Virus record (IMG/VR): IMGVR_UViG_3300044715_001611
Coordinates: 121,657 to 185,656 of that record
Length of the DNA stretch: 64,000 bases
Source: a virus
Strand: one strand, 5' to 3'
Shown: piece by piece, positions 1 to 64,000 of the stretch
How positions within the stretch are numbered: the stretch's first letter is position 1
Layout: every line of letters starts with the position of its first letter
Position numbers and translations under genes: made by a program
Notes under the pieces: generated by a model
Database searches by the model: none
Seen by the model: the letters and a program-made list of their open reading frames with translations, nothing else
Told to the model about the DNA's origin: nothing

Positions 1-38
1 ATCGTCCTCCGCCGCCTCCGCCGCAGTCGCCGGAGTAA
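1..38 (+). CDS. 3' end of an upstream gene (partial)
   Basis: The frame starting at base 3 reads a proline-rich tail (RPPPPPPQSPE) and stops at TAA 36-38, followed 24 bases later by a terminator hairpin. Proline-rich linkers are common in the virion-like proteins of this window. Only 11 residues are visible, so function is unknown and the frame choice rests on the stop/terminator arrangement. Confidence 0.35.
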   Translation, partial: RPPPPPPQSPE

Positions 39-61
39 ACCACCACCGCCCTACACCAACC

Positions 62-99
62 AAATGGCGTCCTGAGCAATCGGGACGCCATTTGCGTTT
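62..99 (+). terminator. Rho-independent terminator
   Basis: An 11-bp perfect stem (62-72 with 83-93), 10-nt loop, followed by a GCGTTTG tail. It closes the upstream proline-rich gene before the RRM gene. Confidence 0.7.
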
Positions 100-154
100 G
101 TGGGAGTGAAGCATTGCAAAAGGCAGCCCGCCACGGTAATGAGGATGGATTCAA

Positions 155-439
155 ATGCGCCCGCATAACGAATCCCGCCTCTTCGTAGGCAATTTACCCG
201 AGGACATTACAAAGGATGCCCTGCGCAGGATCTTCGAGCAATGCGGCGAGGTGCGGGATGTTTACATTCCGTACCAGCGAACCAAGGACGGGCGACTGAC
301 CTACAAATCAAAAGGATTTGCGTTCATTGAAATGGACTGCCCGGAGGATGCAAGAGTGGGAATTGAGATTTGGAATGAGAAATCGGTGTTCGATGATGGG
401 CAAAAAATAGTCGTGCGTATCGCAAACGAGCGCGCTTAG
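155..439 (+). CDS. RRM (RNP-type) RNA-binding protein
   Basis: A 94-aa single-domain RNA-recognition-motif protein, likely to bind single-stranded RNA. RNP2 is LFVGNL at residues 9-14 and RNP1 is KGFAFIEM at 53-60, with the family's aromatic residues at F10, F55 and F57. Spacing and length match a minimal RRM with no partner domain. Such stand-alone RRMs are typical of cyanobacterial and some other bacterial Rbp proteins; a phage copy is less usual. The start follows GAGGATGGATTCAA. It is the first gene after a terminator, so it probably opens a transcription unit. A role in phage mRNA handling is inference. Confidence 0.88.
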   Translation: MRPHNESRLFVGNLPEDITKDALRRIFEQCGEVRDVYIPYQRTKDGRLTYKSKGFAFIEMDCPEDARVGIEIWNEKSVFDDGQKIVVRIANERA

Positions 440-451
440 AGTGGAGCCCTC

Positions 452-979
452 ATGAGTAACATTATCGGCGCACCCAACATCCTCACCGGCGAAATCCACG
501 TCCCCACCAAGCTCATCGGAGTCATCGAACTTCCGCCCGAGCACATTGAGCGGAACGCATTTCGCTTCACCGGCGAGTACGATCCCAAATCAAAGCCATT
601 CCTGATCGATGTCTCGATTCTGGAGAGCCCCCTGACCCAGCGGTATTACCGGCGTCGGTATTTTGTGCGGGCTCCGAAGCCTGGCATTGCCGGGACCGTC
701 GCCGCCCGTTACTGGCGCGGATACGAGAAACCCAAAGGACAGCAATTCCCGGAAGTGGCAGGCCCGACGGACATCATCGCACTCGATGAACAGGACTGGT
801 TCAAATATTTGAAGGAGATGAAAAGGTGGCCTCATCATTTCGTGGGGCCGGAAAGAAATCCGGGACTCTTTACATACATCACGGACGAAGATGCTCCGAT
901 GGTGGATTTGGGAAATGCGTTCTTCACGCACCCCCGCAATTTGGAAACGCGGGATATGGCAGACAAAGTGTCCGATTAA
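452..979 (+). CDS. Hypothetical protein, 175 aa
   Basis: Good coding character and a start context (CTCATGAGT) like its neighbours, 12 bases after the RRM gene. The product is soluble, rich in aromatic residues and prolines, with a basic central stretch (RYYRRRYFVR, about 66-75). No family recognised. Confidence 0.8.
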   Translation: MSNIIGAPNILTGEIHVPTKLIGVIELPPEHIERNAFRFTGEYDPKSKPFLIDVSILESPLTQRYYRRRYFVRAPKPGIAGTVAARYWRGYEKPKGQQFPEVAGPTDIIALDEQDWFKYLKEMKRWPHHFVGPERNPGLFTYITDEDAPMVDLGNAFFTHPRNLETRDMADKVSD

Positions 980-992
980 CAATTAAAACTAA

Positions 993-1010
993 ATGAGTGT
1001 AAAACAATGA
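993..1010 (+). promoter_or_regulatory. Mini-ORF translation-coupling element
   Basis: ATGAGTGTAAAACAATGA encodes MSVKQ and its TGA overlaps the next ATG as ATGA at 1007-1010. It starts in the AAATGAGT context used by many full genes here, so ribosomes may load on it and reinitiate on the 99-aa gene. Seen in sequence; function inferred. Confidence 0.4.
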
Positions 1011-1306
1011 ACCCAATGCCAAAACAGGCGGCCGCAGGAGCCGCCACAATTCTCACCGTGGAAGTGGAGGATGCCTCAAAGCACCCAGCCATTACCACCA
1101 GCGTCACCATGCCCGTGGACTCGGCGGAGGACGTCATCACGGAGGCGCTGGCGCTTTACCGTGAAATCATGGGACGGCATTCGTGCTCTTCCGTGGCGGA
1201 CTGGAGCGCAATTCAGAGCAAGGCCAAGCAGCTCGGTAATGCCCTCAAGGTGGCCGGCGTGATGTCGGCCATTTCGCGGGCGGAGGCGGGTGAGGAGGAA
1301 GACTGA
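1007..1306 (+). CDS. Hypothetical protein, 99 aa
   Basis: Acidic, alanine-rich and probably alpha-helical; the middle (about 33-55) contains VDSAEDVITEALALYREIM, resembling a small helical domain. The start overlaps the stop of a five-codon mini-ORF, and its own stop overlaps the next ATG (TGATG). No family recognised. Confidence 0.75.
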   Translation: MNPMPKQAAAGAATILTVEVEDASKHPAITTSVTMPVDSAEDVITEALALYREIMGRHSCSSVADWSAIQSKAKQLGNALKVAGVMSAISRAEAGEEED

Positions 1307-1548
1307 TGCGCGCCTGGATCACAAAATACGCGCTCACTTCCGGAATCTGCGAGGTGGAGGCGGAGCAATGCAGAGAGTCACCGAGCATGATCTCATGGGG
1401 TGGTTGGAATGGCTACGCCCATGGTGAAGGCAGGGGCTGGCACCGAACCCGAGAAGGCGCAATGGTGCGGGCGGAGGCAATGCGGAAAAAGAAAATCGAG
1501 TCGCTCAAAAAGAGCATCAAAAAGCTGGAAGCCCTTCGGTTCCAGTAA
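1306..1548 (+). CDS. Hypothetical protein, 80 aa
   Basis: One-base overlap with the gene before. The N-terminal part is Trp/Gly-rich (SWGGWNGYAHGEGRGWHRT, about 29-47). The C-terminus is a Lys-rich helix (KKKIESLKKSIKKLEAL) with coiled-coil spacing. Function unknown. Confidence 0.75.
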   Translation: MRAWITKYALTSGICEVEAEQCRESPSMISWGGWNGYAHGEGRGWHRTREGAMVRAEAMRKKKIESLKKSIKKLEALRFQ

Positions 1549-1559
1549 CCAAAAAACAA

Positions 1560-2225
1560 ATGAGTGAACAAGAAGAAGAGCAGGTGCTCGTAATCCCCCG
1601 CCGCGCATTCGACGCCTGCGGGTCATTTCAGGGCTACAGCCCAAATGTGACGCAGTATATGGATTTGCTCAGCGGCGAGCTTTTCCAATACATGCCACGG
1701 TCGAAGGCGGAGCAGGACGAGACCGCGAAGCAGATCATCCCTTACGTGGTGTTTGCCCGGCGAAACGAAAATGCCATTGAATTGCTGACGTATCAGCGTT
1801 CCAAAAAATCAGGCGAAACGAGATTGGCGTCGAAATACTCAATCGGCATCGGAGGCCACATCAATAGCGGCGACCTGGACTACCAGACGGCGCTGATGCG
1901 CGAGATCAACGAGGAGATCAGTTTCGGTGGCGTCAGTCCATTGTCGCCCGGTGACCCAATTGGCATCCTGAATGACGACAGCAATGCCGTCGGCAGAGTG
2001 CATCTGGGGTTTGTGCATCTGGTGATGTTGAGCAGTGATGCGATGATTCACCGACACGAGGATGCGCTGGCGAATCTGCAATGGATTGCGCTGGAGGAGC
2101 TGGAGGATGCAGTCAGTTGCGAAACCATGGAGTTCGAGACATGGTCTCTGCTGTGCATGAAACCCGTGATGCGGAAGGCGCTGGAGCGGTCACTTGCCGA
2201 GGTCGTCGCCGCCGGAAAGCAGTGA
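1560..2225 (+). CDS. Nudix hydrolase family protein
   Basis: A 221-aa protein with a recognisable though non-consensus Nudix box. The segment GIGGHINSGDLDYQTALMRE is followed by INEEISF at about residues 97-123, giving the diagnostic RE-x2-EE pattern with Asp in place of the first Glu and one extra residue of spacing. The box also contains GGHI. Nudix enzymes hydrolyse nucleoside diphosphates linked to another group, using Mg2+ held by the box glutamates. The upstream IIPYVVFARR strand and the LLTYQRSKKSGE segment resemble phage-associated MutT-like phosphoesterases. The substrate cannot be deduced. The start is in the ACAAATGAGTG context. Confidence 0.82.
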   Translation: MSEQEEEQVLVIPRRAFDACGSFQGYSPNVTQYMDLLSGELFQYMPRSKAEQDETAKQIIPYVVFARRNENAIELLTYQRSKKSGETRLASKYSIGIGGHINSGDLDYQTALMREINEEISFGGVSPLSPGDPIGILNDDSNAVGRVHLGFVHLVMLSSDAMIHRHEDALANLQWIALEELEDAVSCETMEFETWSLLCMKPVMRKALERSLAEVVAAGKQ

Positions 2226-2647
2226 TGCCTGTCGCGCCGGAAGAAGGAGCGACTGGAAATCCCCTAGCGTCCAAGTTCCTCTACCGCTACGAGGCAGCGC
2301 GCGGAAGCATCACCTACGTGCAGGTGGTGCTGAGGAGATACAGGGTGAGCAAGGAGACGCCTTCTGGATATTGGATTCAGCACCCCGATGGTTACCCATG
2401 GGAGGATCGTCAAAAGTTCATCCTGAAATGCGGCGGAGGATCCAAGAAACGATTCGCGTATGAAGATCCGGATCGCGCATGGCAGTCTTGGAAATCTAGG
2501 AAGCATCACCACATCAACCACCTCACCAACCAATTGCGCCGCGCCCAGTTGCTGAATGAAATCGAGAGGCCCGAGTTCCCGAAGGATTCAGCCGAGGTGC
2601 TGGATGGGGACGATGCGGGAATACTGAAACCAAAAGAAAATGAGTAA
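2225..2647 (+). CDS. Widespread phage hypothetical, 140 aa
   Basis: Start chosen at the TGATG junction with the Nudix gene, although the frame stays open further upstream. It shows the pattern of a phage family I know only as hypothetical: YRVSKETPSGYWI, KRFAYEDPDRAWQSW, then a basic C-terminal helix (RRAQLLNEIE). Probably a small helical protein; no enzymatic motif seen. Confidence 0.78.
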   Translation: MPVAPEEGATGNPLASKFLYRYEAARGSITYVQVVLRRYRVSKETPSGYWIQHPDGYPWEDRQKFILKCGGGSKKRFAYEDPDRAWQSWKSRKHHHINHLTNQLRRAQLLNEIERPEFPKDSAEVLDGDDAGILKPKENE

Positions 2648-2669
2648 ATCAAATGAGCGAACCGAATAA
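2640..2669 (+). promoter_or_regulatory. Mini-ORF spanning a gene junction
   Basis: ATGAGTAAATCAAATGAGCG carries two copies of the AAATGAG start context. The first opens a nine-codon ORF (MSKSNERTE) that runs across the real start at 2653. Whether ribosomes use it is unknown. Confidence 0.3.
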
Positions 2670-3066
2670 ACCGGAGCCGATGACCATGGTGCCAGTATGC
2701 TGGCGGCTGGAAGTCAGCGAGCCATACCTCTGGCCGTCGAACATGTGGGTTTTTCGGCGTGATGAATGGCGCAGCCTGGTCGTGGGGTCGATGGAAGAGA
2801 AATGGGGATTTCACGAAGGACTCTGGCTAATAGGTCAGGATGCGGAGGAGGGCGTCACAGATCAGGGAACCATGGAGGTAGGATTGTTGCATCTGGATCC
2901 GGCACAGTTGATTGAGAGTATGGACTTGCCGCAGCCGCATCTGCCAAAAGAGTGGCTGCGAAAATCATTCCATGACCAGCTGGTGATTCTGCAGAAGACC
3001 ATGCGGGATATCGTCGGCGGCATTTGGGAGAGCGATATCGTCCCCTGGCTCAAAACGCTGAAGTGA
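2653..3066 (+). CDS. Hypothetical protein, 137 aa
   Basis: Trp-rich N-terminal half (CWRLEVSEPYLWPSNMWVF, about 14-32) and a helical C-terminus. It starts in the ATCAAATGAGCG context and ends one base before the next start. No recognised domain. Confidence 0.75.
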   Translation: MSEPNKPEPMTMVPVCWRLEVSEPYLWPSNMWVFRRDEWRSLVVGSMEEKWGFHEGLWLIGQDAEEGVTDQGTMEVGLLHLDPAQLIESMDLPQPHLPKEWLRKSFHDQLVILQKTMRDIVGGIWESDIVPWLKTLK

Positions 3067-3067
3067 G

Positions 3068-3430
3068 ATGACAAAGCCAATCGTATCCCTCCTGCATACG
3101 GAGGATCCGACCGCGTCGTATTTACAGGATTACGAGACCCATCAGGGCGCGTGCGGGGTGGTGCTGGCATTTGCCAGGAATTGGGCGGTGGCAATTGTGC
3201 AGAGGGACGGGCGCATCAACAGGTTCACATTCGCCAGGAATCTAGGGAGCAAGGGGGAGCCGGCAATTACGGTGTATGAGGACATCGCTCTCGTCCCGAA
3301 GCAAATCCACAGGAGAATGGTCCTGCATATGCAGGCGAAGCAGCATAAATACAAGAAACAGCTACACGCGCATGGACCCTTGGCGGTCTTCGAGGCGGTG
3401 TTGCAATATCTCAACTTAAAATCAAAATGA
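3068..3430 (+). CDS. Hypothetical protein, 120 aa
   Basis: Basic protein (RNWAVAIVQRDGRINRFTF about 37-55; many Lys/His near 80-100), compatible with nucleic-acid binding but without a family signature. It starts immediately after the preceding TGA. Confidence 0.72.
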   Translation: MTKPIVSLLHTEDPTASYLQDYETHQGACGVVLAFARNWAVAIVQRDGRINRFTFARNLGSKGEPAITVYEDIALVPKQIHRRMVLHMQAKQHKYKKQLHAHGPLAVFEAVLQYLNLKSK

Positions 3431-3492
3431 CAAAATCAACGCAGGAAATTGAAACGAACGCAGGACGGAAAGGATTTACCCATGCCGACTGA
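3427..3492 (+). CDS. Possible 21-aa leader ORF
   Basis: ATG 3427 lies in the CAAAATGA junction context and encodes MTKSTQEIETNAGRKGFTHAD, ending inside the start of the membrane gene at 3482. It may be a coupling leader rather than a functional protein. Confidence 0.35.
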   Translation: MTKSTQEIETNAGRKGFTHAD

Positions 3493-3787
3493 GCCGGAGC
3501 AAATTGTACAACTGGAAGGGGACTACAGGACTCGGATAGAGCAGATGCAATTCTGGCTATGGCTGCAGCGGATGCTGATGTGGTTGCTGGTGGCGATGCC
3601 GCCGGTCGCCTGGTGGTTCGGAATGCAGAGCGTGGGATTGCTGGTCGCGCTGTTTGTGTTTGTGCTGCTGCTGGAGCTTGGGGTATGGATTCTATACCGC
3701 AGCACAAAACAGGATGCGCATCTGTTGCATCTGCATTTGATCTGTCTGCAGAAACCCAAATACATTCCGAAAGACGAAGGACAATAG
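3482..3787 (+). CDS. Two-TM membrane protein, 101 aa
   Basis: The first in-frame ATG is used rather than an upstream TTG. After a 30-residue soluble N-terminus there are two strongly hydrophobic segments (about 27-47 WLLVAMPPVAWWF and 49-70 LLVALFVFVLLLELGVWIL), then a basic/His-rich tail. Likely an inner-membrane phage protein; it is not next to the lysis genes, so a holin call is not supported. Confidence 0.75.
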   Translation: MPTEPEQIVQLEGDYRTRIEQMQFWLWLQRMLMWLLVAMPPVAWWFGMQSVGLLVALFVFVLLLELGVWILYRSTKQDAHLLHLHLICLQKPKYIPKDEGQ

Positions 3788-3790
3788 AAC

Positions 3791-4108
3791 GTGAAAGAGA
3801 ACAAAAAACCAAAGACCCAAATCCCCCATTGCGACTTCCTGGAGGTGCTGGCGTTTGAGTTGCGAATGGTCATCCACACCGCCGGCGCGACGGGCGATGT
3901 CGATCCGGGGACGGAGAGGGATAACTGGCAGGCTGAGGTCCAGACTCGGAAGAATTGGAGACACGATGCCGCAATGCTGCTGACGCATTTGGAGAATGCA
4001 GGAATTGCGGTGAAGGTTTCCAAATCTGCGAAGCTGCAGAAGGCGCTGCAGTTCATCGTCACGCAACCCGAGAAGATTGCCTACCGTCCGCTGGATGAAA
4101 GCAACTGA
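3791..4108 (+). CDS. Hypothetical protein, 105 aa
   Basis: GTG start three bases after the previous stop. Mixed charged, mostly helical, with ELRMVIHTAGATGD in the middle. The last codons overlap the next gene in another frame. No family recognised. Confidence 0.68.
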   Translation: MKENKKPKTQIPHCDFLEVLAFELRMVIHTAGATGDVDPGTERDNWQAEVQTRKNWRHDAAMLLTHLENAGIAVKVSKSAKLQKALQFIVTQPEKIAYRPLDESN

Positions 4109-4265
4109 GAACGTGGAACGGCTAGGGAACGCCATCACGGAGGCGCTGCGTGAAATGGAAAAATGTCCGGATGACTCGGTGCAAAACATCTGGAACGAGG
4201 CTCTCGAATCCTGGGAGACAGGGCTGCGGATGAATCAGCGGCTCGAAATAGAGTCCGCCCGCTGA
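4095..4265 (+). CDS. Small acidic helical protein, 56 aa
   Basis: The ATG at 4095 is preferred to a TTG 18 bases upstream. The sequence is one amphipathic helix-rich chain (NAITEALREMEKCPDD). It overlaps the 3' end of the gene before it by 14 bases. Confidence 0.55.
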   Translation: MKATENVERLGNAITEALREMEKCPDDSVQNIWNEALESWETGLRMNQRLEIESAR

Positions 4266-4266
4266 C

Positions 4267-4494
4267 ATGAGAAAGGCGAAGTCAATTCTGCATGTGAATC
4301 AACATGCTGTGCGCGCAAACAAAAAGGACGGAGGCAACCGACCTGTGATCACCCACAAGCAGAGGCGCACGAACAATTACGGACACACCGCAGAGATCGC
4401 CGGGCCTTCCATTCTGGTCTATCGCCCGGACAAGCCATTGTCGTGTGGGGCAAGGTGCTGGATCGAAACTTATGCGGACGTGACGCTGCGGTGA
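4267..4494 (+). CDS. Hypothetical basic protein, 75 aa
   Basis: Lys/Arg/Asn-rich N-terminal half (HKQRRTNNYGHTAEI), ending in CGARCWIETYADVTLR. Last gene of this unit; about 230 non-coding bases follow. Function unknown. Confidence 0.62.
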   Translation: MRKAKSILHVNQHAVRANKKDGGNRPVITHKQRRTNNYGHTAEIAGPSILVYRPDKPLSCGARCWIETYADVTLR

Positions 4495-4538
4495 TTTGAT
4501 TTAGATTTGGGTCAATTGGGACAGGCTGGGAGCCTGTG

Positions 4539-4567
4539 AAATACGACGCACTGGCGCGTCATATAAT
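4539..4567 (+). promoter_or_regulatory. Promoter-like element with hairpin spacer
   Basis: AAATAC, 17 bases, then TATAAT at 4562-4567. The spacer holds an inverted repeat (GACGC/GCGTC). The same layout (GAAATA, 17 bases, TATAAT) occurs at 18118-18146, and a looser copy at 12797-12827. The element sits in the 227-bp gap before the 507-aa gene and probably drives it. The rest of the gap (to 4721) shows GC-rich short palindromes and no ORF I can support. Confidence 0.5.
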
Positions 4568-4721
4568 CATGCGAAGGAGTGATTCCCTCATTCCGTCGCT
4601 GGGGTCAATTCCGATCCCCATGCCGCATCCTGCGGCCCTCAATTCGCCGGGGTCCAATACCAAAGGACACCCGTTAAATTAGAGGTTCTCAATTCGGAAA
4701 TCATGCAAACCAACACACACC

Positions 4722-6245
4722 ATGAACACCATCAAACCCTACGAAATCCGCCCGCTCCTCAACCCGGTCCTCACAAACTTTGAGGCGCGGGCCGTGCAGG
4801 TGACGTCACCGCGGCTGTCACACGTGCCGTCTCGCCATCGCGGCGAGCGCCAGGGGCAGGCCCAACGCTTCACCCGCCACGAGGCGGACCGCGCAGCCAT
4901 CGGATCCCGCAATACGGATCTGGCGGCCATGGGCATCAATCCCGACGGTACGCTGAGTAGCGGCTTCAACGCCCGCATCACCACCCGTCTCAGCTCGAAG
5001 GCCACACAATCGTTCTCCGTGGTGGAGTTCGTCGGCATTGGGGTGGTGACGCCGCAGAACGGCTTCGAGAAGTTTCATCTTCTCGATGCCAACATCCCAG
5101 GACGGGAAGATGGCGTGGTCTGCTATGACCTCAATACGTTCTGGCTGAACAGGGAAATCGGGGAGCGCTTCATGGCGTTCGCCATGGTGTGGGGGCCTGC
5201 CATGGCCTTCAGCTTCACCCCCAGGACCCTGACCGACCACGGCTGGATTTGGGGCGGGCCCGGAGAGGAGCGGCAGCCGCTCATCAACTGCAGTGCCATG
5301 TGGTTCCCGCCGATCACGGCGGACAACCGCGGCGGGCATCATGGCCGGTTGGCCATGGAAGGGCTGCAGGAGCTGGGCTTGCAGTTCCGGGAGGATGGGT
5401 CAATTGAGGCCCTGCGCCAAAAGGCCATGGAGCCGGATGTGTTCGAGGCCGCCCGCCCCTTCTTCGAGGAAGATTGGAAATCCGTGCTGGCGGCCACCAA
5501 TCCCACCAAGGCGAGCAATGTGGTGCGTGAGGCGATCATCCGTCCGTTGGGATGGAGTGGGCACACTGCCGAAAGGCAGGTCTATGCGCAGACGCTGGGC
5601 CACCCCACGAAGGTGGAGTTGAACGAGGAGCAGCGCGCCGCATTCGGTGCATTCGAGCGGGTCACGACCGAAGACTTCGGTCTGAAGCCGAAAGCCACGA
5701 CGACCGTCGCGGTCGCGGTCTCGGCACCGGTGCCACCCGCCCCGCCCGCAATGGTCGCCGCAATGACACCGCCGCCACCACCGCCAGAGTTCGAAGCGAA
5801 GGCACGGGCATTCTGGTGGATCGACACTACCGGCACCAAGAGCATGGTCGCCGGTCCCATCACCGAAGGCGAGGCGCGCGTGGTGGCGCAGCGCTACCCG
5901 GCGGGCAAGTTCAACGAAGTGGATTCCACCACGGGCTGGCAGTCCGCCTTGGAATACAACCTCATGGCGCCAGCAGCTCCGATGCCGCCTGCGCCTCCGG
6001 CAGAAGCATGGCAGGCCGCCGAGGTCAAGGAGACTGCGGCCCATGTGGCGGCAGCCCCCGAGGCGGTCGCGCCGGCTGCCAAGAAGAAGACCGTGAAGAC
6101 GGTCGAGCGGCGGAAGAAGACCAAAGCCACGGTGCCGGCAGCTGAGCCGGCGGAGGAATCCGGGACTGACGAGCCGAAAGGCCTGAGCGTCCTGGACGAC
6201 CCAAAACTTCGGGCAATGCTGGAGGCAGCACTGCCGGTCGGCTAA
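4722..6245 (+). CDS. Unknown 507-aa protein, isolated transcription unit
   Basis: Has its own promoter-like element upstream and a strong terminator downstream, a layout often used for highly expressed phage genes. Residues 1-300 are a globular domain with no family I recognise. A Pro/Ala linker follows (about 330-350), then a small compact segment (FWWIDTTGTKSMVAGPITEG, about 363-382), then an Ala/Lys-rich tail (KKKTVKTVERRKKTK) and an acidic end. The basic tail could contact nucleic acid. No SD is visible; the start context is CACACCATG. Confidence 0.85.
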   Translation: MNTIKPYEIRPLLNPVLTNFEARAVQVTSPRLSHVPSRHRGERQGQAQRFTRHEADRAAIGSRNTDLAAMGINPDGTLSSGFNARITTRLSSKATQSFSVVEFVGIGVVTPQNGFEKFHLLDANIPGREDGVVCYDLNTFWLNREIGERFMAFAMVWGPAMAFSFTPRTLTDHGWIWGGPGEERQPLINCSAMWFPPITADNRGGHHGRLAMEGLQELGLQFREDGSIEALRQKAMEPDVFEAARPFFEEDWKSVLAATNPTKASNVVREAIIRPLGWSGHTAERQVYAQTLGHPTKVELNEEQRAAFGAFERVTTEDFGLKPKATTTVAVAVSAPVPPAPPAMVAAMTPPPPPPEFEAKARAFWWIDTTGTKSMVAGPITEGEARVVAQRYPAGKFNEVDSTTGWQSALEYNLMAPAAPMPPAPPAEAWQAAEVKETAAHVAAAPEAVAPAAKKKTVKTVERRKKTKATVPAAEPAEESGTDEPKGLSVLDDPKLRAMLEAALPVG

Positions 6246-6256
6246 ACAGAAAACAG

Positions 6257-6297
6257 GTTTGCGCCGCCCTCCCGAGTCAAATCGGGAGGGCGGTTGC
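6257..6297 (+). terminator. Rho-independent terminator, copy 1
   Basis: A 12-bp perfect GC-rich stem (6264-6275 with 6282-6293) with loop GTCAAA and a weak T tail. The 41-bp sequence 6257-6297 is repeated exactly at 6481-6521. Confidence 0.85.
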
Positions 6298-6322
6298 TGC
6301 CTTCAAATCAAAAATATAATTA

Positions 6323-6478
6323 ATGATTATTTGGGTTAAAGCAAACAGAGGTGATGCCTGGACGGAATATGCCGAGGGTGTCATGTCGGCCAGGGCGGCA
6401 TTTCGAATTGCCAAGCAAATCAGATCATCGGTCTGGTTGGTAAAGGTTCTGCCGCTGTACGAAATACCCCAAGAATGA
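6323..6478 (+). CDS. Small protein (51 aa) between duplicated terminators
   Basis: ATG 6323 to TGA 6476-6478 gives MIIWVKANRGDAWTEYAEGV and on to LYEIPQE. A TATAAT at 6315-6320 lies just upstream. The gene is bracketed by two identical 41-bp terminators, so it forms a self-contained cassette. The pattern MSARAAFRIAKQI resembles small domains that act on internal repeats; function unknown. Confidence 0.6.
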   Translation: MIIWVKANRGDAWTEYAEGVMSARAAFRIAKQIRSSVWLVKVLPLYEIPQE

Positions 6479-6480
6479 GC

Positions 6481-6521
6481 GTTTGCGCCGCCCTCCCGAG
6501 TCAAATCGGGAGGGCGGTTGC
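6481..6521 (+). terminator. Rho-independent terminator, copy 2
   Basis: Exact repeat of 6257-6297: stem 6488-6499 with 6506-6517, loop GTCAAA. It terminates the 51-aa gene. Confidence 0.85.
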
Positions 6522-6580
6522 GCCTGCTTCTGCTTTCGATCCGACTTTCAATCTCAAATTCCCTGTGCAATACTTCCCCA

Positions 6581-9500
6581 ATGTTCACCGTAAAAAAGGC
6601 CAATTCGGATTCCCGCCACGAGGTCGAAGGAATCATGAGCCAAATTCTCGCAGAGTCTCCCAAGTCATGGCCGCACGGCCTGAGCATGGATTTGTTCGAG
6701 GAGGGAAGGGACAGCATTTACATGGTGCGATCTGCCTCCACCAACCAGCCGGCCGGATTTGTGGGCTGGCAGGAGCGCGAGGAGCGGGACTGCCTCAATC
6801 AGCCCATCAAGATCGGGTATTACGCAATTGGCATGCTGCCCGAATTCCGCCGGCAGGGGATGGCCAAGGACGCGGTCGCCGGCATCATCCGCCATCACCA
6901 GCGCGGCGTGGATGAGGTGCGCGCAATGATTCAAAAGGACAACACGCCTTCATTGAAATTGGCGGAGTCGCTCAATGTGCCGGTGGAGAAGGTGGCGTTT
7001 TGGAAGGCGTTGCTGTCTCCGGTCGCCAGGCGCATTTATGGAGGTCTTGGCTCCGCGGGCGCGATGGATTATCTCACCCATGGCACCGACTATTCCCATA
7101 TCGACGGGCGGCGTGTTCTGAACACGGCAGTGAACGCCGGACTGGGGGCTTTGGGTGCGCATTATTCCATGCCACACAAGGGGATGGGTGGTGTTCTGCT
7201 GCCGGGTAATCCGGCGGTCGGATTCAATTTGGGGGTTCTATCCCCCATTGGAAAAGACATCATGATGAACGTCCTTCCGGCGACGCATAAGCTGGCACCC
7301 GCGTTGGACGCACTGACGGACAAAGCCAAACAAGCCCCCGCAGTCCCCGCAGTCCCAACCCCCGAATGGTCCCCGCTGGCAAAAGCCGGGCTCATCGGGG
7401 CGCTGGGCCTTGGAGCCTACGGCGTGCACCGGCTGAGTAAATCCATCAGCAATGCCGCGGAGGCCAACAACCAGGGTCGCCTGCAGGTCCGCCTACCCAC
7501 CCGCCACCCTGGCGATCAGGAGACGACCGTGGACGTGCCGGTGAGCGACGCAAATCTGACGGGTGGCCTCAAGGATCGCATCTTCCGGGATACGCGCAGG
7601 AAGCTGCGGCAGGAATCCAAGGAGCGCACCTGGCATCGCGGTGACAAGCATCGCCTGCTTTCCAATGATGAAGACGACGACGGCATGGAAAAGGTCGCAG
7701 CCTGCTTTCTGTGGCTGGTCAAGGAGGCAGGTATAAGTTCGAGTGAGATACAAGACGCGGGGAATAAGCTGGAAGCGGCAGCCCTTGCCGCCAACACACT
7801 GCAGAGAATTTCACCGACCGCGAAGCTCGCACCGCTCGCCAGGGGTCTGGGCAGACTAGCACCTCCGGTTGCTACTTACGGTGCGGTAAACGAATTTGCC
7901 GATTTTTCTGATGATCCAAATGCTGCAATGCGCAAATTTTGGAAAGATACGAAAGGCATGAGCAATGCAGGATTCGCCTATCACAGCGTGACGAATCCAA
8001 TAACGGCGACGGCGTCCGTATTGAACGGAGCATGGAATCGGATGCACGGACGTCCCCTTGCACCAGCCGCACCACCCAAAGGGGAACAATGGCCGCTCGC
8101 CCGGCGCAGACAACCCGAAACAATGGTTGTGGTCCCGCACACACCAGCGGCTCACGGAGCGAAGCCGAACCCCGGCATTTACAATACGCACAAGGCACCC
8201 AATTTTACAGGACCGACAAATCCCACATCCGGCGTGAAGAGCGGGGGCGGCAATGTCGGCGGAATGATGACGGCAATGCCCACGAAGCCAATTCCGACAA
8301 TTCAATTCGCATCAAGTATCAAAGGCCCCGGCGAGACCGAGGACCCGCAGGCCAAGATGGAGCAGGAAAAGGAACAGGCGGAGCAGGCAAAGCAATTGGA
8401 AGCTGCGCAGGCTGATTCCGACACCCACAAAAGCACTCTCACTGAGATGAAGGAACACCAGCATTCCGAGCGGATGCAAATGCGCGAGCAATTGATGGCC
8501 CACCAGCAGAAGCTCCATGAGATGAAGCTGGAGAACGCCAGTCTTCGCGCGAAGGCGGACATGGCCTCCACGGTTCCCGAGCCGCAGGAGAATAGGGGCG
8601 CGACGCAGGTGAACGATTACGCGACGCAATTGCACAACAAGGCCACCTCCATCATGAAGAAGCTGTCGGCGGTGAATCCGTACTACGCGAATCTGCTCTG
8701 GGACCGCGCATGCAAGATGGCCGGCGTGACCCCTGATGCCGGCGCGGCCGGGGAGGAGGATTATTACCGGCAGCACAATTCGGGCGGATTTGGGCAGGCG
8801 ATGACGGGATTTGGATTTCATGACAAAGGCATGCAGGATTCCGCATACAACGCCATCAATCCGACCAAGCCGGAAGCCCAATGGGGCATGGGTGACAAGA
8901 TGAAGCACTGGGGCGCCAATCTGGCAGCCGGAGCCGGCTGGTTGGGGGACGCGCTGGTCTCTCCTTTTAGGTATGGAACCCGCAGCCTCCTCCGCGCAGG
9001 TTCCCATTTCAGCGAGGGGAATTACGGCAAAGGACTCATGCATGGCACGCTCGGAACCGCATCGGCAGCGCTCGGTGTGTTGCCTGGGGTAGGGGCTTTA
9101 CGTAGCGGCATCGGCGCGGGTGCCAGATTGACGGGATTGACGCGGGGCATGATGACGGCCAATATCCCGCAGGTGGCAGAAGGCGCAAAGCAGCCCCCCA
9201 CACCAATGGCGCCTGGAGTCGTTGCTGGTACGCCCACACCGACTCCAGGCGCGCCGGCCTCCCCATCCTCAGACATCCCCATGATTCTCAAATCGTGGCT
9301 GGGATTAGGCGGGGATGCTAATACCACAAATGACGCCGGACATTTTCTGCCGCCTTCCCTCGTCTCGCAGAATCCGGGCAACGAGGACTCGCCTGACTAC
9401 AAGAACCCATTCCTACAAAAGGTGATGCCAACCGCAATGCGTTTCCTGGCCAAAGGCCCGGCCCCTGAGAGCAGCATGCGGGCATTTGCGGAGTCCGAGG

Positions 9501-9613
9501 GATCGCAGGGTGGCATTGCGCCGCAGGAGATTCGCCCTGGTTACCTGTCACCCTCCACCGCGATGGCGTTGCAGAATGCCTTGTATGGTGGTGGTGGTGG
9601 ACTGGGCATTTGA
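6581..9613 (+). CDS. GNAT-domain fused to large virion-like protein (1010 aa)
   Basis: Start taken at ATG 6581; the upstream in-frame extension runs through the terminator. Residues 1-145 form a GNAT acetyltransferase-like domain: YYAIGMLPEFRRQGMAKDAV at 80-99 is motif A with the acetyl-CoA loop RRQGMA, and NTPSLKLAESL at 121-131 is motif B. After that come Gly/Ala-rich stretches, two short hydrophobic Cys/Lys segments (KVAACFLWLVKEAG; NLLWDRACKMAGV), a long Gln/Glu/Lys coiled coil (about 590-660) and a Gly/Pro-rich C-terminus. T7-like internal core proteins also carry GNAT folds, so an ejected virion protein is plausible (inference). Confidence 0.8.
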   Translation: MFTVKKANSDSRHEVEGIMSQILAESPKSWPHGLSMDLFEEGRDSIYMVRSASTNQPAGFVGWQEREERDCLNQPIKIGYYAIGMLPEFRRQGMAKDAVAGIIRHHQRGVDEVRAMIQKDNTPSLKLAESLNVPVEKVAFWKALLSPVARRIYGGLGSAGAMDYLTHGTDYSHIDGRRVLNTAVNAGLGALGAHYSMPHKGMGGVLLPGNPAVGFNLGVLSPIGKDIMMNVLPATHKLAPALDALTDKAKQAPAVPAVPTPEWSPLAKAGLIGALGLGAYGVHRLSKSISNAAEANNQGRLQVRLPTRHPGDQETTVDVPVSDANLTGGLKDRIFRDTRRKLRQESKERTWHRGDKHRLLSNDEDDDGMEKVAACFLWLVKEAGISSSEIQDAGNKLEAAALAANTLQRISPTAKLAPLARGLGRLAPPVATYGAVNEFADFSDDPNAAMRKFWKDTKGMSNAGFAYHSVTNPITATASVLNGAWNRMHGRPLAPAAPPKGEQWPLARRRQPETMVVVPHTPAAHGAKPNPGIYNTHKAPNFTGPTNPTSGVKSGGGNVGGMMTAMPTKPIPTIQFASSIKGPGETEDPQAKMEQEKEQAEQAKQLEAAQADSDTHKSTLTEMKEHQHSERMQMREQLMAHQQKLHEMKLENASLRAKADMASTVPEPQENRGATQVNDYATQLHNKATSIMKKLSAVNPYYANLLWDRACKMAGVTPDAGAAGEEDYYRQHNSGGFGQAMTGFGFHDKGMQDSAYNAINPTKPEAQWGMGDKMKHWGANLAAGAGWLGDALVSPFRYGTRSLLRAGSHFSEGNYGKGLMHGTLGTASAALGVLPGVGALRSGIGAGARLTGLTRGMMTANIPQVAEGAKQPPTPMAPGVVAGTPTPTPGAPASPSSDIPMILKSWLGLGGDANTTNDAGHFLPPSLVSQNPGNEDSPDYKNPFLQKVMPTAMRFLAKGPAPESSMRAFAESEGSQGGIAPQEIRPGYLSPSTAMALQNALYGGGGGLGI

Positions 9614-9631
9614 AAAATTAACTGAGTAAAT

Positions 9632-9844
9632 ATGAAAACTTTCAATTACAAAGGCGGGACGATCTCGTTGGAATTCAAAATCCCAGAACTGATCCACCAT
9701 GCTACATTGCTGGGAGCGTACCAACCAACACGCGCTGAGCAGGAGGAGCAAAAGCGCCGACAGCACGAGGCTGACCGCATTGGCTTCCTGCAGGATTTGC
9801 GCGAATTGGAATGGATGAATCGCCGGCTGACTGGTAATTACTGA
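9632..9844 (+). CDS. Hypothetical protein, 70 aa
   Basis: Short protein with a beta-like N-terminus (MKTFNYKGGTISLEFKIP) and a charged C-terminal helix. It sits between the GNAT-virion gene and the RNA polymerase gene; the degenerate motif CTGAGTAAAT precedes the start. Function unknown. Confidence 0.65.
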   Translation: MKTFNYKGGTISLEFKIPELIHHATLLGAYQPTRAEQEEQKRRQHEADRIGFLQDLRELEWMNRRLTGNY

Positions 9845-9846
9845 TC

Positions 9847-11751
9847 ATGCCTGCCGCACCCACCGCATACGGAATCAAAGGAGGGAAGATCCAGGAGATC
9901 GATTCCGAGGAAGCCGACTACGAACTGCCCCACATGGCAGCCACGTTGGACTCCCACATCAACTTGATTCCAATGCAGAATGCGGTGCAGGCTCCGCGGC
10001 TGTTCTACGGCGCACGCTTCTACAATCAGGCGCTGGCCCTGCAGAACCGGGAGACGCCGCTGGTGCAGTCCCTCATTCCCGACGACCCGGATGGTAGGAC
10101 ATTTGATGAGCATTTCGGGCCGATGGTCGGTGCATTGCATTCCAAGCATCAGGGGACGGTGGACGCTGTGGATTCCGACAGCATCACCCTCAAGACTCCG
10201 GAGGGGAAGAAGCGCATCCCGCTCTATAACACGTTCAGTTTTAATCGTAAATCCAGCCTGCATCAGACCCCCGAGGTAAAAGTCGGGGATGAAGTGACGC
10301 CTGGGCATTTGCTGGCCTCCTCCAATTACACCGACAAGAAAGGCGCGTTGGCTCTCGGACTCAATGCCCGAGTCGGTTTCGTTCCCTACAAGGGATGGTC
10401 CATGGACGATGCCGTGGTCATCTCGCAGGCATTTGCCGATCGGCTCAAATCCGAGAAGCAATTGACGCACGCGCAGGAGTTCGACGATGACACCAAAGGC
10501 GGACTCCATCATTTCGTCAGCCTGTTTCCGACGGCATTTGAAAAGGCCAAGCTGGCGAACATGGACGAGCATGGCGTCATCAAAAAGGGCAGCATCATCA
10601 AGGAGGGAGACCCGATGATTCTAGCCACTGCTCCAAAGGTGGTGACGGCCCGCGATGCGCAGGTGGGCAAACTCTCACGCACGCTTCAGCAGACCCGACG
10701 CAATGCCACGCAGCTTTGGGATCACCAGGATCCTGGTGAAGTCATCGACGTGGCACGCACCTCGAAGGGGGTGAAGGTGGTGGTGAAATCCATAAGCGCC
10801 ACGCGAGTAGGGGACAAGATTGTAACGCGAAACGGACAAAAGGACATCGTGTCGCGCATCATTCCAAACGAGCACATGCCGCGTACGCTGGACGGTGAGC
10901 CGCTGGAGGTGTTGATGAATCCTCTCAGTGTTCCGAGTCGCGTGAACAACAATTTCATCTACGAGACGCTGCTGGGCAAAATCGCAAGGAAGAGCGGGCA
11001 GCCCTACCGCCTGCGCGGCTTCAATGGTCCCGGCGAGAAGTATCACGAGTTCGTCGAAGCTGAGTTGGCGAAACACGGACTCCAATCCACCGACGAGGTG
11101 TTTGACCCGCAATCCAATAGGAAATTGCAGCGTCCAATTACCACGGGTGTGGCTCATTTCTTCAAGCTGCACCATGAATCCGAATCGAAATCGTCTGCGC
11201 GAGGCATTTCCGGATATGACGCGAATCAACAACCGAGCCGCGGTGCTGGGGAGTCTGCCCAAAGTAAAAGACTCTCGGGGTTAGAGGTCGGAAGTCTGCT
11301 GTCATCGGGAGCATACGCAAATCTCAAAGAAGCCTCCACCCTACGCGGACAGCAGAACGATCAATACTGGCGGGAGGTCCGCCTGGGTCACAAACCTCCA
11401 ATGCCCGGTGAGCCATTTGTCTGGCATAAATTCAAAACGCTATTGAACGGCGCCGGTCTTCACGCAAAGGATATCGGCGGTGGAAAATTGCGACTTGGGG
11501 CGTTCACGGACAAAGCCCTTGCTGCGCATGACCCGAAGGAGATAGCCCACGGAGGCACAGTCAATCTCGCAACCCTCGAAGAAGAGCCCGGCGGATTGTT
11601 CGACCCCAGCCTGATTGGCAATAATCGGTGGGGAAAAATAAGCCTGCATCAGCCAATGCCGCTACCCTCCATGGAATCCAGCCTGAGAACTTTGTTGTCG
11701 CTCACAAAAAAAGAATTCGAGGAAGTTCTTAGCGGAAAAAGAAACTTGTAA
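9847..11751 (+). CDS. RNA polymerase: beta C-terminal part fused to start of beta-prime
   Basis: A 634-aa phage multisubunit RNA polymerase protein. Recognisable beta segments in order: fork-loop region NLIPMQNAVQAPRLFYGARF at 39-58; ALALGLNARVGFVPYKGWS then MDDAVVISQ at 167-194; GDKIVTRNGQKDIVSRI at 322-338 with the two active-site lysines (K324, K332) spaced as in E. coli K1065/K1073; DGEPLEVLMNPLSVPSRVN at 349-367; HFFKLHHESESKSSARG at 437-453; LSGLEVGSLLSSGAYANLKE near 477-495. Residues about 580-630 (GGLFDPSLIG, WGKISLHQP, LRTLLSLTKKEFEEVL) match the N-terminal stretch of beta-prime, not beta. The beta N-terminal half is absent from the window. The ORF stops in the beta-prime N-terminus, just before an HNH gene. 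Confidence 0.93.
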   Translation: MPAAPTAYGIKGGKIQEIDSEEADYELPHMAATLDSHINLIPMQNAVQAPRLFYGARFYNQALALQNRETPLVQSLIPDDPDGRTFDEHFGPMVGALHSKHQGTVDAVDSDSITLKTPEGKKRIPLYNTFSFNRKSSLHQTPEVKVGDEVTPGHLLASSNYTDKKGALALGLNARVGFVPYKGWSMDDAVVISQAFADRLKSEKQLTHAQEFDDDTKGGLHHFVSLFPTAFEKAKLANMDEHGVIKKGSIIKEGDPMILATAPKVVTARDAQVGKLSRTLQQTRRNATQLWDHQDPGEVIDVARTSKGVKVVVKSISATRVGDKIVTRNGQKDIVSRIIPNEHMPRTLDGEPLEVLMNPLSVPSRVNNNFIYETLLGKIARKSGQPYRLRGFNGPGEKYHEFVEAELAKHGLQSTDEVFDPQSNRKLQRPITTGVAHFFKLHHESESKSSARGISGYDANQQPSRGAGESAQSKRLSGLEVGSLLSSGAYANLKEASTLRGQQNDQYWREVRLGHKPPMPGEPFVWHKFKTLLNGAGLHAKDIGGGKLRLGAFTDKALAAHDPKEIAHGGTVNLATLEEEPGGLFDPSLIGNNRWGKISLHQPMPLPSMESSLRTLLSLTKKEFEEVLSGKRNL

Positions 11752-11776
11752 TACTAACCAGTTAGATTTATTCTTT

Positions 11777-11938
11777 ATGAGTGAACACATTAAAAATGAA
11801 TCCGCAGTCGCGCTTGGACGCCTTGGGGGAAAAGCGCGTTCAGCTAAAAAAACAATTAGCAGCCGTGCGAATGGAAGCGCTCCGTGCCGTCCAGGAAAGC
11901 GGAGGGGTAGGCCCTGTGGACCTGCTCGGGAGACCTAA
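11777..11938 (+). CDS. Small basic protein (53 aa) overlapping the HNH gene
   Basis: ATGAGTGAA start in the genome's favoured context. The product contains SAVALGRLGGKARSAKKTIS then SRANG and RRGRPC, the layout of a common small bacterial/phage family (ALG..GG.AR..K..SSRANG..GGRP). It lies out of frame over the first 140 bases of the HNH gene, so one of the two starts may be misassigned, or the region is genuinely dual-coding. Confidence 0.55.
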   Translation: MSEHIKNESAVALGRLGGKARSAKKTISSRANGSAPCRPGKRRGRPCGPARET

Positions 11939-12782
11939 AAACATAAACAACGAGGCGGCGCTTTTGATTTTGCGCCAATTGGACGGCATCAAGCAGGCTA
12001 TGTTTGCGCAGCGTCTCCGTAGGGATAATTACCCGGAGTATCTAAGGAAGAAACGCGAGCATTACGCCCGAAAGAAATCAGCGGTTCTGGCTTCGCAAAA
12101 GCGCAGGTACGAGAGAGACAAGCCTGCCATACTGGAGAAAATGAGAGTGAAAGGAAAAATCAAGAGAGCCCAGGTCAGCGCAGACCCTAAAGTGATCGCA
12201 CAAAGGAAAAAGCGCATACAGGAACTAGGACCAAGCAGGGCGAAACGCATGCGAGAATTTTGTGAGAAGTGGTGGGAGGGTCATGTCTCCGTGAGGACCC
12301 CAGAGCGGGTGCGGGAGTATAACCGACGGTATTACGCAAAGCCCGGAAAGGCAGAGGAACGGCACAAATATCAGCAGGGGTATAGGCGAAGTGAGGAAGG
12401 CCGGAAAAAGAGGAGATTGCGCGAGAAAGCACACCGGGAGGATAATCCGCATTTCAAAATCAGGGTGGCTCTTAAAAGTCGGCTTTACGGCGCGCTTAAA
12501 TCCAAAGGAATTCGCAAAACCATCGCGACCATGAAACTGGCTGGTTGTTCCCTAGAATTTCTGAAGCAGCATTTGGAATCTCAATTTTTACAAGGCATGT
12601 CATGGGATAATTACGGCGAGTGGCATATCGACCACAAAATTCCCTGTAAAGCTTTCGACCTGACAGACTCCGAAGAACAAAAGCGTTGCTTCCATTACAA
12701 AAATTTACAGCCGCTCTGGGCAATTGATAATCTGCGCAAGAACGCAAAGATCCTCCCAGAGTTTGCCCAACTGCTCCCGTAG
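11796..12782 (+). CDS. HNH homing-endonuclease-like protein
   Basis: About 328 aa, extremely Lys/Arg-rich. The N-terminal 200 residues are repeats of basic helices (REHYARKK, KRRYERDK, REYNRRYYAK, EERHKYQQGYRR) typical of DNA-reading arms. The C-terminal nuclease core reads WHIDHKIPCKAFDL, then HYKNLQPLWAIDNLRKNAK, giving the H-DH-N-H/N pattern of free-standing phage HNH endonucleases. ATG 11796 was chosen over a GTG 15 bases upstream. It sits directly after the truncated beta/beta-prime gene, which suggests it moved in there. GC and codon use look slightly more A-rich than its neighbours. Confidence 0.85.
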   Translation: MNPQSRLDALGEKRVQLKKQLAAVRMEALRAVQESGGVGPVDLLGRPKNINNEAALLILRQLDGIKQAMFAQRLRRDNYPEYLRKKREHYARKKSAVLASQKRRYERDKPAILEKMRVKGKIKRAQVSADPKVIAQRKKRIQELGPSRAKRMREFCEKWWEGHVSVRTPERVREYNRRYYAKPGKAEERHKYQQGYRRSEEGRKKRRLREKAHREDNPHFKIRVALKSRLYGALKSKGIRKTIATMKLAGCSLEFLKQHLESQFLQGMSWDNYGEWHIDHKIPCKAFDLTDSEEQKRCFHYKNLQPLWAIDNLRKNAKILPEFAQLLP

Positions 12783-12796
12783 GCCAAGGCAGCCTG

Positions 12797-12827
12797 AAAT
12801 ACCGCCCTCTCGGGCGTCACATACAAT
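12797..12827 (+). promoter_or_regulatory. Promoter-like element, loose copy
   Basis: GCCTGAAATACC, a hairpin (CGCCC/GGGCG) and CATACAAT. It shares the GCCTG(TG)AAATAC block with 4532-4544, but the distance to the -10-like hexamer is 19 rather than 17. Confidence 0.4.
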
Positions 12828-13019
12828 TGAAGTGGGAGGCTTTCCAATGCCTCCACCCTGCCCATAAAGCAGGACGCTCAATCAAACCGGACGCGGATGC
12901 GCAGGCCTTTGGCGGAGCCGGTAAAGCTCACACGCGAAGAGGCGGAAGAAGCCGCCGGCTTATTTCCAAGCGCACTCTTCTGTGTCGGGGAGGATGGGAC
13001 TGATGCTGCCCTCATCCCG

Positions 13020-13075
13020 TGGCGCAGGCAAGCCGCACGCCAGTCATTGCACTGGCGTGCGGCTTGCCTGCGCCA
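13020..13075 (+). terminator. 25-bp perfect inverted repeat (terminator or 5'-UTR hairpin)
   Basis: Arms 13020-13044 and 13051-13075 are perfectly complementary around the loop CATTGC, followed by TTTCTTTGG. This is the longest perfect stem I saw. It lies only 23 bases before the ATG of the 764-aa gene, so besides ending HNH transcription it may be part of that gene's leader. Confidence 0.75.
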
Positions 13076-13098
13076 TTTCTTTGGTTTAGAGTTCTGCG

Positions 13099-15393
13099 AT
13101 GACTTCTGCAATTCTTCCAACTCTTCTCGCATCCGGCGCTGGCGCCGCCGGCGGTCAATTCCTTCACGGCGGCAGCGGCTGGCGTCGCGGCGCAATTCGC
13201 GGTGCGGGTGCCGGCCTGGGTGCCACAGCGGGCGCGACAGGAGCATCAATGCTGGCTTCCGCATTGGGTGCCGGTGAAAATACAGATTCCATCGCGCGCC
13301 TGATCGGTGCCCTTGGCGGCGGCTACGGTGGATATTTGCTATCCCGCAAATTCACCAAAACCCCCGGCGAGGATGCCAAGGATCAGATCGACGCTCATCA
13401 GAAAAGGGCCAATACCGAATCGGGTGGTGAGTCAGCCCTGCTCAAATACCTCCACAAAGGACTGGGATACATTCCCAGTGGGGTGGGCGGTGCCGCGGCC
13501 ATTGGTGCAGGACTTGGTGGTATTGGGGGCATTGCGAACTCCGGTATGCTGCCAGGTGCGGTGCGCGGAGGACTGGCAGGAGCTGGATTTGCTGGTGGTG
13601 GTCTCCTTGGGGACTTCGCCAATGACGCCATGGGCGTCAAGAATCCATTGCTGCGTATGGGTATTGGGGCAGGCAGCCGCCTGCTCGGTGCGCACACAGG
13701 ATACACGCTCGGCAAGAAGCTCACCAAGACCCGCAAGGAGCAATTGGATGACGCTATGTACGAGTGGTACAACAATGCCAATGCGGGTCTCAATGCGCCG
13801 CCGGGAATGAAGATGGCCAATGCCGACGGAGCCATTCCAAAGCCGATCGCGCCGATTTCGACTGTGCCTGGAGGTTTGGGGGGAGCCCCAAAATCCACGC
13901 CATCTTTTACTCCACAGCCGAAGGCACCGCAGTCTACACCGACGCCTCCAACCGGACCGTCTAATTTTGCCGCACCATCGCGCGTGCCGAATGCCACAGC
14001 GGAGCGGCAGGCAAGGCTTAACAAGGAGTTTGGTGGGATGCGTCCAGGCAATCCGCTCGGCGACTCGCGACCCGATCCACGCCCCGGCGCGGTTCGCACG
14101 CTTACCCCGCAGGGGAACGGACAAACCTGGACGACAGAGGTTCCGCGGGTGAGCGATGACTACGATCGTATTGTACGCGGAATTCAGGATCGCCGGCAGG
14201 CGGCCCGAGATAAGGCCTACGCCGACAGCCTCACAACTGGACAGCAACCAACACCTGAAGGGCGGGCGGCATGGCATAAGGCACGACCAGTCAATTTTGA
14301 ACAAGAGATGCGCGATGTGCGCGCGGAGGCCGATAAGGCAGCTGGGCCGCAAGCCCAGACATGGGCGCCAGTAATTCCTACCGCCCTGACGCCAGAGCAG
14401 ACGCAGACCATGATCGGACGGCCTCACGCCTACAACGGCATGATCATGCCGGATGGCTCGCTGGGCTACGCCACCCCCTCCGATGAGCAGGTAGCCGCGC
14501 TCAACGCCCAGCAGCAGATGCGCCAGCACCAGCAGGCGCAGGCCGCGCTCGTGCAGCGACACCCCGAACTCGGACAGGAAGGCACTCCAGAGCACACCGC
14601 GTTCGTCGCAGCCTACAAGGCGCAGAAGGCCGAAGGCAAGACGCCGGACATGAATGCCATTGCGCAGGAGGTGTACGCGCCGAAAGCCCAGACACCCGCG
14701 CCGTCGGCGACACCACCAGCGACACCACCAGCGACACCACCGGCGACACCACCGGCGACACCACCGGCGACACCACCAGCGACACCACCAGCGACACCAC
14801 CAGCGACACCACCGGCGACACCAGCAACACCGCCTACGGACGTTCTGGATACGAAGTTCGTGGAGGGCTCCGGGCTGTACAAACCTCAGAAATTTGACTA
14901 CGACGAGGCGCAAGAGGTCACGGCGGGGCGTTTCGCGGACCAATCCCCGGATAGTGCTGGGGCGGCAATTCAGAGGGCTTTCTTGGATAAAGGGGAGTTC
15001 CATAAGGCGGACCGCCAGGTGGCGCAAGTGCGCGAAAAACTGACGGCGGCCCAGGCCGGGTTAGCAGAAGCCCGCGATGCGGGTAATGGTCCAAAAGCAA
15101 CAGAGGCTCTAAAAGCCATCAATTGGCTAAAGTCATTGGAATCCGAGCTTAAAAAGAGGCATGCTTACCATGCCAGGAGCTTGGCTGCCAATCCCATGGC
15201 GCCGACGCAGCAATCCGATACCATGCCTAGCGCACAATCCATATGGGAGAACGCACGGGCCGTCAAAAAGGGGCTGGCACCTGGCGCGTATGATGGATCT
15301 TTTGGATACCGCCCAGATTTCCTGGAGGCGCATCTTCCCACATGGCTGCAGGCAAGCCAGGACGCGCCCATACATCCCTCGGCGCCCGTTTAG
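13099..15393 (+). CDS. Glycine-zipper / TPPA-repeat virion-like protein (764 aa)
   Basis: Residues 1-80 and 110-215 are packed with GxxxG and Ala/Gly helices (GAGAAGGQFLHGG, GAGAGLGATAGATGASMLAS, GAAAIGAGLGGIGGIANSG), typical of membrane-inserting phage internal proteins. A Pro/Thr/Gln-rich linker follows. A perfect run of TPPA repeats (about 537-575) comes next, then a charged helical C-terminus. With the GNAT-fusion protein at 6.6 kb it is a candidate ejection or virion structural protein (inference from composition). No enzymatic motif was seen. Confidence 0.78.
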   Translation: MTSAILPTLLASGAGAAGGQFLHGGSGWRRGAIRGAGAGLGATAGATGASMLASALGAGENTDSIARLIGALGGGYGGYLLSRKFTKTPGEDAKDQIDAHQKRANTESGGESALLKYLHKGLGYIPSGVGGAAAIGAGLGGIGGIANSGMLPGAVRGGLAGAGFAGGGLLGDFANDAMGVKNPLLRMGIGAGSRLLGAHTGYTLGKKLTKTRKEQLDDAMYEWYNNANAGLNAPPGMKMANADGAIPKPIAPISTVPGGLGGAPKSTPSFTPQPKAPQSTPTPPTGPSNFAAPSRVPNATAERQARLNKEFGGMRPGNPLGDSRPDPRPGAVRTLTPQGNGQTWTTEVPRVSDDYDRIVRGIQDRRQAARDKAYADSLTTGQQPTPEGRAAWHKARPVNFEQEMRDVRAEADKAAGPQAQTWAPVIPTALTPEQTQTMIGRPHAYNGMIMPDGSLGYATPSDEQVAALNAQQQMRQHQQAQAALVQRHPELGQEGTPEHTAFVAAYKAQKAEGKTPDMNAIAQEVYAPKAQTPAPSATPPATPPATPPATPPATPPATPPATPPATPPATPPATPATPPTDVLDTKFVEGSGLYKPQKFDYDEAQEVTAGRFADQSPDSAGAAIQRAFLDKGEFHKADRQVAQVREKLTAAQAGLAEARDAGNGPKATEALKAINWLKSLESELKKRHAYHARSLAANPMAPTQQSDTMPSAQSIWENARAVKKGLAPGAYDGSFGYRPDFLEAHLPTWLQASQDAPIHPSAPV
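14710..14826. repeat. 12-bp tandem repeat encoding TPPA
   Basis: About nine and a half copies of ACACCACC(A/G)GCG within the 764-aa gene. The A/G alternation at the third Ala codon position shows homogenised sub-blocks; copy number is likely to vary by slippage. Confidence 0.9.
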
Positions 15394-15446
15394 CGAATAA
15401 ACAAACCACGGCGAATGCCCAAAAGGCTCCGTCGTGTACAAATCAA

Positions 15447-15458
15447 ATGAGTGAATGA
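15447..15458 (+). promoter_or_regulatory. Three-codon mini-ORF before a gene start
   Basis: CAAATGAGTGAATGA: ATG-AGT-GAA-TGA, whose TGA overlaps the ATG at 15455. It resembles the element at 993-1010. Confidence 0.4.
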
Positions 15459-15814
15459 CGAAACGAAAATTTTACAAGACCACGATCACGGTGACGGTGC
15501 TGAGTGAGGAGCCACTTGAAGGACACCGACATTCCCTGGCGGACGTGGTATTTGGAATTACCGAAGGGGATTGGAGCGGAGAGTATGCTATAGCGGGCAG
15601 GCAGGAATTGAACGGCTTGCAGGCGGTAAATGAATTACTCCGGCAGGGTATCGACCCTGGATTCTTTCGCCTATGCGAACATGGGCATGACAATTACAGC
15701 GACGATGACGAGCCGGAGATCGCTGACGGCGCACCACCCACCTGCATCCTCACTGGAAAGCCCGGCGAAGACCCCGATGATTGCACGACCCACGAGCACG
15801 AGAAGCGTCCGTGA
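15455..15814 (+). CDS. Hypothetical acidic protein, 119 aa
   Basis: A beta-like N-terminus (KTTITVTVLSEEPLEG) precedes an acidic Cys/His-containing tail (CEHGHDNYSDDDEPE; CTTHEHEKRP). Coupled to a three-codon upstream ORF. No family recognised. Confidence 0.72.
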   Translation: MTKRKFYKTTITVTVLSEEPLEGHRHSLADVVFGITEGDWSGEYAIAGRQELNGLQAVNELLRQGIDPGFFRLCEHGHDNYSDDDEPEIADGAPPTCILTGKPGEDPDDCTTHEHEKRP

Positions 15815-15892
15815 GGTATTTGGCACACCGTAAATAAACCCTTGCAATTGATTCCAATTGCGCTCAAATCAAATACGAAAGGATATAAATCC

Positions 15893-16177
15893 ATGAAAAA
15901 CAACAACATCGAAAACAACTGGCTGCCATTGCCCGCCCCTGCTGGCGTAATTCCGACGCACTACATGGTCGGAGCCGACAAGGTGCCTGCAAGCGCCGAT
16001 CCGCAACTGCTGCAGGACGCCACCCACTACTGCGTGGATTATGTGGAAGCCACACGCCCGGCCTACATCGGAGCGGAGGCGATGCCTGACATCGTCGGCC
16101 TCCCGCAGGTGCTGCCCCATGGCGGACACTCCGCAAAGGAGCAGGCCTTCTGGGCCTCCCTCGGCGTCGAAGTCTAA
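15893..16177 (+). CDS. Hypothetical protein, 94 aa
   Basis: ATG 15893 is preferred over an upstream in-frame start because AAAGGATATAAATCC places an SD-like AAAGGA before it. The product begins MKNNNIENNWLPLPAPAGVI and is not basic. A terminator follows, so it closes a unit. Confidence 0.72.
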   Translation: MKNNNIENNWLPLPAPAGVIPTHYMVGADKVPASADPQLLQDATHYCVDYVEATRPAYIGAEAMPDIVGLPQVLPHGGHSAKEQAFWASLGVEV

Positions 16178-16207
16178 AGCCAGGCCGCCATCCAAAACCT
16201 TCACCAG

Positions 16208-16246
16208 ATCCGGCGACGGGAGCAATCTCGTCGCCGGATTCTTTTT
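16208..16246 (+). terminator. Rho-independent terminator
   Basis: An 11-bp perfect stem (16208-16218 with 16229-16239), 10-nt loop and TCTTTTTG tail. One of the clearest terminators in the window. Confidence 0.9.
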
Positions 16247-16251
16247 GACCA

Positions 16252-16416
16252 ATGAAGGCAACAAGGGCCACCGAGAAACCAAAGACAATTGACGAAGTGG
16301 CAGGCAAGCCCGCCGGCTCCTTTGCCAAGTTTCTCACGGCACAAAACCGACTGATGGAAATGCAAGAGAGCGCACGGAAGCGACGCATCAAAGCAGCACG
16401 CAAATCAAGTGAGTAA
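16252..16416 (+). CDS. Small basic protein, 54 aa
   Basis: ATG 16252 to TAA 16414-16416. Lys/Arg-rich with two predicted helices (SFAKFLTAQNRLMEMQESAR, then KRRIKAARKS). It starts right after a terminator, and its end overlaps the GTG of the next gene by 8 bases. Confidence 0.55.
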   Translation: MKATRATEKPKTIDEVAGKPAGSFAKFLTAQNRLMEMQESARKRRIKAARKSSE

Positions 16417-16627
16417 TTTCGACCCTGATGCACCCACCGCCCCATGTCACAGCGATTGGATATTGTACGCCCGCCGCTTGAAACATGAGCGGGACCAGGC
16501 GCGCAAAACAATTGAAAGTTTCGGCAGCTGGCTGGACCACTGGAGCCCCAAATGGGAAAAGAATCCGGCTGACGTATACGAGGCCTGGGACGAAGCACGA
16601 CAACCTAAGAAAACAAAAAACAAATGA
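16409..16627 (+). CDS. Hypothetical protein, 72 aa
   Basis: GTG start (AAATCAAGTGAGT, the usual CAAATGAGT context with a G). Trp-rich helical sequence ([19 protein letters not shown]) ending in the KKTKNK tail seen on many neighbours. Overlaps the DHFR-like gene by ATGA. Confidence 0.62.
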
Positions 16628-17214
16628 CTGAAGAAAACGTAGCACCCCAATTCGACATCGGAGATCGCGTAACCAAGATCAAAGGCTCCAAATGGACGGG
16701 AATCATCGTCGGCTTTTACTGCACCGAATTGACACCCATCGGCTATGCCGTGGAGAGCGAGGCAGAGAAAGGATCGGTGCAGATTTATCCGGAGGCGGCG
16801 CTGGTCGCCCATCCGTGGCGCACTGCCGCGAGCGGGCGTGTCCTGCTGGAGCACACCAAGATCCCATTGATGGGTGACGCGCGTCCGCCATTGACGGTGC
16901 GTGTGGTGGATGACTGTTTCGGGCTGACCGCGTTCTTACGCGTCCAGGAGCCCCCGACAAAGTCGGACCTAGACTGCCCGCAAGTCACGGTGGACTATTG
17001 CGAGGGGCGGCTTCAAATTCTCATTTACGAAGGAAACGACGCCCCCGCGGTGAGCATCCGTTTGCGCGACGGGAAGATCCATGAAGTGGCGGTTGCAAAT
17101 GTCGGACGGGATGTCCGGATTCCTGTGGTGGATTTTGTGAAGGACACGGATTGGGACAAGAAGCCGTATCGTCCGATGAAGAAAACCAAAACCAAGGCCA
17201 AGAAAACCAAATGA
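16624..17214 (+). CDS. DfrB/R67-type dihydrofolate reductase-like protein
   Basis: Residues 8-61 closely match type II (DfrB, plasmid R67) dihydrofolate reductase, a small SH3-like barrel that works as a tetramer and is naturally insensitive to trimethoprim. Shared blocks are [29 protein letters not shown] and [11 protein letters not shown]. The functional residues of R67 are kept: Lys32 corresponds to K18 and the V-Q-I-Y active-site motif is at 52-55. Unlike the 78-aa plasmid enzyme, this protein continues for about 135 more residues (beta-rich, ending in a Lys-rich KKTK tail) that I do not recognise. It would reduce dihydrofolate for thymidylate synthesis. SH3 barrels are easily reused, so catalysis must be tested. 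Confidence 0.85.
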
Positions 17215-17525
17215 GTGATCTCGTTGAGTTTAAGAATGCAGTAAAGGCCGCCGGGCTCAATCCGGACGAGATGTACGCGACAGAGATGTTCGTGCCGTCG
17301 TTCTGGCGAAAGAGCCAGTCGGAGGACTTCGACACAGCGCTCAAAGAGGGCGCTGTGTATCCCGGAGAACCGTGCGCAGGATACACCTGCTATGCGGATT
17401 CCATGACGAATGCGCGGGTTGCCGCGACGTGCATCGACAGCAGCTCGATCGAGAACGACCTTACGGTCAGGCTCGTCATCGACGGGGTGCTGATCGGGGA
17501 TCTCGACATCAGGAGGTGCTTCTAA
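17211..17525 (+). CDS. Hypothetical protein, 104 aa
   Basis: Start at the AACCAAATGAGTG junction. Mixed alpha/beta, acidic, with Cys residues at CAGYTC and CIDSSS. Its 3' end contains the AGGAGG SD of the next gene. Unknown. Confidence 0.75.
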
Positions 17526-17947
17526 TGAAAGCCTTCTGGATGGAGATGATGATACGGGACGGTGAAGGTGCGAATCACACGCACGAGCACCGCACTGACC
17601 GACACGGCATTTGCGTGCCGGTGTATTACGTGTGGCAGGAGTCTCCCGAGGATTTGCATGTGCAGATCCGAAGCGGAGGCGACAACCTGCGGCCGTGGTA
17701 TTCGGACAAATGCGGGGACTACATCGTCCCTAACCCGTATGCCTGCGGCGGTTCGCTTGCGAGGTGCTACCACATCTCGTTCGCTGCCAATCCGGTTCTC
17801 GGGCTCGGTAGGGCTGATGAGGAATACCTACTCCGGCTGGAGGAGTTCTGGCCTTCGCCGAACTCTCCGCATTGGCCGGGAAGCAAGGAGGTCAAAAGCT
17901 ACGAACGGAAGATTGCCGCCTACATCAAGAAAGGGAGGTCAAAATGA
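17525..17947 (+). CDS. Hypothetical protein, 140 aa
   Basis: ATG 17525 was chosen because AGGAGG lies 8 bases upstream and the previous TAA overlaps it by one base. His-rich N-terminal segment (HTHEHRTDRHG, about 18-28), which could bind metal. No family recognised. Confidence 0.75.
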   Translation: MKAFWMEMMIRDGEGANHTHEHRTDRHGICVPVYYVWQESPEDLHVQIRSGGDNLRPWYSDKCGDYIVPNPYACGGSLARCYHISFAANPVLGLGRADEEYLLRLEEFWPSPNSPHWPGSKEVKSYERKIAAYIKKGRSK

Positions 17948-18114
17948 GCACTCTGGAGCAGCTCCGGGAAGAAGTGGTCAGGCTCCAATCGGAGAATGAG
18001 CAATTGCGGCGGGAGGTGATGCGGCTGCGAAATGAGGCCAATCAGCTGGGGTTGCTGGGTTACCCTCTCCCGCCGATCATACACCCACCGACGGCACCAG
18101 GGCCGCGCTGCTGA
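17944..18114 (+). CDS. Short coiled-coil protein, 56 aa
   Basis: Residues 1-38 show clean leucine heptads (LEQLREEVVRLQSENEQLRR), followed by a Pro-rich tail. ATGA overlap with the preceding gene. Probably an oligomerisation or adaptor peptide; partner unknown. Confidence 0.65.
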   Translation: MSTLEQLREEVVRLQSENEQLRREVMRLRNEANQLGLLGYPLPPIIHPPTAPGPRC

Positions 18115-18117
18115 GTG

Positions 18118-18146
18118 AAATAAGGGGTCCCATAGGGGCATATAAT
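18118..18146 (+). promoter_or_regulatory. Promoter-like element with hairpin spacer
   Basis: GTGAAATAA, 17 bases containing CCCATAGGGG, then TATAAT at 18141-18146. Same spacing as the copy at 4539-4567. The ATG of the membrane gene is one base downstream, so a start here would give a nearly leaderless mRNA; alternatively the element acts at the RNA level. Confidence 0.45.
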
Positions 18147-18147
18147 A

Positions 18148-18399
18148 ATGAACATGAACACTCGTATTCAATCGTTGTTCGTTGCCCTGTTGCAACGATT
18201 CACAATGTGGGTCCTCGGACTGGGATCCCTGTACCTCGCAGCCAGCTTCCTCATGGTCCCTAGTTGGACCTTTGAGGCGGATGGCCTCCACAGGTGGACC
18301 CCGATCGTGGGGTTCTGCACGTTCGGTTTCGGCGGCGCCGTCGCCGGCCTCCGGCTGTGCACATTGGCCCTACGACCACTGCGGTTCAGGAACCGCTAA
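18148..18399 (+). CDS. Small two-TM membrane protein, 83 aa
   Basis: Hydrophobic segments at about 18-38 (FTMWVLGLGSLYLAASFLM) and 51-72 (PIVGFCTFGFGGAVAGLRL), with a basic C-terminus. A monocistronic unit between a promoter-like element and a terminator. An alternative start lies two codons in (18154). Confidence 0.7.
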   Translation: MNMNTRIQSLFVALLQRFTMWVLGLGSLYLAASFLMVPSWTFEADGLHRWTPIVGFCTFGFGGAVAGLRLCTLALRPLRFRNR

Positions 18400-18414
18400 A
18401 CCAACAACTCAACC

Positions 18415-18455
18415 AAAGGCCGCGCTGGCTATAAATCAGCGCGGCCTTTTCTTTC
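18415..18455 (+). terminator. Rho-independent terminator
   Basis: A 13-bp perfect stem (18415-18427 with 18437-18449), loop GCTATAAAT, followed by TCTTTC. Confidence 0.9.
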
Positions 18456-18458
18456 GCA

Positions 18459-18713
18459 ATGAAAATCACACCTGAAGAACACCTGGCCCGAATCATCGAC
18501 GCCTGCAACCACAAGCTGGACATAGGGGACTGCGACGAACTCACACGCTCCGGTTTGCTATCCACCATCGCCGCCATCCGCGGACTGGTCCCCGTCATCG
18601 AAGTGAATGACAAAGCCGGCTTCGTGGAAGTATGGCAGATGGAGATCATCCGCCAAATCCGGGAAGCGTGGCCTTTGCGTCTCATGCCAGCCTCAAAAGC
18701 CGATGCATCATAG
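18459..18713 (+). CDS. Hypothetical helical protein, 84 aa
   Basis: Follows the terminator directly. Helix-rich with no Cys motif (MKITPEEHLARIIDACNHKL at the start). Its last codons overlap the in-frame upstream extension of the Dam gene. Unknown. Confidence 0.65.
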   Translation: MKITPEEHLARIIDACNHKLDIGDCDELTRSGLLSTIAAIRGLVPVIEVNDKAGFVEVWQMEIIRQIREAWPLRLMPASKADAS

Positions 18714-18837
18714 ATTCATCGTCGTAGCCATATTCGTGACGGCAGTTCTGAGCATCAGCAAATGCATGAAGGACGAACGCAAGAGCATCCGATTTGATCG
18801 CCACATGGGGGATAACCAACACCAAAAAAAAAAAAGA
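18703..18837 (+). other. In-frame hydrophobic extension and A12 tract upstream of Dam
   Basis: ATG 18703 opens a hydrophobic segment (HHRFIVVAIFVTAVLSIS) followed by a charged stretch and a run of twelve A (18824-18835), then reads in frame into the Dam start at 18838. It is either a separate small membrane peptide that loses its own stop or an alternative N-terminus. Slippage on the A run would decouple the two. Confidence 0.5.
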
Positions 18838-19683
18838 ATGACCTATAAAAAATCACCCTTGAAATATCCAGGGGGTAAATCGTGGATGCTCCCGCATCTC
18901 CTTCCTCTGATTCCGGAAAGCTGCACGCGCGTCGTGGAGCCATTTGCCGGATCGGCTGTTTTTTCGCTCAATGTGAAACAGCCCACACTGACCTGCGATA
19001 TCAATCCGGATGTCATCGAGGTGTTCCTGAATCTGAAGGCGGACAATGTGCAGGCGAGAGGAGCATTCATGGAATGGTGCACTCAGCATTTCAAACCGGA
19101 GTTTAACACAGCGGAGCAGTATTATGAGATGCGGACATTCTTCAATGACCGTACCCATTCGGCGTTTCAACGGGCGGCCGCTTTTGTTTACCTCAATCGT
19201 CACGGCTTCAACGGCCTCTGCCGATACAATCAGAGCGGAGGCTTCAATGTGCCATTCGGCAAATACACCAACCCCAAATGCCCACTGGAGGCCATGCGGG
19301 AGTTCTCCACGGAATCAGCCCGGATGACATTCAAGGCGCAGGGATTTGAAGAGACGCTTAATGCGGTGCGTGAGGGGGACTTCATTTACATGGACCCACC
19401 GTACACGGCACTCTCAAAGACCTCGTCATTTGTGGGCTATCACACGGGAGGCTTCTCGCAGGACCAGCAGGAGAGGTTGGCAGAAAGGGCGCATCAGATC
19501 CGAGGGGACCGCCGCAATGTGACAACGGTCATCTCGAACAATGCCACGGAGAAGATGATCGAGATTTACCGCGACATTTACCGGGCGGATGAATTGCTAA
19601 TTGTCCCGGCCCGCCGGCGCATCAGTTGCAAGGTGGAGACGCGCGGGGATGTGAATGAGGTGATTGCGATTTGGAGATCCTAA
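18838..19683 (+). CDS. dam: DNA adenine methyltransferase, Dam/D12 class
   Basis: A 281-aa enzyme transferring methyl from AdoMet to adenine N6. Motifs in order: KYPGGK at 9-14; PFAGSAVFSLN at 35-45 (AdoMet motif I); NRHGFNGLCRYN at 120-131, conserved in Dam-type enzymes; DPPY at 186-189 (catalytic motif IV). Length is close to E. coli Dam (278 aa). No restriction endonuclease neighbours it, so it is an orphan methylase, plausibly protecting phage DNA or marking replication. GATC is the likely target by family, but specificity is not proven. The start follows the A12 tract, with no clear SD. Confidence 0.93.
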   Translation: MTYKKSPLKYPGGKSWMLPHLLPLIPESCTRVVEPFAGSAVFSLNVKQPTLTCDINPDVIEVFLNLKADNVQARGAFMEWCTQHFKPEFNTAEQYYEMRTFFNDRTHSAFQRAAAFVYLNRHGFNGLCRYNQSGGFNVPFGKYTNPKCPLEAMREFSTESARMTFKAQGFEETLNAVREGDFIYMDPPYTALSKTSSFVGYHTGGFSQDQQERLAERAHQIRGDRRNVTTVISNNATEKMIEIYRDIYRADELLIVPARRRISCKVETRGDVNEVIAIWRS

Positions 19684-19696
19684 CCCAATAAAACAA

Positions 19697-20497
19697 ATGA
19701 GTGAAGACAGATATGTCGTAAACCTCCCATTCTTTAGTGGGTTTTACGAATCGGATTTATCCCATGCGCTGGATGATGCCGCGGAACGAGACGCGGAATA
19801 CTACGCCGAGAAGGAAATACCCTGGCCCCGCAAAGAGCCCGAACCATTCGCGCTGAGTGCGGAGGAAGACCCAAACACAGAATGGAAGCCGGCGCATTTG
19901 CGTATCTCCAAGGATGAGTATGCGGAGATCTTTTACGACTGTACAGATTATCAGGCGACGCACGAGCAGGTGGCGAAATACTGGGTGGAGGCATTTGACT
20001 GGTGGTGCAAGGAACACATCGGAACGCCCGAAAAGTCATTCAAATGGGAGTCCATGGTTTCGCCGCGGGAATACAACTTCGCCACCGACCGCGTATTTGC
20101 GCTGGTGCCTCGCGCAGTGATCGAGTCGCTATTCGAAAACAGCAAGGCCGAGGATCACAAGACGCTCGCGCGGGTCATCAAGGACACGTTCACCAGCTAC
20201 GATGGGTTCATGTCGTTTTACTCAAACGAATTGGACGAGTGGCTGGAGAAGCCTCTGGAGGACTGGGATCATAATGAGCTGCAAACCTTGGTGGCGTCCG
20301 CAATCAGCCGCCACGAGGAATGGAAGGGCGGCAAATACAGACGGGAGGAGATCGGCAATTTACAATGGACGCTTTACGAATACACATTCTCAGGCAACGG
20401 GGAGGATGATCGCGTGGTGGATTGGGAGAAGTTCGAGAAGAAGGTGTCGGAATTGCGAGCGAAGAAGTCGGAAGAAACCGAAATGAAAATCACATGA
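19697..20497 (+). CDS. Conserved phage hypothetical, 266 aa
   Basis: ATG in AAACAAATGAGTGAA context. The N-terminus (VNLPFFSGFYESDLSHALDD) and the segment YDGFMSFYSNELDEWLEKPL belong to a pattern I know from phage proteins of unknown role (GFY-S then SFYSN-DEW). Highly acidic and aromatic, which would also suit a DNA-mimic, but that is speculation. Confidence 0.75.
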   Translation: MSEDRYVVNLPFFSGFYESDLSHALDDAAERDAEYYAEKEIPWPRKEPEPFALSAEEDPNTEWKPAHLRISKDEYAEIFYDCTDYQATHEQVAKYWVEAFDWWCKEHIGTPEKSFKWESMVSPREYNFATDRVFALVPRAVIESLFENSKAEDHKTLARVIKDTFTSYDGFMSFYSNELDEWLEKPLEDWDHNELQTLVASAISRHEEWKGGKYRREEIGNLQWTLYEYTFSGNGEDDRVVDWEKFEKKVSELRAKKSEETEMKIT

Positions 20498-20712
20498 CCA
20501 CAGAGCAAATTGACTCACTGGCGGATGGATTGAAAAGGGCAATGGATGAGGCACGGCAAATCACGGAGGAGCGGGATTTCTACCTACGCATCCTCAAACA
20601 GATAGCGCTGCAGAACGGAGGGGAGATGAAGGTGGATCCCAGCCTTGGTGAGGCGGCGCAGAAGGAAAAGCGCACTCTGTTTTTCGGGGGTGGCTGGATT
20701 TCACTAAATTAA
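20494..20712 (+). CDS. Hypothetical protein, 72 aa
   Basis: Helical, charged (MDEARQITEERDFYLRILKQ). ATGA overlap with the preceding gene; its stop abuts the next ATG. Unknown. Confidence 0.68.
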   Translation: MTTEQIDSLADGLKRAMDEARQITEERDFYLRILKQIALQNGGEMKVDPSLGEAAQKEKRTLFFGGGWISLN

Positions 20713-21042
20713 ATGCACCAATTCAAAGCCCCCATCGCCACCCTGACTTTCGAGTCGGAGCTGGTGATGGAATACAGCGCAGTGTCCACGGCTAGGCCGC
20801 TGGGGAAGTTCAAGAACAGCATGGAGCTTTATCTGGAGGATGCGGAGGTCAACAACTGCATCATCTGGAATTTCGGCAAGCATGCCCCGGACGAGGACGA
20901 GGAAATCATCGGACTGGAAATCGAAGGGCGAAAGGTCGTTGGCTACGATGGCCTCATGAGTCTCCCGATGCAGGCGGTGATGCTGCTGAATGCAGCGGGA
21001 TTTGATACCACGGAGGTCGAAGACAATGAGCACACCATTTAA
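20713..21042 (+). CDS. Hypothetical protein, 109 aa
   Basis: Acidic alpha/beta protein starting immediately after the previous TAA. It contains YLEDAEVNNCIIWNFGKHAP and a C-terminal helix. Unknown. Confidence 0.7.
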   Translation: MHQFKAPIATLTFESELVMEYSAVSTARPLGKFKNSMELYLEDAEVNNCIIWNFGKHAPDEDEEIIGLEIEGRKVVGYDGLMSLPMQAVMLLNAAGFDTTEVEDNEHTI

Positions 21043-21103
21043 GGCCGAGCCGCCGGAATGGGCGTGCTGCTGGGATGCGTGCGGAAGGAGCTTCTGGGTA
21101 TGA
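21026..21103 (+). CDS. 25-aa Cys/Trp-rich micro-protein
   Basis: ATG 21026 overlaps the end of the previous gene, and TGA 21101-21103 overlaps the next ATG at 21100 (ATGA). It encodes MSTPFKAEPPEWACCWDACG followed by RSFWV. The double overlap and the CC-x3-C pattern suggest a real coupled micro-gene, possibly binding metal. Confidence 0.5.
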   Translation: MSTPFKAEPPEWACCWDACGRSFWV

Positions 21104-21369
21104 CAAAGAAAAAGAAATTCGCCGTAGGAATGCGCGTGCGGCTGGACCCACCACAGCCCGGAGCATTTGCACAGAAGCATGGCCAGGTCGTGTATTGGCA
21201 CGGGAAACACAATCCCCGCTATCCACGAGTGCGCTGGGACTCCCACTGGGGTACTACCTGCAAGGCGGAGCATTTGCGGGAACTGACAGACGAGGAGAAG
21301 GCCACCCTGCCGCCAGTGCAACTGGTGGATGGCTACGACACCAAATACGACGGAAAGAAAACCAAATGA
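21100..21369 (+). CDS. SH3-like small protein, 89 aa
   Basis: AAGGAG 9 bases upstream fixes the start at 21100. FAVGMRVRL, GQVVYWHG and YPRVRWDSHWG suggest a beta-barrel (SH3/KOW-like) protein, and the C-terminus ends in the recurrent KKTK. Nucleic-acid or protein binding is possible. It is not close to the DfrB sequence. Confidence 0.65.
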   Translation: MTKKKKFAVGMRVRLDPPQPGAFAQKHGQVVYWHGKHNPRYPRVRWDSHWGTTCKAEHLRELTDEEKATLPPVQLVDGYDTKYDGKKTK

Positions 21370-21551
21370 AACACTCATACGAAGTAGAGATGCTGAGGAT
21401 CAGCTACGCGACAGCGACCATCCGTGTGGAAGCGGAAACGGAGGCAGACGCACGTAATCAGGCCGAGGACATCGCCGGCAATTACCTGTACAACGAGACC
21501 AGTGCCGAATACGACGCAGGGGCTGTAACCCAACTACCAACAACCAAATGA
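21366..21551 (+). CDS. Hypothetical protein, 61 aa
   Basis: Starts at AACCAAATGAAA, ends in TTK. The sequence EVEMLRISYATATIRVEAET looks like an antiparallel beta pair followed by a helix. Unknown. Confidence 0.65.
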   Translation: MKHSYEVEMLRISYATATIRVEAETEADARNQAEDIAGNYLYNETSAEYDAGAVTQLPTTK

Positions 21552-21733
21552 AGATCATCAAAAAAGACAATTACAACCGCGACCATATCAGCGAGTCCGT
21601 CATCGCGGAAAATGTGCATCCGTATTTCGCCAAGGACATCGCCGAATTTCTGAACCAGAAGATGAGAAACGACGACTCGTTCTTCTGTAAAGTGGAGGCG
21701 GATGACTACGTCCCTTACCAATTCGAGCCGTGA
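21548..21733 (+). CDS. Hypothetical protein, 61 aa
   Basis: ATGA overlap at 21548. Mixed-charge small protein (HISESVIAENVHPYFAKDIA). Unknown. Confidence 0.65.
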   Translation: MKIIKKDNYNRDHISESVIAENVHPYFAKDIAEFLNQKMRNDDSFFCKVEADDYVPYQFEP

Positions 21734-22296
21734 CCTACGACCAGAGGATGCGAATCCTGCAGTTCGTGGATGATTACTGCGCATGGCCTGCATCTGCCAC
21801 GGACGAAGATCGCCGAGAATTGATACGTGGGGGGTTTGCGCAGGTGGGGCTGACCTCGCTCGGGGAGCTGGAAATCGGCTACCCGGAGACGGACGACAAT
21901 GGGGACAAACCCGAGGACAAGTCGGTGAGTAAGACGCTGACCATCTTTTCCTCAAATGGGGAGCTGTGCGTGGACGCGTCGACGGGACTGGTGGACAAAG
22001 GTGCATCGGACTACTACGACACGGACGAGCTGAAGCACATCTCGCAATTCGACATCGAGGAGTTCTGTGTGTTCTGGAATTGCGAACCGCAGGACGGGGA
22101 CATCCTGGATTTCGGCTACTGGATGAATAATGGCACCTACGAACCGCCGGCGATGGACTGGCGGCTCGACATTGCTGTGCAGTTCCTGACAGATGATATC
22201 GAATGGAAGGACTTTGGTCCCACGACACCCGGAGAAATCCTAGAACTCGCACTGAATGGGAAATCATTCGGTGCAATACCAAAAGAAACCAAATGA
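21730..22296 (+). CDS. Hypothetical acidic protein, 188 aa
   Basis: GTG start overlapping the previous TGA. Very acidic, Trp/Asp-rich, ending PKETK. No recognised domain. Confidence 0.72.
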   Translation: MTYDQRMRILQFVDDYCAWPASATDEDRRELIRGGFAQVGLTSLGELEIGYPETDDNGDKPEDKSVSKTLTIFSSNGELCVDASTGLVDKGASDYYDTDELKHISQFDIEEFCVFWNCEPQDGDILDFGYWMNNGTYEPPAMDWRLDIAVQFLTDDIEWKDFGPTTPGEILELALNGKSFGAIPKETK

Positions 22297-22763
22297 GTCT
22301 TAATTGGAAAATCAACAAGATCGTAAATAAAGAAAAGGTCTGCTGGGTCGGAGATGCAGAACCCAATTACATGAATCCGGTGACGGAATCATTGATTTGG
22401 CGCACCATGAGCCTGGACCTCGGAGAGATCACGAAGAAGAACATCCCCGAGTGGATGTTCCGCACCCGGTACTACAGTCGGGTGTTCGGGAAGCCGCTAC
22501 GCAGGGTCGTGCAGCGGTGCAATGGATGTCGGAATGAAATCAAAGATGGCGAGCAGTGCTGCTCCGCAGAATTGCCTGGGGTCGCTGATCACATTGAGGA
22601 CTTCGATTACTCCGAGGAGGATTTGCGGGCGCATATTGGACTGAGCACCAATGTCCGATCGACCACCAGGGCCAACTTCCTACGCAAGATGACTACTGCG
22701 CTGGCGTGTGATGTGGAGCGGGTATTGTCCCAAGAACGGCAGCGGAAGACGGAGGCGGCATGA
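22293..22763 (+). CDS. Zinc-ribbon-like hypothetical, 156 aa
   Basis: CNGC then CC about ten residues on (about 76-90) suggests a single zinc knuckle within an otherwise basic protein. Starts at AACCAAATGAGTC. Unknown role. Confidence 0.7.
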   Translation: MSLNWKINKIVNKEKVCWVGDAEPNYMNPVTESLIWRTMSLDLGEITKKNIPEWMFRTRYYSRVFGKPLRRVVQRCNGCRNEIKDGEQCCSAELPGVADHIEDFDYSEEDLRAHIGLSTNVRSTTRANFLRKMTTALACDVERVLSQERQRKTEAA

Positions 22764-23512
22764 GTCAACAACCTGACTGGAAATACGTCTGCAATTTAGG
22801 CGATCGCAACCCAATTGACCACGGCGGGGACTTCCTCTACGTGGACGCTACGGAGGTATATCCACCGGAGATCGAAAAGCTGGTCCCGCCAGAGGATGAT
22901 GTCATCGACACGCCGCGGGCACGCTGGACGGTCTACCGCTTCATGGTGGAGCCCTGCACCTACATCAATGGCATCCTCAGCGACAACAAATACCACCCAG
23001 GACACGCCGCCTGGTTTGCCAACCCATACAACCCGGATCGCCCACAGGACGGAAAAGGTGGGCTGGAGGAGCTGTCCTCCTACATCGGGGTTTCCATTGA
23101 GGAATTGGTGGCGATGTTCCGGAGCAATGATGTGCGGACGAGAGCGGTGGCCTGGCTGGCCGCTGCGGATTATCACGGAATTGACAATTTCGACTCCTAC
23201 TCGCTGAAGTTCAACCGGGAGGAGATCGAGAAGCGGTACGAGGACGAGGAAAGGATCGATGCGATGCGCCGCAATGACCGCAAAGTATTCCGGCGCGTAT
23301 GGGCGCACCATCCACGCGACGGTCGGGATTATGGGTATGCGACGGATGTGCGCAAAGGGCTCTACTCGCCCGAGCGTGGCATTTGCATATCGGTTGAACA
23401 GGCAGCCATTGGTGGCGGCATCAGTTACCCGGAGGTGCAGGTGACGCTGGCGGATGCCGATGACCCATTGGATCCTTTGAATCAGGAGGAATGCACAACT
23501 ACGTCATCGTAG
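22760..23512 (+). CDS. Conserved phage hypothetical, 250 aa
   Basis: GGAGG 5 bases upstream. The N-terminal pattern NLGDRNPIDHGGDFLYVDAT, then VYPPEIEKLVPPE and HPAWFANP-like spacing, matches a widespread phage/plasmid protein of unknown function. A helical middle region (AVAWLAAADYHGIDNFDSY) supports the same assignment. Confidence 0.75.
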   Translation: MSQQPDWKYVCNLGDRNPIDHGGDFLYVDATEVYPPEIEKLVPPEDDVIDTPRARWTVYRFMVEPCTYINGILSDNKYHPGHAAWFANPYNPDRPQDGKGGLEELSSYIGVSIEELVAMFRSNDVRTRAVAWLAAADYHGIDNFDSYSLKFNREEIEKRYEDEERIDAMRRNDRKVFRRVWAHHPRDGRDYGYATDVRKGLYSPERGICISVEQAAIGGGISYPEVQVTLADADDPLDPLNQEECTTTSS

Positions 23513-23724
23513 CCCGCGGTCGCGAATGCGGCCCTGGCTTCAATACCTTGAAAGAGGCGAAGTCACACCTGAAGGAAATCGTGGAGGAGGACATGCAGCG
23601 CGGGAAGGCCCGCTTCGGTCAAATCTCCAAGATCCACACAAAACCACATCATTACCGTTTGGTGATTGGTCCGCGCTGCGGATACAACATCTACTCGGAA
23701 TACAACATTATCGGAATCAAATGA
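23491..23724 (+). CDS. Hypothetical basic protein, 77 aa
   Basis: AGGAGG immediately precedes the ATG at 23491, which lies within the end of the previous gene (22-base overlap). Beta-alpha start (HNYVIVARGRECG) and a basic tail. Unknown. Confidence 0.65.
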   Translation: MHNYVIVARGRECGPGFNTLKEAKSHLKEIVEEDMQRGKARFGQISKIHTKPHHYRLVIGPRCGYNIYSEYNIIGIK

Positions 23725-23969
23725 GTAAACCCAAAAAAGACAGGCAGGTATGGTTGCTGGAGGAGGGTGCGTATTTCAGTGACGGCGGTTTGGTGGTGCT
23801 GGCCTCTGAAACAAAGAAGGCGATCGTGCGTTGGGTGAAGGAACACTACCCTGCGTTCAAACGCTGTCGCGCCCAGGAGCGTAGCTGTGAAATGTTCTGG
23901 CAGAATAATGAAAGTCGTACGTGGCTCCGTCTCGCAGGTTGGTATAGCTGCCCGCTGCTGCTCAAATGA
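23721..23969 (+). CDS. Hypothetical protein, 82 aa
   Basis: ATCAAATGAGTA start. Contains VWLLEEGAYFSDGGLVVLAS and a Cys/Trp-rich C-terminus. Unknown. Confidence 0.65.
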   Translation: MSKPKKDRQVWLLEEGAYFSDGGLVVLASETKKAIVRWVKEHYPAFKRCRAQERSCEMFWQNNESRTWLRLAGWYSCPLLLK

Positions 23970-24100
23970 AGAAGCACAAGAAGCGGCCTGATCACGCAAT
24001 TGCCTGGGATAAAAAGAACCCACGATTGAAGTGGGCGGGGCTGTCGAACGATGAACGGGTCGTAGTTCGGCTGGCCTGGCAAAACAAGGCAGGCAAATGA
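23966..24100 (+). CDS. Small basic protein, 44 aa
   Basis: ATG 23966 to TGA 24098-24100, with ATGA overlaps at both ends, which is good evidence that it is translated. Lys/Trp-rich (KKHKKRPDHAIAWDKKNPRL). Unknown. Confidence 0.6.
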   Translation: MKKHKKRPDHAIAWDKKNPRLKWAGLSNDERVVVRLAWQNKAGK

Positions 24101-24312
24101 GCACATGGCACCAAGATCAGGCTCGCGGCCGCGCCTACAAGGCAGGCAATCCGACCGTATTCTGGCACGAGACCCTATGGACGGTGGTCGTGGACCCACC
24201 AAACGAGATGACCTGCCTCATGCGCTTTGACGCAGAGCAGGCAGCACGCAAATACCAAAAGAACGCGGCGCACTCCTATGTGCTGCCGCCATATCCAAAT
24301 ACCAAGAAATGA
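24097..24312 (+). CDS. Hypothetical protein, 71 aa
   Basis: ATGA-coupled. Central strands FWHETLWTVVVDPP; Lys-rich end. Unknown. Confidence 0.65.
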   Translation: MSTWHQDQARGRAYKAGNPTVFWHETLWTVVVDPPNEMTCLMRFDAEQAARKYQKNAAHSYVLPPYPNTKK

Positions 24313-24962
24313 ACTCGCAAACCATAGACGGAAAATCGGGACTGATGACATGCGCCTGCGGCAAGGAACTGCACATGCGTCGCTTCGTGGGAGGGGAAAT
24401 TCAATGCAAACAATGCTGCAGGAGATATGACAGCCGCGGATATCAATTGGCTGCACCTCCACCCCCGACAGTGGCGCTGCCGGACTTCAGTCCGAGTAAA
24501 CCCACCCGGTTCGCGCAAAGAGGTAAACGCATACCGCATAAAATGACCAAAGAAGAGGCCACGGAAATTTATCTGAGCACACCAGTCAGAAAAGGACGGC
24601 AGACAGAGAGGTTCCGGCAGGCCAGGCAATTGCTGACGGATTTGGGGGAGACGCGGGTGTTGAAAAAGCGAAAGCTTAAAAGCAAAAATAAAGCCGTTCC
24701 ATGGACGCCCAAGGAATTGCCTGGATTTGAAATGGTGCCGGAGACAATGCCTGTATCGGTGGCGGACGGAGCGCAACTTGGAATCCCGGAGATGCCCCAA
24801 ATGAAAAAAGAAAAACAGAAGCCTATGTCCATGCTCGCCCTGTCGGCTATGGCGGTTCACATGAACAATTGTCCGCAGTGTGGAATTAATTTGAGTATGC
24901 TGCAAACCGCCTACGAACTCACGCTGGCTGGGCAGCAACAAGACAATGACGAAACAAACTAA
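24309..24962 (+). CDS. Zinc-ribbon protein, 217 aa
   Basis: The N-terminal ribbon has CAC (about 15-17) and CKQCC (about 32-36); a second Cys pair CPQC lies near residue 190. The middle is Lys/Arg-rich (KKRKLKSKNKAV). The layout suggests nucleic-acid binding; no specific family. Confidence 0.7.
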   Translation: MNSQTIDGKSGLMTCACGKELHMRRFVGGEIQCKQCCRRYDSRGYQLAAPPPPTVALPDFSPSKPTRFAQRGKRIPHKMTKEEATEIYLSTPVRKGRQTERFRQARQLLTDLGETRVLKKRKLKSKNKAVPWTPKELPGFEMVPETMPVSVADGAQLGIPEMPQMKKEKQKPMSMLALSAMAVHMNNCPQCGINLSMLQTAYELTLAGQQQDNDETN

Positions 24963-25242
24963 ACAACAGATGATGCATGAGCTGCTGAAAGCCCACGCAT
25001 CCCGGAGCGTCATACTCCTGGGATATTTTGGGCAATCAAATGCCAGCATCCGCGCAAAGACGGAACTTACAGATTCGCAAATCAACCGCATTCTTCGGAG
25101 GGCCGGCGTCACGCGGAAGCTGTATCGGGACGGGGACGGCATGAGCGCCAAGGTGGTGCTGGGGCAGGTGTTCCATCACAGACCAATGCAACCACACCGG
25201 TATATGAGGTCATTGCATCGGGTGATATTGAAGGCGAAATAA
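24946..25242 (+). CDS. Helix-turn-helix DNA-binding protein, 98 aa
   Basis: LTDSQINRILRRAGVTRKLYRDG (residues 41-63) is a helix-turn-helix: LTDSQI, turn, NRILRRAG, followed by a basic YR(D/N)G wing seen in small phage regulators. Likely a transcriptional regulator; target unknown. It overlaps the previous gene by 17 bases. Confidence 0.6.
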   Translation: MTKQTKQQMMHELLKAHASRSVILLGYFGQSNASIRAKTELTDSQINRILRRAGVTRKLYRDGDGMSAKVVLGQVFHHRPMQPHRYMRSLHRVILKAK

Positions 25243-25284
25243 TTGCAGACAGACGTAAACAAAAAACCAAAACCAAAAACACAC

Positions 25285-25851
25285 ATGAGCAAACACACAC
25301 GTAACCAACTGCCACTACCCGCCAACTTCGAACTGAATCCGGAACTGCATCACTATTTCGATGAGCAGATCACGTCACCAAACTTGCGGTTTCTGAAGCG
25401 GCATCTTCCTGCCGCCTGCAAGGAATTGCGGAGCTACAAGGAGGATATCGAAAGCCGGGTGAGAGCCGGTGAGCCGCTGAAACACATCGCGGACTTGTAT
25501 CGGCATAAAATGTTGCAATTCCGCACGCTGTGCGAAACGGCGAATATCAAAGTGCCGGCGAAAAAGACTAACAAGAAGAAGAAGTCCGCACCAGTCGCTG
25601 CGCCCGAAAGCCCGACACCTGCCAATGGTCTGATAGAGATAGCGCAGGCATTGTCAGCATTCATAAAAGAAACCGAGGCCCATCACGCCACAGCTGCGAA
25701 GGAAAGGAAGGCCATAATCGCGGTCTTGGCGCGAATTGCGAATTGCCGGGCAATCTCGGTGTCGTGGCCGGAACTGGTGCAGTTTTCCGGTAAGCCCGAG
25801 CAGCTGAGTATGGCGTTCCAAACACAGGAGCCGCAGGCATGCAATGGTTGA
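25285..25851 (+). CDS. Hypothetical helical protein, 188 aa
   Basis: Follows a 42-base spacer rich in AAACCAAAACC. Two helical halves (about 10-85 and 125-165) are separated by a Lys/Pro linker (KKTNKKKKSAPVAAPE). Possibly DNA-associated; no family. Confidence 0.7.
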   Translation: MSKHTRNQLPLPANFELNPELHHYFDEQITSPNLRFLKRHLPAACKELRSYKEDIESRVRAGEPLKHIADLYRHKMLQFRTLCETANIKVPAKKTNKKKKSAPVAAPESPTPANGLIEIAQALSAFIKETEAHHATAAKERKAIIAVLARIANCRAISVSWPELVQFSGKPEQLSMAFQTQEPQACNG

Positions 25852-26026
25852 TTACATGAAAACACGAAACCAAATCAGAGACGCATTCCTGTCCGCGCTG
25901 GATGGTAATTACCACGCGAAGGAGCTGGTCCGCACCACTGGAATGCCCGAGGACGAGGCCAAACAAATCGAGGCGCTATGGATCGAGCTGAGCGCCGAAC
26001 AGGCCAGGGAGAGGATCGACAAATGA
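25844..26026 (+). CDS. Hypothetical protein, 60 aa
   Basis: Overlaps the previous gene by 8 bases; an alternative start lies at 25856. It has a small winged-helix-like pattern (RDAFLSALDGNYHAKELVRT). Unknown. Confidence 0.6.
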   Translation: MVDYMKTRNQIRDAFLSALDGNYHAKELVRTTGMPEDEAKQIEALWIELSAEQARERIDK

Positions 26027-26229
26027 GATCGATCCACGAAATCCAAGATGAGGCCGGCTGGAATGACAACACGCTCCTGGAATTGCTGCTGGAGTGGGTT
26101 GAGACCTATTGCCACGAAGACGCCGTTGCCCGGTATTTGGCAGCTAGGCTGAAAGACGAGCAGGAGCCGCCAGAGACGACAAAACGAACCAGAACACCAC
26201 GCGACAAATGCCCTACCATATTACCGTAA
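26023..26229 (+). CDS. Hypothetical protein, 68 aa
   Basis: ACAAATGAGA start. Acidic helix (NTLLELLLEWVETYCHEDAV) and a basic tail. Unknown. Confidence 0.6.
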   Translation: MRSIHEIQDEAGWNDNTLLELLLEWVETYCHEDAVARYLAARLKDEQEPPETTKRTRTPRDKCPTILP

Positions 26230-26702
26230 ACGGAGTGCCGTACTGCCAGGCCCCTGTCTATTCCATGCTGAAGGCAGCCGGAGCGTCCGCTGAAGCGCAA
26301 TGCGCTTGCGGATATGGGCATAAGCTCCCGGAGGCGGAGACCGATGCCGCCAAACTCGCAAGGGCATTGCCGGATGCAGTGGTGAAAGTCGCGGAGGGAC
26401 TCTGCGGCAACAACCCATGGTGGAGCATGCCGAACGGCAGGCATGCCGCCGAAATGGAGGTGGCGATGGATGACTACCGCACAGATGCCCACGCAGGGGA
26501 TAAACCGACGCGCAGGCTGGCACGCTACACCGTCATCGTCGAGCGGGAGCTTGGGGATGAGGACGGACAAAACTACCTCGACGTCATCGACGAATCCTCA
26601 GCCATTCAGCAGCTCCGCGATGAGATTCAGGAGGCGTTTGATGAGGGGCGCCTCGCAGGTAACTTCAACATCGAAAAACGAGAGGAGATTGAAATCAAAT
26701 GA
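26208..26702 (+). CDS. Hypothetical protein, 164 aa
   Basis: ATG 26208 lies inside the end of the gene before (22-base overlap). Contains a CAC pair (about 31-33) and an acidic C-terminal helix. Unknown. Confidence 0.68.
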   Translation: MPYHITVNGVPYCQAPVYSMLKAAGASAEAQCACGYGHKLPEAETDAAKLARALPDAVVKVAEGLCGNNPWWSMPNGRHAAEMEVAMDDYRTDAHAGDKPTRRLARYTVIVERELGDEDGQNYLDVIDESSAIQQLRDEIQEAFDEGRLAGNFNIEKREEIEIK

Positions 26703-27526
26703 GCAAATCCAATTACGCCGGCCTCGACTACTCTGGTCCCGGTGCCACATGCAACCGGGACATCTCCAAAGGCATCCGCTACGGAGTCATCAGCCAGCAT
26801 TCCGTGCAGCATGACGCAATGTCCGACATCTGGAACAATGCCCAGGATCTGAGCTGGGAGTGCGCGAAGGATGACCTGCTCGACCGTATCATGGCCTCGC
26901 TGGCGTCAGAGACGCAGGATGAGCGGCTGGCGAATGTGGCGCATGATATCAAATATCTGTACCGCGATCCCGTATGCCGTTCAGTGGCAATGGAGATCGA
27001 AGAGCTTGGGGACGACAGCGCACCGAGCCGGGAGGAAGTATGGGATGTCATCTCGGACAAATTCGGTGATACCTATGAGTGTGACGCCCGAGATTGGCGC
27101 TGGGAGGAGCATGGCTACGTGCTGGAGAACTGCCTGCAATCGGACATGTTCGTCTCGAAGAGCCCATATTTCACGTATGCGCAATTCTGTTCTCCGTGCG
27201 TACCTGGAGGCTGCAATCTGGACAGCCCGTTCGAAGGCCTGGCTGTGCCGCAGGGAGATCACAAGTCATTCGCGGAGGACTTCGCATTGGAGGCGGATGC
27301 CGCCGGCTTTGCCAAATGCTTCTGTCTGGGGCATGATTTCTTTGACAAGGATCAGGCACCCTACGAGGTGTTCAGCGTGGCGACAGGCAAGCGGGTGGTA
27401 ATGGTGGAGAAATCAGTTCCGTGTCCTTCCTGCAAAGGAACCGGCATTTGGCAGCCGACCGGCATTATCTGCGGCAATTGTCGCGGGACATTGAGTGTGA
27501 TCGCGAAAGTGGAGGAAGAACAATGA
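26699..27526 (+). CDS. DnaJ-type zinc-motif protein, 275 aa
   Basis: The C-terminal segment PCPSCKGTGIW, then IICGNCRG (about 240-265), is the CxxCxGxG pair of DnaJ-like zinc centres. The preceding 235 residues are acidic, Trp-rich and unrecognised. Starts at AATCAAATGAGC. Without a J domain it is not a chaperone in the usual sense. Confidence 0.72.
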   Translation: MSKSNYAGLDYSGPGATCNRDISKGIRYGVISQHSVQHDAMSDIWNNAQDLSWECAKDDLLDRIMASLASETQDERLANVAHDIKYLYRDPVCRSVAMEIEELGDDSAPSREEVWDVISDKFGDTYECDARDWRWEEHGYVLENCLQSDMFVSKSPYFTYAQFCSPCVPGGCNLDSPFEGLAVPQGDHKSFAEDFALEADAAGFAKCFCLGHDFFDKDQAPYEVFSVATGKRVVMVEKSVPCPSCKGTGIWQPTGIICGNCRGTLSVIAKVEEEQ

Positions 27527-27756
27527 GGCGCTTCTACGCCATCCGATGCTACGAGTCACCATTTGGAAGCGACTGCTACTACACGAACGCAGGCATGCGG
27601 ACGGAGGTCGTGCATTTCGACTCCCAGAAAAAGCGGGACGAGTGGGTCCGGAAACCATCCGAATGGCCCGAGGTATTTCGTCAGGCAGTGCCATCCATGT
27701 ATGTGGTGCATTGCCCTGCGGACCACGCAAACATCTACGTGAAGGAGGCGGCATGA
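27523..27756 (+). CDS. Hypothetical protein, 77 aa
   Basis: GGAGG upstream, ATGA overlap. RRFYAIRCYESPFGSDCYYT suggests a small beta-rich domain. Unknown. Confidence 0.66.
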   Translation: MRRFYAIRCYESPFGSDCYYTNAGMRTEVVHFDSQKKRDEWVRKPSEWPEVFRQAVPSMYVVHCPADHANIYVKEAA

Positions 27757-28022
27757 AACTGATCCGCGAAGGAGATTTGATTTATGCCCCAGTCCCAGAC
27801 TGGATGGATCGCCCACGCACGCTGCTCTGCGAGCGTAGTGAATGCGGCGAGGCAGTGGTGCCAAGCGAGACCGGTGACGACCTGGACATGTGCCTCTACT
27901 CGCTGCGCAACTGCAATGACGAGGCCGGCAGGCTGCCTGATGGCACCGAAGTGGAATTGGATGGGGTGGTTCTCGGACATTTCGAGAGCTTCCATTTCAT
28001 CCCAGCAAAGAAAACCAAATGA
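27753..28022 (+). CDS. Hypothetical protein, 89 aa
   Basis: AAGGAGG upstream. Cys-containing acidic protein ending in FIPAKKTK. Unknown. Confidence 0.66.
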   Translation: MKLIREGDLIYAPVPDWMDRPRTLLCERSECGEAVVPSETGDDLDMCLYSLRNCNDEAGRLPDGTEVELDGVVLGHFESFHFIPAKKTK

Positions 28023-28573
28023 AGAAACAATTCAACGCAGCAAACGGAATTACATTCCTGGTAAGAGTGGTGCCTAAGGGAGGGCCCTACGGGGCGGAGT
28101 GGTGTCTCACCAACAAAGGCAAGGAGCCCCTGGTGGAGTTCTATGACACACGAAAGGCATGCGACTATGATTTCGTCGGCAGTAAAGAGGCGGCAATCAA
28201 AGCCGGGGCTCCTGTGCTCGGGCAGTTTGTGAGCCGGTATAGCATGGCGACGATCATGGCGCATCCCAGGGCTAGCGGACTCGATTTGATGGGCTACGAG
28301 CCCAGCTGGAAGATTGACGGCGGCACCATGGAAAGCATCCAAGATTGGTTGAAGTGGCTGGAGGCGGAAGAGGACAGTCAGCCAGCGTTCGACGCGCTGG
28401 CGCAGATGCATACCAACTTCGACTTCCTGCTCAAGCATATCGACGCCATCCATATGGCTCTGTGCTCAGACCAGAAGCACTGGCAATATCGCACATGGCA
28501 GCAACGCACCGAGGAGGCCACCAAGGAAGCGCAGAGGCTGGCTGCAATTAAAAAAAAGGAGGACCGCAAATGA
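28019..28573 (+). CDS. Conserved phage hypothetical, 184 aa
   Basis: AACCAAATGAAG start. The N-terminal pattern FLVRVVPKGGPYGAEWCLTN, then PLVEFYDTR and GQFVSRYSMATI, resembles a phage family of unknown function. The C-terminal third is a charged helix. Confidence 0.72.
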   Translation: MKKQFNAANGITFLVRVVPKGGPYGAEWCLTNKGKEPLVEFYDTRKACDYDFVGSKEAAIKAGAPVLGQFVSRYSMATIMAHPRASGLDLMGYEPSWKIDGGTMESIQDWLKWLEAEEDSQPAFDALAQMHTNFDFLLKHIDAIHMALCSDQKHWQYRTWQQRTEEATKEAQRLAAIKKKEDRK

Positions 28574-28737
28574 TGCTACAAAAAGAAGTGATGAAATGGC
28601 TGAAGACCATTCCCGAAGACAGCGGAATTGCAATTGATGACGGCGGACTGGCGCTGGTGGAATTGGATGCGGACAATGACGAGACGGACAATTACATTGA
28701 AATCGGCGGGATACCGCAGGATGAGGAGGAAGAATGA
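28570..28737 (+). CDS. Small acidic protein, 55 aa
   Basis: AAGGAGG upstream; ATGA overlaps on both sides. Strongly acidic with ALVELDADNDETDNYIEIGG. Unknown. Confidence 0.62.
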   Translation: MMLQKEVMKWLKTIPEDSGIAIDDGGLALVELDADNDETDNYIEIGGIPQDEEEE

Positions 28738-28937
28738 GCAATACACATGAAAGTCCAAGGCTGAATCCATATCAGGTCTCCCAGCTGATTACGCTGGCAG
28801 AGATCGTGGCTGAGATGGTGGACTACGATGACGACGGAACGGTGGGGCATTGGGACGGCGGCCTGTTCTGCCCGGAGCTTCCCGAGCACGTAAAGCTGGC
28901 TCGGGAAATCCTGCACAGCATCAACCAACGCGAATGA
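28734..28937 (+). CDS. Hypothetical protein, 67 aa
   Basis: GGAGG upstream. Helical (QVSQLITLAEIVAEMVDYDD). Unknown. Confidence 0.64.
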   Translation: MSNTHESPRLNPYQVSQLITLAEIVAEMVDYDDDGTVGHWDGGLFCPELPEHVKLAREILHSINQRE

Positions 28938-29353
28938 ACATCACACCAAAAATCACACCGCCGCGGATTACGAAACTGGAACCAAATCAAATTTTCGTGT
29001 TTGGCAGCAATGAGCGAGGGATTCATGGGAAAGGCGCAGCACTGCAGGCCAAGCAGAAATTCGGCGCACGCCAGGGAGTCGGCGTCGGCAGGAGCGGGAA
29101 CACCTACGCGATTCCGACCAAGGACGAGCATATCAAGACATTGCCCCTGCGGGTCATAGCGGATTACATTGCGGAATTTCTACGCTATGCGGTCACCTAC
29201 CCGGAGTTGGAATTCCTGGTCACCCAGGTCGGCTGCGGGTTGGCCAATTGGACACCTGCGCAAATCGCGCCGCTGTTCTTCCGGCACGAGATCCCCAACA
29301 ACGTCAGCCTGCCGAATGAATTCTGGCTGGCTGGAAACAACTACGAACAATGA
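28934..29353 (+). CDS. A1S_2505-type macro-like phage protein
   Basis: A 139-aa protein with FVFGSNERGIHGKGAALQAK then FGARQGVGVGRSGNTYAIPT (about 20-62), the signature of the A1S_2505 family of phage non-structural proteins. The GSN-x2-G-x-HGKGAA loop recalls macrodomain ADP-ribose-binding loops. FLVTQVGCGLANW follows near residue 93. Possible roles are binding or removing ADP-ribose marks, or sensing a nucleotide; only the family assignment is firm. ATGA overlap upstream. Confidence 0.8.
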   Translation: MNITPKITPPRITKLEPNQIFVFGSNERGIHGKGAALQAKQKFGARQGVGVGRSGNTYAIPTKDEHIKTLPLRVIADYIAEFLRYAVTYPELEFLVTQVGCGLANWTPAQIAPLFFRHEIPNNVSLPNEFWLAGNNYEQ

Positions 29354-29427
29354 ACACAAGTGTCAATGAGGCGCAGGCATTCCTGCTGGAAGCAAAGAAG
29401 CCAAAGACGAAGAAGAAAGCCAAATGA
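29350..29427 (+). CDS. 25-aa Lys-rich micro-protein
   Basis: ATG 29350 to TGA 29425-29427, overlapping both neighbours by ATGA. MNTSVNEAQAFLLEAKKPKT followed by KKKAK: a helix with a basic tail. Small but well placed. Confidence 0.5.
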   Translation: MNTSVNEAQAFLLEAKKPKTKKKAK

Positions 29428-29723
29428 AGTGCAAACTGATCTGCATGAGCTTCGACGGGGAATACAAAACGGAGCGGCCGGAATTCGACAACGAGGACGA
29501 CGCATGGGAATACGCCAACGACCTCGGGTCCAAATGGTATTTCTATCCGTTCTATTTCGTGGTGACGGCGTCCGGCAAGACGATCAAGGATGCGCCTTTC
29601 CCCTTGGATCATTTGAAGGGACAGCGTGTAGCCCGAGTAGCGAAGTGCTTTGCGGAGTTCGCAAAGACAGAAGAAGCAACAGGCATGGACTGCGAGCAAT
29701 ATGCTTTCGCCGTGCCGGTTTAA
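29424..29723 (+). CDS. Widespread phage hypothetical, 99 aa
   Basis: SFDGEYKTERPEFDNEDDAW, then NDLGSKWYFYPFYFVVT and GKTIKDAP, is a recurrent phage protein pattern of unknown role. Confidence 0.78.
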   Translation: MKCKLICMSFDGEYKTERPEFDNEDDAWEYANDLGSKWYFYPFYFVVTASGKTIKDAPFPLDHLKGQRVARVAKCFAEFAKTEEATGMDCEQYAFAVPV

Positions 29724-29734
29724 CCAAAATACAA

Positions 29735-30490
29735 ATGCCAACACCAATTACAATCCAAGCCTACGAATTCGACGAGCTGAGTGAATCAGCCAAGGAGCGA
29801 GCCCGTCAGTGGTATCGAGAATCCGACGACGATAGCTATTGGAGCGAATGCGTCATTGATGAAGTGGTCGAGCAGGGGGAGCTGATGGGAATTGAGTTCG
29901 CGCCGTTCGGGCGGAAATGGAGGAATGCCAAAACCGGCACGGAGGGTGTCGACAACTCGCCGCGCATTTACTGGTCCGGCTTCTGTAGTCAGGGCGATGG
30001 GGCCTGCTTCGAGGGCACATGGAGCGCCAGTGCCGTAAATGCAGACAAGGTGGCACATGGATGGGGCGAATCGCCTGAGACCACACAAATCAAGCGCATC
30101 GCCTCGGTCTTCGCGGAGATCGCCAAGGCGTATCCCTACTCCTCGTTCAAGGTGAAGCATTCCGGGCACTACTACCACGAGCACTGCACGGACTTCGACT
30201 TCTACGAAGGAGCCGATGACATGGACCCACATCACCCGGCGCTGGTGGCGCACATCAACAAGGAGGACCCCGAGGACGATCAAATCGAAAATGCCAGACA
30301 GCGCTACGCCGAGGCATTTCCGGAAAAGGATCTGAAGGAGAACGCCAAGGATCTGATGCGGTATATTTATGCTGCGCTCGAACGGGAAGATGAGGATCGC
30401 AACTCAGACGAGCGGGTCGATGAGAACATCAAATGCAATGAGTATTTGTTCAGCGAGGAAGGCAAACGAACAGCCGTATTAAACCTATGA
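29735..30490 (+). CDS. Widespread phage protein (FCSQGDGACF family), 251 aa
   Basis: ATG 29735 was chosen; the frame is open upstream. YEFDELSESAKERARQWYRE and IYWSGFCSQGDGACFEG are hallmarks of a widely distributed phage family, often loosely labelled antitoxin of a toxin-antitoxin stability system. I see no toxin partner, so I keep only the family-level call. Acidic throughout. Confidence 0.8.
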   Translation: MPTPITIQAYEFDELSESAKERARQWYRESDDDSYWSECVIDEVVEQGELMGIEFAPFGRKWRNAKTGTEGVDNSPRIYWSGFCSQGDGACFEGTWSASAVNADKVAHGWGESPETTQIKRIASVFAEIAKAYPYSSFKVKHSGHYYHEHCTDFDFYEGADDMDPHHPALVAHINKEDPEDDQIENARQRYAEAFPEKDLKENAKDLMRYIYAALEREDEDRNSDERVDENIKCNEYLFSEEGKRTAVLNL

Positions 30491-30900
30491 AGACGCCTGA
30501 TTATAAATTGCACCTCAAGGTGCTGGCACCCAGCGTGGTGTTTTCTGTGGCATGGAGCCCCGACGAGGATGCTCACTGGGATGGAAACCCGGACTGGAAT
30601 CCCGAGGATGAAGGCTTCGAGCCCTTCAACACCGATGTGTATGCAAAGACCATCGTCGGTGGCGAGGAAATCAAAGGCTGGGCCTGCATGGGTGGCACTT
30701 GGGAGAAGCCGGAGGAAAAGGATCCGGAGATAGGAGGTTACCTCCCGCAAATGCTGGGGGAGGCTGCCACGGATCTGCTCAAACAGGAATTGCCATTGAA
30801 AATACAAATCGAGCTGCGCGCGGTCACCGCCTATTTGAAGGCTGTGATGCGTCAGCGATGGGAAGACCAACAGAAAGAACACACCACAAATGCAAATTAA
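30487..30900 (+). CDS. Hypothetical protein, 137 aa
   Basis: ATGA overlap. Trp/Asp-rich acidic N-terminal half (WSPDEDAHWDGNPDWNPEDE), helical C-terminus. Unknown. Confidence 0.7.
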   Translation: MKTPDYKLHLKVLAPSVVFSVAWSPDEDAHWDGNPDWNPEDEGFEPFNTDVYAKTIVGGEEIKGWACMGGTWEKPEEKDPEIGGYLPQMLGEAATDLLKQELPLKIQIELRAVTAYLKAVMRQRWEDQQKEHTTNAN

Positions 30901-31174
30901 CAAAGAGACCAAAAAGATTGTCGGACTGATCGCGGATATTGCGGACTTCGGAATTGAGCACACGCGACATGACGATGATGTGTCGGCAGATCACCCATAC
31001 CGGCGGGGCGGCTACGAGACTGTCGGGCACACGGTGGCCTGCTGCATCAGCCAGTGGATCACGCATGACAGCGAAGGCACCAGCGATGTCTGCGAAGCGC
31101 TGAGGCTGGACGAGTTCCCTTCCCGGAAGAAAATCGAGAAGCGGCTGCTGAAGTATTTGAAGGGACGCAAATGA
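30890..31174 (+). CDS. Hypothetical protein, 94 aa
   Basis: CACAAATGCA start, 11-base overlap with the gene before. Helical with Cys-containing TVACCISQWIT. Unknown. Confidence 0.68.
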   Translation: MQINKETKKIVGLIADIADFGIEHTRHDDDVSADHPYRRGGYETVGHTVACCISQWITHDSEGTSDVCEALRLDEFPSRKKIEKRLLKYLKGRK

Positions 31175-31383
31175 ACCTTCAAAGACTGCGCCTGCTGGGA
31201 TTTGACGAGTCCAAGCACGTACCATTCACCAAGCACTTCACGGCGCGCTGCTCCCAATGCATGGCGCTGTGCATCAATGGAACGCCATGTCACGAGACTG
31301 GCTGCCGGAACGCGATGCGCGAGTGCAATGGCTGCAATGCAATCATTCCGAGGAATCGGAAATACTGCGACGACTGCATATGA
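31171..31383 (+). CDS. Small Cys-rich (zinc-binding) protein, 70 aa
   Basis: Cys pairs CSQC, CINGTPCHETGC, CNGC and CDDC suggest two zinc sites in 70 residues. ATGA overlap. Unknown partner. Confidence 0.68.
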   Translation: MNLQRLRLLGFDESKHVPFTKHFTARCSQCMALCINGTPCHETGCRNAMRECNGCNAIIPRNRKYCDDCI

Positions 31384-31595
31384 AAAAACCACCACTGACC
31401 GCAGAGCAGATCTCCGCCTATTTGGCGACTGGAGGCAATGCCTGTCCGTTTTGCCAAAGCGAGAGCATCGAGGGCACCGACGAACGCAACTACTACGGCG
31501 AGACGCAGGACCAACTAATTGAATGCCTGACGTGCGGGAGACAATGGTGGGATGTCTACAAGCTGACGGATGTGATACCGACGGAGGAATCATGA
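31380..31595 (+). CDS. Zinc-ribbon protein, 71 aa
   Basis: CPFC and CLTC (about 22-25 and 49-52) form a standard two-knuckle ribbon, ending GRQWWDVY. Possibly nucleic-acid binding. Confidence 0.72.
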   Translation: MKKPPLTAEQISAYLATGGNACPFCQSESIEGTDERNYYGETQDQLIECLTCGRQWWDVYKLTDVIPTEES

Positions 31596-31900
31596 ACACC
31601 AATCGCGTAAACCCGCCGCCACCAGCCCCAATACTCGCAGCCATCGACCACGTCCGCCAATTCCATCCGGAAGTGGACATGGTGGTATTCAATGACATGG
31701 GTCGCTGGCAATTCATGGGCGAGGACTTCGAGCGTGTGAAGTTCGGGGAGTTTGACCCAACCACCGGTCTGTATGGTGGAATTGGTGTTGGGATATTGGA
31801 GGCGGCTGCGGATGAGGCGAATGCCGTGTTCGGGCTGCCTGCGGTCTGGCAGGCCTACACGTCAGCCGAGGGTATTTACCCGCAGGAGGGCGAAGCATGA
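31592..31900 (+). CDS. Hypothetical protein, 102 aa
   Basis: GGAGG upstream. MVVFNDMGRWQFMGEDFE in the middle. Unknown. Confidence 0.68.
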   Translation: MNTNRVNPPPPAPILAAIDHVRQFHPEVDMVVFNDMGRWQFMGEDFERVKFGEFDPTTGLYGGIGVGILEAAADEANAVFGLPAVWQAYTSAEGIYPQEGEA

Positions 31901-32082
31901 CCGGCTGGAAGAAATGCCCCAGCGTAATGACCGGAGGCAAACCCCACTTTTACAAGAAGGGGGAGCTGACCGTGGTATGGGACAGGATGAGCAAGAACTG
32001 GTGTCTGGAAAATCGGCTGATGGTCATTGAGAGATTTCCCAGCGCCACAGCCGCCATGAAGTCACCGCTGACTCGCGTATGA
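31897..32082 (+). CDS. Hypothetical protein, 61 aa
   Basis: AGGAGG upstream. Basic small protein (KKGELTVVWDRMSKNWCLEN). Unknown. Confidence 0.64.
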   Translation: MTGWKKCPSVMTGGKPHFYKKGELTVVWDRMSKNWCLENRLMVIERFPSATAAMKSPLTRV

Positions 32083-32279
32083 AACACCTCGTATGGGTCA
32101 AATACAGCGAGAGAACCCCTGAGTGTTATAGGGACGACATCACACCGCCCGGCGTATGGGTGCCAAATGGGGACGGACCGATGGGACCGAAGACCGCCGA
32201 AAGAGTGGCGCGCGAAATACAGCAAGGCTGCCCTGGCGTAAAAGCGCTGGCGCTGCCGGCAAATCAACAACCAACATGA
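32079..32279 (+). CDS. Hypothetical protein, 66 aa
   Basis: ATGA overlap. A Gly/Pro loop (PPGVWVPNGDGPMGPKTAE) is followed by a helix. Unknown. Confidence 0.62.
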   Translation: MKHLVWVKYSERTPECYRDDITPPGVWVPNGDGPMGPKTAERVAREIQQGCPGVKALALPANQQPT

Positions 32280-32755
32280 CAAAGAAATCAAATACCGCGG
32301 ACTGGACCGTAGCAAAGGTGAAAACCTTCATGGGAAGGGAAGGGCACGGATTCAATTGCGAGCTGCGCTACAAAGGCGAGCCCGTCTGCTTCATCATCAA
32401 CAGCGCCGACGGGGGTGACTTCCGCTGGCAGTGGAATGCATTATCGGCCCGCGCAAAATCGGAATTGAAGGCGCTGGTAAAGGCCCTACCTAAAGTCACC
32501 GACAAGGACTTTCCGGAAGGCCTCGCGCAGAACGAAGACATGTGGCTGGAGGGGCTGGTGAATGACCATACCAACGCTGCGCAATTGAAGAAGTGGTGCA
32601 AGACGAGTGTGGTGTTCGTGCTGGATGGGGACGCCGAGGGCGCATACCGGAAATGCACATTCAAGACGTCCGAGGAATATCGCAAAACGGTCGCCCACAT
32701 CCGGACCAAATACCACGACCGCACGGTGACCATCCTCAACGAGAATTACCAGTAA
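32276..32755 (+). CDS. Hypothetical protein, 159 aa
   Basis: ATGA overlap. Mixed alpha/beta; includes LRYKGEPVCFIINSADGGDF. No catalytic signature. Confidence 0.7.
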   Translation: MTKKSNTADWTVAKVKTFMGREGHGFNCELRYKGEPVCFIINSADGGDFRWQWNALSARAKSELKALVKALPKVTDKDFPEGLAQNEDMWLEGLVNDHTNAAQLKKWCKTSVVFVLDGDAEGAYRKCTFKTSEEYRKTVAHIRTKYHDRTVTILNENYQ

Positions 32756-33120
32756 TGAACATATTCAAATGCGGAAACTGCGGAGCCCGGTGGGATAAAG
32801 CCCTCTGCCCGGAAGCCCAAGACCTAGATGAGAGGCTGGACTACAACGGACCCTACACCGACAGGGAGTGTCCAATATGTGGGGCGTTGGCGTATCTAAT
32901 GGAGTCAAAGCCCAAAGCCAGATTCAATTCCGGAGACAAAGTGAAGGACGCAGTCGACCGGCTGACGGCGACCACCGCGGCGCGCGATATTGCCAACGAG
33001 GAACATAAAGTAGCGGTGAGGGAGTTCCTGCAAATCATGAAGACGCTGTCGCGCACTGAGATGACCCTGGCATGCACGACACCCAAACCCAGAAAAAAGA
33101 AACCCAAATGCAAAACCTGA
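32755..33120 (+). CDS. Zinc-ribbon protein, 121 aa
   Basis: KCGNCGARW and ECPICGALAY form an N-terminal zinc ribbon (about 5-45), followed by a helical region and a Lys-rich tail. One-base overlap (TAATG). It precedes RuvA and could be a DNA-binding partner (guess). Confidence 0.72.
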   Translation: MNIFKCGNCGARWDKALCPEAQDLDERLDYNGPYTDRECPICGALAYLMESKPKARFNSGDKVKDAVDRLTATTAARDIANEEHKVAVREFLQIMKTLSRTEMTLACTTPKPRKKKPKCKT

Positions 33121-33737
33121 CACAGATCTACGGAAGACTGGAAAAGACGTATTGCGCAGATCCGCTGACAGGACCTATTCGGCTTCTGCTTGTATGCATC
33201 GGCGACCAGCAGTCAACTGCGGCTTACGAATTCAAATGCCCGATGGCTTCCTTTGCGGAGCAATTGCGGGACGGGAAGCCGACGTGGCTGCAAGTGCATT
33301 GCCATTACAATGAAAAGTCCGGCGAGAACTGGTATGCCTTTTCCACACCGGAGGAAAAGGATCTGTTCCTGCGTATGCTGGAATGTGACGGCATCGGTCC
33401 CGTAAAGGCATTGAACGCAATCGCCCGGACCAATTACACGGAGATCAATGCACTCATCACATCGGGAGATCGGGAGCGCTTCGTGAAGCTGCCTGGGATT
33501 GGGCCCAAGACAGGCGAGGCCATGGTGCGTGTGCTGTTCGCAGGGGCACCCAAGCAGGCTGCCACGCAAACCCACATCGCAGTCGTTCCGCTCAACATGG
33601 ACTGCGTGATGGCGCTGACCGCCTTGGGCTACAAACGACCCGATGCGGAAGCCAGGACCAGGAAAGCGCAGGATGCATTGCCGGGTTGTGAGGATTCCTC
33701 GCAATTGTTGACGGCGGCGCTGAAAGGAGGCAAATGA
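33108..33737 (+). CDS. ruvA: Holliday-junction DNA-binding protein RuvA homolog
   Basis: 209 aa, close to E. coli RuvA (203). An N-terminal OB-fold-like beta region (1-70) precedes two helix-hairpin-helix motifs: CDGIGPVKALNAI at 93-105 and LPGIGPKTGEAMV at 128-140, the DNA-contacting motifs of RuvA domain II. A C-terminal small domain (MALTALGYKRPDAEARTRKA, 168-187) corresponds to the RuvB-binding domain III. RuvA tetramers hold four-way junctions for branch migration by RuvB. No RuvB or RuvC is visible nearby; the protein may use host RuvB or act alone in phage recombination. Confidence 0.88.
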   Translation: MQNLTQIYGRLEKTYCADPLTGPIRLLLVCIGDQQSTAAYEFKCPMASFAEQLRDGKPTWLQVHCHYNEKSGENWYAFSTPEEKDLFLRMLECDGIGPVKALNAIARTNYTEINALITSGDRERFVKLPGIGPKTGEAMVRVLFAGAPKQAATQTHIAVVPLNMDCVMALTALGYKRPDAEARTRKAQDALPGCEDSSQLLTAALKGGK

Positions 33738-33910
33738 GCAAATCCATAGAAAACATCCCACAGGAGGCGATGCTATCCCATCGCGAATTACAGGCTTTCT
33801 GGAAAGCCATGAACAAGCCGGAGCATTACGGTATCGCCGACAAGGATCACGACGCTAATTGCGTGATTCGCCGGTTGGTGGAACACATCCAAAAACTAGA
33901 ATCCAAATGA
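33734..33910 (+). CDS. Small protein, 58 aa
   Basis: AAGGAGG upstream; ATGA overlaps on both sides. Helical (LSHRELQAFWKAMNKPEHYG). Immediately follows ruvA, so co-expressed. Unknown. Confidence 0.62.
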   Translation: MSKSIENIPQEAMLSHRELQAFWKAMNKPEHYGIADKDHDANCVIRRLVEHIQKLESK

Positions 33911-34392
33911 ACAAAAACTCAAAACCAAGTCTGCAGGACATCGTCGCGGCCTTCCGCGCAAAACAGAACGAAGAGACGGAAGCCAAAAATCAGAAGCAGC
34001 GACAGGAAGATGCGCAAGCGCAAGACTACCTGGACGCGCGCAAAGCCGTAGTGAATGAATTGTGGGAATCTTTCCAAACCATCCTGCAGCCGCTGATCAA
34101 ATCCGGAGACGCAGAGATGGGGCTGGTGACCGCACCTAACGTGACCGCACCTAACAACGGAGAAGTGAACTTTACCTTCAAAACCCGGAGACCGGTAGGA
34201 CTTCAATGGGAAGAGCATCGCTGTGGTGCGTATGCGAACAATTACCACCAACCGGAAATACGCCAGTGGTGCTACTACCTGTACGGAAACTGGAGGCAGA
34301 TACCTTGCGGATGCACGTGCACAGACAAAGCGGAATTGCTGCTCATGGCCTGCGAAGGCACCGGACGGCTGATGGCCAAACTTGGCAAATGA
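33907..34392 (+). CDS. Hypothetical protein, 161 aa
   Basis: AATCCAAATGAAC start. Gln/Glu-rich helix (about 18-45), then a beta domain containing CGCTC. A repeat VTAPN-VTAPN occurs near residue 75. Unknown. Confidence 0.7.
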   Translation: MNKNSKPSLQDIVAAFRAKQNEETEAKNQKQRQEDAQAQDYLDARKAVVNELWESFQTILQPLIKSGDAEMGLVTAPNVTAPNNGEVNFTFKTRRPVGLQWEEHRCGAYANNYHQPEIRQWCYYLYGNWRQIPCGCTCTDKAELLLMACEGTGRLMAKLGK

Positions 34393-34637
34393 GCAAGCCA
34401 TTCAAATTCCGCCCCAATCGGGACTTGGACGGCAATGGGAATACCAATCTGGTCCGGGCCAGCAGGGCCAGCGCGGCGCTGGATGCCTACATTGCCAACG
34501 ACCGGAAGGACATCTCGCATCTGCAGGACCTGCTGTGTGATTTGATGCACCTGGCGGACATGGAGGCTGCGGAACGGGAGGACACATTTGAAGTCGCGCT
34601 CGCAAAGGCGACTTCTTGCTACCTGGAGGAACGATGA
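34389..34637 (+). CDS. Hypothetical protein, 82 aa
   Basis: ATGA overlap. Basic N-terminus (KPFKFRPNRDLDGNGNTNLV) and an acidic helix. Unknown. Confidence 0.66.
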   Translation: MSKPFKFRPNRDLDGNGNTNLVRASRASAALDAYIANDRKDISHLQDLLCDLMHLADMEAAEREDTFEVALAKATSCYLEER

Positions 34638-34927
34638 AAATCAAAAAATGGCTGATATGCCCGCGTGGATTTGAGGACAATGAAACCACCGAGGAGATTC
34701 TCAAAGGTGCGGGTCGATCGCTCGACCAGGCCTACTCCCACGACATCGTCGGCGAGTGCATCTTCGAGGGCGAGGATGGTAAGATGTATGTCGGCACCGT
34801 GGAGTTCGTGATCTCGGAGGCAAATCCGGATTACGTGAAAGACCTGATGGACGCAGATGCCGTATTGTCCAAAGAGCCTGATTTCTCAGGTTTCGAAAAG
34901 GGCCTGAAGGGAGACCAAGAAATATGA
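34634..34927 (+). CDS. Hypothetical protein, 97 aa
   Basis: GGAGG upstream. Acidic alpha/beta protein starting MKIKKWLICPRGFEDNE. Unknown. Confidence 0.68.
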   Translation: MKIKKWLICPRGFEDNETTEEILKGAGRSLDQAYSHDIVGECIFEGEDGKMYVGTVEFVISEANPDYVKDLMDADAVLSKEPDFSGFEKGLKGDQEI

Positions 34928-35811
34928 CTATGAAACCATGGCAGCGATCTTTAGGAGACATGAGCCGAGGAGCCCCAATGGGAATCCCCAACGAATATCC
35001 CGAGGACAATGAAGCGCCAATTACCCTCACGGTCGAGCGCTGCAATTGGGTGGATGGGGACTACCTGGAGAACGGTGCGTACTTCGGCGGAGGCAACGAC
35101 GACTGGATCTATTGCGCCTATGGCGACGACTGCGTCCTTTATTGGCGTGCCAAATCCCGCGAGGAGGCCGAGGCGCATTTCAAATCGGAACTCCCCAATG
35201 CAACATTCACAGCATCCGCTGATGTGGTGGACTGGCGGGACTTCGACACATTTACCCGCGCCTATATCCAAGCCGCATTATGGGAATCCACGGATGAGCC
35301 TTACAACAAGAAGCGGGAGGCGAAGGAGGCGGGGTATGCAGTCGTGGACAATTCGCTGACCGATAAAGTGCTGCGCTACGCATTTGCAAAGCGGGGCGAG
35401 AGTCCGAATTGGATGGAGCATTCCTACGAATACGAGCAGGACGCATGGGACGCCGCCTTCGAGGACATGGGCGGCGGGAGCTGCGACAGCGCATTGGACA
35501 CCTACTTCACTCCCGACGATATCGCCCCCGCGACACTGCTGGAGATGCAAAAGGACTGCCTGCAATTCCAAAGGGATAATGCGGCGGATCTGGCGCTGGC
35601 ATATGAGTCCTACCGCGGCATCACAAACGGAGTCGAGGCGGCGAGGCATGCGGGGCATGATTTCTGGCTCACGCAGCGCGGTTCAGGTTGCGGGTATTGG
35701 GACGGGGATCTGCCCGAGGAATTGGGAGCCCGGCTCACTGCTGCGGCAAAGCAATACAATGAATTCGCCCGCCTCTACGTGGGCGATGACGAGAAAATCA
35801 GAATTGAATGA
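34924..35811 (+). CDS. Widespread phage protein (AGHDFWLTR family), 295 aa
   Basis: The C-terminal signature FTPDDIAPATLLEMQKDC, then HAGHDFWLTQRGSGCGYWDG and LYVGDD, together with FTRAYIQAALWESTDE in the middle, marks a protein found in very many phages with no known function. Strongly acidic. Confidence 0.82.
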   Translation: MTMKPWQRSLGDMSRGAPMGIPNEYPEDNEAPITLTVERCNWVDGDYLENGAYFGGGNDDWIYCAYGDDCVLYWRAKSREEAEAHFKSELPNATFTASADVVDWRDFDTFTRAYIQAALWESTDEPYNKKREAKEAGYAVVDNSLTDKVLRYAFAKRGESPNWMEHSYEYEQDAWDAAFEDMGGGSCDSALDTYFTPDDIAPATLLEMQKDCLQFQRDNAADLALAYESYRGITNGVEAARHAGHDFWLTQRGSGCGYWDGDLPEELGARLTAAAKQYNEFARLYVGDDEKIRIE

Positions 35812-36179
35812 ATACCGAATACAATGACCGCATGTCTCCGGACATGCAGATTACGATGGAGGAGATGATTGCCGCCAGCATCTTTGAAAAACTTAGGCTG
35901 GACAAGCAACGGTCAGTGCTGGACCAGGCACTTCTGCTGTCGAATTTTGTCGACTGGTTGGACTCAAAGGGTCGCGCCATCGTCGACAGGCATCGTCACA
36001 CCGCGGAATGCGACCCGCCTATTGAGGGCAGGCTGGGTATATGCGGATACCGTGGGGGTGAGTATGTGCCGTTGAATTGCAGCTACGAGCACCTCTTCGC
36101 CGAATTCTTCGACATCGATCTCAATTTGATCGAGAAGGAGCGCCGGGCATTGCTCAAAGAATTGAAGCAGAACAAATGA
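35808..36179 (+). CDS. Hypothetical protein, 123 aa
   Basis: ATGA overlap. Helical N-terminus, LDSKGRAIVDRHRHTAECDP in the middle. Unknown. Confidence 0.7.
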   Translation: MNTEYNDRMSPDMQITMEEMIAASIFEKLRLDKQRSVLDQALLLSNFVDWLDSKGRAIVDRHRHTAECDPPIEGRLGICGYRGGEYVPLNCSYEHLFAEFFDIDLNLIEKERRALLKELKQNK

Positions 36180-36523
36180 CGAAAAACGAACAAGTCCTTG
36201 CGGCACGCACTATTGTCGCGCAGATCGGCGAGCTTCAAAAAGTGGAAGCGGTAACCTGGGCTGACTGGGATGGGTGTGCCACGTTGGAGCTGCGCTTCTA
36301 CCCCGTAAAGCAAAAGGGCGGCCTGATCCCCGGTGAATGGACTGGTGAGTTTCAGTATTCATTGCGGGGTCTGATGCACCAGGTGCACGGCATCCTGCGT
36401 CGGCACAACGCCGTCCTGCTGGAGAAGAAATCACCCGTGCGAGTTTACCGGGAGGGGCCGCACCGGAAGATGCTGGATCATTACGACCGGGACAATTACG
36501 AGCTGACCATTCAAATCAAATGA
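36176..36523 (+). CDS. Hypothetical protein, 115 aa
   Basis: ACAAATGACG start. Aromatic beta strands (ATLELRFYPVKQKGG; TGEFQYSLRGLMHQVHG). Unknown. Confidence 0.7.
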   Translation: MTKNEQVLAARTIVAQIGELQKVEAVTWADWDGCATLELRFYPVKQKGGLIPGEWTGEFQYSLRGLMHQVHGILRRHNAVLLEKKSPVRVYREGPHRKMLDHYDRDNYELTIQIK

Positions 36524-36546
36524 GCGCGGATGCGTCCAACAATTAA
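36520..36546 (+). promoter_or_regulatory. Mini-ORF before membrane gene
   Basis: ATCAAATGAGCG opens an eight-codon ORF (MSADASNN) that spans the real ATG at 36530. Same type of arrangement as at 993 and 15447. Confidence 0.35.
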
Positions 36547-36877
36547 ACTCACACACAATACGAGACACAAAGTTCGACTGAGGCTGCTGCAAATGCGACA
36601 TGCCTCCAATACCCGAAAAAGGAAGATGCTGGTGCAGGAAATGGAAAAGGAGAGAAAGCGATGGGTGTGGCAATCCATAATGCTGAAGCTGATCATCGTC
36701 CTCTGCGCAATTTCCGGCTACCGGGCGGACCGCTACGCCGGATGGTTCATCATGTCCGGGCTGGCGCTGCTGGTTTACGGGACGCTCCACTGGCGGATGG
36801 TCCGCGCTTACAGGGAGCATCGCATGTCCATGCAATGGCTGCGGGAGGACGACCAGGATTCCGCGGATGAATTGTGA
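36530..36877 (+). CDS. Membrane protein, 115 aa
   Basis: Very basic N-terminal 45 residues, then two hydrophobic segments (about 50-63 MLKLIIVLCAISG and 72-88 FIMSGLALLVYGTLHW) and a charged tail. Unknown. Confidence 0.68.
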   Translation: MRPTIKLTHNTRHKVRLRLLQMRHASNTRKRKMLVQEMEKERKRWVWQSIMLKLIIVLCAISGYRADRYAGWFIMSGLALLVYGTLHWRMVRAYREHRMSMQWLREDDQDSADEL

Positions 36878-36886
36878 GGCAGTGAA

Positions 36887-37087
36887 ATGAATACACAAAG
36901 CGCGGTATATGTATTTGATGAGGACGCAATCCCATCCGCCCAGTCTCGCGCGTTAGCGGGGCACAAAAAAACAACCAACAACCAATCAAATGAGCAAAGT
37001 AACCAGAAAAAACAAGACCAGCATGTTCCGCGCAGGAATGTGTGCCGTGGCCATGGCAATGCCGATGCGCCAACCTCCACAGCATGA
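36887..37087 (+). CDS. Doubtful 66-aa ORF
   Basis: MNTQSAVYVFDEDAIPSAQS and on; plausible for the first 30 residues, then Asn/Gln-rich where it runs over the better-supported gene at 36990. It could be a short leader. Confidence 0.35.
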   Translation: MNTQSAVYVFDEDAIPSAQSRALAGHKKTTNNQSNEQSNQKKQDQHVPRRNVCRGHGNADAPTSTA

Positions 37088-37256
37088 GCAGCATTGGACG
37101 GATGTGCCGTCGACCATGCACATCGGCTACGCATCCTTTGGGGATGAGACAGCCCCCGAGGACAACCTGCCACGCAGGCGGGCCGACCGGGAGTACATCC
37201 GGGCGCTGCATTGCGGCGCACCGCTGATTTGCATGCGCCGCGGTCCGCTCACGTAA
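36990..37256 (+). CDS. Hypothetical protein, 88 aa
   Basis: AATCAAATGAGC start. Met-rich hydrophobic segment (MFRAGMCAVAMAMPMRQP) and a basic C-terminus. A terminator follows. Unknown. Confidence 0.6.
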   Translation: MSKVTRKNKTSMFRAGMCAVAMAMPMRQPPQHEQHWTDVPSTMHIGYASFGDETAPEDNLPRRRADREYIRALHCGAPLICMRRGPLT

Positions 37257-37265
37257 CAAAAAGGA

Positions 37266-37308
37266 AGCGCCCCCTCGCCGCCTGTCAAATGGCGGCGAGG
37301 GGCGTTTC
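37266..37308 (+). terminator. Rho-independent terminator
   Basis: GC-rich 14-bp stem with one bulged C around the loop TGTCAAAT (right arm 37291-37304), T-rich tail. Ends the long gene run that began near 18.5 kb. Confidence 0.85.
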
Positions 37309-37331
37309 CAATCTTTTCAATTACAGGCCAA

Positions 37332-37538
37332 ATGAGTGAGCCAAAAAAGAAACGCCAGTTGCTCGTGACGGTGGAATTTATCGTGGAGATGCCGGCGGAT
37401 TACGTAATCGAGGATGACGGCATCACATTTGAAATTCCGTGTGAGCAAATGCAGGTGCATGACACCTATGGGGAGGTCAAGGGCGCGCAAGTGATTGCAT
37501 ATGAAACTCAGTTGGAATTGGAGGAGATCCATGAGTGA
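37332..37538 (+). CDS. Hypothetical protein, 68 aa
   Basis: GCCAAATGAGTG start, first gene after the terminator. Beta-rich (RQLLVTVEFIVEMPADYVIE). Unknown. Confidence 0.68.
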   Translation: MSEPKKKRQLLVTVEFIVEMPADYVIEDDGITFEIPCEQMQVHDTYGEVKGAQVIAYETQLELEEIHE

Positions 37539-37737
37539 GACTGACCCCCGCCCGCAAGTCCTGGAATTGGAAACTCCACCGCCCTGCTGCCAACACAAAA
37601 CCCTGCTGCTGGGAGACGACAACACCTACCGGTGCATTTGCGGCTACCGACAGGAGCGGCTGGCAAAACATCAAATCGTAATGCAGGCTCTCCAGGATGG
37701 AAACACCACTACGATACCCGACGCGGAAAATCACTGA
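37531..37737 (+). CDS. Zinc-binding small protein, 68 aa
   Basis: GGAGG upstream of ATG 37531. CCQHK, then CICGY (about 19-20 and 34-36) forms a zinc site. Unknown. Confidence 0.64.
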   Translation: MSETDPRPQVLELETPPPCCQHKTLLLGDDNTYRCICGYRQERLAKHQIVMQALQDGNTTTIPDAENH

Positions 37738-37762
37738 ATGGGTCGGTAATTGGAATGCCTAC

Positions 37763-37966
37763 ATGGCGAGCAGCCTGACTGCTACGCTGTCCTGCGGACA
37801 TTCCAAGAAGCTGTTCAACATCACGGGAAAGAAGAAACCGAAGGCGACATTGTGCCTGCAATGTCCACAAGAAGAAGAAACCTCAAAACCAAAAAACCTA
37901 AAATGCCGACAACCCAAACCCAATTCCAATTCAAGCCATACAAAAACAAGGACGAGGAGTTCTTGA
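37763..37966 (+). CDS. Small Cys/Lys-rich protein, 67 aa
   Basis: SCGHSKKL and LCLQC form a possible zinc site, followed by a Lys/Ser/Asn-rich tail. ATG 37763 was chosen; an upstream ATG at 37697 would overlap the previous gene. Confidence 0.5.
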   Translation: MASSLTATLSCGHSKKLFNITGKKKPKATLCLQCPQEEETSKPKNLKCRQPKPNSNSSHTKTRTRSS

Positions 37967-38169
37967 GCCCGAGCAATGCCGAGAGGGCCGAATGTGCCGA
38001 GAAGGCGCTAGTGACATTTGCCGCCGCGGCCAATGATCGCAGCGAGGATACCGAATCCCTGGTCAAAGACCTGGTCACGGACCTCGGCCATTACTGCGAC
38101 CGGGAGGGGTTGGACTTCGAGGACATCGTGCGCAGCGCCATCAACACCCACTGGCTGGAGGAACGGTGA
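37903..38169 (+). CDS. Phage small helical protein, 88 aa
   Basis: The end (LVKDLVTDLGHYCDREGLDF) resembles a short family found across phages and plasmids. Starts at AAAATGCCG, overlapping the previous gene by 64 bases. Unknown role. Confidence 0.66.
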   Translation: MPTTQTQFQFKPYKNKDEEFLSPSNAERAECAEKALVTFAAAANDRSEDTESLVKDLVTDLGHYCDREGLDFEDIVRSAINTHWLEER

Positions 38170-38480
38170 TGCCCAAACTCACGGCAAAAGAAATCACCAA
38201 GGCAATCAAGCGCGGCGATCTCCCCGTAGGCGAAGCCATGAATGCCGTGGCGGCGGCACAGGAAGACAGGCGGCGCGTGAATCGAATCCTGAAACTGGCC
38301 CACGACACCCTCTGTCTGTCCGATGGTGAATTGGAGCTGGATGATGACAATGCCATCATCTCCGAGGGTGACGACAACGGAACGTATATCTCATGCTGGG
38401 CCTGGGTGGATTTCAGCGGCACCAAACTGGATAAGGAACCCGAGGAGACCCGGCACGCGGTCAAAGAAGCCACCAAGTGA
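38169..38480 (+). CDS. Hypothetical protein, 103 aa
   Basis: GGAGG upstream; TGATG overlap. Helical N-terminus, acidic middle (GELELDDDNAIISEGDD). Unknown. Confidence 0.68.
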   Translation: MPKLTAKEITKAIKRGDLPVGEAMNAVAAAQEDRRRVNRILKLAHDTLCLSDGELELDDDNAIISEGDDNGTYISCWAWVDFSGTKLDKEPEETRHAVKEATK

Positions 38481-38701
38481 TGCTGAAGTTCAGCATCATG
38501 ACATATGGCTGGGGCTGCAATTCCCCACGCACCCTCAAAGGGGAGTGCACCGCGGAAGGGGCGGATGCGCTCCTCCATCTGCCCATCTGGGCATCCGGAC
38601 GGTTCCGGGAATGGCAGCAGACCGGCATGCAGCAGCCGCTGGAGTTCACGCACGAGATGAACGGCGGAACCGGGCGGTTCCGTTGCGAGCTGCTGAAGTA
38701 G
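38480..38701 (+). CDS. Hypothetical protein, 73 aa
   Basis: TGATG overlap with the preceding stop. Gly/Trp-rich. A terminator-like hairpin follows. Unknown. Confidence 0.62.
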   Translation: MLKFSIMTYGWGCNSPRTLKGECTAEGADALLHLPIWASGRFREWQQTGMQQPLEFTHEMNGGTGRFRCELLK

Positions 38702-38708
38702 ACCAACT

Positions 38709-38754
38709 GGAAGCGCTGGTTCCCGGAAGGGGCCGGCGCTTCCTCTTTCTTTCC
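38709..38754 (+). terminator. Rho-independent terminator
   Basis: An 11-bp stem with one G-U pair (38709-38719 with 38733-38743) and a TCTTTCTTTCC tail. Confidence 0.75.
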
Positions 38755-38769
38755 AAATACGAAAACCAA

Positions 38770-39390
38770 ATGAAGATTCAACAACCAAGCGAATGCGAGT
38801 GTGTGGCATGCCCAGGGCAAATTCCCCCGGCGCGACCTGAGGACATTGGCGGCGGCATGCGCTGTCTGTGTCCGTGTCATAAAAAGGGATCGCTCCATCC
38901 AATTAACGCGGCGGCCCAAGTCATGGAATGGACCAAATGCGAGCAAGAACGCGACGCCGCAATTGCAAAGCTGGAGGAGGTCACCAAGGAGCGCGACGAG
39001 GCGCGAATGTTGTTGGAGACGATGACGCATTCGCAAATCGAAATCGGCAAGGAAAGGGACCAGGTCAGCGATCTGCTCGATGCGGCGACCACCAAATGCG
39101 AGCGCGGTCTCTGTGCCGGGGCTGCGTTGTTCGCCGGAGCCGGCGGAACCCGCATGGAGGAATTGAAAGAAGTAAATCGACAGCTGAATGACAAACTGGT
39201 TCAGACACAAGAACGGCTCGGAGCCGCGCTCTTGGCTGGTGAGAAAGAGAAAGCCCGCCTCGACTGGCTGGAGCAGGACGACCACCTGACCCGTCTGTGG
39301 AATGGCCCCTTGAAACTCAAGCAATGGAATCCGACGCCCCTGGTGGACGTTCGGGATTTCGTTGACGTGCAACTGAAGCGATCCGAATAG
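38770..39390 (+). CDS. Coiled-coil protein with Cys cluster, 206 aa
   Basis: AACCAAATGAAG start. The N-terminal Cys cluster (CECVAC about 9-14, CLCPC about 32-36) is followed by about 100 residues of heptad-rich coiled coil (ERDAAIAKLEEVTKERDEAR) and a short C-terminal region. A structural or scaffold-like partner is possible. Confidence 0.72.
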   Translation: MKIQQPSECECVACPGQIPPARPEDIGGGMRCLCPCHKKGSLHPINAAAQVMEWTKCEQERDAAIAKLEEVTKERDEARMLLETMTHSQIEIGKERDQVSDLLDAATTKCERGLCAGAALFAGAGGTRMEELKEVNRQLNDKLVQTQERLGAALLAGEKEKARLDWLEQDDHLTRLWNGPLKLKQWNPTPLVDVRDFVDVQLKRSE

Positions 39391-39393
39391 CGC

Positions 39394-39990
39394 ATGGCCA
39401 GACCACGACACCCAGACGCCCCACCCTGCAAGCTGCCCGACGGAAAGCAGAACCCGGCGTATCGCAAATGGTGGATGGCCGCCAAGCCGGAGAGGGCGGT
39501 AGCGCACAAGCTCAGGCAGCGGGTGTATTCGAAAAGCGAAACCGGGAAGGCCACATGGGAGCGCTGGCACAAATCCCCAAAGGGAATACAATACCGGCGG
39601 ACCAAGGCAGCGATGCCGCATGTCAATACAATCAAATGCATACACTGCGGACACTCACCCTGGTTCGGGGACCGCTTCTCGCCTGACGAGGACAGCCTGA
39701 ACGGACGCATGTGGTGCTCCGGCTCCGACAAATGGTTTTACGCATGCAAGGAATGCCGGGATGACATGCCAGAGCAGTGCGTGCCGCGCCTCTCCCCATT
39801 GGAATTGGAATTCAGGCAGCATGTCGGGCTGCTGCGCATGCGGCGTGTCTTTTATTCAGATGGAGGACTCAACTGCATTTGGAAGCGCACGCTGCTTGCG
39901 GAATTGTCCGAGGAGGATTTGTGTGAGCAGGCGAGGATTGAGAATGATGACGGACCCACAGGATATGAAACTTCACCAACAAGCAAATGA
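39394..39990 (+). CDS. Basic Cys-pair protein, 198 aa
   Basis: Arg/Lys/Trp-rich N-terminal 75 residues, then CIHC (about 75-78) and CKEC (about 110-113). This could be a zinc-bound nuclease-like or DNA-binding fold, but the His/Asn pattern of an HNH site is not present. Unknown. Confidence 0.66.
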   Translation: MARPRHPDAPPCKLPDGKQNPAYRKWWMAAKPERAVAHKLRQRVYSKSETGKATWERWHKSPKGIQYRRTKAAMPHVNTIKCIHCGHSPWFGDRFSPDEDSLNGRMWCSGSDKWFYACKECRDDMPEQCVPRLSPLELEFRQHVGLLRMRRVFYSDGGLNCIWKRTLLAELSEEDLCEQARIENDDGPTGYETSPTSK

Positions 39991-40199
39991 GTCGTAAACC
40001 AAAAGAATACTGGCAGGACCGGGCAGTTCAAGCGGAAGAGGCCATTGTGAGGCTCTCGCGGATTTTGTACGACAACTTCCCAGCAATGCGTGCAGATCTG
40101 CAGTGGCACAAGAACGAATGGAATCGGGTAATTGCCGAGGTGGAGGCGGCGTATCCGGACGAGCCGGCGCAGGATCAAACAACACCAAAAACCCAATGA
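39987..40199 (+). CDS. Hypothetical protein, 70 aa
   Basis: AGCAAATGAGTC start. Charged helix (WQDRAVQAEEAIVRLSRIL). Unknown. Confidence 0.64.
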   Translation: MSRKPKEYWQDRAVQAEEAIVRLSRILYDNFPAMRADLQWHKNEWNRVIAEVEAAYPDEPAQDQTTPKTQ

Positions 40200-40441
40200 A
40201 CAACCACGACATCGGAAAATGCACCATTTGCGGCGCCGACAATACTGCGATACGGCATTTGGAACTCTTCACGACCGGGTCCGAGGGGACTTGGGCGTGT
40301 GATGATTGCGCAATTGCGCTGGCCGAATTCGGACGGCGCATGCGCCTCACCGCCACCAAGGCGCGGATGCAGGGATACCGAGCCGCTAAGATTGTGGGCG
40401 GGGCAAAGGCAGCGGCTTGCCAATCGCAGGCGGGGACGTAA
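40196..40441 (+). CDS. Zinc-ribbon protein, 81 aa
   Basis: CTIC and CDDC (about 9-12 and 35-38) form a ribbon; basic C-terminal helix. Lies just before the RNA polymerase gene. Confidence 0.68.
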   Translation: MNNHDIGKCTICGADNTAIRHLELFTTGSEGTWACDDCAIALAEFGRRMRLTATKARMQGYRAAKIVGGAKAAACQSQAGT

Positions 40442-40450
40442 ACTGGCTGG

Positions 40451-43400
40451 ATGTCCGACCATGAGGATCTACCAAAGCTCAAAAAGGCGAAGTCGTTTTC
40501 TGACGACGCCAATTGGCATGAAAAGCATGTACTTCTCCGAAGCATGCTCGCCGAACACCCGGACCGCTGGGAGGTGGACCAGGATGACGGGCACCAGCAT
40601 GCTGTCGGGATTCGGCACGAATCGGGATTCAAATTCCATCTGCCACGGGAGCAGGTGGTCGGGCCGGCGACGCCTCCCGCTGAGAAGTCCGCCATGTCCC
40701 TGATGCCCTCGCTTTCCGATATGGCAACCAGCCGCCTGCTGAAGGCGATCTCCGCGGATCAGGTAAAGCTGGGGCCGGATGGAGAGATCATCGTAGCACC
40801 CGAGGAAGAAGCCCCGCTGACACCGGAAGAGCAGGCGCAGGAGGATATGACCGCCATTTCTGAGCAGGTGGCGGCGATGCAACGGCAGCGGAAGGCCGCG
40901 CGTCCTGCTTATTACGATCCCAGGGATTGGACTGCCCAAGTAGCCAGCGCATTGGGATTGCCCGATGATGGCAAATACCACCCACGCACCGTCAAATCCG
41001 CAGGCAGCAAATGTCCCAATTGCCATACGACGGAGGGGTATTTGAAACTGGCTGGCGAGGCGATCATCTGCAGGGAATGCAACCGGCGCTCGGATACCAC
41101 GGAATGGGAGGAGGCAAATCTGAAGACATCTGGCGGCGAAAAAAAAGCATCCACCGAGGCAAAGCCCGCCCCGCTCACCGGCCCCGAGGGCATCAAGGCA
41201 AAGCTCGCCTCCCTCGACCTGGAGGCTCTCGCCGCCGAGCAGCATGCCTACATCAAATCAGGCAAGGTCTCCAAGCGCGACAAGGCCGTCAAAATCCTCA
41301 ACATCATCGAGGGTCTCAAGCGCAACAAGGTGAAGCCGGAGGAATTGATGATTCACGCCGTGCCAGTCATCCCGGCAGTGTATCGCCCATTTGCAATGGC
41401 GGGTGGCACGTTCATCCCCGGCGACGCCAATGAACTCTACAAGGACCTGTTCACGTTCCAGAAGCTGCACCGGGAGACTCACAAAGAATTGGGACCGGAG
41501 GCAGGCAATGAGGCCGGCCTGCAGGTTTACAATGCGGTGAAGGCGCTTTACGGATATGGGGAGCCGGTGAATCCAAAGACGGCTTCTCGCGGAGTGACTG
41601 GGTTCTTCAAATCACTGGTGGGCACTTCGCCCAAATACAGCTTCTACCAGCGGGCGCTCATTTCGAAACCGATGGATAATATTTCTAGATCGACGGCCAG
41701 CGTGAATCCGGATCTGGGAGTTGACGAAGTCGGATTGCCTGATGACCATGCTTGGAAGGGCTTTGCTCCTTATGTGCAAGCGCGATTGGTCGGGCTGGGC
41801 TATGCACCCGGCGACGCTGTAAAAGCCATTCGCGATCGGACGCCTTACGCATTGCAGGCTTTACAGAAAGAGATGGAAGTGCGGCCCGTGATTATTTCAA
41901 GGGCACCGGCGTGGCACAAATTCAATGCTGTAGCACAGCGTGCGCGTATGGTGAAAGGGGACTCCATCCAGGCCAATCCATTTGTTACGACGGGAATGAA
42001 CCTAGACTTCGATGGAAATTGCGTCAAAGTCGGCACAAAGATAATGGTTGCATGGCATCCAGATACATGTTCATCCGCGCGCCTAATGAAACACGCCAAT
42101 ACACAAATCAGACTCAACACCAAGGACACCTACGTCGCGTGCATCCCAATTGAGGATTTCCCGCATCTCAAGGGCACCGCAAAGAAGGATCGCAACGGGG
42201 CGGATGTTTATGAGGTGCCTGCTGGGCTCAAGGTGCTAAGCCCGGTAGAGGGCAAAGGAATGCAATGGTGTGATGTCACGCACTTCACCCACGAGAAGGA
42301 CACGCCCTGCATGGATGTCGTTTGCGTCACCGGGCATTCCGTGACGGTCTCAGCCAATGAATCCATTGCCGCCTTCAATTCGGAGACCGGGCTGCTGGAG
42401 AAGATCAAACCCGCAGATGCCGTGGGCCGTCTCGTTCCGCTGTCTCGGTCTGCCGCGCTTCCCAAGACGACCATGCGCGTGTCCGACAATCCCTACGAAT
42501 TCGGTTGGCTGCTCGGTGCCTTCCTTTCGGATGGCTGGATTGATGAGAACGGGATGGTGGGCTACACCAAGTCCAATGCGGAACACCGCATTCGGTTTGC
42601 GGCGGCCTGCTCTTCATACCTCGGGGACACGGAAGCCGCATTCCTGCGCATCCAGAATTACGCGGAGACGCATGGTGCGGACAATCACAGCGGGATTTGC
42701 GGGGACAGTTCGAAGATTCACATCCGCCTGTTGAAAGAACACGCAGCAAAAGCTCCTCGGTATGCGCAGCTTCAGGGTATTTTCCGGGACTGCTACGACC
42801 CTGCCAAATTGGAACGTGATTTGACCACAGAGCGTTCCTGCCTCTACAAGCGGCTGCCGCAAATCACATGGGCACTTCCAATTGAAGCACTGTATGGGCT
42901 GCTGGCCGGGCTGTTTGACGGAGACGGTAGCATTTCCAGTTCCGAGAAACCCGGACGCAAACACCCGGCGTTTACATGCAATCTGGCGACCTCATCTCCG
43001 CATCTGCGGGACTCCGTGATGGCGCTGGCCCAATTTCTCGGCATTCGCTGCAGCTCCACAGCGCAGGAGCCGAAGAAAGGGCGTGCGCAGACTCATACGA
43101 GTTATGTGGTGAATTTCTCGGTGATCGATATCCGACGAATTGCCCCGTGGTTACAACTCACCAAAGCCAATGCCGCGGCGACCTTGGCGCATTTGCGGTC
43201 CGTGCCGGATATGCAGGACACGCGAGATGTTGTGCCTGTGCTGAAGGCGGAGCTGGAGGAATTACGAAAGAACAAGGACTTGCCCTGTCGTAATTCCATA
43301 ACGCAAACGATTTCGAAACTCAAACATACCATCGCCCCTGTGGTCAGTCGTCAATGGGTGTTTGCGCTGCCGGAGGCGGATTTGAATCGGGTGCCGGCCT

Positions 43401-43837
43401 TGCGGCAACGCGCTGAGACCACCTCAGTGCTCTGGACTACAATTGAGTCTGCGACACCAGCAGGGAAGCATGACGTGTATGACCTTGCAGTGCCCGAGAC
43501 GAAGGTCTTCGCAATTGCCAACGGGTTGGTGGTGTTCGACACCATGAACGCCCATGTGGTTGCGAGCCCGGAAGCAGTCAAAGAGGCCTACGACAAATTG
43601 CTCCCCAGCAAGATGGTCTTTGGGATCCGTGACCCTGATGCCGTAATCAACAATTTGAAGCACGAGCAAATCCTCGGGTCGTATGCTGCAAGCCAGCGCC
43701 CTTCGCAGAAACAATGGAAGTTCGGCTCAAAGGACGAGGCCATCAGCGCATTAAAGAACGGCACCGTACCCCTGCATGATGACGTGACATTTCCAGGCAG
43801 CGAGAAACTCGGCACGCCTTTGCATGTCGAGGTGTAA
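40451..43837 (+). CDS. RNA polymerase beta-prime N-terminal core with intein
   Basis: 1128 aa before splicing, 621 after. Residues 1-240 are phage-specific with a zinc ribbon (CPNC, then CREC, about 187-210). From about 244 it follows beta-prime: GPEGIKAKLASLDLEALAAE; VIPAVYRPFAMAGGTFIPGD, then ANELYKDL (lid/rudder segment, about 306-335); FYQRALISKPMDNISRS; VRPVIISRAPAWHKFNAVAQ; MNLDFDGN at 516-523, the catalytic Mg2+ loop. The intein interrupts at Cys524, and beta-prime resumes with TMNAHVVAS at 1031. The spliced loop reads DFDGN-TM rather than DFDGD-QM/EM: the third catalytic Asp is Asn. The protein ends about 97 residues later, so bridge helix and trigger loop must come from another gene. 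Confidence 0.93.
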   Translation: MSDHEDLPKLKKAKSFSDDANWHEKHVLLRSMLAEHPDRWEVDQDDGHQHAVGIRHESGFKFHLPREQVVGPATPPAEKSAMSLMPSLSDMATSRLLKAISADQVKLGPDGEIIVAPEEEAPLTPEEQAQEDMTAISEQVAAMQRQRKAARPAYYDPRDWTAQVASALGLPDDGKYHPRTVKSAGSKCPNCHTTEGYLKLAGEAIICRECNRRSDTTEWEEANLKTSGGEKKASTEAKPAPLTGPEGIKAKLASLDLEALAAEQHAYIKSGKVSKRDKAVKILNIIEGLKRNKVKPEELMIHAVPVIPAVYRPFAMAGGTFIPGDANELYKDLFTFQKLHRETHKELGPEAGNEAGLQVYNAVKALYGYGEPVNPKTASRGVTGFFKSLVGTSPKYSFYQRALISKPMDNISRSTASVNPDLGVDEVGLPDDHAWKGFAPYVQARLVGLGYAPGDAVKAIRDRTPYALQALQKEMEVRPVIISRAPAWHKFNAVAQRARMVKGDSIQANPFVTTGMNLDFDGNCVKVGTKIMVAWHPDTCSSARLMKHANTQIRLNTKDTYVACIPIEDFPHLKGTAKKDRNGADVYEVPAGLKVLSPVEGKGMQWCDVTHFTHEKDTPCMDVVCVTGHSVTVSANESIAAFNSETGLLEKIKPADAVGRLVPLSRSAALPKTTMRVSDNPYEFGWLLGAFLSDGWIDENGMVGYTKSNAEHRIRFAAACSSYLGDTEAAFLRIQNYAETHGADNHSGICGDSSKIHIRLLKEHAAKAPRYAQLQGIFRDCYDPAKLERDLTTERSCLYKRLPQITWALPIEALYGLLAGLFDGDGSISSSEKPGRKHPAFTCNLATSSPHLRDSVMALAQFLGIRCSSTAQEPKKGRAQTHTSYVVNFSVIDIRRIAPWLQLTKANAAATLAHLRSVPDMQDTRDVVPVLKAELEELRKNKDLPCRNSITQTISKLKHTIAPVVSRQWVFALPEADLNRVPALRQRAETTSVLWTTIESATPAGKHDVYDLAVPETKVFAIANGLVVFDTMNAHVVASPEAVKEAYDKLLPSKMVFGIRDPDAVINNLKHEQILGSYAASQRPSQKQWKFGSKDEAISALKNGTVPLHDDVTFPGSEKLGTPLHVEV
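42020..43540 (+). mobile_element. LAGLIDADG intein in the RNA polymerase active-site loop
   Basis: A 507-aa intein (residues 524-1030). The N-terminal splice block is CVKVGTKIMVAW with Cys1. A block-B-like VCVTGHSVTVSANESI lies downstream. Two LAGLIDADG motifs, WLLGAFLSDGWID and LYGLLAGLFDGDGSIS, mark a homing endonuclease domain. The C-terminal block is AIANGLVVFD followed by Thr+1. The usual His-Asn ending is replaced by Phe-Asp, so splicing chemistry may be atypical. Boundaries are set by alignment to the uninterrupted DFDGD-M-H motif. Confidence 0.88.
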
Positions 43838-43853
43838 ACAATTTCAAAACCAA

Positions 43854-44168
43854 ATGAGTAACATGAGTGAAAAACCAAACATCAACACCAGCTACCGCCT
43901 ATTTGACCTGGTGCGCTACATGCGCTCTGAACTGCACAAAGCAGAGCTGATCACCGACGAAGAATACGGGTGGCTGTGCTTTGAGTCTGAAATGGCAACC
44001 TCCCCAAAAAAAGGCAGCCCTTCCCGCCAGCGGCTGGAGGATTACGATGAACTCCGCGCCCAGCTCACCAAAGCCAATGCGCGAGTGAAGGAGCTGGAGG
44101 AAGACAAGAAGAAGTCCGACGCAATGCTGCTGGCTTACTATGCAAAGGACAACAAACGGACGCCGTAA
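43854..44168 (+). CDS. Hypothetical helical protein, 104 aa
   Basis: AACCAAATGAGTA start with a second in-frame ATGAGTGAA three codons later. Helical with a C-terminal coiled coil (ANARVKELEEDKKKSDAML). Unknown. Confidence 0.7.
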   Translation: MSNMSEKPNINTSYRLFDLVRYMRSELHKAELITDEEYGWLCFESEMATSPKKGSPSRQRLEDYDELRAQLTKANARVKELEEDKKKSDAMLLAYYAKDNKRTP

Positions 44169-44449
44169 TGAACCCACCTGACCGATACACCCAGCAGCTC
44201 AATGCGGCCTTCAAGCGTGTCGACAACGCATTCGAGGCGGCGGGCAAAGCGCTGGATGCAGCAGCAAAACAAATGGACAAAGCACCACCGCCGCCAAATA
44301 TGGAACCCAACGAACAGCCCGTCATGCGGCTGGTGACACGCAAATGCAAATGGGGCAGGCTGGGTCTGTTCCTCAAATACCAGTGGCTGAGCCTGTGCGG
44401 CCTTTGGAATGGAGAAGTAGTGCAATACATTCAAAAGAAATCCAAATAA
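44168..44449 (+). CDS. Hypothetical protein, 93 aa
   Basis: TAATG overlap. Alanine-rich helix (AFEAAGKALDAAAKQMDK), a Pro run, then a basic/hydrophobic end. Unknown. Confidence 0.66.
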   Translation: MNPPDRYTQQLNAAFKRVDNAFEAAGKALDAAAKQMDKAPPPPNMEPNEQPVMRLVTRKCKWGRLGLFLKYQWLSLCGLWNGEVVQYIQKKSK

Positions 44450-44457
44450 CCAACCAA

Positions 44458-45249
44458 ATGAGTAAAAGCAATTACACCACGCAGCAATTGGAAAAAATCA
44501 CACCGGACGTTGCCCGCGCATATCTGGCAGTGAACGACAATCCGAGGGATCCAAAGAAGCATCAGGTAGATGAATTCGTCCGCATCATCCGCGCCGGGGA
44601 GTTCAGGACGCTACATCAAGGGCTGGCCTTTGACACCCATGGAAAGCTGGTGGATGGGCAGCATCGGCTGCTCGCCGTCGTGGAGGCCGGCCTTGCGGTC
44701 CATATGTGGGTGGCGCGCGGCCTCTCGAAGCTGGATGTGCAGGCCATTGACCGCGGCATGATGAGAAACAATGCCACGGTGATGGGGGTGGATATTCGGG
44801 TCGCACCCATCATCACGCAGGCAACCTACGTGTTGCTTTCGCATGTCCGCAAACCGCTGACGGGTGAATTGATGAAGGTGAAGGCAGTGCTGGAAGACAA
44901 CTGCAACGAGTTGATCAGCGCGTGCGGCTATGCCAAAGCAAAGGTTACGACAGCGTCCATGCGACTGGGAGCAGTGATGAATATGTTCAATTCAGCAGGC
45001 AAAGCGTACACCATGGTTCAATACCCGGCATTGGTGCGTGGGGATTTTCCCACGATGACTCCAATGATCCAGGCGTTTTATCGGCGGTTGGTGGAGTCAT
45101 CCAGGGCGATGTCCGGACATATGGTGCTGGCAAACGCATACCGCGCATTCAATCCGAACAATGCGCATCTCAAGTCCGTGGGCATCCGCACAGTGGAGGA
45201 GACGCTGGCGGACATGCGCAAGGCCCTGGGAAACTTAATCACACTGTAA
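44458..45249 (+). CDS. ParB/Srx-like nuclease-domain phage protein
   Basis: 263 aa. DPKKHQVDEFVRIIRAGEFR, then DTHGKLVDGQHRLLAVVEAG (31-78), matches the ParB/sulfiredoxin-like fold of phage proteins; DGQHRL at 66-71 is its conserved phosphate/nucleotide-binding loop. The rest is helical. Some relatives are CTP- or ATP-using proteins or nickases. No ParA partner, so partitioning is not implied. Starts at AACCAAATGAGT. Confidence 0.78.
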   Translation: MSKSNYTTQQLEKITPDVARAYLAVNDNPRDPKKHQVDEFVRIIRAGEFRTLHQGLAFDTHGKLVDGQHRLLAVVEAGLAVHMWVARGLSKLDVQAIDRGMMRNNATVMGVDIRVAPIITQATYVLLSHVRKPLTGELMKVKAVLEDNCNELISACGYAKAKVTTASMRLGAVMNMFNSAGKAYTMVQYPALVRGDFPTMTPMIQAFYRRLVESSRAMSGHMVLANAYRAFNPNNAHLKSVGIRTVEETLADMRKALGNLITL

Positions 45250-45292
45250 TCGGCACTTGCGGTCTCTCCTGAATTCAAAAGAAATCCAAATT

Positions 45293-45802
45293 ATGAAAAC
45301 CTGCAATGACTGCGGAGAAGAACACGTCTTCACGGAATGTCCGTTTTGTTTGGAACGAAAACTCCAACCGAACACTCTGACCATCGGCACGAGTGTCGCC
45401 AACATCGGAGCCAGCGCCTTCATGGTCGAACCAATAATTACCGGCACTCTGCGAGTTACCGACCCTCCGCTCGGACGTGCGAAAGACCACGTCATCATCG
45501 ACGATGCCGGATTTAATGATCCAGGCGCCACACCTGAGACGGACAAATACTACGGAGTGTCGCCGTGCGGCCCAGGTGAAGTGGGAACCGATGATGTGGA
45601 GTTCGCGCGTAAACTTGAACGCGAGCGTGACAAAGCCCACGCCGAACTGCGCGCCAGCAATCAGGAGTTGAAGGAACTACTCGTGCTTTTGGCACGCGCG
45701 ATCCACGACGAGAACTGGAAGGAAATTGGCAACTTGGTGCCGCGCATGGAAGCAGCCTTTAACAGGCCCGAAGCCGCCCTCAGGAAAGGAAACCGACCAT
45801 GA
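45293..45802 (+). CDS. Zinc-ribbon/coiled-coil protein, 169 aa
   Basis: CNDC and CPFC within the first 20 residues form a compact ribbon; the C-terminal third is a charged coiled coil (ARKLERERDKAHAELRASNQ). Start after AATCCAAATT. Unknown. Confidence 0.7.
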   Translation: MKTCNDCGEEHVFTECPFCLERKLQPNTLTIGTSVANIGASAFMVEPIITGTLRVTDPPLGRAKDHVIIDDAGFNDPGATPETDKYYGVSPCGPGEVGTDDVEFARKLERERDKAHAELRASNQELKELLVLLARAIHDENWKEIGNLVPRMEAAFNRPEAALRKGNRP

Positions 45803-46113
45803 GCGCCTTCACCGATTCAATCGCCCACTGCCTCAGAGGCGTGGAGCACTTCAGCACGGGAGCAATGGGAGGCTGCGAGGAATGCGGCCTCGGGGACAAT
45901 GAGGAGCCGACGGAGCATGAGCGCGCAATTGCAGAGGAGGGTGGCTTTTCCAACCAACCCTGTGAAAGCTGCGAATCATCGCTGGCAGGCAACCGCTACC
46001 CGGCACACGGAATCACCTTCCACAACGGAAGGACATACACACACCACTTCTCCATTTGCACGGACTGTCTGCAGTATCATGCAAATGGGGATGAACCTGA
46101 ACCTGAAAAATGA
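45799..46113 (+). CDS. Zinc-binding protein, 104 aa
   Basis: CEEC (about 19-22), CESC (about 55-58) and CTDC near the end suggest two zinc sites. ATGA overlap. Unknown. Confidence 0.68.
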   Translation: MSAFTDSIAHCLRGVEHFSTGAMGGCEECGLGDNEEPTEHERAIAEEGGFSNQPCESCESSLAGNRYPAHGITFHNGRTYTHHFSICTDCLQYHANGDEPEPEK

Positions 46114-46298
46114 CCCCATTAATATTAACAATGCTCCTCGGAGCCGCCACCAGCAGTGGGTGGTGGGCTCTCTCCGTTCTGAACATGCCGACAGAATGTT
46201 TCGTTCCGGTATTTCTGCTGACCCTGCTTGGTACGCTGACCTGCGTGGGAGTCCTCGCCACGCAGACCCTCGCTGTTCTTGAGAAAAAATCCAAATGA
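46110..46298 (+). CDS. Small membrane protein, 62 aa
   Basis: Two hydrophobic segments (LILTMLLGAATSSGWWAL and VFLLTLLGTLTCVGVLA) and a Lys tail. ATGA overlap. Unknown. Confidence 0.66.
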   Translation: MTPLILTMLLGAATSSGWWALSVLNMPTECFVPVFLLTLLGTLTCVGVLATQTLAVLEKKSK

Positions 46299-46489
46299 AT
46301 TACCGGTATTACATTCAGCATGAACCCCTGAGCGTCCGCCGCTACACCGAGGACCACAAGGAACGGTGGGACCGCAAGACCCAGAAATGGTCGGAGGATT
46401 GCGCAGATGAGAGCACCTGCGCAAAGGATCGTCTCGTCGAGGAGCCGGAAGCCATGAAAACAATAGCCCAATTGGTCGCACCCAAATAA
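46295..46489 (+). CDS. Hypothetical protein, 64 aa
   Basis: ATCCAAATGAAT start. Charged, aromatic N-terminus (NYRYYIQHEPLSVRRYTEDH). Unknown. Confidence 0.62.
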   Translation: MNYRYYIQHEPLSVRRYTEDHKERWDRKTQKWSEDCADESTCAKDRLVEEPEAMKTIAQLVAPK

Positions 46490-46491
46490 CC

Positions 46492-46539
46492 ATGCAAAGC
46501 TATTACATCCTGGTAAATGGAGAGTGGCGACGTCGGTAA
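46492..46539 (+). CDS. Possible 15-aa micro-ORF
   Basis: MQSYYILVNGEWRRR, opening two bases after the previous stop. Possibly real but too short to judge. Confidence 0.3.
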   Translation: MQSYYILVNGEWRRR

Positions 46540-46563
46540 AATGACCACGCCCCAAATACCACC

Positions 46564-46591
46564 GGCACCGCTGCGGAGTCTCCGCCGTGCC
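46564..46591 (+). terminator. Hairpin in a 200-bp gap
   Basis: Nested stems GGCAC/GTGCC and GCGGA/TCCGC with loop GTC, no clear T run. The 46540-46739 stretch holds this hairpin, two weak short ORFs (46541-46639 and one opening at 46636) and a GATAAT with an SD-like CGGAG just before the next gene. Confidence 0.45.
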
Positions 46592-46739
46592 GCTGATGTC
46601 CTTCTATCTCTGAGTTTGCAACAGTTTCAAAGTCCATGAGCACATTGAATGATGACCACAGCGACGCTCCGATTCACGCAACCGGCGCAACCAAAAGCAG
46701 AATCAATACTAGAACTTTCTTTTCGGAGATAATACAGCT

Positions 46740-47150
46740 ATGCAAACCTTTCTACCCTTCCCATCTTTTGAGCTGTCTGCCAAGGCGCTAGACATGCGTC
46801 GGTTAGGTAAACAGCGCGTTGAGTGCAAGCAGTTGATCCGGTCTTTGACAGAACCTGACTACGGCTGGAGGAATCACCCTGCCTCGAAGATGTGGAAAGG
46901 TAATGTCCAAGGGTTGGCTGCCTATGGCTATGAGATTTGCAAAGAGTGGCGTCGTCGCGGGTATAAGGATACCCTGTTGGAGTGGTTTGATGAACGACGG
47001 AATGCTGTCGGCGATCCGCCCTTACCTCATTGGCTCACTGCGGAGTTTTGCAGGGCACATCAGTCTAACCTGATTCGCAAAGACTCAGGATACTACTCGC
47101 CTATGTTTCCCGGAGTGCTGGCAGACTTGCCTTACATTTGGCCTGTATGA
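46740..47150 (+). CDS. Pyrimidine-dimer-glycosylase-like (MSMEG_6728-type) protein
   Basis: 136 aa. MQTFLPFPSFELSAKALDMR, then RLGKQRVECKQLIRSL, YGWRNHPASKMWKGN and EWRRRGYKDT match a family annotated as pyrimidine dimer DNA glycosylase/AP lyase or MSMEG_6728-like. The N-terminal QTFLP-F--SA--LD--RLGKQR pattern is diagnostic. Such enzymes would act on UV-damaged DNA, but activity is known for few members. SD CGGAG upstream; the gene follows a non-coding gap and looks like an independent acquisition. Confidence 0.78.
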   Translation: MQTFLPFPSFELSAKALDMRRLGKQRVECKQLIRSLTEPDYGWRNHPASKMWKGNVQGLAAYGYEICKEWRRRGYKDTLLEWFDERRNAVGDPPLPHWLTAEFCRAHQSNLIRKDSGYYSPMFPGVLADLPYIWPV

Positions 47151-47191
47151 AAACCGTATCCGAATTGAAAGCTGTATGCTGTGTGAAATGA
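47147..47191 (+). CDS. Possible 14-aa micro-ORF
   Basis: ATGA overlap with the glycosylase-like gene; encodes MKTVSELKAVCCVK. Coupling arrangement only; low confidence. Confidence 0.25.
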   Translation: MKTVSELKAVCCVK

Positions 47192-47195
47192 TGCC

Positions 47196-47321
47196 ATGAG
47201 AGACGACGACCCGCTGAAATACTTCCCCGGATACGCAGAGGCGTGCGCGAAGGCTGCTAAGTCTCAGATCGCCACCATCAGCGACTCGCCGACAGAAACC
47301 TCAACCGAAGGAGAAAAATGA
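47196..47321 (+). CDS. Small protein, 41 aa
   Basis: ATG 47196 to TGA 47319-47321, overlapping the next ATG (ATGA) and carrying its AAGGAG SD. Contains DPLKYFPGYAEACAKAAKSQ. Unknown. Confidence 0.55.
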   Translation: MRDDDPLKYFPGYAEACAKAAKSQIATISDSPTETSTEGEK

Positions 47322-47821
47322 ACGAATCAGAATCAAACGCGGGCACGCCGGAACAGGCGAGTTCGCTGCATGAAGTGGATGGGCAGCAGGCGTCGGATCG
47401 GGAATGCCCAGCCTGCAAGGGACGCACCGGACAATGGAGAGACGACCGCCTGCCGACGAGATGGTGGCATGAGTGCCATGTCTGCGGCGGCAAAGGGCGC
47501 AGATACAAATCGGTGGCTGCATTGATGGTAGGCGAAGGCGTGCTGTCTCCGCAGGTGGTCAGTTTGGTGGAGGAGATGCAAAAGCAAATGTTCGCGGATT
47601 TGGAGGAAAAGGATCGGCAATTGACGTCCGCATTGAAAGGCAAGCGGCCCTTTGAAACCAAACTGGCGGATGAAGTGATTGCCGGACAGGTGAAACGCAT
47701 CCAGGAATTGGAAGAGAAATTGAACGGCTGGTTTGCGGAAAGGGATGCTCTGAAGAAGGAACTGGATGAGGCACAGACCGAGGTAATTGGCTTCTGGAAC
47801 GCCTTGAATGAAGCAAAATAA
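47318..47821 (+). CDS. DnaJ-type Cys motif and coiled-coil protein, 167 aa
   Basis: ECPACKGRTGQW (about 28-39) and ECHVCGGKGRR (about 49-59) form a DnaJ-like zinc centre. The rest is a long helix with heptads (RIQELEEKLNGWFAERDALK). AAGGAG upstream. Unknown role. Confidence 0.72.
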   Translation: MNESESNAGTPEQASSLHEVDGQQASDRECPACKGRTGQWRDDRLPTRWWHECHVCGGKGRRYKSVAALMVGEGVLSPQVVSLVEEMQKQMFADLEEKDRQLTSALKGKRPFETKLADEVIAGQVKRIQELEEKLNGWFAERDALKKELDEAQTEVIGFWNALNEAK

Positions 47822-47835
47822 GAAAAATAAGAAAA

Positions 47836-48477
47836 ATGAAAAAGAAAACACCAACCACAGTGCGCCAAAAACTGGCCGACGCAAACTACCTCATTGAATC
47901 GCAACAGACGGACGTCGCAATGCTGCTTACCCGACAGAAGGAGGACGAGCAACGCATCGCCGATCTGCAGGCCCTGCTTTGCGAGGAGAACGAGTCCGTC
48001 ATCAAACTGATGCAGGAGAACTTCGCGCTCACCACCATCGCCAAGGAACTGGACGTGTTCTATAGGGGCGAGATCGAAAAGCTGAAGTCCGCCCCAAAAT
48101 CGAACCGGGAGCATCTGCCCGACACCCGAGACAGCATCAACCACAAATTCGATATCGGAGGCGTGGAGGGCTATATCATCGTCGGGCTGTATCCTGACAG
48201 GCGTCCGGGCGAACTGTTCGTGAACATCCAGAAGGAAGGCAGCACGGTCGGCGGGCTCATGGACTCAATTGGTATCCTCACGTCAATTGCGCTGCAATAC
48301 GGCGTGCCGCTGGAGAACCTGGTGAAGAAGTTCGAACATCAGCGATTCGAACCATCCGGTCTCACCACCAATCCCGAAATCCGCATGGCTTCCAGCATTG
48401 TGGACTACGTGTTCCGGTTTCTGAAATACTTATTTCCCGATGGGAAGCTGGACAGCCAGCGCGTGCTGATGCCATGA
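47836..48477 (+). CDS. Hypothetical coiled-coil protein, 213 aa
   Basis: Residues 1-85 are a coiled coil (LMQENFALTTIAKELDVFY), then a globular domain with VEGYIIVGLYPDRRPGELFV and a helical end. Phage proteins with a GYI-VGLYPDGRPGE core are common but uncharacterised (the TSCPD/ribonucleotide-reductase-related family has a similar stretch). Confidence 0.7.
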   Translation: MKKKTPTTVRQKLADANYLIESQQTDVAMLLTRQKEDEQRIADLQALLCEENESVIKLMQENFALTTIAKELDVFYRGEIEKLKSAPKSNREHLPDTRDSINHKFDIGGVEGYIIVGLYPDRRPGELFVNIQKEGSTVGGLMDSIGILTSIALQYGVPLENLVKKFEHQRFEPSGLTTNPEIRMASSIVDYVFRFLKYLFPDGKLDSQRVLMP

Positions 48478-48899
48478 AGTGCTCCATGAATTTCTGCAAG
48501 CATGAGGCGGAGGAACGCCGCCTGGCGGCAGTACGCGAGGCAGTACGTACACCGGAGCATCGCGATCTCGTACGTAAAATGCGTGTCGGGAAGGCTATGG
48601 TAGGGGTGAAGTCTGAGAAATTCAGCAAGACACATGCGGCGGCCATTGAAGTAATCCTGCGGGCTCCGGATATGGTGGAACATCACATAATTAACATCGA
48701 GGCGTTTGTGTATGAGCATCCGGAATTGTTTTCTGAGGAGGATAACAAGTTGCGGTTCCGTAAATCCGGACGACCCAAGGACTGCAGGGCTTCCTGTGGG
48801 TTGCGCTCGCTTTGCAGGGTCAATGACCCGCGCCGGATATGGAAGGACTGGACGCTGGTGTCCAGAATCAGCCAACTAAATCAAACCAAACAAGCATGA
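48474..48899 (+). CDS. Hypothetical protein, 141 aa
   Basis: ATGA overlap. Basic, with scattered Cys (KCSMNFCKHEAEERRLAAVR at the start; CRASCGLRSLCRVN near the end). Unknown. Confidence 0.66.
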   Translation: MKCSMNFCKHEAEERRLAAVREAVRTPEHRDLVRKMRVGKAMVGVKSEKFSKTHAAAIEVILRAPDMVEHHIINIEAFVYEHPELFSEEDNKLRFRKSGRPKDCRASCGLRSLCRVNDPRRIWKDWTLVSRISQLNQTKQA

Positions 48900-49243
48900 A
48901 AAAAACCATCAAGAAAGAAATTCACTTCTGCGACTCATGCGGAAAGGAAGAAGGCACGCACATCTATTCGTGCGACGAATGCGGAAAAGAACTCTGCTAC
49001 GACTGCCGGACAACGCAGGCGAAGGCATACCCGCACTCCGTCTCATGCTCTGGAAGCGGCGACGGGCTGTATTGTGTGGAGTGCGACGCCAAGCTGCTGA
49101 AAGCAGGGACGAACAAGCGGCATCAGGCGTTCCGTGGAATTGAGCGACTGCGGCTCGAATCGCGGGCGTTCTACGAAGATTTCAAGAATCGCTGCGAGGT
49201 TGCCGAAAAACTGGTTCAATCACAGGCAAAAGCCAGAAAGTAA
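48896..49243 (+). CDS. Zinc-finger protein, 115 aa
   Basis: FCDSCGK, YSCDECGKELCYDC and YCVECD give four Cys pairs, i.e. two zinc sites in a B-box/FYVE-like arrangement. C-terminal charged helix. Unknown. Confidence 0.74.
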   Translation: MKKTIKKEIHFCDSCGKEEGTHIYSCDECGKELCYDCRTTQAKAYPHSVSCSGSGDGLYCVECDAKLLKAGTNKRHQAFRGIERLRLESRAFYEDFKNRCEVAEKLVQSQAKARK

Positions 49244-49248
49244 AAAAC

Positions 49249-49896
49249 ATGAATACACAACTCGAAGAAGCCCTCGCGTATGATCCCATCGCCGAGGCAG
49301 AAAAGATCACCGGCCTGGACGCGCGCAAGCACAATGCCGTGGCCTGGCTCGGTATGAGCCTGATGCACAAGCAACGGGAGGAGAAGAACGCACTCCTGTT
49401 CCTGAACCGCGACACCAACTCCTGGGCGCAAAGCCTGGAAGAATGGACGGCAGTGATTGTCGAAATGGGATTTGAGGAAATCCTCTGCGACGAAATCCCC
49501 GACACGCAGGACAAGCTGCGCATTTACTGGCGCAAGGCCGATGGCGTGCTGCTGGTGACGGACAGCTATAATGGCAAATCTGTGAACAGCGCCACGGCCT
49601 GCTTCAATTACCGCGGCCCGAGGGACGCAATGCACAAGACCTCGAATGGGTTCGTGAAGGAAGTGGACGGGGTTGAGGTGTGGGCGGGCTCCAGGGATGC
49701 GCGGGAGGGGCTGCGGTATGCTCTGGACGCCATGACGAAGGCCGGGCAATTGCTGCCTGTGTGGGTGAAGCGACCATGGCTGTGGTTGCTCCATTACAAC
49801 TACACCAAAGTCGAAGGGTACGACTACAAGGCGATCACCGAGGAGAGAATCTCCCGGTTGCCGGAGGATGTCCGCAAGGCCATCACACCTGAATAA
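49249..49896 (+). CDS. Conserved phage hypothetical, 215 aa
   Basis: Mixed alpha/beta; NALLFLNRDTNSWAQSLEEW, then CFNYRGPRDAMHKTSNGF and DAREGLRYALDAMTKAGQLL, look like a conserved phage protein of unknown function. Short spacer upstream (AAAAAACATG). Confidence 0.72.
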   Translation: MNTQLEEALAYDPIAEAEKITGLDARKHNAVAWLGMSLMHKQREEKNALLFLNRDTNSWAQSLEEWTAVIVEMGFEEILCDEIPDTQDKLRIYWRKADGVLLVTDSYNGKSVNSATACFNYRGPRDAMHKTSNGFVKEVDGVEVWAGSRDAREGLRYALDAMTKAGQLLPVWVKRPWLWLLHYNYTKVEGYDYKAITEERISRLPEDVRKAITPE

Positions 49897-49897
49897 T

Positions 49898-50110
49898 ATG
49901 GGACACTACATCCTATTGTACTGGGTCACAACGTCCATCCTCGCCGCGCGGGTTTTCCACCTCGTGGCCATGCAGACGCCCCCGCTGCGCCCCTGCTGGC
50001 TGGTGTCGATAGGCGCCGGGCTGGTGTCGATAGTCGCCGGGCTGGCGGCGGGCTGGTTTGTCATCCCGATACTGCTGCTGGATAAAATCGCGAGGTTTTT
50101 GATCAAATGA
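49898..50110 (+). CDS. Small membrane protein, 70 aa
   Basis: Two hydrophobic segments (YILLYWVTTSILAARVF and VSIVAGLAAGWFVIPILLL), with a short duplicated CTGGTGTCGATAG-CGCCGGGCTG segment coding SIGAGLVSIVAGL. ATGA overlap with the HD gene. Confidence 0.66.
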   Translation: MGHYILLYWVTTSILAARVFHLVAMQTPPLRPCWLVSIGAGLVSIVAGLAAGWFVIPILLLDKIARFLIK

Positions 50111-50544
50111 AACCACATCAAGGACCCGACCTCGTAGCCGCCGCGGAAAAACTGGCCACCATCGCGCACTCAGGGCAAATGCGCCGGGACGGAAAGACAT
50201 CATACATTTGGCACCCACAGGCAGTCGCCTCCAGGTTGATCATGGATTATGCAAGCTGCACAGCAATTGCCGCGGCCTGGTTGCATGATGTCCTGGAGGA
50301 CACCAACGAAACACCAGAATCCATGCACGCCGCCGGCATCTCGGATGAAGTCGTGCAGGTGGTGGAATTGCTGACCAAAACGGAAGGGGCATCATATTGG
50401 GCGTATCTGGACGCCATCATGCTAAATCCAATTGCCCGACAGGTGAAAATCGCGGACATGCTGTCCAACCTGGCGGACAGCCCGACGAGAAAGCAGATCA
50501 TCAAATACTCCCGCGGGCTGCTGCATTTGCACGGGGAGAAGTAG
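50107..50544 (+). CDS. HD-domain hydrolase, RelA/SpoT-like
   Basis: 145 aa. AHSGQMRRDGKTSYIWHPQA (residues 19-38), then AAAWLHDVLEDT (57-68) with the metal-binding HD pair, ELLTKTEG, and VKIADMLSNLAD (about 117-128). This is the arrangement of the (p)ppGpp hydrolase half of RelA/SpoT enzymes and stand-alone small alarmone hydrolases. No synthetase domain. A phage enzyme of this type could clear an alarmone during infection, but related HD proteins act on other nucleotides. Confidence 0.82.
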   Translation: MKPHQGPDLVAAAEKLATIAHSGQMRRDGKTSYIWHPQAVASRLIMDYASCTAIAAAWLHDVLEDTNETPESMHAAGISDEVVQVVELLTKTEGASYWAYLDAIMLNPIARQVKIADMLSNLADSPTRKQIIKYSRGLLHLHGEK

Positions 50545-50561
50545 GAACCCATTTTGTTGGG

Positions 50562-50597
50562 GGCGGGAGTGCTGGCGTAATTGCCGGTGCTCCCGCC
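50562..50597 (+). terminator. Rho-independent terminator
   Basis: A 15-bp stem with three G-U pairs (50562-50576 with 50583-50597), loop GTAATT; TTTTCTTTC downstream at 50606-50614. Separates the metabolic region from the structural module. Confidence 0.75.
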
Positions 50598-50672
50598 ATT
50601 CCCGCTTTTCTTTCGCTATGAGATCCGGTGATTCAGGTTTGCAGGATGCGGGCAATCCGGTAAGCTGCCCGC

Positions 50673-51224
50673 ATGCCTTCAGAGATCGACGACGCCATTT
50701 CTCAAATCGCTGCTGCCCGTGCCAGCATCAAATCCGCCTTTCAACCGCCGGCTCCACAGCAGGCCGCGCCGCCCCAGGGTCAACCTGGACAACCGCCACC
50801 GCAAGCCGGCCCTCCTCCAGGCGATCCTTCGCAAATGCAGGGCCCTCCTCCGGGTGCTGGTGGTCCTCCGCCAGAGATGCCACCGCAGGATCCCAATGCC
50901 CAGGCAGGTCCAATTCCAGGTGCCGACCCAAATGCCGGCGGTGCACCTCCACCGCAAGGAGATCCCAGCCAGCAGCCCGGACAGGCGCAGCAGGCGCCCG
51001 ATGTGGTGAACGGCCTGCAGCAATTGGCCCAGGCCATGGACAAGATGATGACCGCCCACGAGGCCACCACCGCCCAATTGCAGAAGCTGCAGCAGGATTT
51101 CCACGCGCAGAACAAAGAGATGGCAGTGCTCAAGCATGTCACCGGGGAACATCAGAGGATGGTCGGTGAGCACCAGAAGGCGCTTTATGCACCGGCCCCC
51201 TATCAAGAGGGCGTCACCGCTTAA
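50673..51224 (+). CDS. Proline/glutamine-rich protein, 183 aa
   Basis: Residues 24-110 are almost entirely Pro, Gln, Gly, Ala (QQAAPPQGQPGQPPPQAG). The C-terminal 70 residues form a coiled coil (AQAMDKMMTAHEATTAQLQK). Low-complexity linker plus oligomerising helix suggests a virion or tail-associated structural protein. First gene of the structural module. Confidence 0.75.
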   Translation: MPSEIDDAISQIAAARASIKSAFQPPAPQQAAPPQGQPGQPPPQAGPPPGDPSQMQGPPPGAGGPPPEMPPQDPNAQAGPIPGADPNAGGAPPPQGDPSQQPGQAQQAPDVVNGLQQLAQAMDKMMTAHEATTAQLQKLQQDFHAQNKEMAVLKHVTGEHQRMVGEHQKALYAPAPYQEGVTA

Positions 51225-51233
51225 TTTCAAATC

Positions 51234-51249
51234 CACACACACACACACA
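51234..51249. repeat. (CA)8 tract in a leader
   Basis: Eight CA repeats directly before AAATG at 51251; the tract is the whole leader between two genes and could vary in length. Confidence 0.7.
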
Positions 51250-51250
51250 A

Positions 51251-51991
51251 ATGAATCCTCGTCTCTTCGGCGCCTACCTTTCCACTGTAAAATATGCTGC
51301 GGCTCCAGCGGCGGCCCCCAAAGCACCAGCAAGCCCTACCCCACCTCCTCAGAGTTTCATGAGCATGGGGGTGCCAGGAACAAAAAAGAGCACCATCATC
51401 AACTTCCGCAATCTCCCCGGCTATGTCCCGCTCAACAACGGCGGACTTCCCACCACATCAAACTTTATGCAGGAACATGGGCCGTCTGGTTTTACCACGC
51501 GGGCTCTCGGTGCGGGTATCGCCGGCGCAGTTGTAAATCCTGGCCGGCTGACGCGAAACATCGTCGCTACTGGTCTCGGCAATGCCGTCAATCAGCTCGC
51601 GAACCCGCAAAGCGCGTTTCATCAAGGGCTCAAAAATCTGGGGACGAATCCTGGCGTGTTCTCGGCCGCTGGCGCCGCCGCCCTCCACCCATCCATTTCG
51701 GACGAAGCCCTGCAGCATGGCGGATATAAGGCGCCTGCACCAGGTGTCACTTACCAGCGCCCCACTCCGGCTCCTCCACCAGGTGTCATTTACCCGCGCC
51801 CCACTCCGGCTCCTCCACCAGGTGTCATTTACCCGCGCCCCACTCCGGCTCCTCCACCAGGTGTCATTTACCCGCGCCCCACTCCGGCTCCTCCACCAGG
51901 TGCCGGATTTGGTCATGGTCCTGGTCCCAAGGTCAAATCTTCATACATCAACCCCCGCATCTTCGGCGCAATGCTCGCCCAGCTCCGCTAA
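51251..51991 (+). CDS. Repeat-containing Pro-rich virion-like protein, 246 aa
   Basis: Begins NPRLFGAYLSTVK and ends NPRIFGAMLAQLR, so the same short motif caps both ends. Between them is a Gly/Ala-rich region (GAGIAGAVVNPG) and four tandem 13-aa units PTPAPPPGV(I/T)YPR. No family recognised; probably structural. Confidence 0.74.
   Translation: MNPRLFGAYLSTVKYAAAPAAAPKAPASPTPPPQSFMSMGVPGTKKSTIINFRNLPGYVPLNNGGLPTTSNFMQEHGPSGFTTRALGAGIAGAVVNPGRLTRNIVATGLGNAVNQLANPQSAFHQGLKNLGTNPGVFSAAGAAALHPSISDEALQHGGYKAPAPGVTYQRPTPAPPPGVIYPRPTPAPPPGVIYPRPTPAPPPGVIYPRPTPAPPPGAGFGHGPGPKVKSSYINPRIFGAMLAQLR
51742..51902. repeat. 39-bp tandem repeat (PTPAPPPGVIYPR)
   Basis: About four copies of a 39-bp unit, the central ones almost identical at the DNA level, implying recent expansion. 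Confidence 0.88.
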
Positions 51992-52234
51992 ATGCCAATT
52001 CGCATCCGCCATACCGACGGCCAGGTATTTGAACTGCCGCCCACCGCTCGCTTCGTCGAATTGACGGATTTGCAGGGGGACATCGGCCATTTGATCGTCA
52101 TCAAGGAAGGCGGGCAGATGCAGATGTTCAGCGCGAAGGAGGATGCCACCTATTGCGCCAAATACGCCGCGGCATTCAAAACCAAATTCTGCAAGGTCAT
52201 CAAGGTTGACCCCAGGCAATTGAGCCCCACGTAA
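51992..52234 (+). CDS. Hypothetical protein, 80 aa
   Basis: Beta-rich (IRIRHTDGQVFELPPTARFV), start two bases after the previous stop. Unknown, in the structural module. Confidence 0.68.
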   Translation: MPIRIRHTDGQVFELPPTARFVELTDLQGDIGHLIVIKEGGQMQMFSAKEDATYCAKYAAAFKTKFCKVIKVDPRQLSPT

Positions 52235-52237
52235 TCC

Positions 52238-53056
52238 ATGCCACTCCAAAGCGCACAAATCTCACTCAGCAGCGGGCAGCAGACCGGCACCGTCACCTTC
52301 CCGACGCCATTTGCCTTCACGCCTGTCCCGCCGCTGATCCTTCCAGTGGTGCAGAACTTCTCGGCCGATCCGGTCATCCTGCAATTGTGGGTGACGGTGA
52401 CGGACTGCGATGCAAATGGATTTGATTTCCTCCTGTCCGCCCCGACCAACACCGCCAATTACAAGCTGGTCTACCAGGCCGGCCTGCCGGATGCATTATA
52501 TGTGGCGACTCAGGGGCGGAGGCTGACGGACGAGACGGTATTCAGTGGAACGCTGGCCTCGGGTGATTTGATCCCCATGGTGCAGATGGCCCCCATCCCA
52601 CAGTCATTTGCCATGCCCATTTCGGCATTGCAGGCGGCCTTCCCTTCCAATCTGGCCGCAGTCCCTAACACGCCGGCATCGACCACCGGGCAGGTTCATT
52701 CATTCCTGACCGACGACAATTACCTATATGCCAGGACTCCATCGGGAGTTGGGCGCATTGGCCTTTCGCGCACGCAATGGTCCCTGCCCGACCTGGCATT
52801 GAAAATCGATCGCGGATCCCATCTCTGCACCGCGGCAATCACCCAGACCATCACGTTCGCTGCCACGTTCCCGGTCATTCCGCACGTTCAATTCACAATT
52901 CGCAATACCGTCGCCGGAGACAAGCTGCTGCTCACCGGCAATATCACGGCACGCTCCACTACCGCAGCCACCATCACCCTCAATGCAGTGCCCACAAACG
53001 GCACGGACTACTACATTGATTGGAAGGCGGAATCCGCTCAGGTGGAATCCGCTTAG
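52238..53056 (+). CDS. Tail/receptor-type protein with H-lectin-like segment, 272 aa
   Basis: TGTVTFPTPFAFTPVPPLIL, then LQLWVTVTDCDANGFDFLLS (about 16-68), has the layout of the H-type lectin fold: a beta sandwich with F-PFA-P-V and a VT--GF strand. The rest is beta-rich. Placed at the head of the fibre cluster. Lectin assignment is tentative. Confidence 0.55.
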   Translation: MPLQSAQISLSSGQQTGTVTFPTPFAFTPVPPLILPVVQNFSADPVILQLWVTVTDCDANGFDFLLSAPTNTANYKLVYQAGLPDALYVATQGRRLTDETVFSGTLASGDLIPMVQMAPIPQSFAMPISALQAAFPSNLAAVPNTPASTTGQVHSFLTDDNYLYARTPSGVGRIGLSRTQWSLPDLALKIDRGSHLCTAAITQTITFAATFPVIPHVQFTIRNTVAGDKLLLTGNITARSTTAATITLNAVPTNGTDYYIDWKAESAQVESA

Positions 53057-53068
53057 CCGTAATTTCAT

Positions 53069-55108
53069 ATGATCATCGCTCCAATTACCAACGGCAGGCT
53101 GGAATCCGACCTGGACGCCAACGACAAGATCATTGCCGGACCGGAAAAAATCTCCATCGGCAATGACACCACAGGCACCGCACGCCTGCATATCCTTCCC
53201 GGAGAAACACCCACCGACGATGAGGACGGCATTTGGATCGGGGATGATGTGAAGCTGTACCGCGGAGCCACCGGGCAATTGAACATCGTCGGCAATTTGG
53301 TGGTCTCGGGGACGGTGTCGGCGGGCAATGCTGTCATCACACTGACCAGCACCAACGCCTGGACCGGACCCAATTCATTTTCCGGCACCGTCACAGCCAC
53401 CGGTGCGCTCTACGTCAACAACGGCACCGCCGGTATCACTTTCAGCGGCCCGGCGGCCACCGCAACACGCATCCACCTCGGTGTGGACATTGGCAGCGAC
53501 GTGCAGGAATGGAGCGCACAGCTGGACACCATTGCCGACCTGGCAGTCACATCGGGCAGCATCATGGTGGCCAACGGGTCCACTTGGACTTCCGTCTCTG
53601 GCAGCAGCGCCCGCACGGCCATTGGGTTGGGTTCTTCGGACAATGTCACGTTCGCCGAATTGACCACCACAGGGGATGTCATCTTTGGCAATGCCGCTAC
53701 GGACACGGTGACGCTCAATGGCAAGGCGGCCTTCCCGAATGCAACCTCACTGACCTACGCGGTTTCAATTGGCGGGCTGACCATTTACAATTCCAGCGGA
53801 GTGCTGACCTTTGGCAGCGCGGTCAGCGTGGAGGCATTGACGGCCACCGGGCTTGTGTCATTTCCAAATGCCACCGGTTCAGGCACCGGGCTATTGTTCG
53901 GCGGAGACGCCACCCTTTACCGTTCAGCCTCCGATACCCTCAAGACGGACGGGGCATTTATTGCCGCAGGGCTCACCCTGACGGGAACTCCATTGGCCTC
54001 CGCAAGCGGGGGCACCGGCGTCGGGACATTTGCACAGGACGTCATGCTGTATGCCAGTGCGGCCAATACGTGGAGTGTGGCTTCATTGTCCGCGGCGGTG
54101 CGAGCCACCCTGGGCAGTGCGGACCTGGCGACTTTCCGCACGGCTGTTGGTTTCGTGGGGGCCAATCTGGACACGGGTGGAATTGCCACCGCCAAGATCG
54201 CGGATGGGGCAATTACATCGGCCAAGATCGCAGACGGCACCATTGCCACCGGGGACATTGCCGATGGGGCAATTACCGCGGCCAAGCTTGCCGCCGGTGC
54301 GGTGACCAGTGCGGCCCTGGGGTCTGTCATCACGGCGGGCACCTACGGGGACGCCAGCAATGTTCCCATCATCCAGGTGAACGCGCAAGGACAGGTCGTG
54401 GCGATCACACCGACCGCAATTACGGCCGCCACGGTAGCCGGCAATTACATTGCCACGTTGACGTTGGGTTCCGGGCTGACATTTACAGCGGGTGCCGGCA
54501 CTGGCAATGCGGCCGCCCCGACTCTGGCAGTGGATTCCACAGTGCTTGCTTACGTCACCAACGTCATGACCGTCCCCACGGGCAAAACCATTGCGGTGGC
54601 CTCGGGAGGCACACTGACATTAGCGGGGGCTGCAACGGTGTCCTCGGGCGGTACAGTGACTGTGTCCTCCGGGGGCGCGGTGACGGTCGCTTCTGGCGGC
54701 ACGATGACATTGGCTGGAGCGGCTACTGTGTCCTCTGGCGGCACGGTGACAGTGGCATCGGGTGGTGCTGTGACCGTGGCATCTGGCGCCACAATGACCT
54801 TGGCTGGTGCGGCGACTGTATCCTCGGGTGGTGCTGTGACGGTAGCGTCTGGCGCCACAGTGACTCTGGCCGGTGCGGCGACTGTGTCTTCGGGTGGTAC
54901 AGTGGCTGTAGCTTCCGGTGGAGCGGTGACGGTAGCCTCGGGGGCCACGATGACATTTTCCACGGGAGCCACCTTGTTAATTCCGGAGGCGACACCAGCC
55001 TCTGCCTCCGCCACGGGGGTGAAGGGAACGATCGTGTGGGATACCTCGTATTTGTACATTTGCACTGCAACAAATACTTGGCGCAGAATCGCCCATGCCA
55101 CGTGGTGA
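53069..55108 (+). CDS. Tail fibre protein with repeat shaft, 679 aa
   Basis: The N-terminal part has short fibre repeats; residues 360-430 carry the classic fibre pattern ATAKIADGAITSAKIADGTI. Residues about 505-635 are a low-complexity Thr/Val/Ser/Gly array (SSGGTVTVASGGAVTVASGA). A conserved C-terminal cap (GVKGTIVWDTSYLYICTATN, then TWRRI) resembles tips of phage side-fibre proteins. Likely a trimeric receptor-binding fibre. Confidence 0.82.
   Translation: MIIAPITNGRLESDLDANDKIIAGPEKISIGNDTTGTARLHILPGETPTDDEDGIWIGDDVKLYRGATGQLNIVGNLVVSGTVSAGNAVITLTSTNAWTGPNSFSGTVTATGALYVNNGTAGITFSGPAATATRIHLGVDIGSDVQEWSAQLDTIADLAVTSGSIMVANGSTWTSVSGSSARTAIGLGSSDNVTFAELTTTGDVIFGNAATDTVTLNGKAAFPNATSLTYAVSIGGLTIYNSSGVLTFGSAVSVEALTATGLVSFPNATGSGTGLLFGGDATLYRSASDTLKTDGAFIAAGLTLTGTPLASASGGTGVGTFAQDVMLYASAANTWSVASLSAAVRATLGSADLATFRTAVGFVGANLDTGGIATAKIADGAITSAKIADGTIATGDIADGAITAAKLAAGAVTSAALGSVITAGTYGDASNVPIIQVNAQGQVVAITPTAITAATVAGNYIATLTLGSGLTFTAGAGTGNAAAPTLAVDSTVLAYVTNVMTVPTGKTIAVASGGTLTLAGAATVSSGGTVTVSSGGAVTVASGGTMTLAGAATVSSGGTVTVASGGAVTVASGATMTLAGAATVSSGGAVTVASGATVTLAGAATVSSGGTVAVASGGAVTVASGATMTFSTGATLLIPEATPASASATGVKGTIVWDTSYLYICTATNTWRRIAHATW
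54594..54960. repeat. Degenerate 30-60 bp tandem repeats in fibre gene
   Basis: Alternating units coding SSGGTVTVASGGAVTVASG(A/G)TMTLAG-type sequence. Units differ mostly at third positions (GGT/GGC/GGA), so the protein repeat is kept while the DNA has drifted. Confidence 0.85.
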
Positions 55109-55120
55109 CCCCTGCGGTTT

Positions 55121-55168
55121 GCGCTTCCTCTGATTTGCGCTTCCTCTGATTTGCGCTTCCTCTGATTT
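55121..55168. repeat. Three perfect 16-bp tandem repeats in a leader
   Basis: GCGCTTCCTCTGATTT repeated three times exactly between two fibre genes, with no ORF across it. Followed by TTTTCTCCCTGATG at the next start. Confidence 0.9.
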
Positions 55169-55195
55169 GTCCGACCTGTCATTCTTTTCTCCCTG

Positions 55196-56425
55196 ATGCC
55201 TGACTTCATATTTCCAATCCAAGACGGGAAGTTGATCAATGCCCTGGACGCAAATGGTCAGGAGATTGCCGACGCCAATTTGACCGGGACGACGTTGCTT
55301 GATGGGGTTGCCATCACCGCCACGCTCGACGACAAGCTCGATGCCAGCGCCCTCGACACCGATGGCACGATGGCAGCGGACAGCGATACCAGGGTCGCCA
55401 GTCAAAAAGCCACCCGCACCTACGTCGCGAGCGTCCTGGCCGGCGTCTCGAAAAACAAAGGGCCACTGGATTGCAGCACAGACCCGAATTACCCGGCCGC
55501 ACTGAACGGAGATTATTACCGCTGTTCGGTCGCGGGCAAGGTCGGCGGCGCATCCGGCGTCGTCGTGGAGGTCGCGGATCTCATCATGTGCGTTGCGGAC
55601 AATGCGGGCGGCACGCAGGCGAGCGTGGGCACGAGCTGGATCGTCGGGCAGGCCAATATCGCCGGGATCACGACTGCCGGGCTGGCGATGATGCAGGCTG
55701 CGGATGAGGAGGGGCAGGCCGGGTTGCTGGATGCGTTTCTGCTCTCGCTGTCAGGCGGCACGATGGACGAGAACGCCATCGTCAATCTGTTCAACGGCTC
55801 CCAATTCAAGCAGTCCATGCCGAACAAAGGCATCGCTGGCACCGCAGGATTCTCAATCATCTGCTCGGTGGGCTACGAGTATAAGTTTGCAAATGGCTAC
55901 CTGTTCGTCCTCTCGGATGGCAGTTCGACGGTTCGCAAAGTCCTCTACGCACCCGTTGCCCCTACCGTCACCGACGACGAAACGCTCGGCTACACCACGG
56001 ACACGACGTGGGAAATGGCGGACGGCACTCCATATTACTGCTTGGATGCTTCCACCGGCGCTGCGGTGTGGTCTCGGGGGCAGAAGCCGGTCGGAGCGTA
56101 TTCGATTGGTGAGCTCACCGGAAATGTCACCCTGAGCCTCGCCAACGGCGGGACGCAATACGGCAACATGAGCGGGAACACCACGTTTCAGGTGCCGACC
56201 GGAACCCCGGAGGAATGCGTCTCTGAAATCACGGTGATCGTAAGGTGGGCAGACGGAGCGCACACATTGGACTTCCATGCGGACATCCAACGGGCCAGCG
56301 ACAGCGCGGCAACCTTCCCCAAGACACTCACGGCTTGGAAGTCCTATATTTTCAAACTCAAATACATGGGCGGGGAATGGTGCCTCGTTTCCCTTACTGG
56401 AGGATTCACGGAGTCCGTGGATTAA
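55196..56425 (+). CDS. Tail fibre/baseplate-type protein, 409 aa
   Basis: The N-terminus (FPIQDGKLINALDANGQEIA) resembles the start of the preceding fibre gene (ITNGRLESDLDANDKIIAGP), suggesting a shared docking domain. Middle beta-rich, DSDTRVASQKATRTYVAS typical of fibre proteins; the C-terminus ends in a beta-sandwich-like region (LSLANGGTQYGNMSGNTTFQ). Likely a second fibre. Confidence 0.78.
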   Translation: MPDFIFPIQDGKLINALDANGQEIADANLTGTTLLDGVAITATLDDKLDASALDTDGTMAADSDTRVASQKATRTYVASVLAGVSKNKGPLDCSTDPNYPAALNGDYYRCSVAGKVGGASGVVVEVADLIMCVADNAGGTQASVGTSWIVGQANIAGITTAGLAMMQAADEEGQAGLLDAFLLSLSGGTMDENAIVNLFNGSQFKQSMPNKGIAGTAGFSIICSVGYEYKFANGYLFVLSDGSSTVRKVLYAPVAPTVTDDETLGYTTDTTWEMADGTPYYCLDASTGAAVWSRGQKPVGAYSIGELTGNVTLSLANGGTQYGNMSGNTTFQVPTGTPEECVSEITVIVRWADGAHTLDFHADIQRASDSAATFPKTLTAWKSYIFKLKYMGGEWCLVSLTGGFTESVD

Positions 56426-56428
56426 TTT

Positions 56429-59400
56429 ATGCCGACACGCTACTTCAAAAACTCGGTTGACCAAAACTGGGACGTCCCCGGGAACTGGTGGGCAGACGCC
56501 GCCTGCACTGAGGGCTTTTCCGGCACCCTGACCGGCGTGAATGTCACGGACACGGACACGGAAGTGACCTGCGACAGCACGGCGGGTCTTGTGGTGGGGC
56601 GCCCTATCACCGGCACCGGCATAGACACAGGCACTACGGTCGCGAGCATCACGGATGGCACGACGTTTGAACTGAGCCTGCCAGCCATCGCCAACGGCAG
56701 TAGCAACCTCACTTGTGAATTGCATGGGATTCCCGTGACCGCCGATGATGTCGTCATCGCGACTGGCAACGGCACGGTGGTTGCCCTCCCTTCGGCGGAC
56801 GTGCTCGGGTTGGTGACGGTGAATGGGGACAGCGTGCTGGATGTAGGTATGTGGCCGTCTGTGGGGCTATCAGCCGCTAGCTTCGAGTTCAATGACACCA
56901 GTTACAATTCAGGCTACATCGCCGGAAACTGCACCTTCAACGACTCTAGTGCCAACTACGAGGGCAATATCGCCGGAAACTGCACCTTCAATGATTCCAG
57001 CTTCAGCTACGGCTCCATCACCGGAGACTGTACCTTCAACGATACTAGTAGCACCACCCTCGATGTCACCGGAAACTGCACCTTCAATGATTCCAGCTTC
57101 AACAATTGGGGCTACATCGCCGGAGACTGCACCTTCAATGGCTCCAGCTACAACGGTTCTTCTTCCGCCTCCATCACCGGAGACTGTACCTTCAACGACA
57201 GCAGCTACAACGACGGCACCATCACCGGTGAGGTCGCCTTCAACGGCAACAGTCGTAACGGCAACAATTCTCCTGTGGTAAACGGCATCATCAACGGGGA
57301 CTTTACGTGGGGTAGTTCCAATTACAACTACGGAATCATCAACGGTGACTGCGTAGGCGGCGCGGTCTTAAATGAGTACCCTGGCGTTATCAACGGAAAC
57401 TGCACGGTAGCCTCCGGCGGGACGGTTGCCATCAACGGATGCGTCATCAACGGCGACTGTGACTTCCTTAATGGAGGTTACTCCTTTGGCAGCAGTGCGG
57501 TTATTACCGGCAACGTCACGTTCTCTGGTAGTAGCTATGGCGGTATGTATGGCGGAACCATCAACGGAGATGTTACCTTCAACGACTCTACCGCACTGCA
57601 AGGCAGTGGCACCATTACCGGAACAGTCACCTTCAACAACAGCACCCAAAAAACAGGGGGCTACATATATGGTAATCCAACCTTCAACGATTCCAGTGCT
57701 TACGCATGGGGCAGCTCAGGCACAATCTTTGGTGATCCAACTTTTAATGACTACACGACGTGTAGTGGCGACATTACCGGAAATGTTACCTTAAACGATA
57801 ATGCCTATTACTCGGGTGACACAACGGGCAATGTTTCGTTCACAATGACGACGTTCGTGAGTGACCCTCTGAACAGCGTATACGGCGGATACGTGAGCGG
57901 TACGGTAGATTTTCCAAACGGGGCCACCTTCACGCTGGCAAACTCAGAATCATGGATTGTGGACGCTTCCGCATGGACAGGCACACTTGCATGGGAGTTT
58001 AACGACACCAGCTACAACGCCAGCGGAGCCACCGTCACAGGAAACCCCACCTTTAACGACACCAGCTACAACGCCAGCGGAGCCACCATCACCGGCAATC
58101 CAACCTTCAATGACTCCAGCTACAACCAAGGCTACATCTCTGCGACCTCTGTCACCTTCAATGATTACAGCTACAACCGCAGTGACAGCGGTAATCCGCT
58201 AGTCGCCACCTCTGTCACCTTCAACGATTACAGCTTCAACGGTCTCGACAACGTCGCAGGCGGTTACATCACCGGAGACTGCACATTTAACGACTTCAGC
58301 TTCAACGAATACAACGGCTACATCACCGGCAACGCCACGTTCACCGCAGCTGAATACTCGGCACTGGGGGGAAATTATTATTACGGCAGCGACCCACAGC
58401 GGGGCACCGTCTCAGGTACCGTCACCTTTACCAGCCTCACGCCAGTCAAGTTCACGATGGCGGGAAATGTGTGGTATTCGGACACAACCGGATGGGTGTT
58501 TGATACCGCTGGTCAGAATTGGGAGTTCAACGGCGAGAGCTACGTCCTCGGCACCATCACCGGCGATTGTGTGTTCAACGGCGGTGACAGTTATTCAATC
58601 CCCTACCAAATCCAAGGAACGGTCAATGGCAACTGTGTGTTCAATGTCTACAACGCCATCGGAACCTCTGGTGTCGTCAACGGCGATTGTGTGTTCAACA
58701 ACGCTAAGGTCGACGGTACCGTCAACGGAAACTGCACGTTCAACGGCTACAGTTGGAGCACTAGTACTAGCAACATCACTGGAGACTGCGAATTTTATGG
58801 TAACTCCGCTCAGGGCACCATCACTGGCGACGTCACGTTCTATAGTGGCTACAACACCGGAACCATCACCGGCAACGTCACGTTCTCTGGTGGCTACAAC
58901 AGCGGCACCATCACCGGCAACGCATCGTTCACCGACACTGCATTCTCCACAGCTACCACAGGATTTTTCAACCCACAGCAAGGCACCGTCACAGGCGGCA
59001 CCGTGGACTTCCCGAATGGAGCTACATTCACTCTGGCAGGCTCTGAGGTATGGACTACGGACGCCTTTGCATGGACAGGCACACTCGCATGGGTGTTCAA
59101 CGACACCAGTGCCAACAGCTGGGGTAGCACCATCACTGGCACCGTCACGTTCAACGATTCCAGCTACAACGGTGGCAGCGGCGTCACCATCATCGGCGAC
59201 CCAACATTCAACGATAACAGCTACAACGGCTACAGCACCATCACCGGCAATCCAACCTTCAACGACAACAGCTACAATGCTAGCGGAGGCGGCATCACCG
59301 GCAATCCAACATTCAACGATTACAGCTACACCACCGGCACCATCACAGGCAACTGCACGTTCAACGATACTAGCTACGTCGATGACAACGGAATCATCAC

Positions 59401-59959
59401 CGGCAACGCCACCTTCACCAACACCGCCTTCTCCACGGCAACCACTGGATTCTACAACCCACAGCAAGGCACCGTTTCAGGCACCGTGGATTTCCCGAAT
59501 GGAGCCACCTTCACGCTGGCAAGCGGAGAAGTATGGGCTACGGACGCCTCCATATGGACTGGCACACTCGCATGGGAGTTCAACGACACCAGCTACAACG
59601 CCGAGCGCATCACCGGAGATTGCACCTTTAATGGTTACAGCTACGGCACAGTATCCGGTTCCGTCATCGTCGGCAACTGCACCTTCAACGGCTCCAAATA
59701 CCACGGTAATGGCACCATCACTGGTAATGTCTCATTCCGTGAATCTTCCTACAGCGGAGCCAGCGGCATCACAGGAAACGTGACATTCTACGATTCCAGC
59801 TACAACTCCAGCGGTGTCATCATCACCGGCAACGGCATCATCCGCCAGCACGCCGCTGCATTCGTCGCATGGCGGGACTACGCCACGTCCGCCTACATCA
59901 CCGGCACGCTCACCTTACAATTCCCCGAGATGGACATCCTCGGCACCGGCCTGCTATAA
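56429..59959 (+). CDS. Giant FNDSSYN/ITGN-repeat fibre protein, 1176 aa
   Basis: After a 150-residue N-terminal domain the chain is dozens of 16-20 residue units of the form (C/V)TFND(S/T)SYN-x-G-x-ITGN, with Asn/Ser/Thr at turns and alternating hydrophobics, as in a right-handed beta-helix. Three superblocks begin with TVDFPNGATFTLA then W-x2-DA-x-WTGTLAW (near 57.9, 59.0 and 59.5 kb). The C-terminus is non-repetitive. Position among fibre genes suggests an adhesin or long tail-fibre shaft. No enzymatic domain seen. Confidence 0.82.
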   Translation: MPTRYFKNSVDQNWDVPGNWWADAACTEGFSGTLTGVNVTDTDTEVTCDSTAGLVVGRPITGTGIDTGTTVASITDGTTFELSLPAIANGSSNLTCELHGIPVTADDVVIATGNGTVVALPSADVLGLVTVNGDSVLDVGMWPSVGLSAASFEFNDTSYNSGYIAGNCTFNDSSANYEGNIAGNCTFNDSSFSYGSITGDCTFNDTSSTTLDVTGNCTFNDSSFNNWGYIAGDCTFNGSSYNGSSSASITGDCTFNDSSYNDGTITGEVAFNGNSRNGNNSPVVNGIINGDFTWGSSNYNYGIINGDCVGGAVLNEYPGVINGNCTVASGGTVAINGCVINGDCDFLNGGYSFGSSAVITGNVTFSGSSYGGMYGGTINGDVTFNDSTALQGSGTITGTVTFNNSTQKTGGYIYGNPTFNDSSAYAWGSSGTIFGDPTFNDYTTCSGDITGNVTLNDNAYYSGDTTGNVSFTMTTFVSDPLNSVYGGYVSGTVDFPNGATFTLANSESWIVDASAWTGTLAWEFNDTSYNASGATVTGNPTFNDTSYNASGATITGNPTFNDSSYNQGYISATSVTFNDYSYNRSDSGNPLVATSVTFNDYSFNGLDNVAGGYITGDCTFNDFSFNEYNGYITGNATFTAAEYSALGGNYYYGSDPQRGTVSGTVTFTSLTPVKFTMAGNVWYSDTTGWVFDTAGQNWEFNGESYVLGTITGDCVFNGGDSYSIPYQIQGTVNGNCVFNVYNAIGTSGVVNGDCVFNNAKVDGTVNGNCTFNGYSWSTSTSNITGDCEFYGNSAQGTITGDVTFYSGYNTGTITGNVTFSGGYNSGTITGNASFTDTAFSTATTGFFNPQQGTVTGGTVDFPNGATFTLAGSEVWTTDAFAWTGTLAWVFNDTSANSWGSTITGTVTFNDSSYNGGSGVTIIGDPTFNDNSYNGYSTITGNPTFNDNSYNASGGGITGNPTFNDYSYTTGTITGNCTFNDTSYVDDNGIITGNATFTNTAFSTATTGFYNPQQGTVSGTVDFPNGATFTLASGEVWATDASIWTGTLAWEFNDTSYNAERITGDCTFNGYSYGTVSGSVIVGNCTFNGSKYHGNGTITGNVSFRESSYSGASGITGNVTFYDSSYNSSGVIITGNGIIRQHAAAFVAWRDYATSAYITGTLTLQFPEMDILGTGLL
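56890..59830. repeat. Dispersed coding repeats of the giant fibre gene
   Basis: Imperfect 48-60 bp units (ACCTTCAACGA-T-CAGCTACAAC core, ATCACCGG-AA- linker). Long near-identical segments between superblocks invite recombination. Confidence 0.88.
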
Positions 59960-59960
59960 T
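59931..59960 (+). promoter_or_regulatory. Sigma70-like promoter
   Basis: TGGACA at 59931-59936, 18-bp spacer, TATAAT at 59955-59960, overlapping the end of the giant fibre gene and 26 bases before the next ATG. It probably drives the PAS/lysis module. Confidence 0.6.
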
Positions 59961-59986
59961 TTCAGCAACCTCAATCCACAAACACC

Positions 59987-60307
59987 ATGAAACTACAGAC
60001 ACCAGTCACAGTCCAGCCGCCCACAATCTATCGCCCCGCCCGCGACAACCAACCCGCGCAGGAGCGAGTTCAGAAGCCAATCGTGCTCACGGAACTCGAC
60101 GTGACTACCGTGGACAACGAAAAACGGAAACTCGCCACCGCCCGTATCCATCCGTTCCCCAAGCAGCTCACGCTTTGGGAAGGTGCAGCCTACGACGCAG
60201 CAGGCGACTACACGCAGACCAACGTGGAAGCCCGCGTGCTCGAACTGCTCGGCACAGACATCAAGGCTGGCCTCGAAGCACTGTTCCCCGCAACGGGGAA
60301 GCCGTAA
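59987..60307 (+). CDS. Hypothetical protein, 106 aa
   Basis: Pro/Gln-rich N-terminus, then an alpha/beta domain (LTLWEGAAYDAAGDYTQTNV, VLELLGTDIKAGLE). First gene after the promoter. Unknown; possibly tail-related. Confidence 0.7.
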   Translation: MKLQTPVTVQPPTIYRPARDNQPAQERVQKPIVLTELDVTTVDNEKRKLATARIHPFPKQLTLWEGAAYDAAGDYTQTNVEARVLELLGTDIKAGLEALFPATGKP

Positions 60308-60313
60308 TCGCCG

Positions 60314-60844
60314 ATGTTCACACCCGCCAAACTCCTGCCGTGGCCCTGGTGGCGTAGATGGCTCATGCGCCTGAAAATCGCATGGGGCTACGCCATCGGG
60401 CGCGGCTACTGGTGGTGGGATCTGGAGACCGGCGAACTCTACGGAAACACGGCGATCTGCCGGGTGTATGGGCTGCCGCCTGGAAAATACCCCACGACCT
60501 ACGAGGGCTTTGAAGCGATGCTGTGGGCGGACGATGACCGTGTGACGGTGCGTAGATCAATGGACAAATCGAAGGAGTTGCGCGCCGTGTTCCACGACAC
60601 GTTCTGCGCGAAGGATCAGACGACCGGCGCGATGATTTTGATCAAAGCAAAGGGATGGTGGCTCTACCGTGACGGAGAACCCGTCGCGATGCTCGGCTGG
60701 AACGAGCGAATGCCTTACTCCCGCACAAAGGAAAACGTGATCCGATTCTCGCAGAGCATGGAACGCAAGTTCGTCGAGGGTGATCGAACGGAGTGCATCG
60801 TCATGCTGAAAGCCTGCTTACCTAGACAATATGCCCGGAAATGA
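60314..60844 (+). CDS. PAS-domain protein, 176 aa
   Basis: Residues 30-132 follow a PAS_3-type fold: WWWDLETGELYGNTAICRVY, GLPPGKYPTTYEGFEAMLWA, DDDRVTVRR, and the final strand MLGWNERM. Beta-rich core with the WD--TGE and GLPPG-(F/Y)P-TYE-F landmarks of sensor kinases. The N-terminus (WPWWRRWLMRLKIAWGYAIG) is amphipathic and may bind membrane. There is no kinase or cyclase output domain; the C-terminal 40 residues are helical and basic. A sensor-like protein inside a lysis/fibre module is unusual. Confidence 0.75.
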   Translation: MFTPAKLLPWPWWRRWLMRLKIAWGYAIGRGYWWWDLETGELYGNTAICRVYGLPPGKYPTTYEGFEAMLWADDDRVTVRRSMDKSKELRAVFHDTFCAKDQTTGAMILIKAKGWWLYRDGEPVAMLGWNERMPYSRTKENVIRFSQSMERKFVEGDRTECIVMLKACLPRQYARK

Positions 60845-61154
60845 AGAAATCCTCCAGCTCCTGCGGGAGATGCGGACGAACGCCAACGGCAAAAAAGAAA
60901 CCGTTGCGTATCTCAGCATCGCCGTCGGCATCCTCTCCGGGTTCCTGTCGTTCTGGGCCGGGCATGCGGTCACGGGAGAACGGGTCTCCCGACTGCAGCA
61001 TGACTTTATCGAAGCGAAAAGGATGCAAACCGAACTGCACGCCCGGATTGAGAAAGTCGACCGTGAAAACGATAAGGCCATCTCGGCATTGCGCACGTTG
61101 ACCCAGGCGCAGCAGGAGGATCTGAAGGAGCTGCAACGTGCGGTGAAGCGGTGA
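60831..61154 (+). CDS. Membrane-anchored coiled-coil protein, 107 aa
   Basis: A TM segment at about 25-45 (VAYLSIAVGILSGFLSFWAG) is followed by a long coiled coil (VSRLQHDFIEAKRMQTELHA). The layout suits an inner-membrane spanin-like or virion-lysis accessory. Overlaps the PAS gene by 14 bases. Confidence 0.68.
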   Translation: MPGNEEILQLLREMRTNANGKKETVAYLSIAVGILSGFLSFWAGHAVTGERVSRLQHDFIEAKRMQTELHARIEKVDRENDKAISALRTLTQAQQEDLKELQRAVKR

Positions 61155-61220
61155 AGCCCTGAGCGGCGGCAAGGCAATTCCAGGCTGGACAGTCCTCCGA
61201 TAATACGGCAGCGTCACCCA

Positions 61221-61478
61221 ATGCAACTGCGCCTTCTCTCCATGTTGACCGGCCTGGTGTTTGCCGGCTGCGCCACGGCGCCCGTGGTCTCCAACCGCGC
61301 CATCACCGCGACAGGCCAGCACATCGGCGAGGCCCGAGGCAGCGGCAAGGAGATCCTGAGAATCGGCGGCACTCTTGAGCGCAGCAATGCGAAACTCAAA
61401 GCCAGCTCCGACAAGCTGGGCGACGACATCAATATCCTGCAGTCCATCCTGAACAGCCTGCGCCCCAAATCCAAATGA
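61221..61478 (+). CDS. Small lipoprotein (possible outer spanin)
   Basis: 85 aa. The signal peptide with lipobox LVFAGC (12-17) predicts lipidation at Cys17. The mature part is helical. Small lipoproteins directly before holin/endolysin genes are often o-spanins (Rz1-like), but no family match is claimed. GATAAT lies 17 bases upstream of the ATG. Confidence 0.68.
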   Translation: MQLRLLSMLTGLVFAGCATAPVVSNRAITATGQHIGEARGSGKEILRIGGTLERSNAKLKASSDKLGDDINILQSILNSLRPKSK

Positions 61479-61999
61479 ACTCCGTTCGCGCATTCCTCTG
61501 GCCCATCCTCGCATGGGGGCTCCTGCAGGCTGCCTACTGCCAGGACGAGCCGCCCAAGCCGCGGTTCATCATGGTACCCATCGAGCAGTTCGAGCAGCTC
61601 CAGCAGGTGACGGAGGCAATCAGCGCGGGCCGGGAGGCATTGAATGCGACGATCATCGACCAGGCCGGGACGATCCTGAGCCTGCAAGGGAAGTCAGGTC
61701 TCCTCGCTGCGCAATTGAAGGCGGCCGGCGACGCTGCCGTGATTGCCGCGGAGAATTTCAAGGTAATGCAGGATTTGAATGAGAAGCTGGAGAAGCAATT
61801 GCGCAATTGGAAGGTCTTCGGCAACACAGTCCTCACCGTCCTGTTTGGGTTGGCATTCCTCGGCGCCTTCCTCACCACCAAGAACATCACCAAGGACAAG
61901 CCATCGTGGATGCTGTGGGCGGTGCGCATTGCAATCTGCCTGGCCGCCGGCGTGGCGGCATCGAGCGGACTTTTTTATATCATCACCCGACTCATCTAA
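61475..61999 (+). CDS. Signal-peptide, coiled-coil, two-TM protein (lysis-related)
   Basis: 174 aa. The N-terminal signal (FLWPILAWGLLQAAYC) leads to a periplasmic coiled coil (about 45-105), then two TM segments (FGNTVLTVLFGLAFLGAF and MLWAVRIAICLAAGVAASSG). ATCCAAATGAAC start, ATGA-overlapping the lipoprotein gene. An i-spanin or holin-like role is possible. Confidence 0.65.
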   Translation: MNSVRAFLWPILAWGLLQAAYCQDEPPKPRFIMVPIEQFEQLQQVTEAISAGREALNATIIDQAGTILSLQGKSGLLAAQLKAAGDAAVIAAENFKVMQDLNEKLEKQLRNWKVFGNTVLTVLFGLAFLGAFLTTKNITKDKPSWMLWAVRIAICLAAGVAASSGLFYIITRLI

Positions 62000-62001
62000 T
62001 T

Positions 62002-62217
62002 ATGAAAAAATTCATCCTCTCAATGCTGTCCGAGGACGGCGCCGTCTCAGCCATGCGCTTCTGCATGGTCCTGTGGTTCGCCGCACTGATCTTTGCCTGG
62101 TTGATCGTCTGCCTCGCGCAGCCGGGCCTGCCTGAGATTCCAAACAGCCTGCTCACCTTCTCCGGCCTGATGCTCGGCGGAAAGGTCGCACAAAAAGTCA
62201 CCGAAAAAAAATCATGA
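62002..62217 (+). CDS. Holin-like membrane protein, 71 aa
   Basis: Two TM segments (RFCMVLWFAALIFAWLIVCL and SLLTFSGLMLGGKVAQK) with charged ends, immediately upstream of the endolysin and overlapping it by ATGA. Size and position fit a class II holin. Confidence 0.68.
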   Translation: MKKFILSMLSEDGAVSAMRFCMVLWFAALIFAWLIVCLAQPGLPEIPNSLLTFSGLMLGGKVAQKVTEKKS

Positions 62218-63146
62218 CCAAGATCGAACGCATCCAACAGACCCTGAAGGACGCGGGTTTTTACGCATTCGAAATCGACAACGACTTCGGACGGAAGTCA
62301 CGCACGGCCCTCACCCAGGCGGACAGGGCGACGATCAAGCTCGTGCAGGCCGTCCTCGGATTCGAGGGTGACGATGTGGACGGACGCTGGGGCGTGAAGT
62401 CCGAGGGTCGCCTTCAGGCTGCAATCGCAGGGAAGGAAGCCCCCAAGATCGACGTCCTGATTCCCGGTGGGCTGAATATGGGATCGGATCACTGGCTCGT
62501 TGGTGTGTGGCGGCAGCCGCTTTCCAGTGGAGGCCCTCTGAAGCCGCGCTACCTTGTCGAGCACTTCACCGGAGGTGCGGATGGGGACGGGGATCTGAAC
62601 GGCGACTGCATCAAGGACGTTGACGGTGCCGTGGACGTTATGAAGGCGCGAGGCGTCTCGGCGCATTTCACGATCGATCGGGACGGAACAATCGTGCAGC
62701 ACGTTCCCTGCAATCAGAAAGCATTTCACGCAGGCCGGAGCCAGTGGGTCGATCCCACAACCGGCATACTTTACAGTTCCGCCAATGGTAAAGGCGGCAA
62801 TGATGAAGCCATCGGAATTGAGATTGCGAACTTGGGCGACTCGAAAGGCGCGTTCGGATGGGGACGCAAAAACGTCCCCGGCTTCGCCACCATGCTCGCA
62901 CCGCACTGGTCGGGAAAACAAAACGGGGGAGATGAGTGGGAGATTTTCTACCCGGCACAGATCGCCTCGGTGCTGGCGCTCAGCAAGCTGCTGGTCGCCC
63001 GCTACGAACTGCATGACGTGACCGGCCACGACCGAATCACGCAGCGCAAGAACGACCCTGGTCCGGCATTTGAGGAGCATCTGCTCGCCATCCGTGAGGC
63101 GTGTGGATTTGTCGGCATGCCCGCCGTCCACCGCTCACCGTTGTAA
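62214..63146 (+). CDS. Endolysin: N-acetylmuramoyl-L-alanine amidase
   Basis: 310 aa. An N-terminal peptidoglycan-binding-like region (IQQTLKDAGFYAFEIDNDFG, 7-26) precedes an Amidase_2 catalytic domain: VEHFTGG with zinc ligand H117, SAHFTIDRDGTIVQHVP at 149-165, KAFHAGRS with H172, EAIGIEIANLG at 198-208, and VTGHDRITQRKNDPGPAF with H272 and the third ligand D281. It cleaves the amide bond between MurNAc and L-Ala of peptidoglycan at the end of infection. No signal peptide, so release depends on the holin. Confidence 0.92.
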   Translation: MTKIERIQQTLKDAGFYAFEIDNDFGRKSRTALTQADRATIKLVQAVLGFEGDDVDGRWGVKSEGRLQAAIAGKEAPKIDVLIPGGLNMGSDHWLVGVWRQPLSSGGPLKPRYLVEHFTGGADGDGDLNGDCIKDVDGAVDVMKARGVSAHFTIDRDGTIVQHVPCNQKAFHAGRSQWVDPTTGILYSSANGKGGNDEAIGIEIANLGDSKGAFGWGRKNVPGFATMLAPHWSGKQNGGDEWEIFYPAQIASVLALSKLLVARYELHDVTGHDRITQRKNDPGPAFEEHLLAIREACGFVGMPAVHRSPL

Positions 63147-63152
63147 ATCCAA

Positions 63153-63503
63153 ATGCCCGAGGAGACGTCGCAATTCCGCTTCACCGTCACGGACAAGACC
63201 TTCAAGGTGGTCTCGACCATTGCGGCCGTCGTGGTCATCGGATACAAGGCGTGGAATTGGACCATCGACAATGCCGTGGCGAAGCGCGACTGGCAGAATG
63301 AGCACCGGCAGTTCAAGGAGATGCTGCTCGGCGCTGACAAGGAGCCCGGCATGGTCAACCTGATGAAGGAGAGTCGGACAGCGCTGGTGCGGCTCGACGC
63401 GGATTACGGGAAGCTCTGGCTGGACATGGAGGCGCTGAAGAAATGGCGGGATGCCATGACGTTGCCGGCTACGCATGCGCCCGCCACCCCGACTCCCAAA
63501 TAG
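63153..63503 (+). CDS. Membrane-anchored coiled-coil protein, 116 aa
   Basis: A hydrophobic segment at about 16-33 (VVSTIAAVVVIGYKAWNW) is followed by a charged helix; the C-terminus is Ala/Thr/Pro-rich. AATCCAAATG start just after the endolysin. Possible spanin or lysis regulator. Confidence 0.65.
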   Translation: MPEETSQFRFTVTDKTFKVVSTIAAVVVIGYKAWNWTIDNAVAKRDWQNEHRQFKEMLLGADKEPGMVNLMKESRTALVRLDADYGKLWLDMEALKKWRDAMTLPATHAPATPTPK

Positions 63504-63513
63504 GCAGGCTGTG

Positions 63514-63541
63514 TTTGCCATTGGCGCGAATTGCAGATAAT
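63514..63541 (+). promoter_or_regulatory. Promoter-like site before a fibre gene
   Basis: TTTGCC at 63514-63519, 16-bp spacer, GATAAT at 63536-63541, 8 bases before the ATG. Confidence 0.4.
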
Positions 63542-63549
63542 CTACTCAC

Positions 63550-64000
63550 ATGTCTGTCACGACTGAACCATCCACAAGCAAGCTCAACGCGATAATTGCG
63601 GCCCTGACCGGCAGCGCACCCGACACGCTGGATACTTTGCAGGAGCTGGCTGCCGCGATTAACAATGATCCGGATTTTTTCAACACACTGGTGACGCTGG
63701 AGGGCAGCAACACCTACACCGGCACGACGAACACCTTCACGCTGCCCACGACGACCGGCACGACCACGACCAGCGGCATCGCGGTTGCGGCGAACAGCCT
63801 CACGACAGGAACGGGCGCGGACTTCTCAAGCACCAGCGCGAGCAGCACGGCGGGCGAAGTCGTGCGGATCGCCAAGACCGGAACGGGCACGCTCAATCAG
63901 GCACTCACGCTCACGGCGAGCGGAGGCACCGCCAATGTCGCACTGAACGCAACAGCAGGACATGTATTGGTGCCGGACGGCTCATACGCCTATAACACTT
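63550..64000 (+). CDS. Tail fibre protein, N-terminal part (runs off window)
   Basis: 150 codons visible. KLNAIIAALTGSAPDTLDTL, then QELAAAINNDPDFF is the hallmark N-terminal stretch of phage tail-fibre proteins, followed by Thr/Gly/Ser-rich shaft repeats (TTTGTTTTSGIAVAANSLTT). Incomplete at the window edge. Confidence 0.82.
   Translation, partial: MSVTTEPSTSKLNAIIAALTGSAPDTLDTLQELAAAINNDPDFFNTLVTLEGSNTYTGTTNTFTLPTTTGTTTTSGIAVAANSLTTGTGADFSSTSASSTAGEVVRIAKTGTGTLNQALTLTASGGTANVALNATAGHVLVPDGSYAYNT

What the first reader, a model, noticed from the sequence alone, without database searches (positions are those of the whole stretch)
9847..11751. A beta gene that runs into the first piece of beta-prime, then stops beside an HNH endonuclease
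The first 570 residues follow beta to its C-terminus, and the last 50 (GGLFDP, WGKISLHQP, LLSLTKKEFEEVL) follow the N-terminus of beta-prime. The rest of beta-prime starts 29 kb away at 40451. This division differs from the four- or five-piece layout known from phiKZ/AR9-type phages. The HNH gene lies right at the break point, suggesting that an endonuclease-linked rearrangement split an ancestral beta/beta-prime fusion.
Basis: partly seen in the sequence, partly recalled or inferred. Interest (0 to 1): 0.87.

Follow-up and report, generated by a model that had tools for sequence, protein, structure and literature searches.

The report
Phage RNA polymerase cut into pieces
This phage makes its RNA polymerase from at least five separately encoded pieces, while most of its relatives make the same region as one fused protein; the cut happened at least twice in this family at the same weak spot, and the nearby DNA-cutting gene was probably not the cause.

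Summary
ORF 9847-11751 (634 aa) is the C-terminal part of RNA polymerase beta (residues 1 to about 550) joined to about 77 residues of the beta-prime N-terminus. The next part of beta-prime starts at 41174, inside ORF 40451-43837. Relatives confirm an ancestral beta/beta-prime fusion: of 128 distinct relatives compared, 108 carry the junction in one ORF, and 49 of them encode beta through the beta-prime C-half as a single chain. The HNH explanation is not supported. The same ORF end recurs in 12 other lineages of the window's clade, and independently in a second clade of six. None of these has this HNH gene; one carries a 27-aa HNH-like remnant and another an unrelated HNH. Fission sites fall in the least conserved columns, while inteins sit in conserved ones. 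In the rest of this contig I found beta-N in two ORFs (one fused to an Acb1-like domain) and beta-prime C (with an intein), so the enzyme is five ORFs with two inteins. The isolated homologue in phage Arash is the most abundant protein detected in its virions. Best reading: a single-chain virion-type RNA polymerase that split repeatedly at insertion-tolerant linkers and reassembles without covalent joining. This is a new variant of split phage RNA polymerases.

The parts
9847..11751 (+). RNA polymerase fragment ORF: beta C-terminal part plus the first ~77 residues of beta-prime (634 aa)
11512..11748 (+). beta-prime N-terminal segment inside that ORF (equivalent to beta-prime ~20 to ~130-155, Zn-ribbon missing)
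   Evidence: Profile of split relatives hits PDB beta-prime/gamma chains in all listed rows, residues 20-51, E=7e-5; junction profile E=4e-30
11781..12782 (+). Free-standing HNH / endonuclease VII-like gene next to the break
   Evidence: phrog_1035 E=2e-6, phrog_28061 E=2e-9; no Pfam match; motif WHIDHKIP...FHYKNLQPLW
40451..41170 (+). N-terminal extension of the beta-prime middle ORF, with a CxxC...CxxC zinc-ribbon-like segment
   Evidence: Sequence; no Pfam match over cut-off
41174..42019 (+). beta-prime middle part up to the active-site motif (here DFDGN)
   Evidence: tblastn with Arash gp206 residues 1146-1442, E=2e-34; Pfam Rpb1_1/Rpb1_2
42020..43540 (+). Intein with LAGLIDADG endonuclease, 507 aa, inserted at the active-site motif
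   Evidence: Pfam LAGLIDADG_3, Hom_end; junctions
43541..43834 (+). beta-prime C-extein; the ORF then stops after the active-site domain
   Evidence: tblastn with Arash gp206 residues 1438-1516

Best explanation
The phage encodes a complete multi-subunit-type RNA polymerase whose ancestor was a fused beta/beta-prime chain, probably packaged in the virion as in the relative Arash. In this lineage the fused gene was cut at poorly conserved, insertion-tolerant linkers: within beta-N, at beta-N/beta-C, in the beta-prime clamp about 77 residues after beta-prime begins, and after the beta-prime active-site domain. The pieces then drifted apart in the genome. After the two inteins splice out, the five proteins most likely reassemble non-covalently into one core, without alpha subunits. 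The HNH gene is a later or incidental neighbour. Shown: the pieces, the unsplit relatives, two separate groups cut at this site on the tree, and the absence of this HNH gene in split relatives. Inferred: reassembly, activity, packaging in this phage, and stop/restart mutation as the cutting event.
For: Unsplit fused homologues in Arash gp206 and D69_0261. Of 128 distinct relatives, 108 are unsplit at this junction and 19 split, in two clades; 3 state changes on both trees. All parts of the enzyme were found in this contig. Split sites lie at conservation percentile 0 to 0.24; 61 intein-like inserts average 0.76. Thermus, Mycobacterium and Streptomyces beta-prime numbering shows a large insertion at or just before this point, so it tolerates disruption. 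In L033/L035 the two halves are 38 bp apart with nothing between. No alpha match in this contig or 10 relatives; a sigma region-2 match in this contig. Arash gp206 has the highest virion spectrum count (PMC10585845). AR9 nvRNAP, split and alpha-less, is active (PMC7598289).
Against: No experiment on this phage. One relative in the clade (G011/L102) is in one piece with a ~200-aa insert at the junction, so this clade could have been split once and rejoined once, or split several times. The beta-prime active-site motif reads DFDGN rather than DFDGD, so activity is not assured. The contig may be incomplete.
Confidence: 0.78

Rival explanations
1. One reading: an HNH homing endonuclease inserted in the fused gene and split it, as MobE did in nrdA of phage Aeh1; later rearrangements moved the halves apart and most descendants lost the endonuclease.
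For: HNH gene 29 bp behind the split end here; a 27-aa HNH C-terminus-like remnant with one stop, directly before the beta-prime piece in G001; an unrelated HNH 288 bp behind the beta piece in G014; precedent in T4-like phages (PMC2988022).
Against: Split relatives show the same end with no recognisable nuclease beside it; no full homologue of this HNH in 15 relative records; a second clade is split at the same site without it; the HNH lies beside only one half; an endonuclease also sits behind the natural beta-prime end.
Confidence: 0.12
2. The split is a scar of a lost intron or intein, as proposed for phiKZ-type phages (intron mobility, then deletion and rearrangement).
For: The family is rich in inteins (61 insert-like gaps); the proposal exists.
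Against: Insert sites cluster in conserved columns while split sites lie in the least conserved ones; no Rfam match in the window, L002 or L017. Survivor bias could still hide such scars.
Confidence: 0.06
3. The halves are joined after expression by a split intein or a split (trans-splicing) group I intron.
For: Split inteins with free-standing endonucleases are known from phage metagenomes (own knowledge).
Against: The ORF ends within a few residues of homology with no intein N-part; the beta-prime extension has no intein C-part; no Rfam intron at either side.
Confidence: 0.02
4. Assembly error, frameshift or decaying pseudogene.
For: Metagenomic contig.
Against: The same end recurs in 12 other lineages from different samples; both frames are open and conserved; the pieces are each found once in the contig.
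Confidence: 0.02

Closest known systems
Salmonella phage Arash virion RNA polymerase (gp206 + gp216) and the Vibrio phage D69 homologue
   Same: Homologous along the whole length, about 32% identity over this ORF; beta and beta-prime N-half in one chain, beta-prime C-half separate
   Different: Arash keeps the junction intact; this phage cuts the fused part in three further places and has two inteins
phiKZ/AR9-type vRNAP (five pieces) and nvRNAP (four pieces)
   Same: Beta and beta-prime in separate pieces, no alpha; beta-prime also ends after the active-site domain, the split shared with cyanobacteria (PMC7598289)
   Different: Here one piece holds the end of beta and the start of beta-prime; close sequence match to cellular beta; a sigma-like gene is present; unsplit relatives exist
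mReC Caudovirales (Weinheimer and Aylward 2020, PMC7481178)
   Same: IMG/VR phages with recognisable cellular-type beta and beta-prime
   Different: The main text reports no fusion, split or intein for mReC; identity of the two groups could not be tested
Aeh1 nrdA/mobE and similar endonuclease-split phage genes (PMC2988022)
   Same: A normally single protein encoded in pieces, HNH gene next door
   Different: There the endonuclease lies between the halves; here the halves are 29 kb apart and relatives are split without it

Membership tests
phiKZ/AR9-type jumbo phage RNA polymerase | Break separates beta from beta-prime; pieces are N-beta, C-beta, N-beta-prime, (Mid), C-beta-prime | tested here: not met
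   One ORF holds beta C-terminus and beta-prime N-terminus
phiKZ/AR9-type jumbo phage RNA polymerase | No recognisable sigma factor | tested here: not met
   Sigma70_r2 match E=5e-9 in this contig
phiKZ/AR9-type jumbo phage RNA polymerase | No alpha subunit | tested here: met
   No RNA_pol_L match in this contig or 10 relatives
Arash/D69-type fused phage RNA polymerase | Full-length sequence homology to gp206/gp216 | tested here: met
   tblastn of gp206 and gp216 finds all parts in this contig
Arash/D69-type fused phage RNA polymerase | Beta and beta-prime N-half in one unbroken chain | tested here: not met
   Broken at 11751 and in beta-N
Arash/D69-type fused phage RNA polymerase | Packaged in the virion | not testable with these tools
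   Known for Arash only
mReC Caudovirales | RNAP falls in the mReC clade of the published tree | not testable with these tools
   Contig list and tree are supplementary and were not available
Homing-endonuclease-split gene | Unsplit homologue in relatives without the endonuclease | tested here: met
   108 of 128 relatives unsplit
Homing-endonuclease-split gene | Split present only where the endonuclease is inserted | tested here: not met
   Same split in relatives without it

The most novel reading that the evidence does not exclude
Cutting the polymerase is adaptive. In a virion-packaged enzyme each new protein end becomes a place to attach a payload that is injected together with the polymerase. 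In this contig the beta-N piece carries an Acb1-like anti-CBASS domain and DUF6624. In split relatives the freed beta-prime N-terminus carries NUDIX, inorganic pyrophosphatase, HAD-like (my reading) or zinc-ribbon modules. The polymerase pieces would then double as carriers of anti-defence or takeover enzymes.
Probability: 0.2. Interest if true: 0.8.

Novelty: new variant of a known kind. Interest (0 to 1): 0.62.

Why it matters
How phage RNA polymerases came to be in pieces is an open question; lost introns and cyanobacterial ancestry have been proposed (PMC7598289). Here is a family with single-chain, fused, partly split and fully split members on one tree, so fission can be counted, dated and compared with mobile elements. 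It shows the same cut in two separate groups, at non-conserved linkers and away from intein sites. It also offers single-chain beta/beta-prime enzymes and natural split versions for biochemistry.

Tried and rejected
Split-intein or trans-intron joining: no Rfam match at gathering level in window, L002 and L017, and only sub-threshold, unrelated hits around both break ends. HNH as cause: tested with this HNH, Pfam HNH and phrog_1035 in relatives, plus PHROG scans of nine neighbouring ORFs. A single-protein query found one relative, so alignments were used. BFVD fold search gave giant-virus and phage RNA polymerases, nothing closer. The structural alignment list covers model residues 1-548 only, so superposition of the beta-prime tail rests on sequence profiles, not on coordinates. 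Paper searches for fused RpoB-RpoC in phages found none relevant.

Full report
WHAT IS THERE. The window is bases 121657-185656 of a 185,656-base virus contig. ORF 9847-11751 (634 aa) is a real RNA polymerase fragment: Pfam RNA_pol_Rpb2_6 at E=6e-54, and a 60-sequence profile matches cellular beta chains at E=2.5e-111. An AlphaFold2 model (mean pLDDT 87) aligns to bacterial and plastid beta chains over residues 1 to about 548, at or near the beta C-terminus (Z about 33-37). The remaining ~77 residues are beta-prime. A profile of this tail from 18 split ORFs matches only beta-prime and homologous cyanobacterial gamma chains among the listed PDB rows, at residues 20-51 (best E=7e-5). A profile across the same junction from 40 unsplit relatives matches beta-prime at E=4e-30, and 38 of 40 unsplit junction sequences match Pfam RNA_pol_Rpb1_1.

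THE REST OF THE ENZYME. Using Arash gp206/gp216 and D69 homologues as probes, all parts turn up once in this contig. The first beta-N part is at contig ~103 kb, in a 1401-aa ORF that also carries Acb1-like and DUF6624 domains. The second beta-N part is the next, overlapping ORF (Pfam Rpb2_3). Then come the 634-aa ORF, and the beta-prime middle at window 40451-43837 with a 240-aa extension and a 507-aa intein at the active-site motif. Beta-prime C is at contig 1.7-4.8 kb, with a second LAGLIDADG intein. That is five ORFs and two inteins. No alpha subunit match was found; a sigma region-2 match was.

RELATIVES. Two viral-contig scans returned up to 80 loci each. HMM mapping shows beta and beta-prime in one ORF in most: 49 of 128 distinct relatives carry beta through beta-prime C as one chain, 54 carry beta plus beta-prime N in one ORF with the rest apart, and 25 are split or partial. 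On the tree (repeated with a mixture model on 52 rows) the junction is intact in 108, cut in 19 and undetermined in one. The cut rows fall in two places: the window's clade of 14 (13 cut, one intact with a ~200-aa insert exactly at the junction) and a clade of six beside Arash/D69. Three state changes are needed; the trees place the two cut groups apart, so at least two separate cuts at one site is the simplest reading.

THE HNH GENE. It belongs to an endonuclease VII-like PHROG and has no Pfam match. No full homologue exists in 15 relative records; the only match is a 27-residue piece with one stop in G001, directly upstream of its beta-prime middle gene. G014 has an unrelated HNH 288 bp behind its beta piece. 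In the other split relatives examined, the ORF ends at the same place with no recognisable nuclease next to it (PHROG scan of nine neighbours). HNH genes occur in many of these genomes, typically zero to three each, and this contig also carries a GIY-YIG endonuclease overlapping the natural end of beta-prime C. The distance between the halves in split relatives ranges from 0.6 kb to over 60 kb. The link between HNH and split is therefore not supported, though an ancient endonuclease event cannot be excluded.

WHERE THE CUTS FALL. Cuts lie in the least conserved columns (smoothed conservation percentile 0 to 0.24), while 61 insert-like gaps, mostly inteins, average 0.76. The PDB numbering shows that Thermus, Mycobacterium and Streptomyces beta-prime carry a large insertion at or just before this place, so it is known to tolerate disruption. 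The simplest path is a stop and restart in a tolerant linker, followed by movement of the pieces. L033/L035, with 38 bp between halves, looks like an early stage. That step is inferred.

HOW IT WORKS. In Arash the fused gp206 gave the most spectra of any protein in purified virions, with gp216 and a sigma factor also detected (PMC10585845); its authors note that carry-over from abundant expression is possible. The AR9 nvRNAP is an active, split, alpha-less enzyme (PMC7598289). I infer that the five products here, after intein removal, form one such core, possibly packaged.

NOVELTY. The layout differs from phiKZ/AR9 pieces, and the searched papers do not describe fused or recurrently cut members in this lineage. 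I class it as a new variant of split phage RNA polymerase. Whether the family equals the published mReC could not be tested.

Noticed in passing
window 42005-42025 and 43535-43545: The third catalytic aspartate before the active-site intein reads Asn (DFDGN). L051 and L117 share this, and their inteins are the closest to this one (E about 1e-52, others 1e-20 or weaker), so the change appears to travel with one intein lineage.
   Followed up: partly
L011:7974-12179 (contig about 103-107 kb, outside the window): The beta-N fragment is fused to an Acb1-like anti-CBASS domain (PF23474, 3.5e-6) and DUF6624 (4e-12).
   Followed up: partly
L006:4751-5905: A GIY-YIG endonuclease ORF overlaps the stop codon of the beta-prime C gene.
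   Followed up: partly
L006:1698-4754: A second intein with LAGLIDADG and Hint matches sits in beta-prime C, junctions NVKH|C and VKN|T.
   Followed up: partly
L104, L096, L100, L137 (N-terminus of the beta-prime piece): The freed end is fused to different modules: NUDIX, inorganic pyrophosphatase (7.6e-38), an HAD-like segment (my reading) and zinc ribbons.
   Followed up: partly
L102:7424-11098: The only unsplit member of the window's clade carries an unmatched ~200-aa insert exactly at the junction.
   Followed up: partly
L131/L132:5273-13107: The beta-prime gene breaks inside the active-site intein, between two ORFs 57 bp apart; possibly a split intein or a frameshift.
   Followed up: no
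L021-L027, L060, L083, L168: A beta-N/beta-C break at nearly the same position as here in a separate clade; in several the beta-N piece lies on the opposite strand.
   Followed up: partly

Follow-up and report, generated by a model that had tools for sequence, protein, structure and literature searches.

In a phage multisubunit RNA polymerase, a mobile intein with altered splice blocks interrupts the metal-A loop, where Asn is encoded in place of the third catalytic Asp

Inteins have been described in the catalytic loop of one polymerase and close to the active site of others. In several archaeal species, including P. abyssi, the catalytic double-psi-beta-barrel loop of the PolD subunit DP2 (PolII) holds an intein (PMC4996933); those of Pab and Pho begin with Cys1, as does the intein reported here (PMC4996933, PMC8175363). 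The P. horikoshii PolII intein shares, in addition, Asn at −1 and a terminal residue other than Asn, in its case Gln (PMC8175363). Archaeal PolD shows that a catalytic loop of this barrel type tolerates departures from DxDGD as well as the presence of an intein (PMC4996933). However, PolD is a different enzyme; its intein precedes C-D-G-D (the construct C-extein is CDGDED), both invariant Asp remain in the C-extein, and the intein itself is a mini-intein with the block-B, block-F and penultimate His all present and Cys at +1. Eukaryotic RNA polymerases (RNAPs) carry inteins in RPB2, RPA2 and RPC2, again at the most conserved sites near the active site, but these are second-largest subunits and none of the inteins in that survey lies in the metal-A loop (PMC1635734). 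The Zeta group of crAss-like phages, whose genomes are rich in introns and inteins, has interrupted RNAP genes, including at DxDxD, though by stop codons and frameshifts rather than by an in-frame intein at this position (PMC7886860). The closest annotated relative of the polymerase considered below, that of Salmonella phage Arash (gp206/gp216), has β and β′-N fused in one gene and reads DYDGD with no intein.

The window, the whole stretch of DNA analysed here, makes up the final 64 kb of a virus record 185,656 bases long (G000), from a large uncultured phage, which endolysin and tail-protein matches confirm to be a tailed phage. An ORF of 1128 aa (40451-43837, plus strand, as are all features within it) runs without an internal stop through the N-half of an RNAP β′ subunit and an intein. 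Its N-extein (523 aa, 40451-42019) ends in DFDGN and is homologous to β′ (rpoC) over aa 241-523: in profile searches it matches TIGR02386, the RpoC equivalog, at E=4e-41 and PF00623 (RNA_pol_Rpb1_2) at E=7.5e-11, and it is 28% identical to Acinetobacter RpoC and 30% to Arash gp206. Upstream of the conserved β′ region lies a CPNC...CREC pair (41012-41080) of putative zinc-ribbon-like fold. The metal-A loop DFDGN occupies aa 519-523 (42005-42019); its third ligand position is Asn (codon aat), which is also the −1 residue of the intein. The C-extein (98 aa plus stop, 43541-43837) starts with TMNAHVVAS, placing Thr at +1; it aligns with uninterrupted relatives and is 31% identical to the C-end of Arash gp206.

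Is the 507-aa insert (aa 524-1030, 42020-43540, CVKVGTK...GLVVFD) really an intein? The first-pass annotation had proposed a LAGLIDADG intein with exactly these boundaries, inserted into the catalytic DFDG loop of the phage's RNAP, and both the profile matches and the empty sites of relatives bear it out. TMNAHVVAS restarts at 43541, and removing the insert from the ORF computationally leaves the 621 aa anticipated. The two expected LAGLIDADG motifs, LLGAFLSDG (42509-42535) and LLAGLFDGDG (42899-42928, within a profile match), each have their acidic residue intact. The insert matches LAGLIDADG_3 at E=1.5e-9 and Hom_end at 2e-7; its match to Intein_splicing, at 0.0013, is below that model's cut-off. 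In the PDB, profiles built from the allelic inserts retrieved PI-PkoII, PI-SceI and the inteins of DnaB and RadA, the last two only at 0.0015-0.014. For both the intein (pLDDT 47) and the precursor (pLDDT 34) the AlphaFold models were too poor to use, so that a Foldseek search with the intein model, in which PI-SceI and PI-PfuI rank first, lends slight support. A free-standing homing gene or an intron was rejected, the frame being open through both junctions and the gap against uninterrupted homologues exact. The argument that the element sits where imprecise loss is costly also stands, and accords with the usual rule of insertion at conserved sites, which eukaryotic RNAP inteins follow likewise (PMC1635734).

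The empty sites come from scans of IMG/VR, whose records are metagenomic. These yielded about a dozen phage contigs with β′ N-halves 46-54% identical to that of the window; two further relatives lie in bacterial MAG contigs. The site is uninterrupted in L017, L018, L021/L023, L022, L014/L025, L064, L065 and L066, all of which read DxDGD, as well as in Arash and Vibrio phage D69. Uninterrupted relatives and outgroup RNAPs cross the junction without a gap, as DxDGD followed by T, A or Q, whereas the same bond is interrupted in the window and in L013, L020, L027, L067 and L068. The RNAPs of these phages contain further inteins in the bridge helix (after STK), in β, elsewhere in β′ N and at various points around the trigger loop (after AANA, GEPA, TQGAL, ALN and KH); by these alignments the catalytic-loop intein is one of many and not an isolated case. 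The β′ C-halves of L052, L054, L055, L057, L028, L075 and L076 hold inteins in the trigger-loop region and bridge helix, often two per gene, and in L054 only about nine RNAP residues separate the two. Fusions were also seen. The L068 ORF (6360-8849) combines the β′ N-half with proline-rich stretches and a domain of the inorganic pyrophosphatase type (PF18823, 7e-22), which suggests an injected multi-domain protein, and the β′ N ORFs at L014:5086 and L027:5469 have, by eye, an HAD-like motif (FDLDGTLA and VDLDGTLAE) upstream of the RNAP part. Matches to Acinetobacter phage MD-2021a, located among host genes, were not taken as phage RNAPs, nor were unannotated Listeria, Staphylococcus and Enterococcus ‘phage’ matches that look like host rpoC; all of these serve at most as a bacterial yardstick.

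What of the rest of the polymerase? We searched the whole record with the RNAPs of Arash and D69 and with bacterial RpoB/RpoC. A single multisubunit RNAP is encoded there, split over five pieces: a pair of β N-pieces, within ORFs at G000 102974-107179 and 107176-107904; a β C-half of 634 aa (window 9847-11751, plus strand; PF00562, E=6e-54; Arash gp206 aa 484-1104, E=2e-91) whose active-site motifs (DD, Lys and Arg) are intact; the β′ N-half, in the precursor ORF (window 40451-43837); and the β′ C-half (G000 1698-4754). The β′ C-half contains a second intein, of 405 aa, outside the window (L006:2676-3890, which is G000 2676-3890; LAGLIDADG_3 5.5e-12, Hint 4e-6). This one directly follows the trigger-loop His (VKH/CLKEGT...LIVKN/TAGV, slashes marking the junctions) and has a canonical Cys1 and terminal Asn. 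A search for a T7-type RNAP, a possible substitute, gave no match, but its control gave no signal either. Other features deserve mention. The 1401-aa ORF holding the first β N-piece (L011:2974-7179, that is G000 102974-107179) has further matches to PF23474, the Acb1 anti-CBASS family (3.5e-6), and to DUF6624 (4e-12), and is apparently an RNAP subunit fused to a counter-defence enzyme. The ORF immediately after the β′ C-half (L006:4751-5905) is GIY-YIG endonuclease-like by eye (GIYAIFCKPNGKLYLGSA), and a 1176-aa ORF of the window (56429-59959) has a bactofilin domain (PF04519, 1.6e-18), unusual for a phage.

If the insert is removed as an intein, what does it leave behind? At the window junctions, DFDGN/C...FD/T, the third Mg-binding Asp position is Asn and the last intein residue is Asp, whereas −1 is Asp in every uninterrupted relative. 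The motif is thus DxDGN and not the three-Asp DxDGD of β′, a statement about the encoded sequence and not the mature protein. It had been supposed in the first-pass annotation that splicing simply rebuilds the loop; this is not supported as it stands, because conventional boundaries yield DFDGN-T, with the third catalytic Asp missing. A single G-to-A change converts GAT to AAT, and one might suspect a base-call or assembly error in an otherwise ordinary intein. But L068 has the same pair of −1 Asn and terminal Asp, and scans of viral contigs for DNA encoding DFDGNCV or NADFDGN added RNAPs from other polymerase lineages: L080/L082/L085 (three contigs, 99.9-100% identical over their overlaps), L087, and L084 (completed as L114). 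In each of these an intein lies immediately 3′ of the Asn; the exteins of L080, L087 and L114 are 33-36% identical to the window polymerase. Since independent contigs of four other phage lineages carry the same Asn, an error is refuted and its probability practically negligible. The remaining matches to the two patterns are unrelated proteins. Among the 25 NADFDGN-spelling matches in viral contigs no uninterrupted DxDGN RNAP was found, all RNAPs there being intein-bearing.

We refer to the five complete inteins with −1 Asn (window, L068, L080, L087 and L114) as N-type. How do their splice sites compare with those of known classes? All five share Cys1-Val2, Thr+1, a terminal Asp preceded by an aromatic residue ([FYW]D/T), SxNE[ST] in block B and, in block F, the usual Asp followed by Lys in place of His, within TK[VI][FY]A. 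In the window these are block B VSANES (42347-42364; B:10 His replaced by Glu), block F VYDLAVPETKVF (43475-43510; F:4 Asp retained, F:13 His replaced by Lys) and block G GLVVFD (43523-43540; penultimate His replaced by an aromatic residue, terminal Asn by Asp). The intein splice blocks reported at first pass are therefore present but strongly altered, lacking the block-B, block-F and penultimate His and the terminal Asn. Of the class 1 features, the nucleophiles at 1 and +1 are in place and the block-B Ser (B:7) is kept, but the block-B His is Glu and the Asn with its penultimate His is [FYW]D in 5/5. Class 3 was rejected, F:4 being Asp rather than Cys and position 1 being Cys. Against the open-access literature, the N-type inteins are most likely a previously undescribed subfamily.

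Could these be crippled inteins, held in polymerases that are inactive or dispensable? The block-B His, the terminal Asn and the third Asp are all lost, and one Asp-to-Asn change in the metal-A site of Pol V (drd3-3, Asp451Asn) breaks that enzyme (PMC2605557). This, and the description of the three metal-A Asp as invariant, also count against a working DxDGN loop. However, five divergent inteins have kept the replacement residues in common, which argues for conserved substitution and not decay; they persist even in the L087 intein, which has lost its first LAGLIDADG motif. The exteins and ORFs are intact, the other RNAP catalytic motifs are kept, and the host branches are of ordinary length and do not exceed the branches of uninterrupted relatives, which suggests that the polymerase is under selection. 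Nor would a polymerase-killing element be expected to reach at least three polymerase lineages. Impairment is, in our estimation, improbable.

At the same site four further inteins (D-type: L013, L020, L027 and L067) keep DxDGD; those of L013 and L020 end in Asp, that of L067 in Asn. A terminal Asp is found in 7/8 complete inteins at this site and in 0/15 located elsewhere in the RNAPs of this phage group, all 15 of which end in Asn (naive p=3e-5, kinship among the alleles being ignored). The 643-aa L067 intein (L067:8850-10778) is peculiar in its own right: it has Asp at position 1 (no Cys or Ser), Asp in place of the block-B His and no F:4 Cys, and with its terminal Asn it does not match any of the three splicing classes.

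Might the mature enzyme nonetheless read DFDGD, either because Asn−1 becomes Asp during or after splicing or because excision is shifted by one residue and the terminal Asp is kept? Several observations point that way. In 5/5 N-type inteins Asn and Asp have traded the places they normally take; a −1 Asn and a terminal Asn are never combined, as if one Asp were obligatory; the terminal Asp is special to this site, by the counts just given; DxDGN was seen only beside an intein, as NADFDGN in viral contigs; and insertion, at the DNA level, of a segment running from N to F, Y or W between G and D would leave the extein unchanged. On the other hand, we know of no splicing chemistry that cuts between F and D or turns a −1 Asn into Asp. 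A shifted excision would require the terminal aromatic residue to depart without cyclising and Asp+1 to take the acyl group, and deamidation at Asn-Thr is normally slow. We regard a DFDGD product as unlikely, though we keep it as a rival reading. The stronger statement, that removal of an N-type intein creates the third catalytic Asp (by conversion of Asn or by leaving behind its own terminal Asp), and hence that splicing alone would complete an active site encoded as incomplete, we hold to be rather unlikely.

Did the Asn arise repeatedly, or did it travel? In the intein tree a branch supported at 98/98 separates the N-type from the other inteins. Forcing the hosts of N-type inteins into a clade is rejected (AU p=0.0014, in the wider test including L080, L087 and L114), although window and L068 hosts as sisters, tested alone, are not firmly excluded (AU p=0.074). 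Between the window and L080, identity is 35% for the inteins and 33% for the polymerases; between the window and L013 it is only 25% for the inteins but 49% for the polymerases. Because the inteins group while their hosts do not, the simplest reading is that the element moved horizontally by homing, the Asn codon travelling along. Among 50,697 phage records neither the window nor the L080 version of the N-type intein was found; 72,556 plasmid records, scanned for the L080 version, contained none.

How might the insert, its empty-site boundaries, the family with its conserved substitutions and the horizontal spread be joined in one account? Most likely, judging from sequence, this is a splicing-competent new intein subfamily that would yield a working DxDGN polymerase or, less likely, one given its Asp by unusual chemistry. 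We infer homing, splicing, the sequence of the product and polymerase activity as follows. The N-type LAGLIDADG intein would home between the DxDG and D codons of phage multisubunit RNAP β′ genes. Its Hint domain would use the class-1 route, a Cys1 thioester followed by transfer to Thr+1, with the terminal Asp cyclising in place of Asn and with Glu (B:10), Lys (F:13) and the aromatic residue (G:6) substituting for the three usual histidines. Excision would release the 621-aa β′ N-half to join the separately encoded β and β′-C pieces. Conventional splicing would yield a DxDGN loop, since the N-type carries Asn at −1, and this loop would function with two Asp and one Asn as ligands. The whole account, a mobile N-type intein with class-1-like splicing and a functional DxDGN loop, is on balance probable. 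For inteins that end in Asp, Glu or Gln the same mechanism has been described (PMC4031507), and loss of the block-B His can be compensated (PMC6333167, PMC4031507). The Tko CDC21-1 intein lacks that His, as the N-type does, and splices; it uses a Lys outside the conserved blocks and sits in another host protein, and is likened here on block B alone (PMC4031507). Counting against the account, one of the two inteins without a block-B His known in 2014 is a pseudogene (PMC4031507), and the absence of uninterrupted DxDGN RNAPs is odd if DxDGN works well. In view of the splicing, metal-A and PolD comparisons cited, we rank an active DxDGN first, creation or retention of Asp second and an inactive polymerase third.

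Does the intein also serve as a switch, as suggested at first pass, keeping the RNAP off until splicing is triggered during infection by redox, temperature or DNA? The insertion site ties activity to removal, the chemistry of a terminal Asp may be slow, and some other inteins, DnaB inteins among them, are stress-responsive (PMC6195587). Yet most relatives have no intein at this site and presumably manage without such a switch, which we think quite improbable.

Multisubunit RNAPs are described as having an invariant metal-A motif, DxDGD, and here a mobile element occupies its third Asp. That this element has reached distant phage polymerases, always with Asn, leaves two conclusions to choose from. 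Either DxDGN is functional in a natural polymerase, which bears on how strictly the Asp triad is needed, or there exists a splicing chemistry that supplies the Asp. In the N-type family the three canonical histidines and the terminal Asn are all swapped for other conserved residues, and the family would be useful for learning in what ways the splicing mechanism can be rewired and for the design of inteins that are controlled differently.
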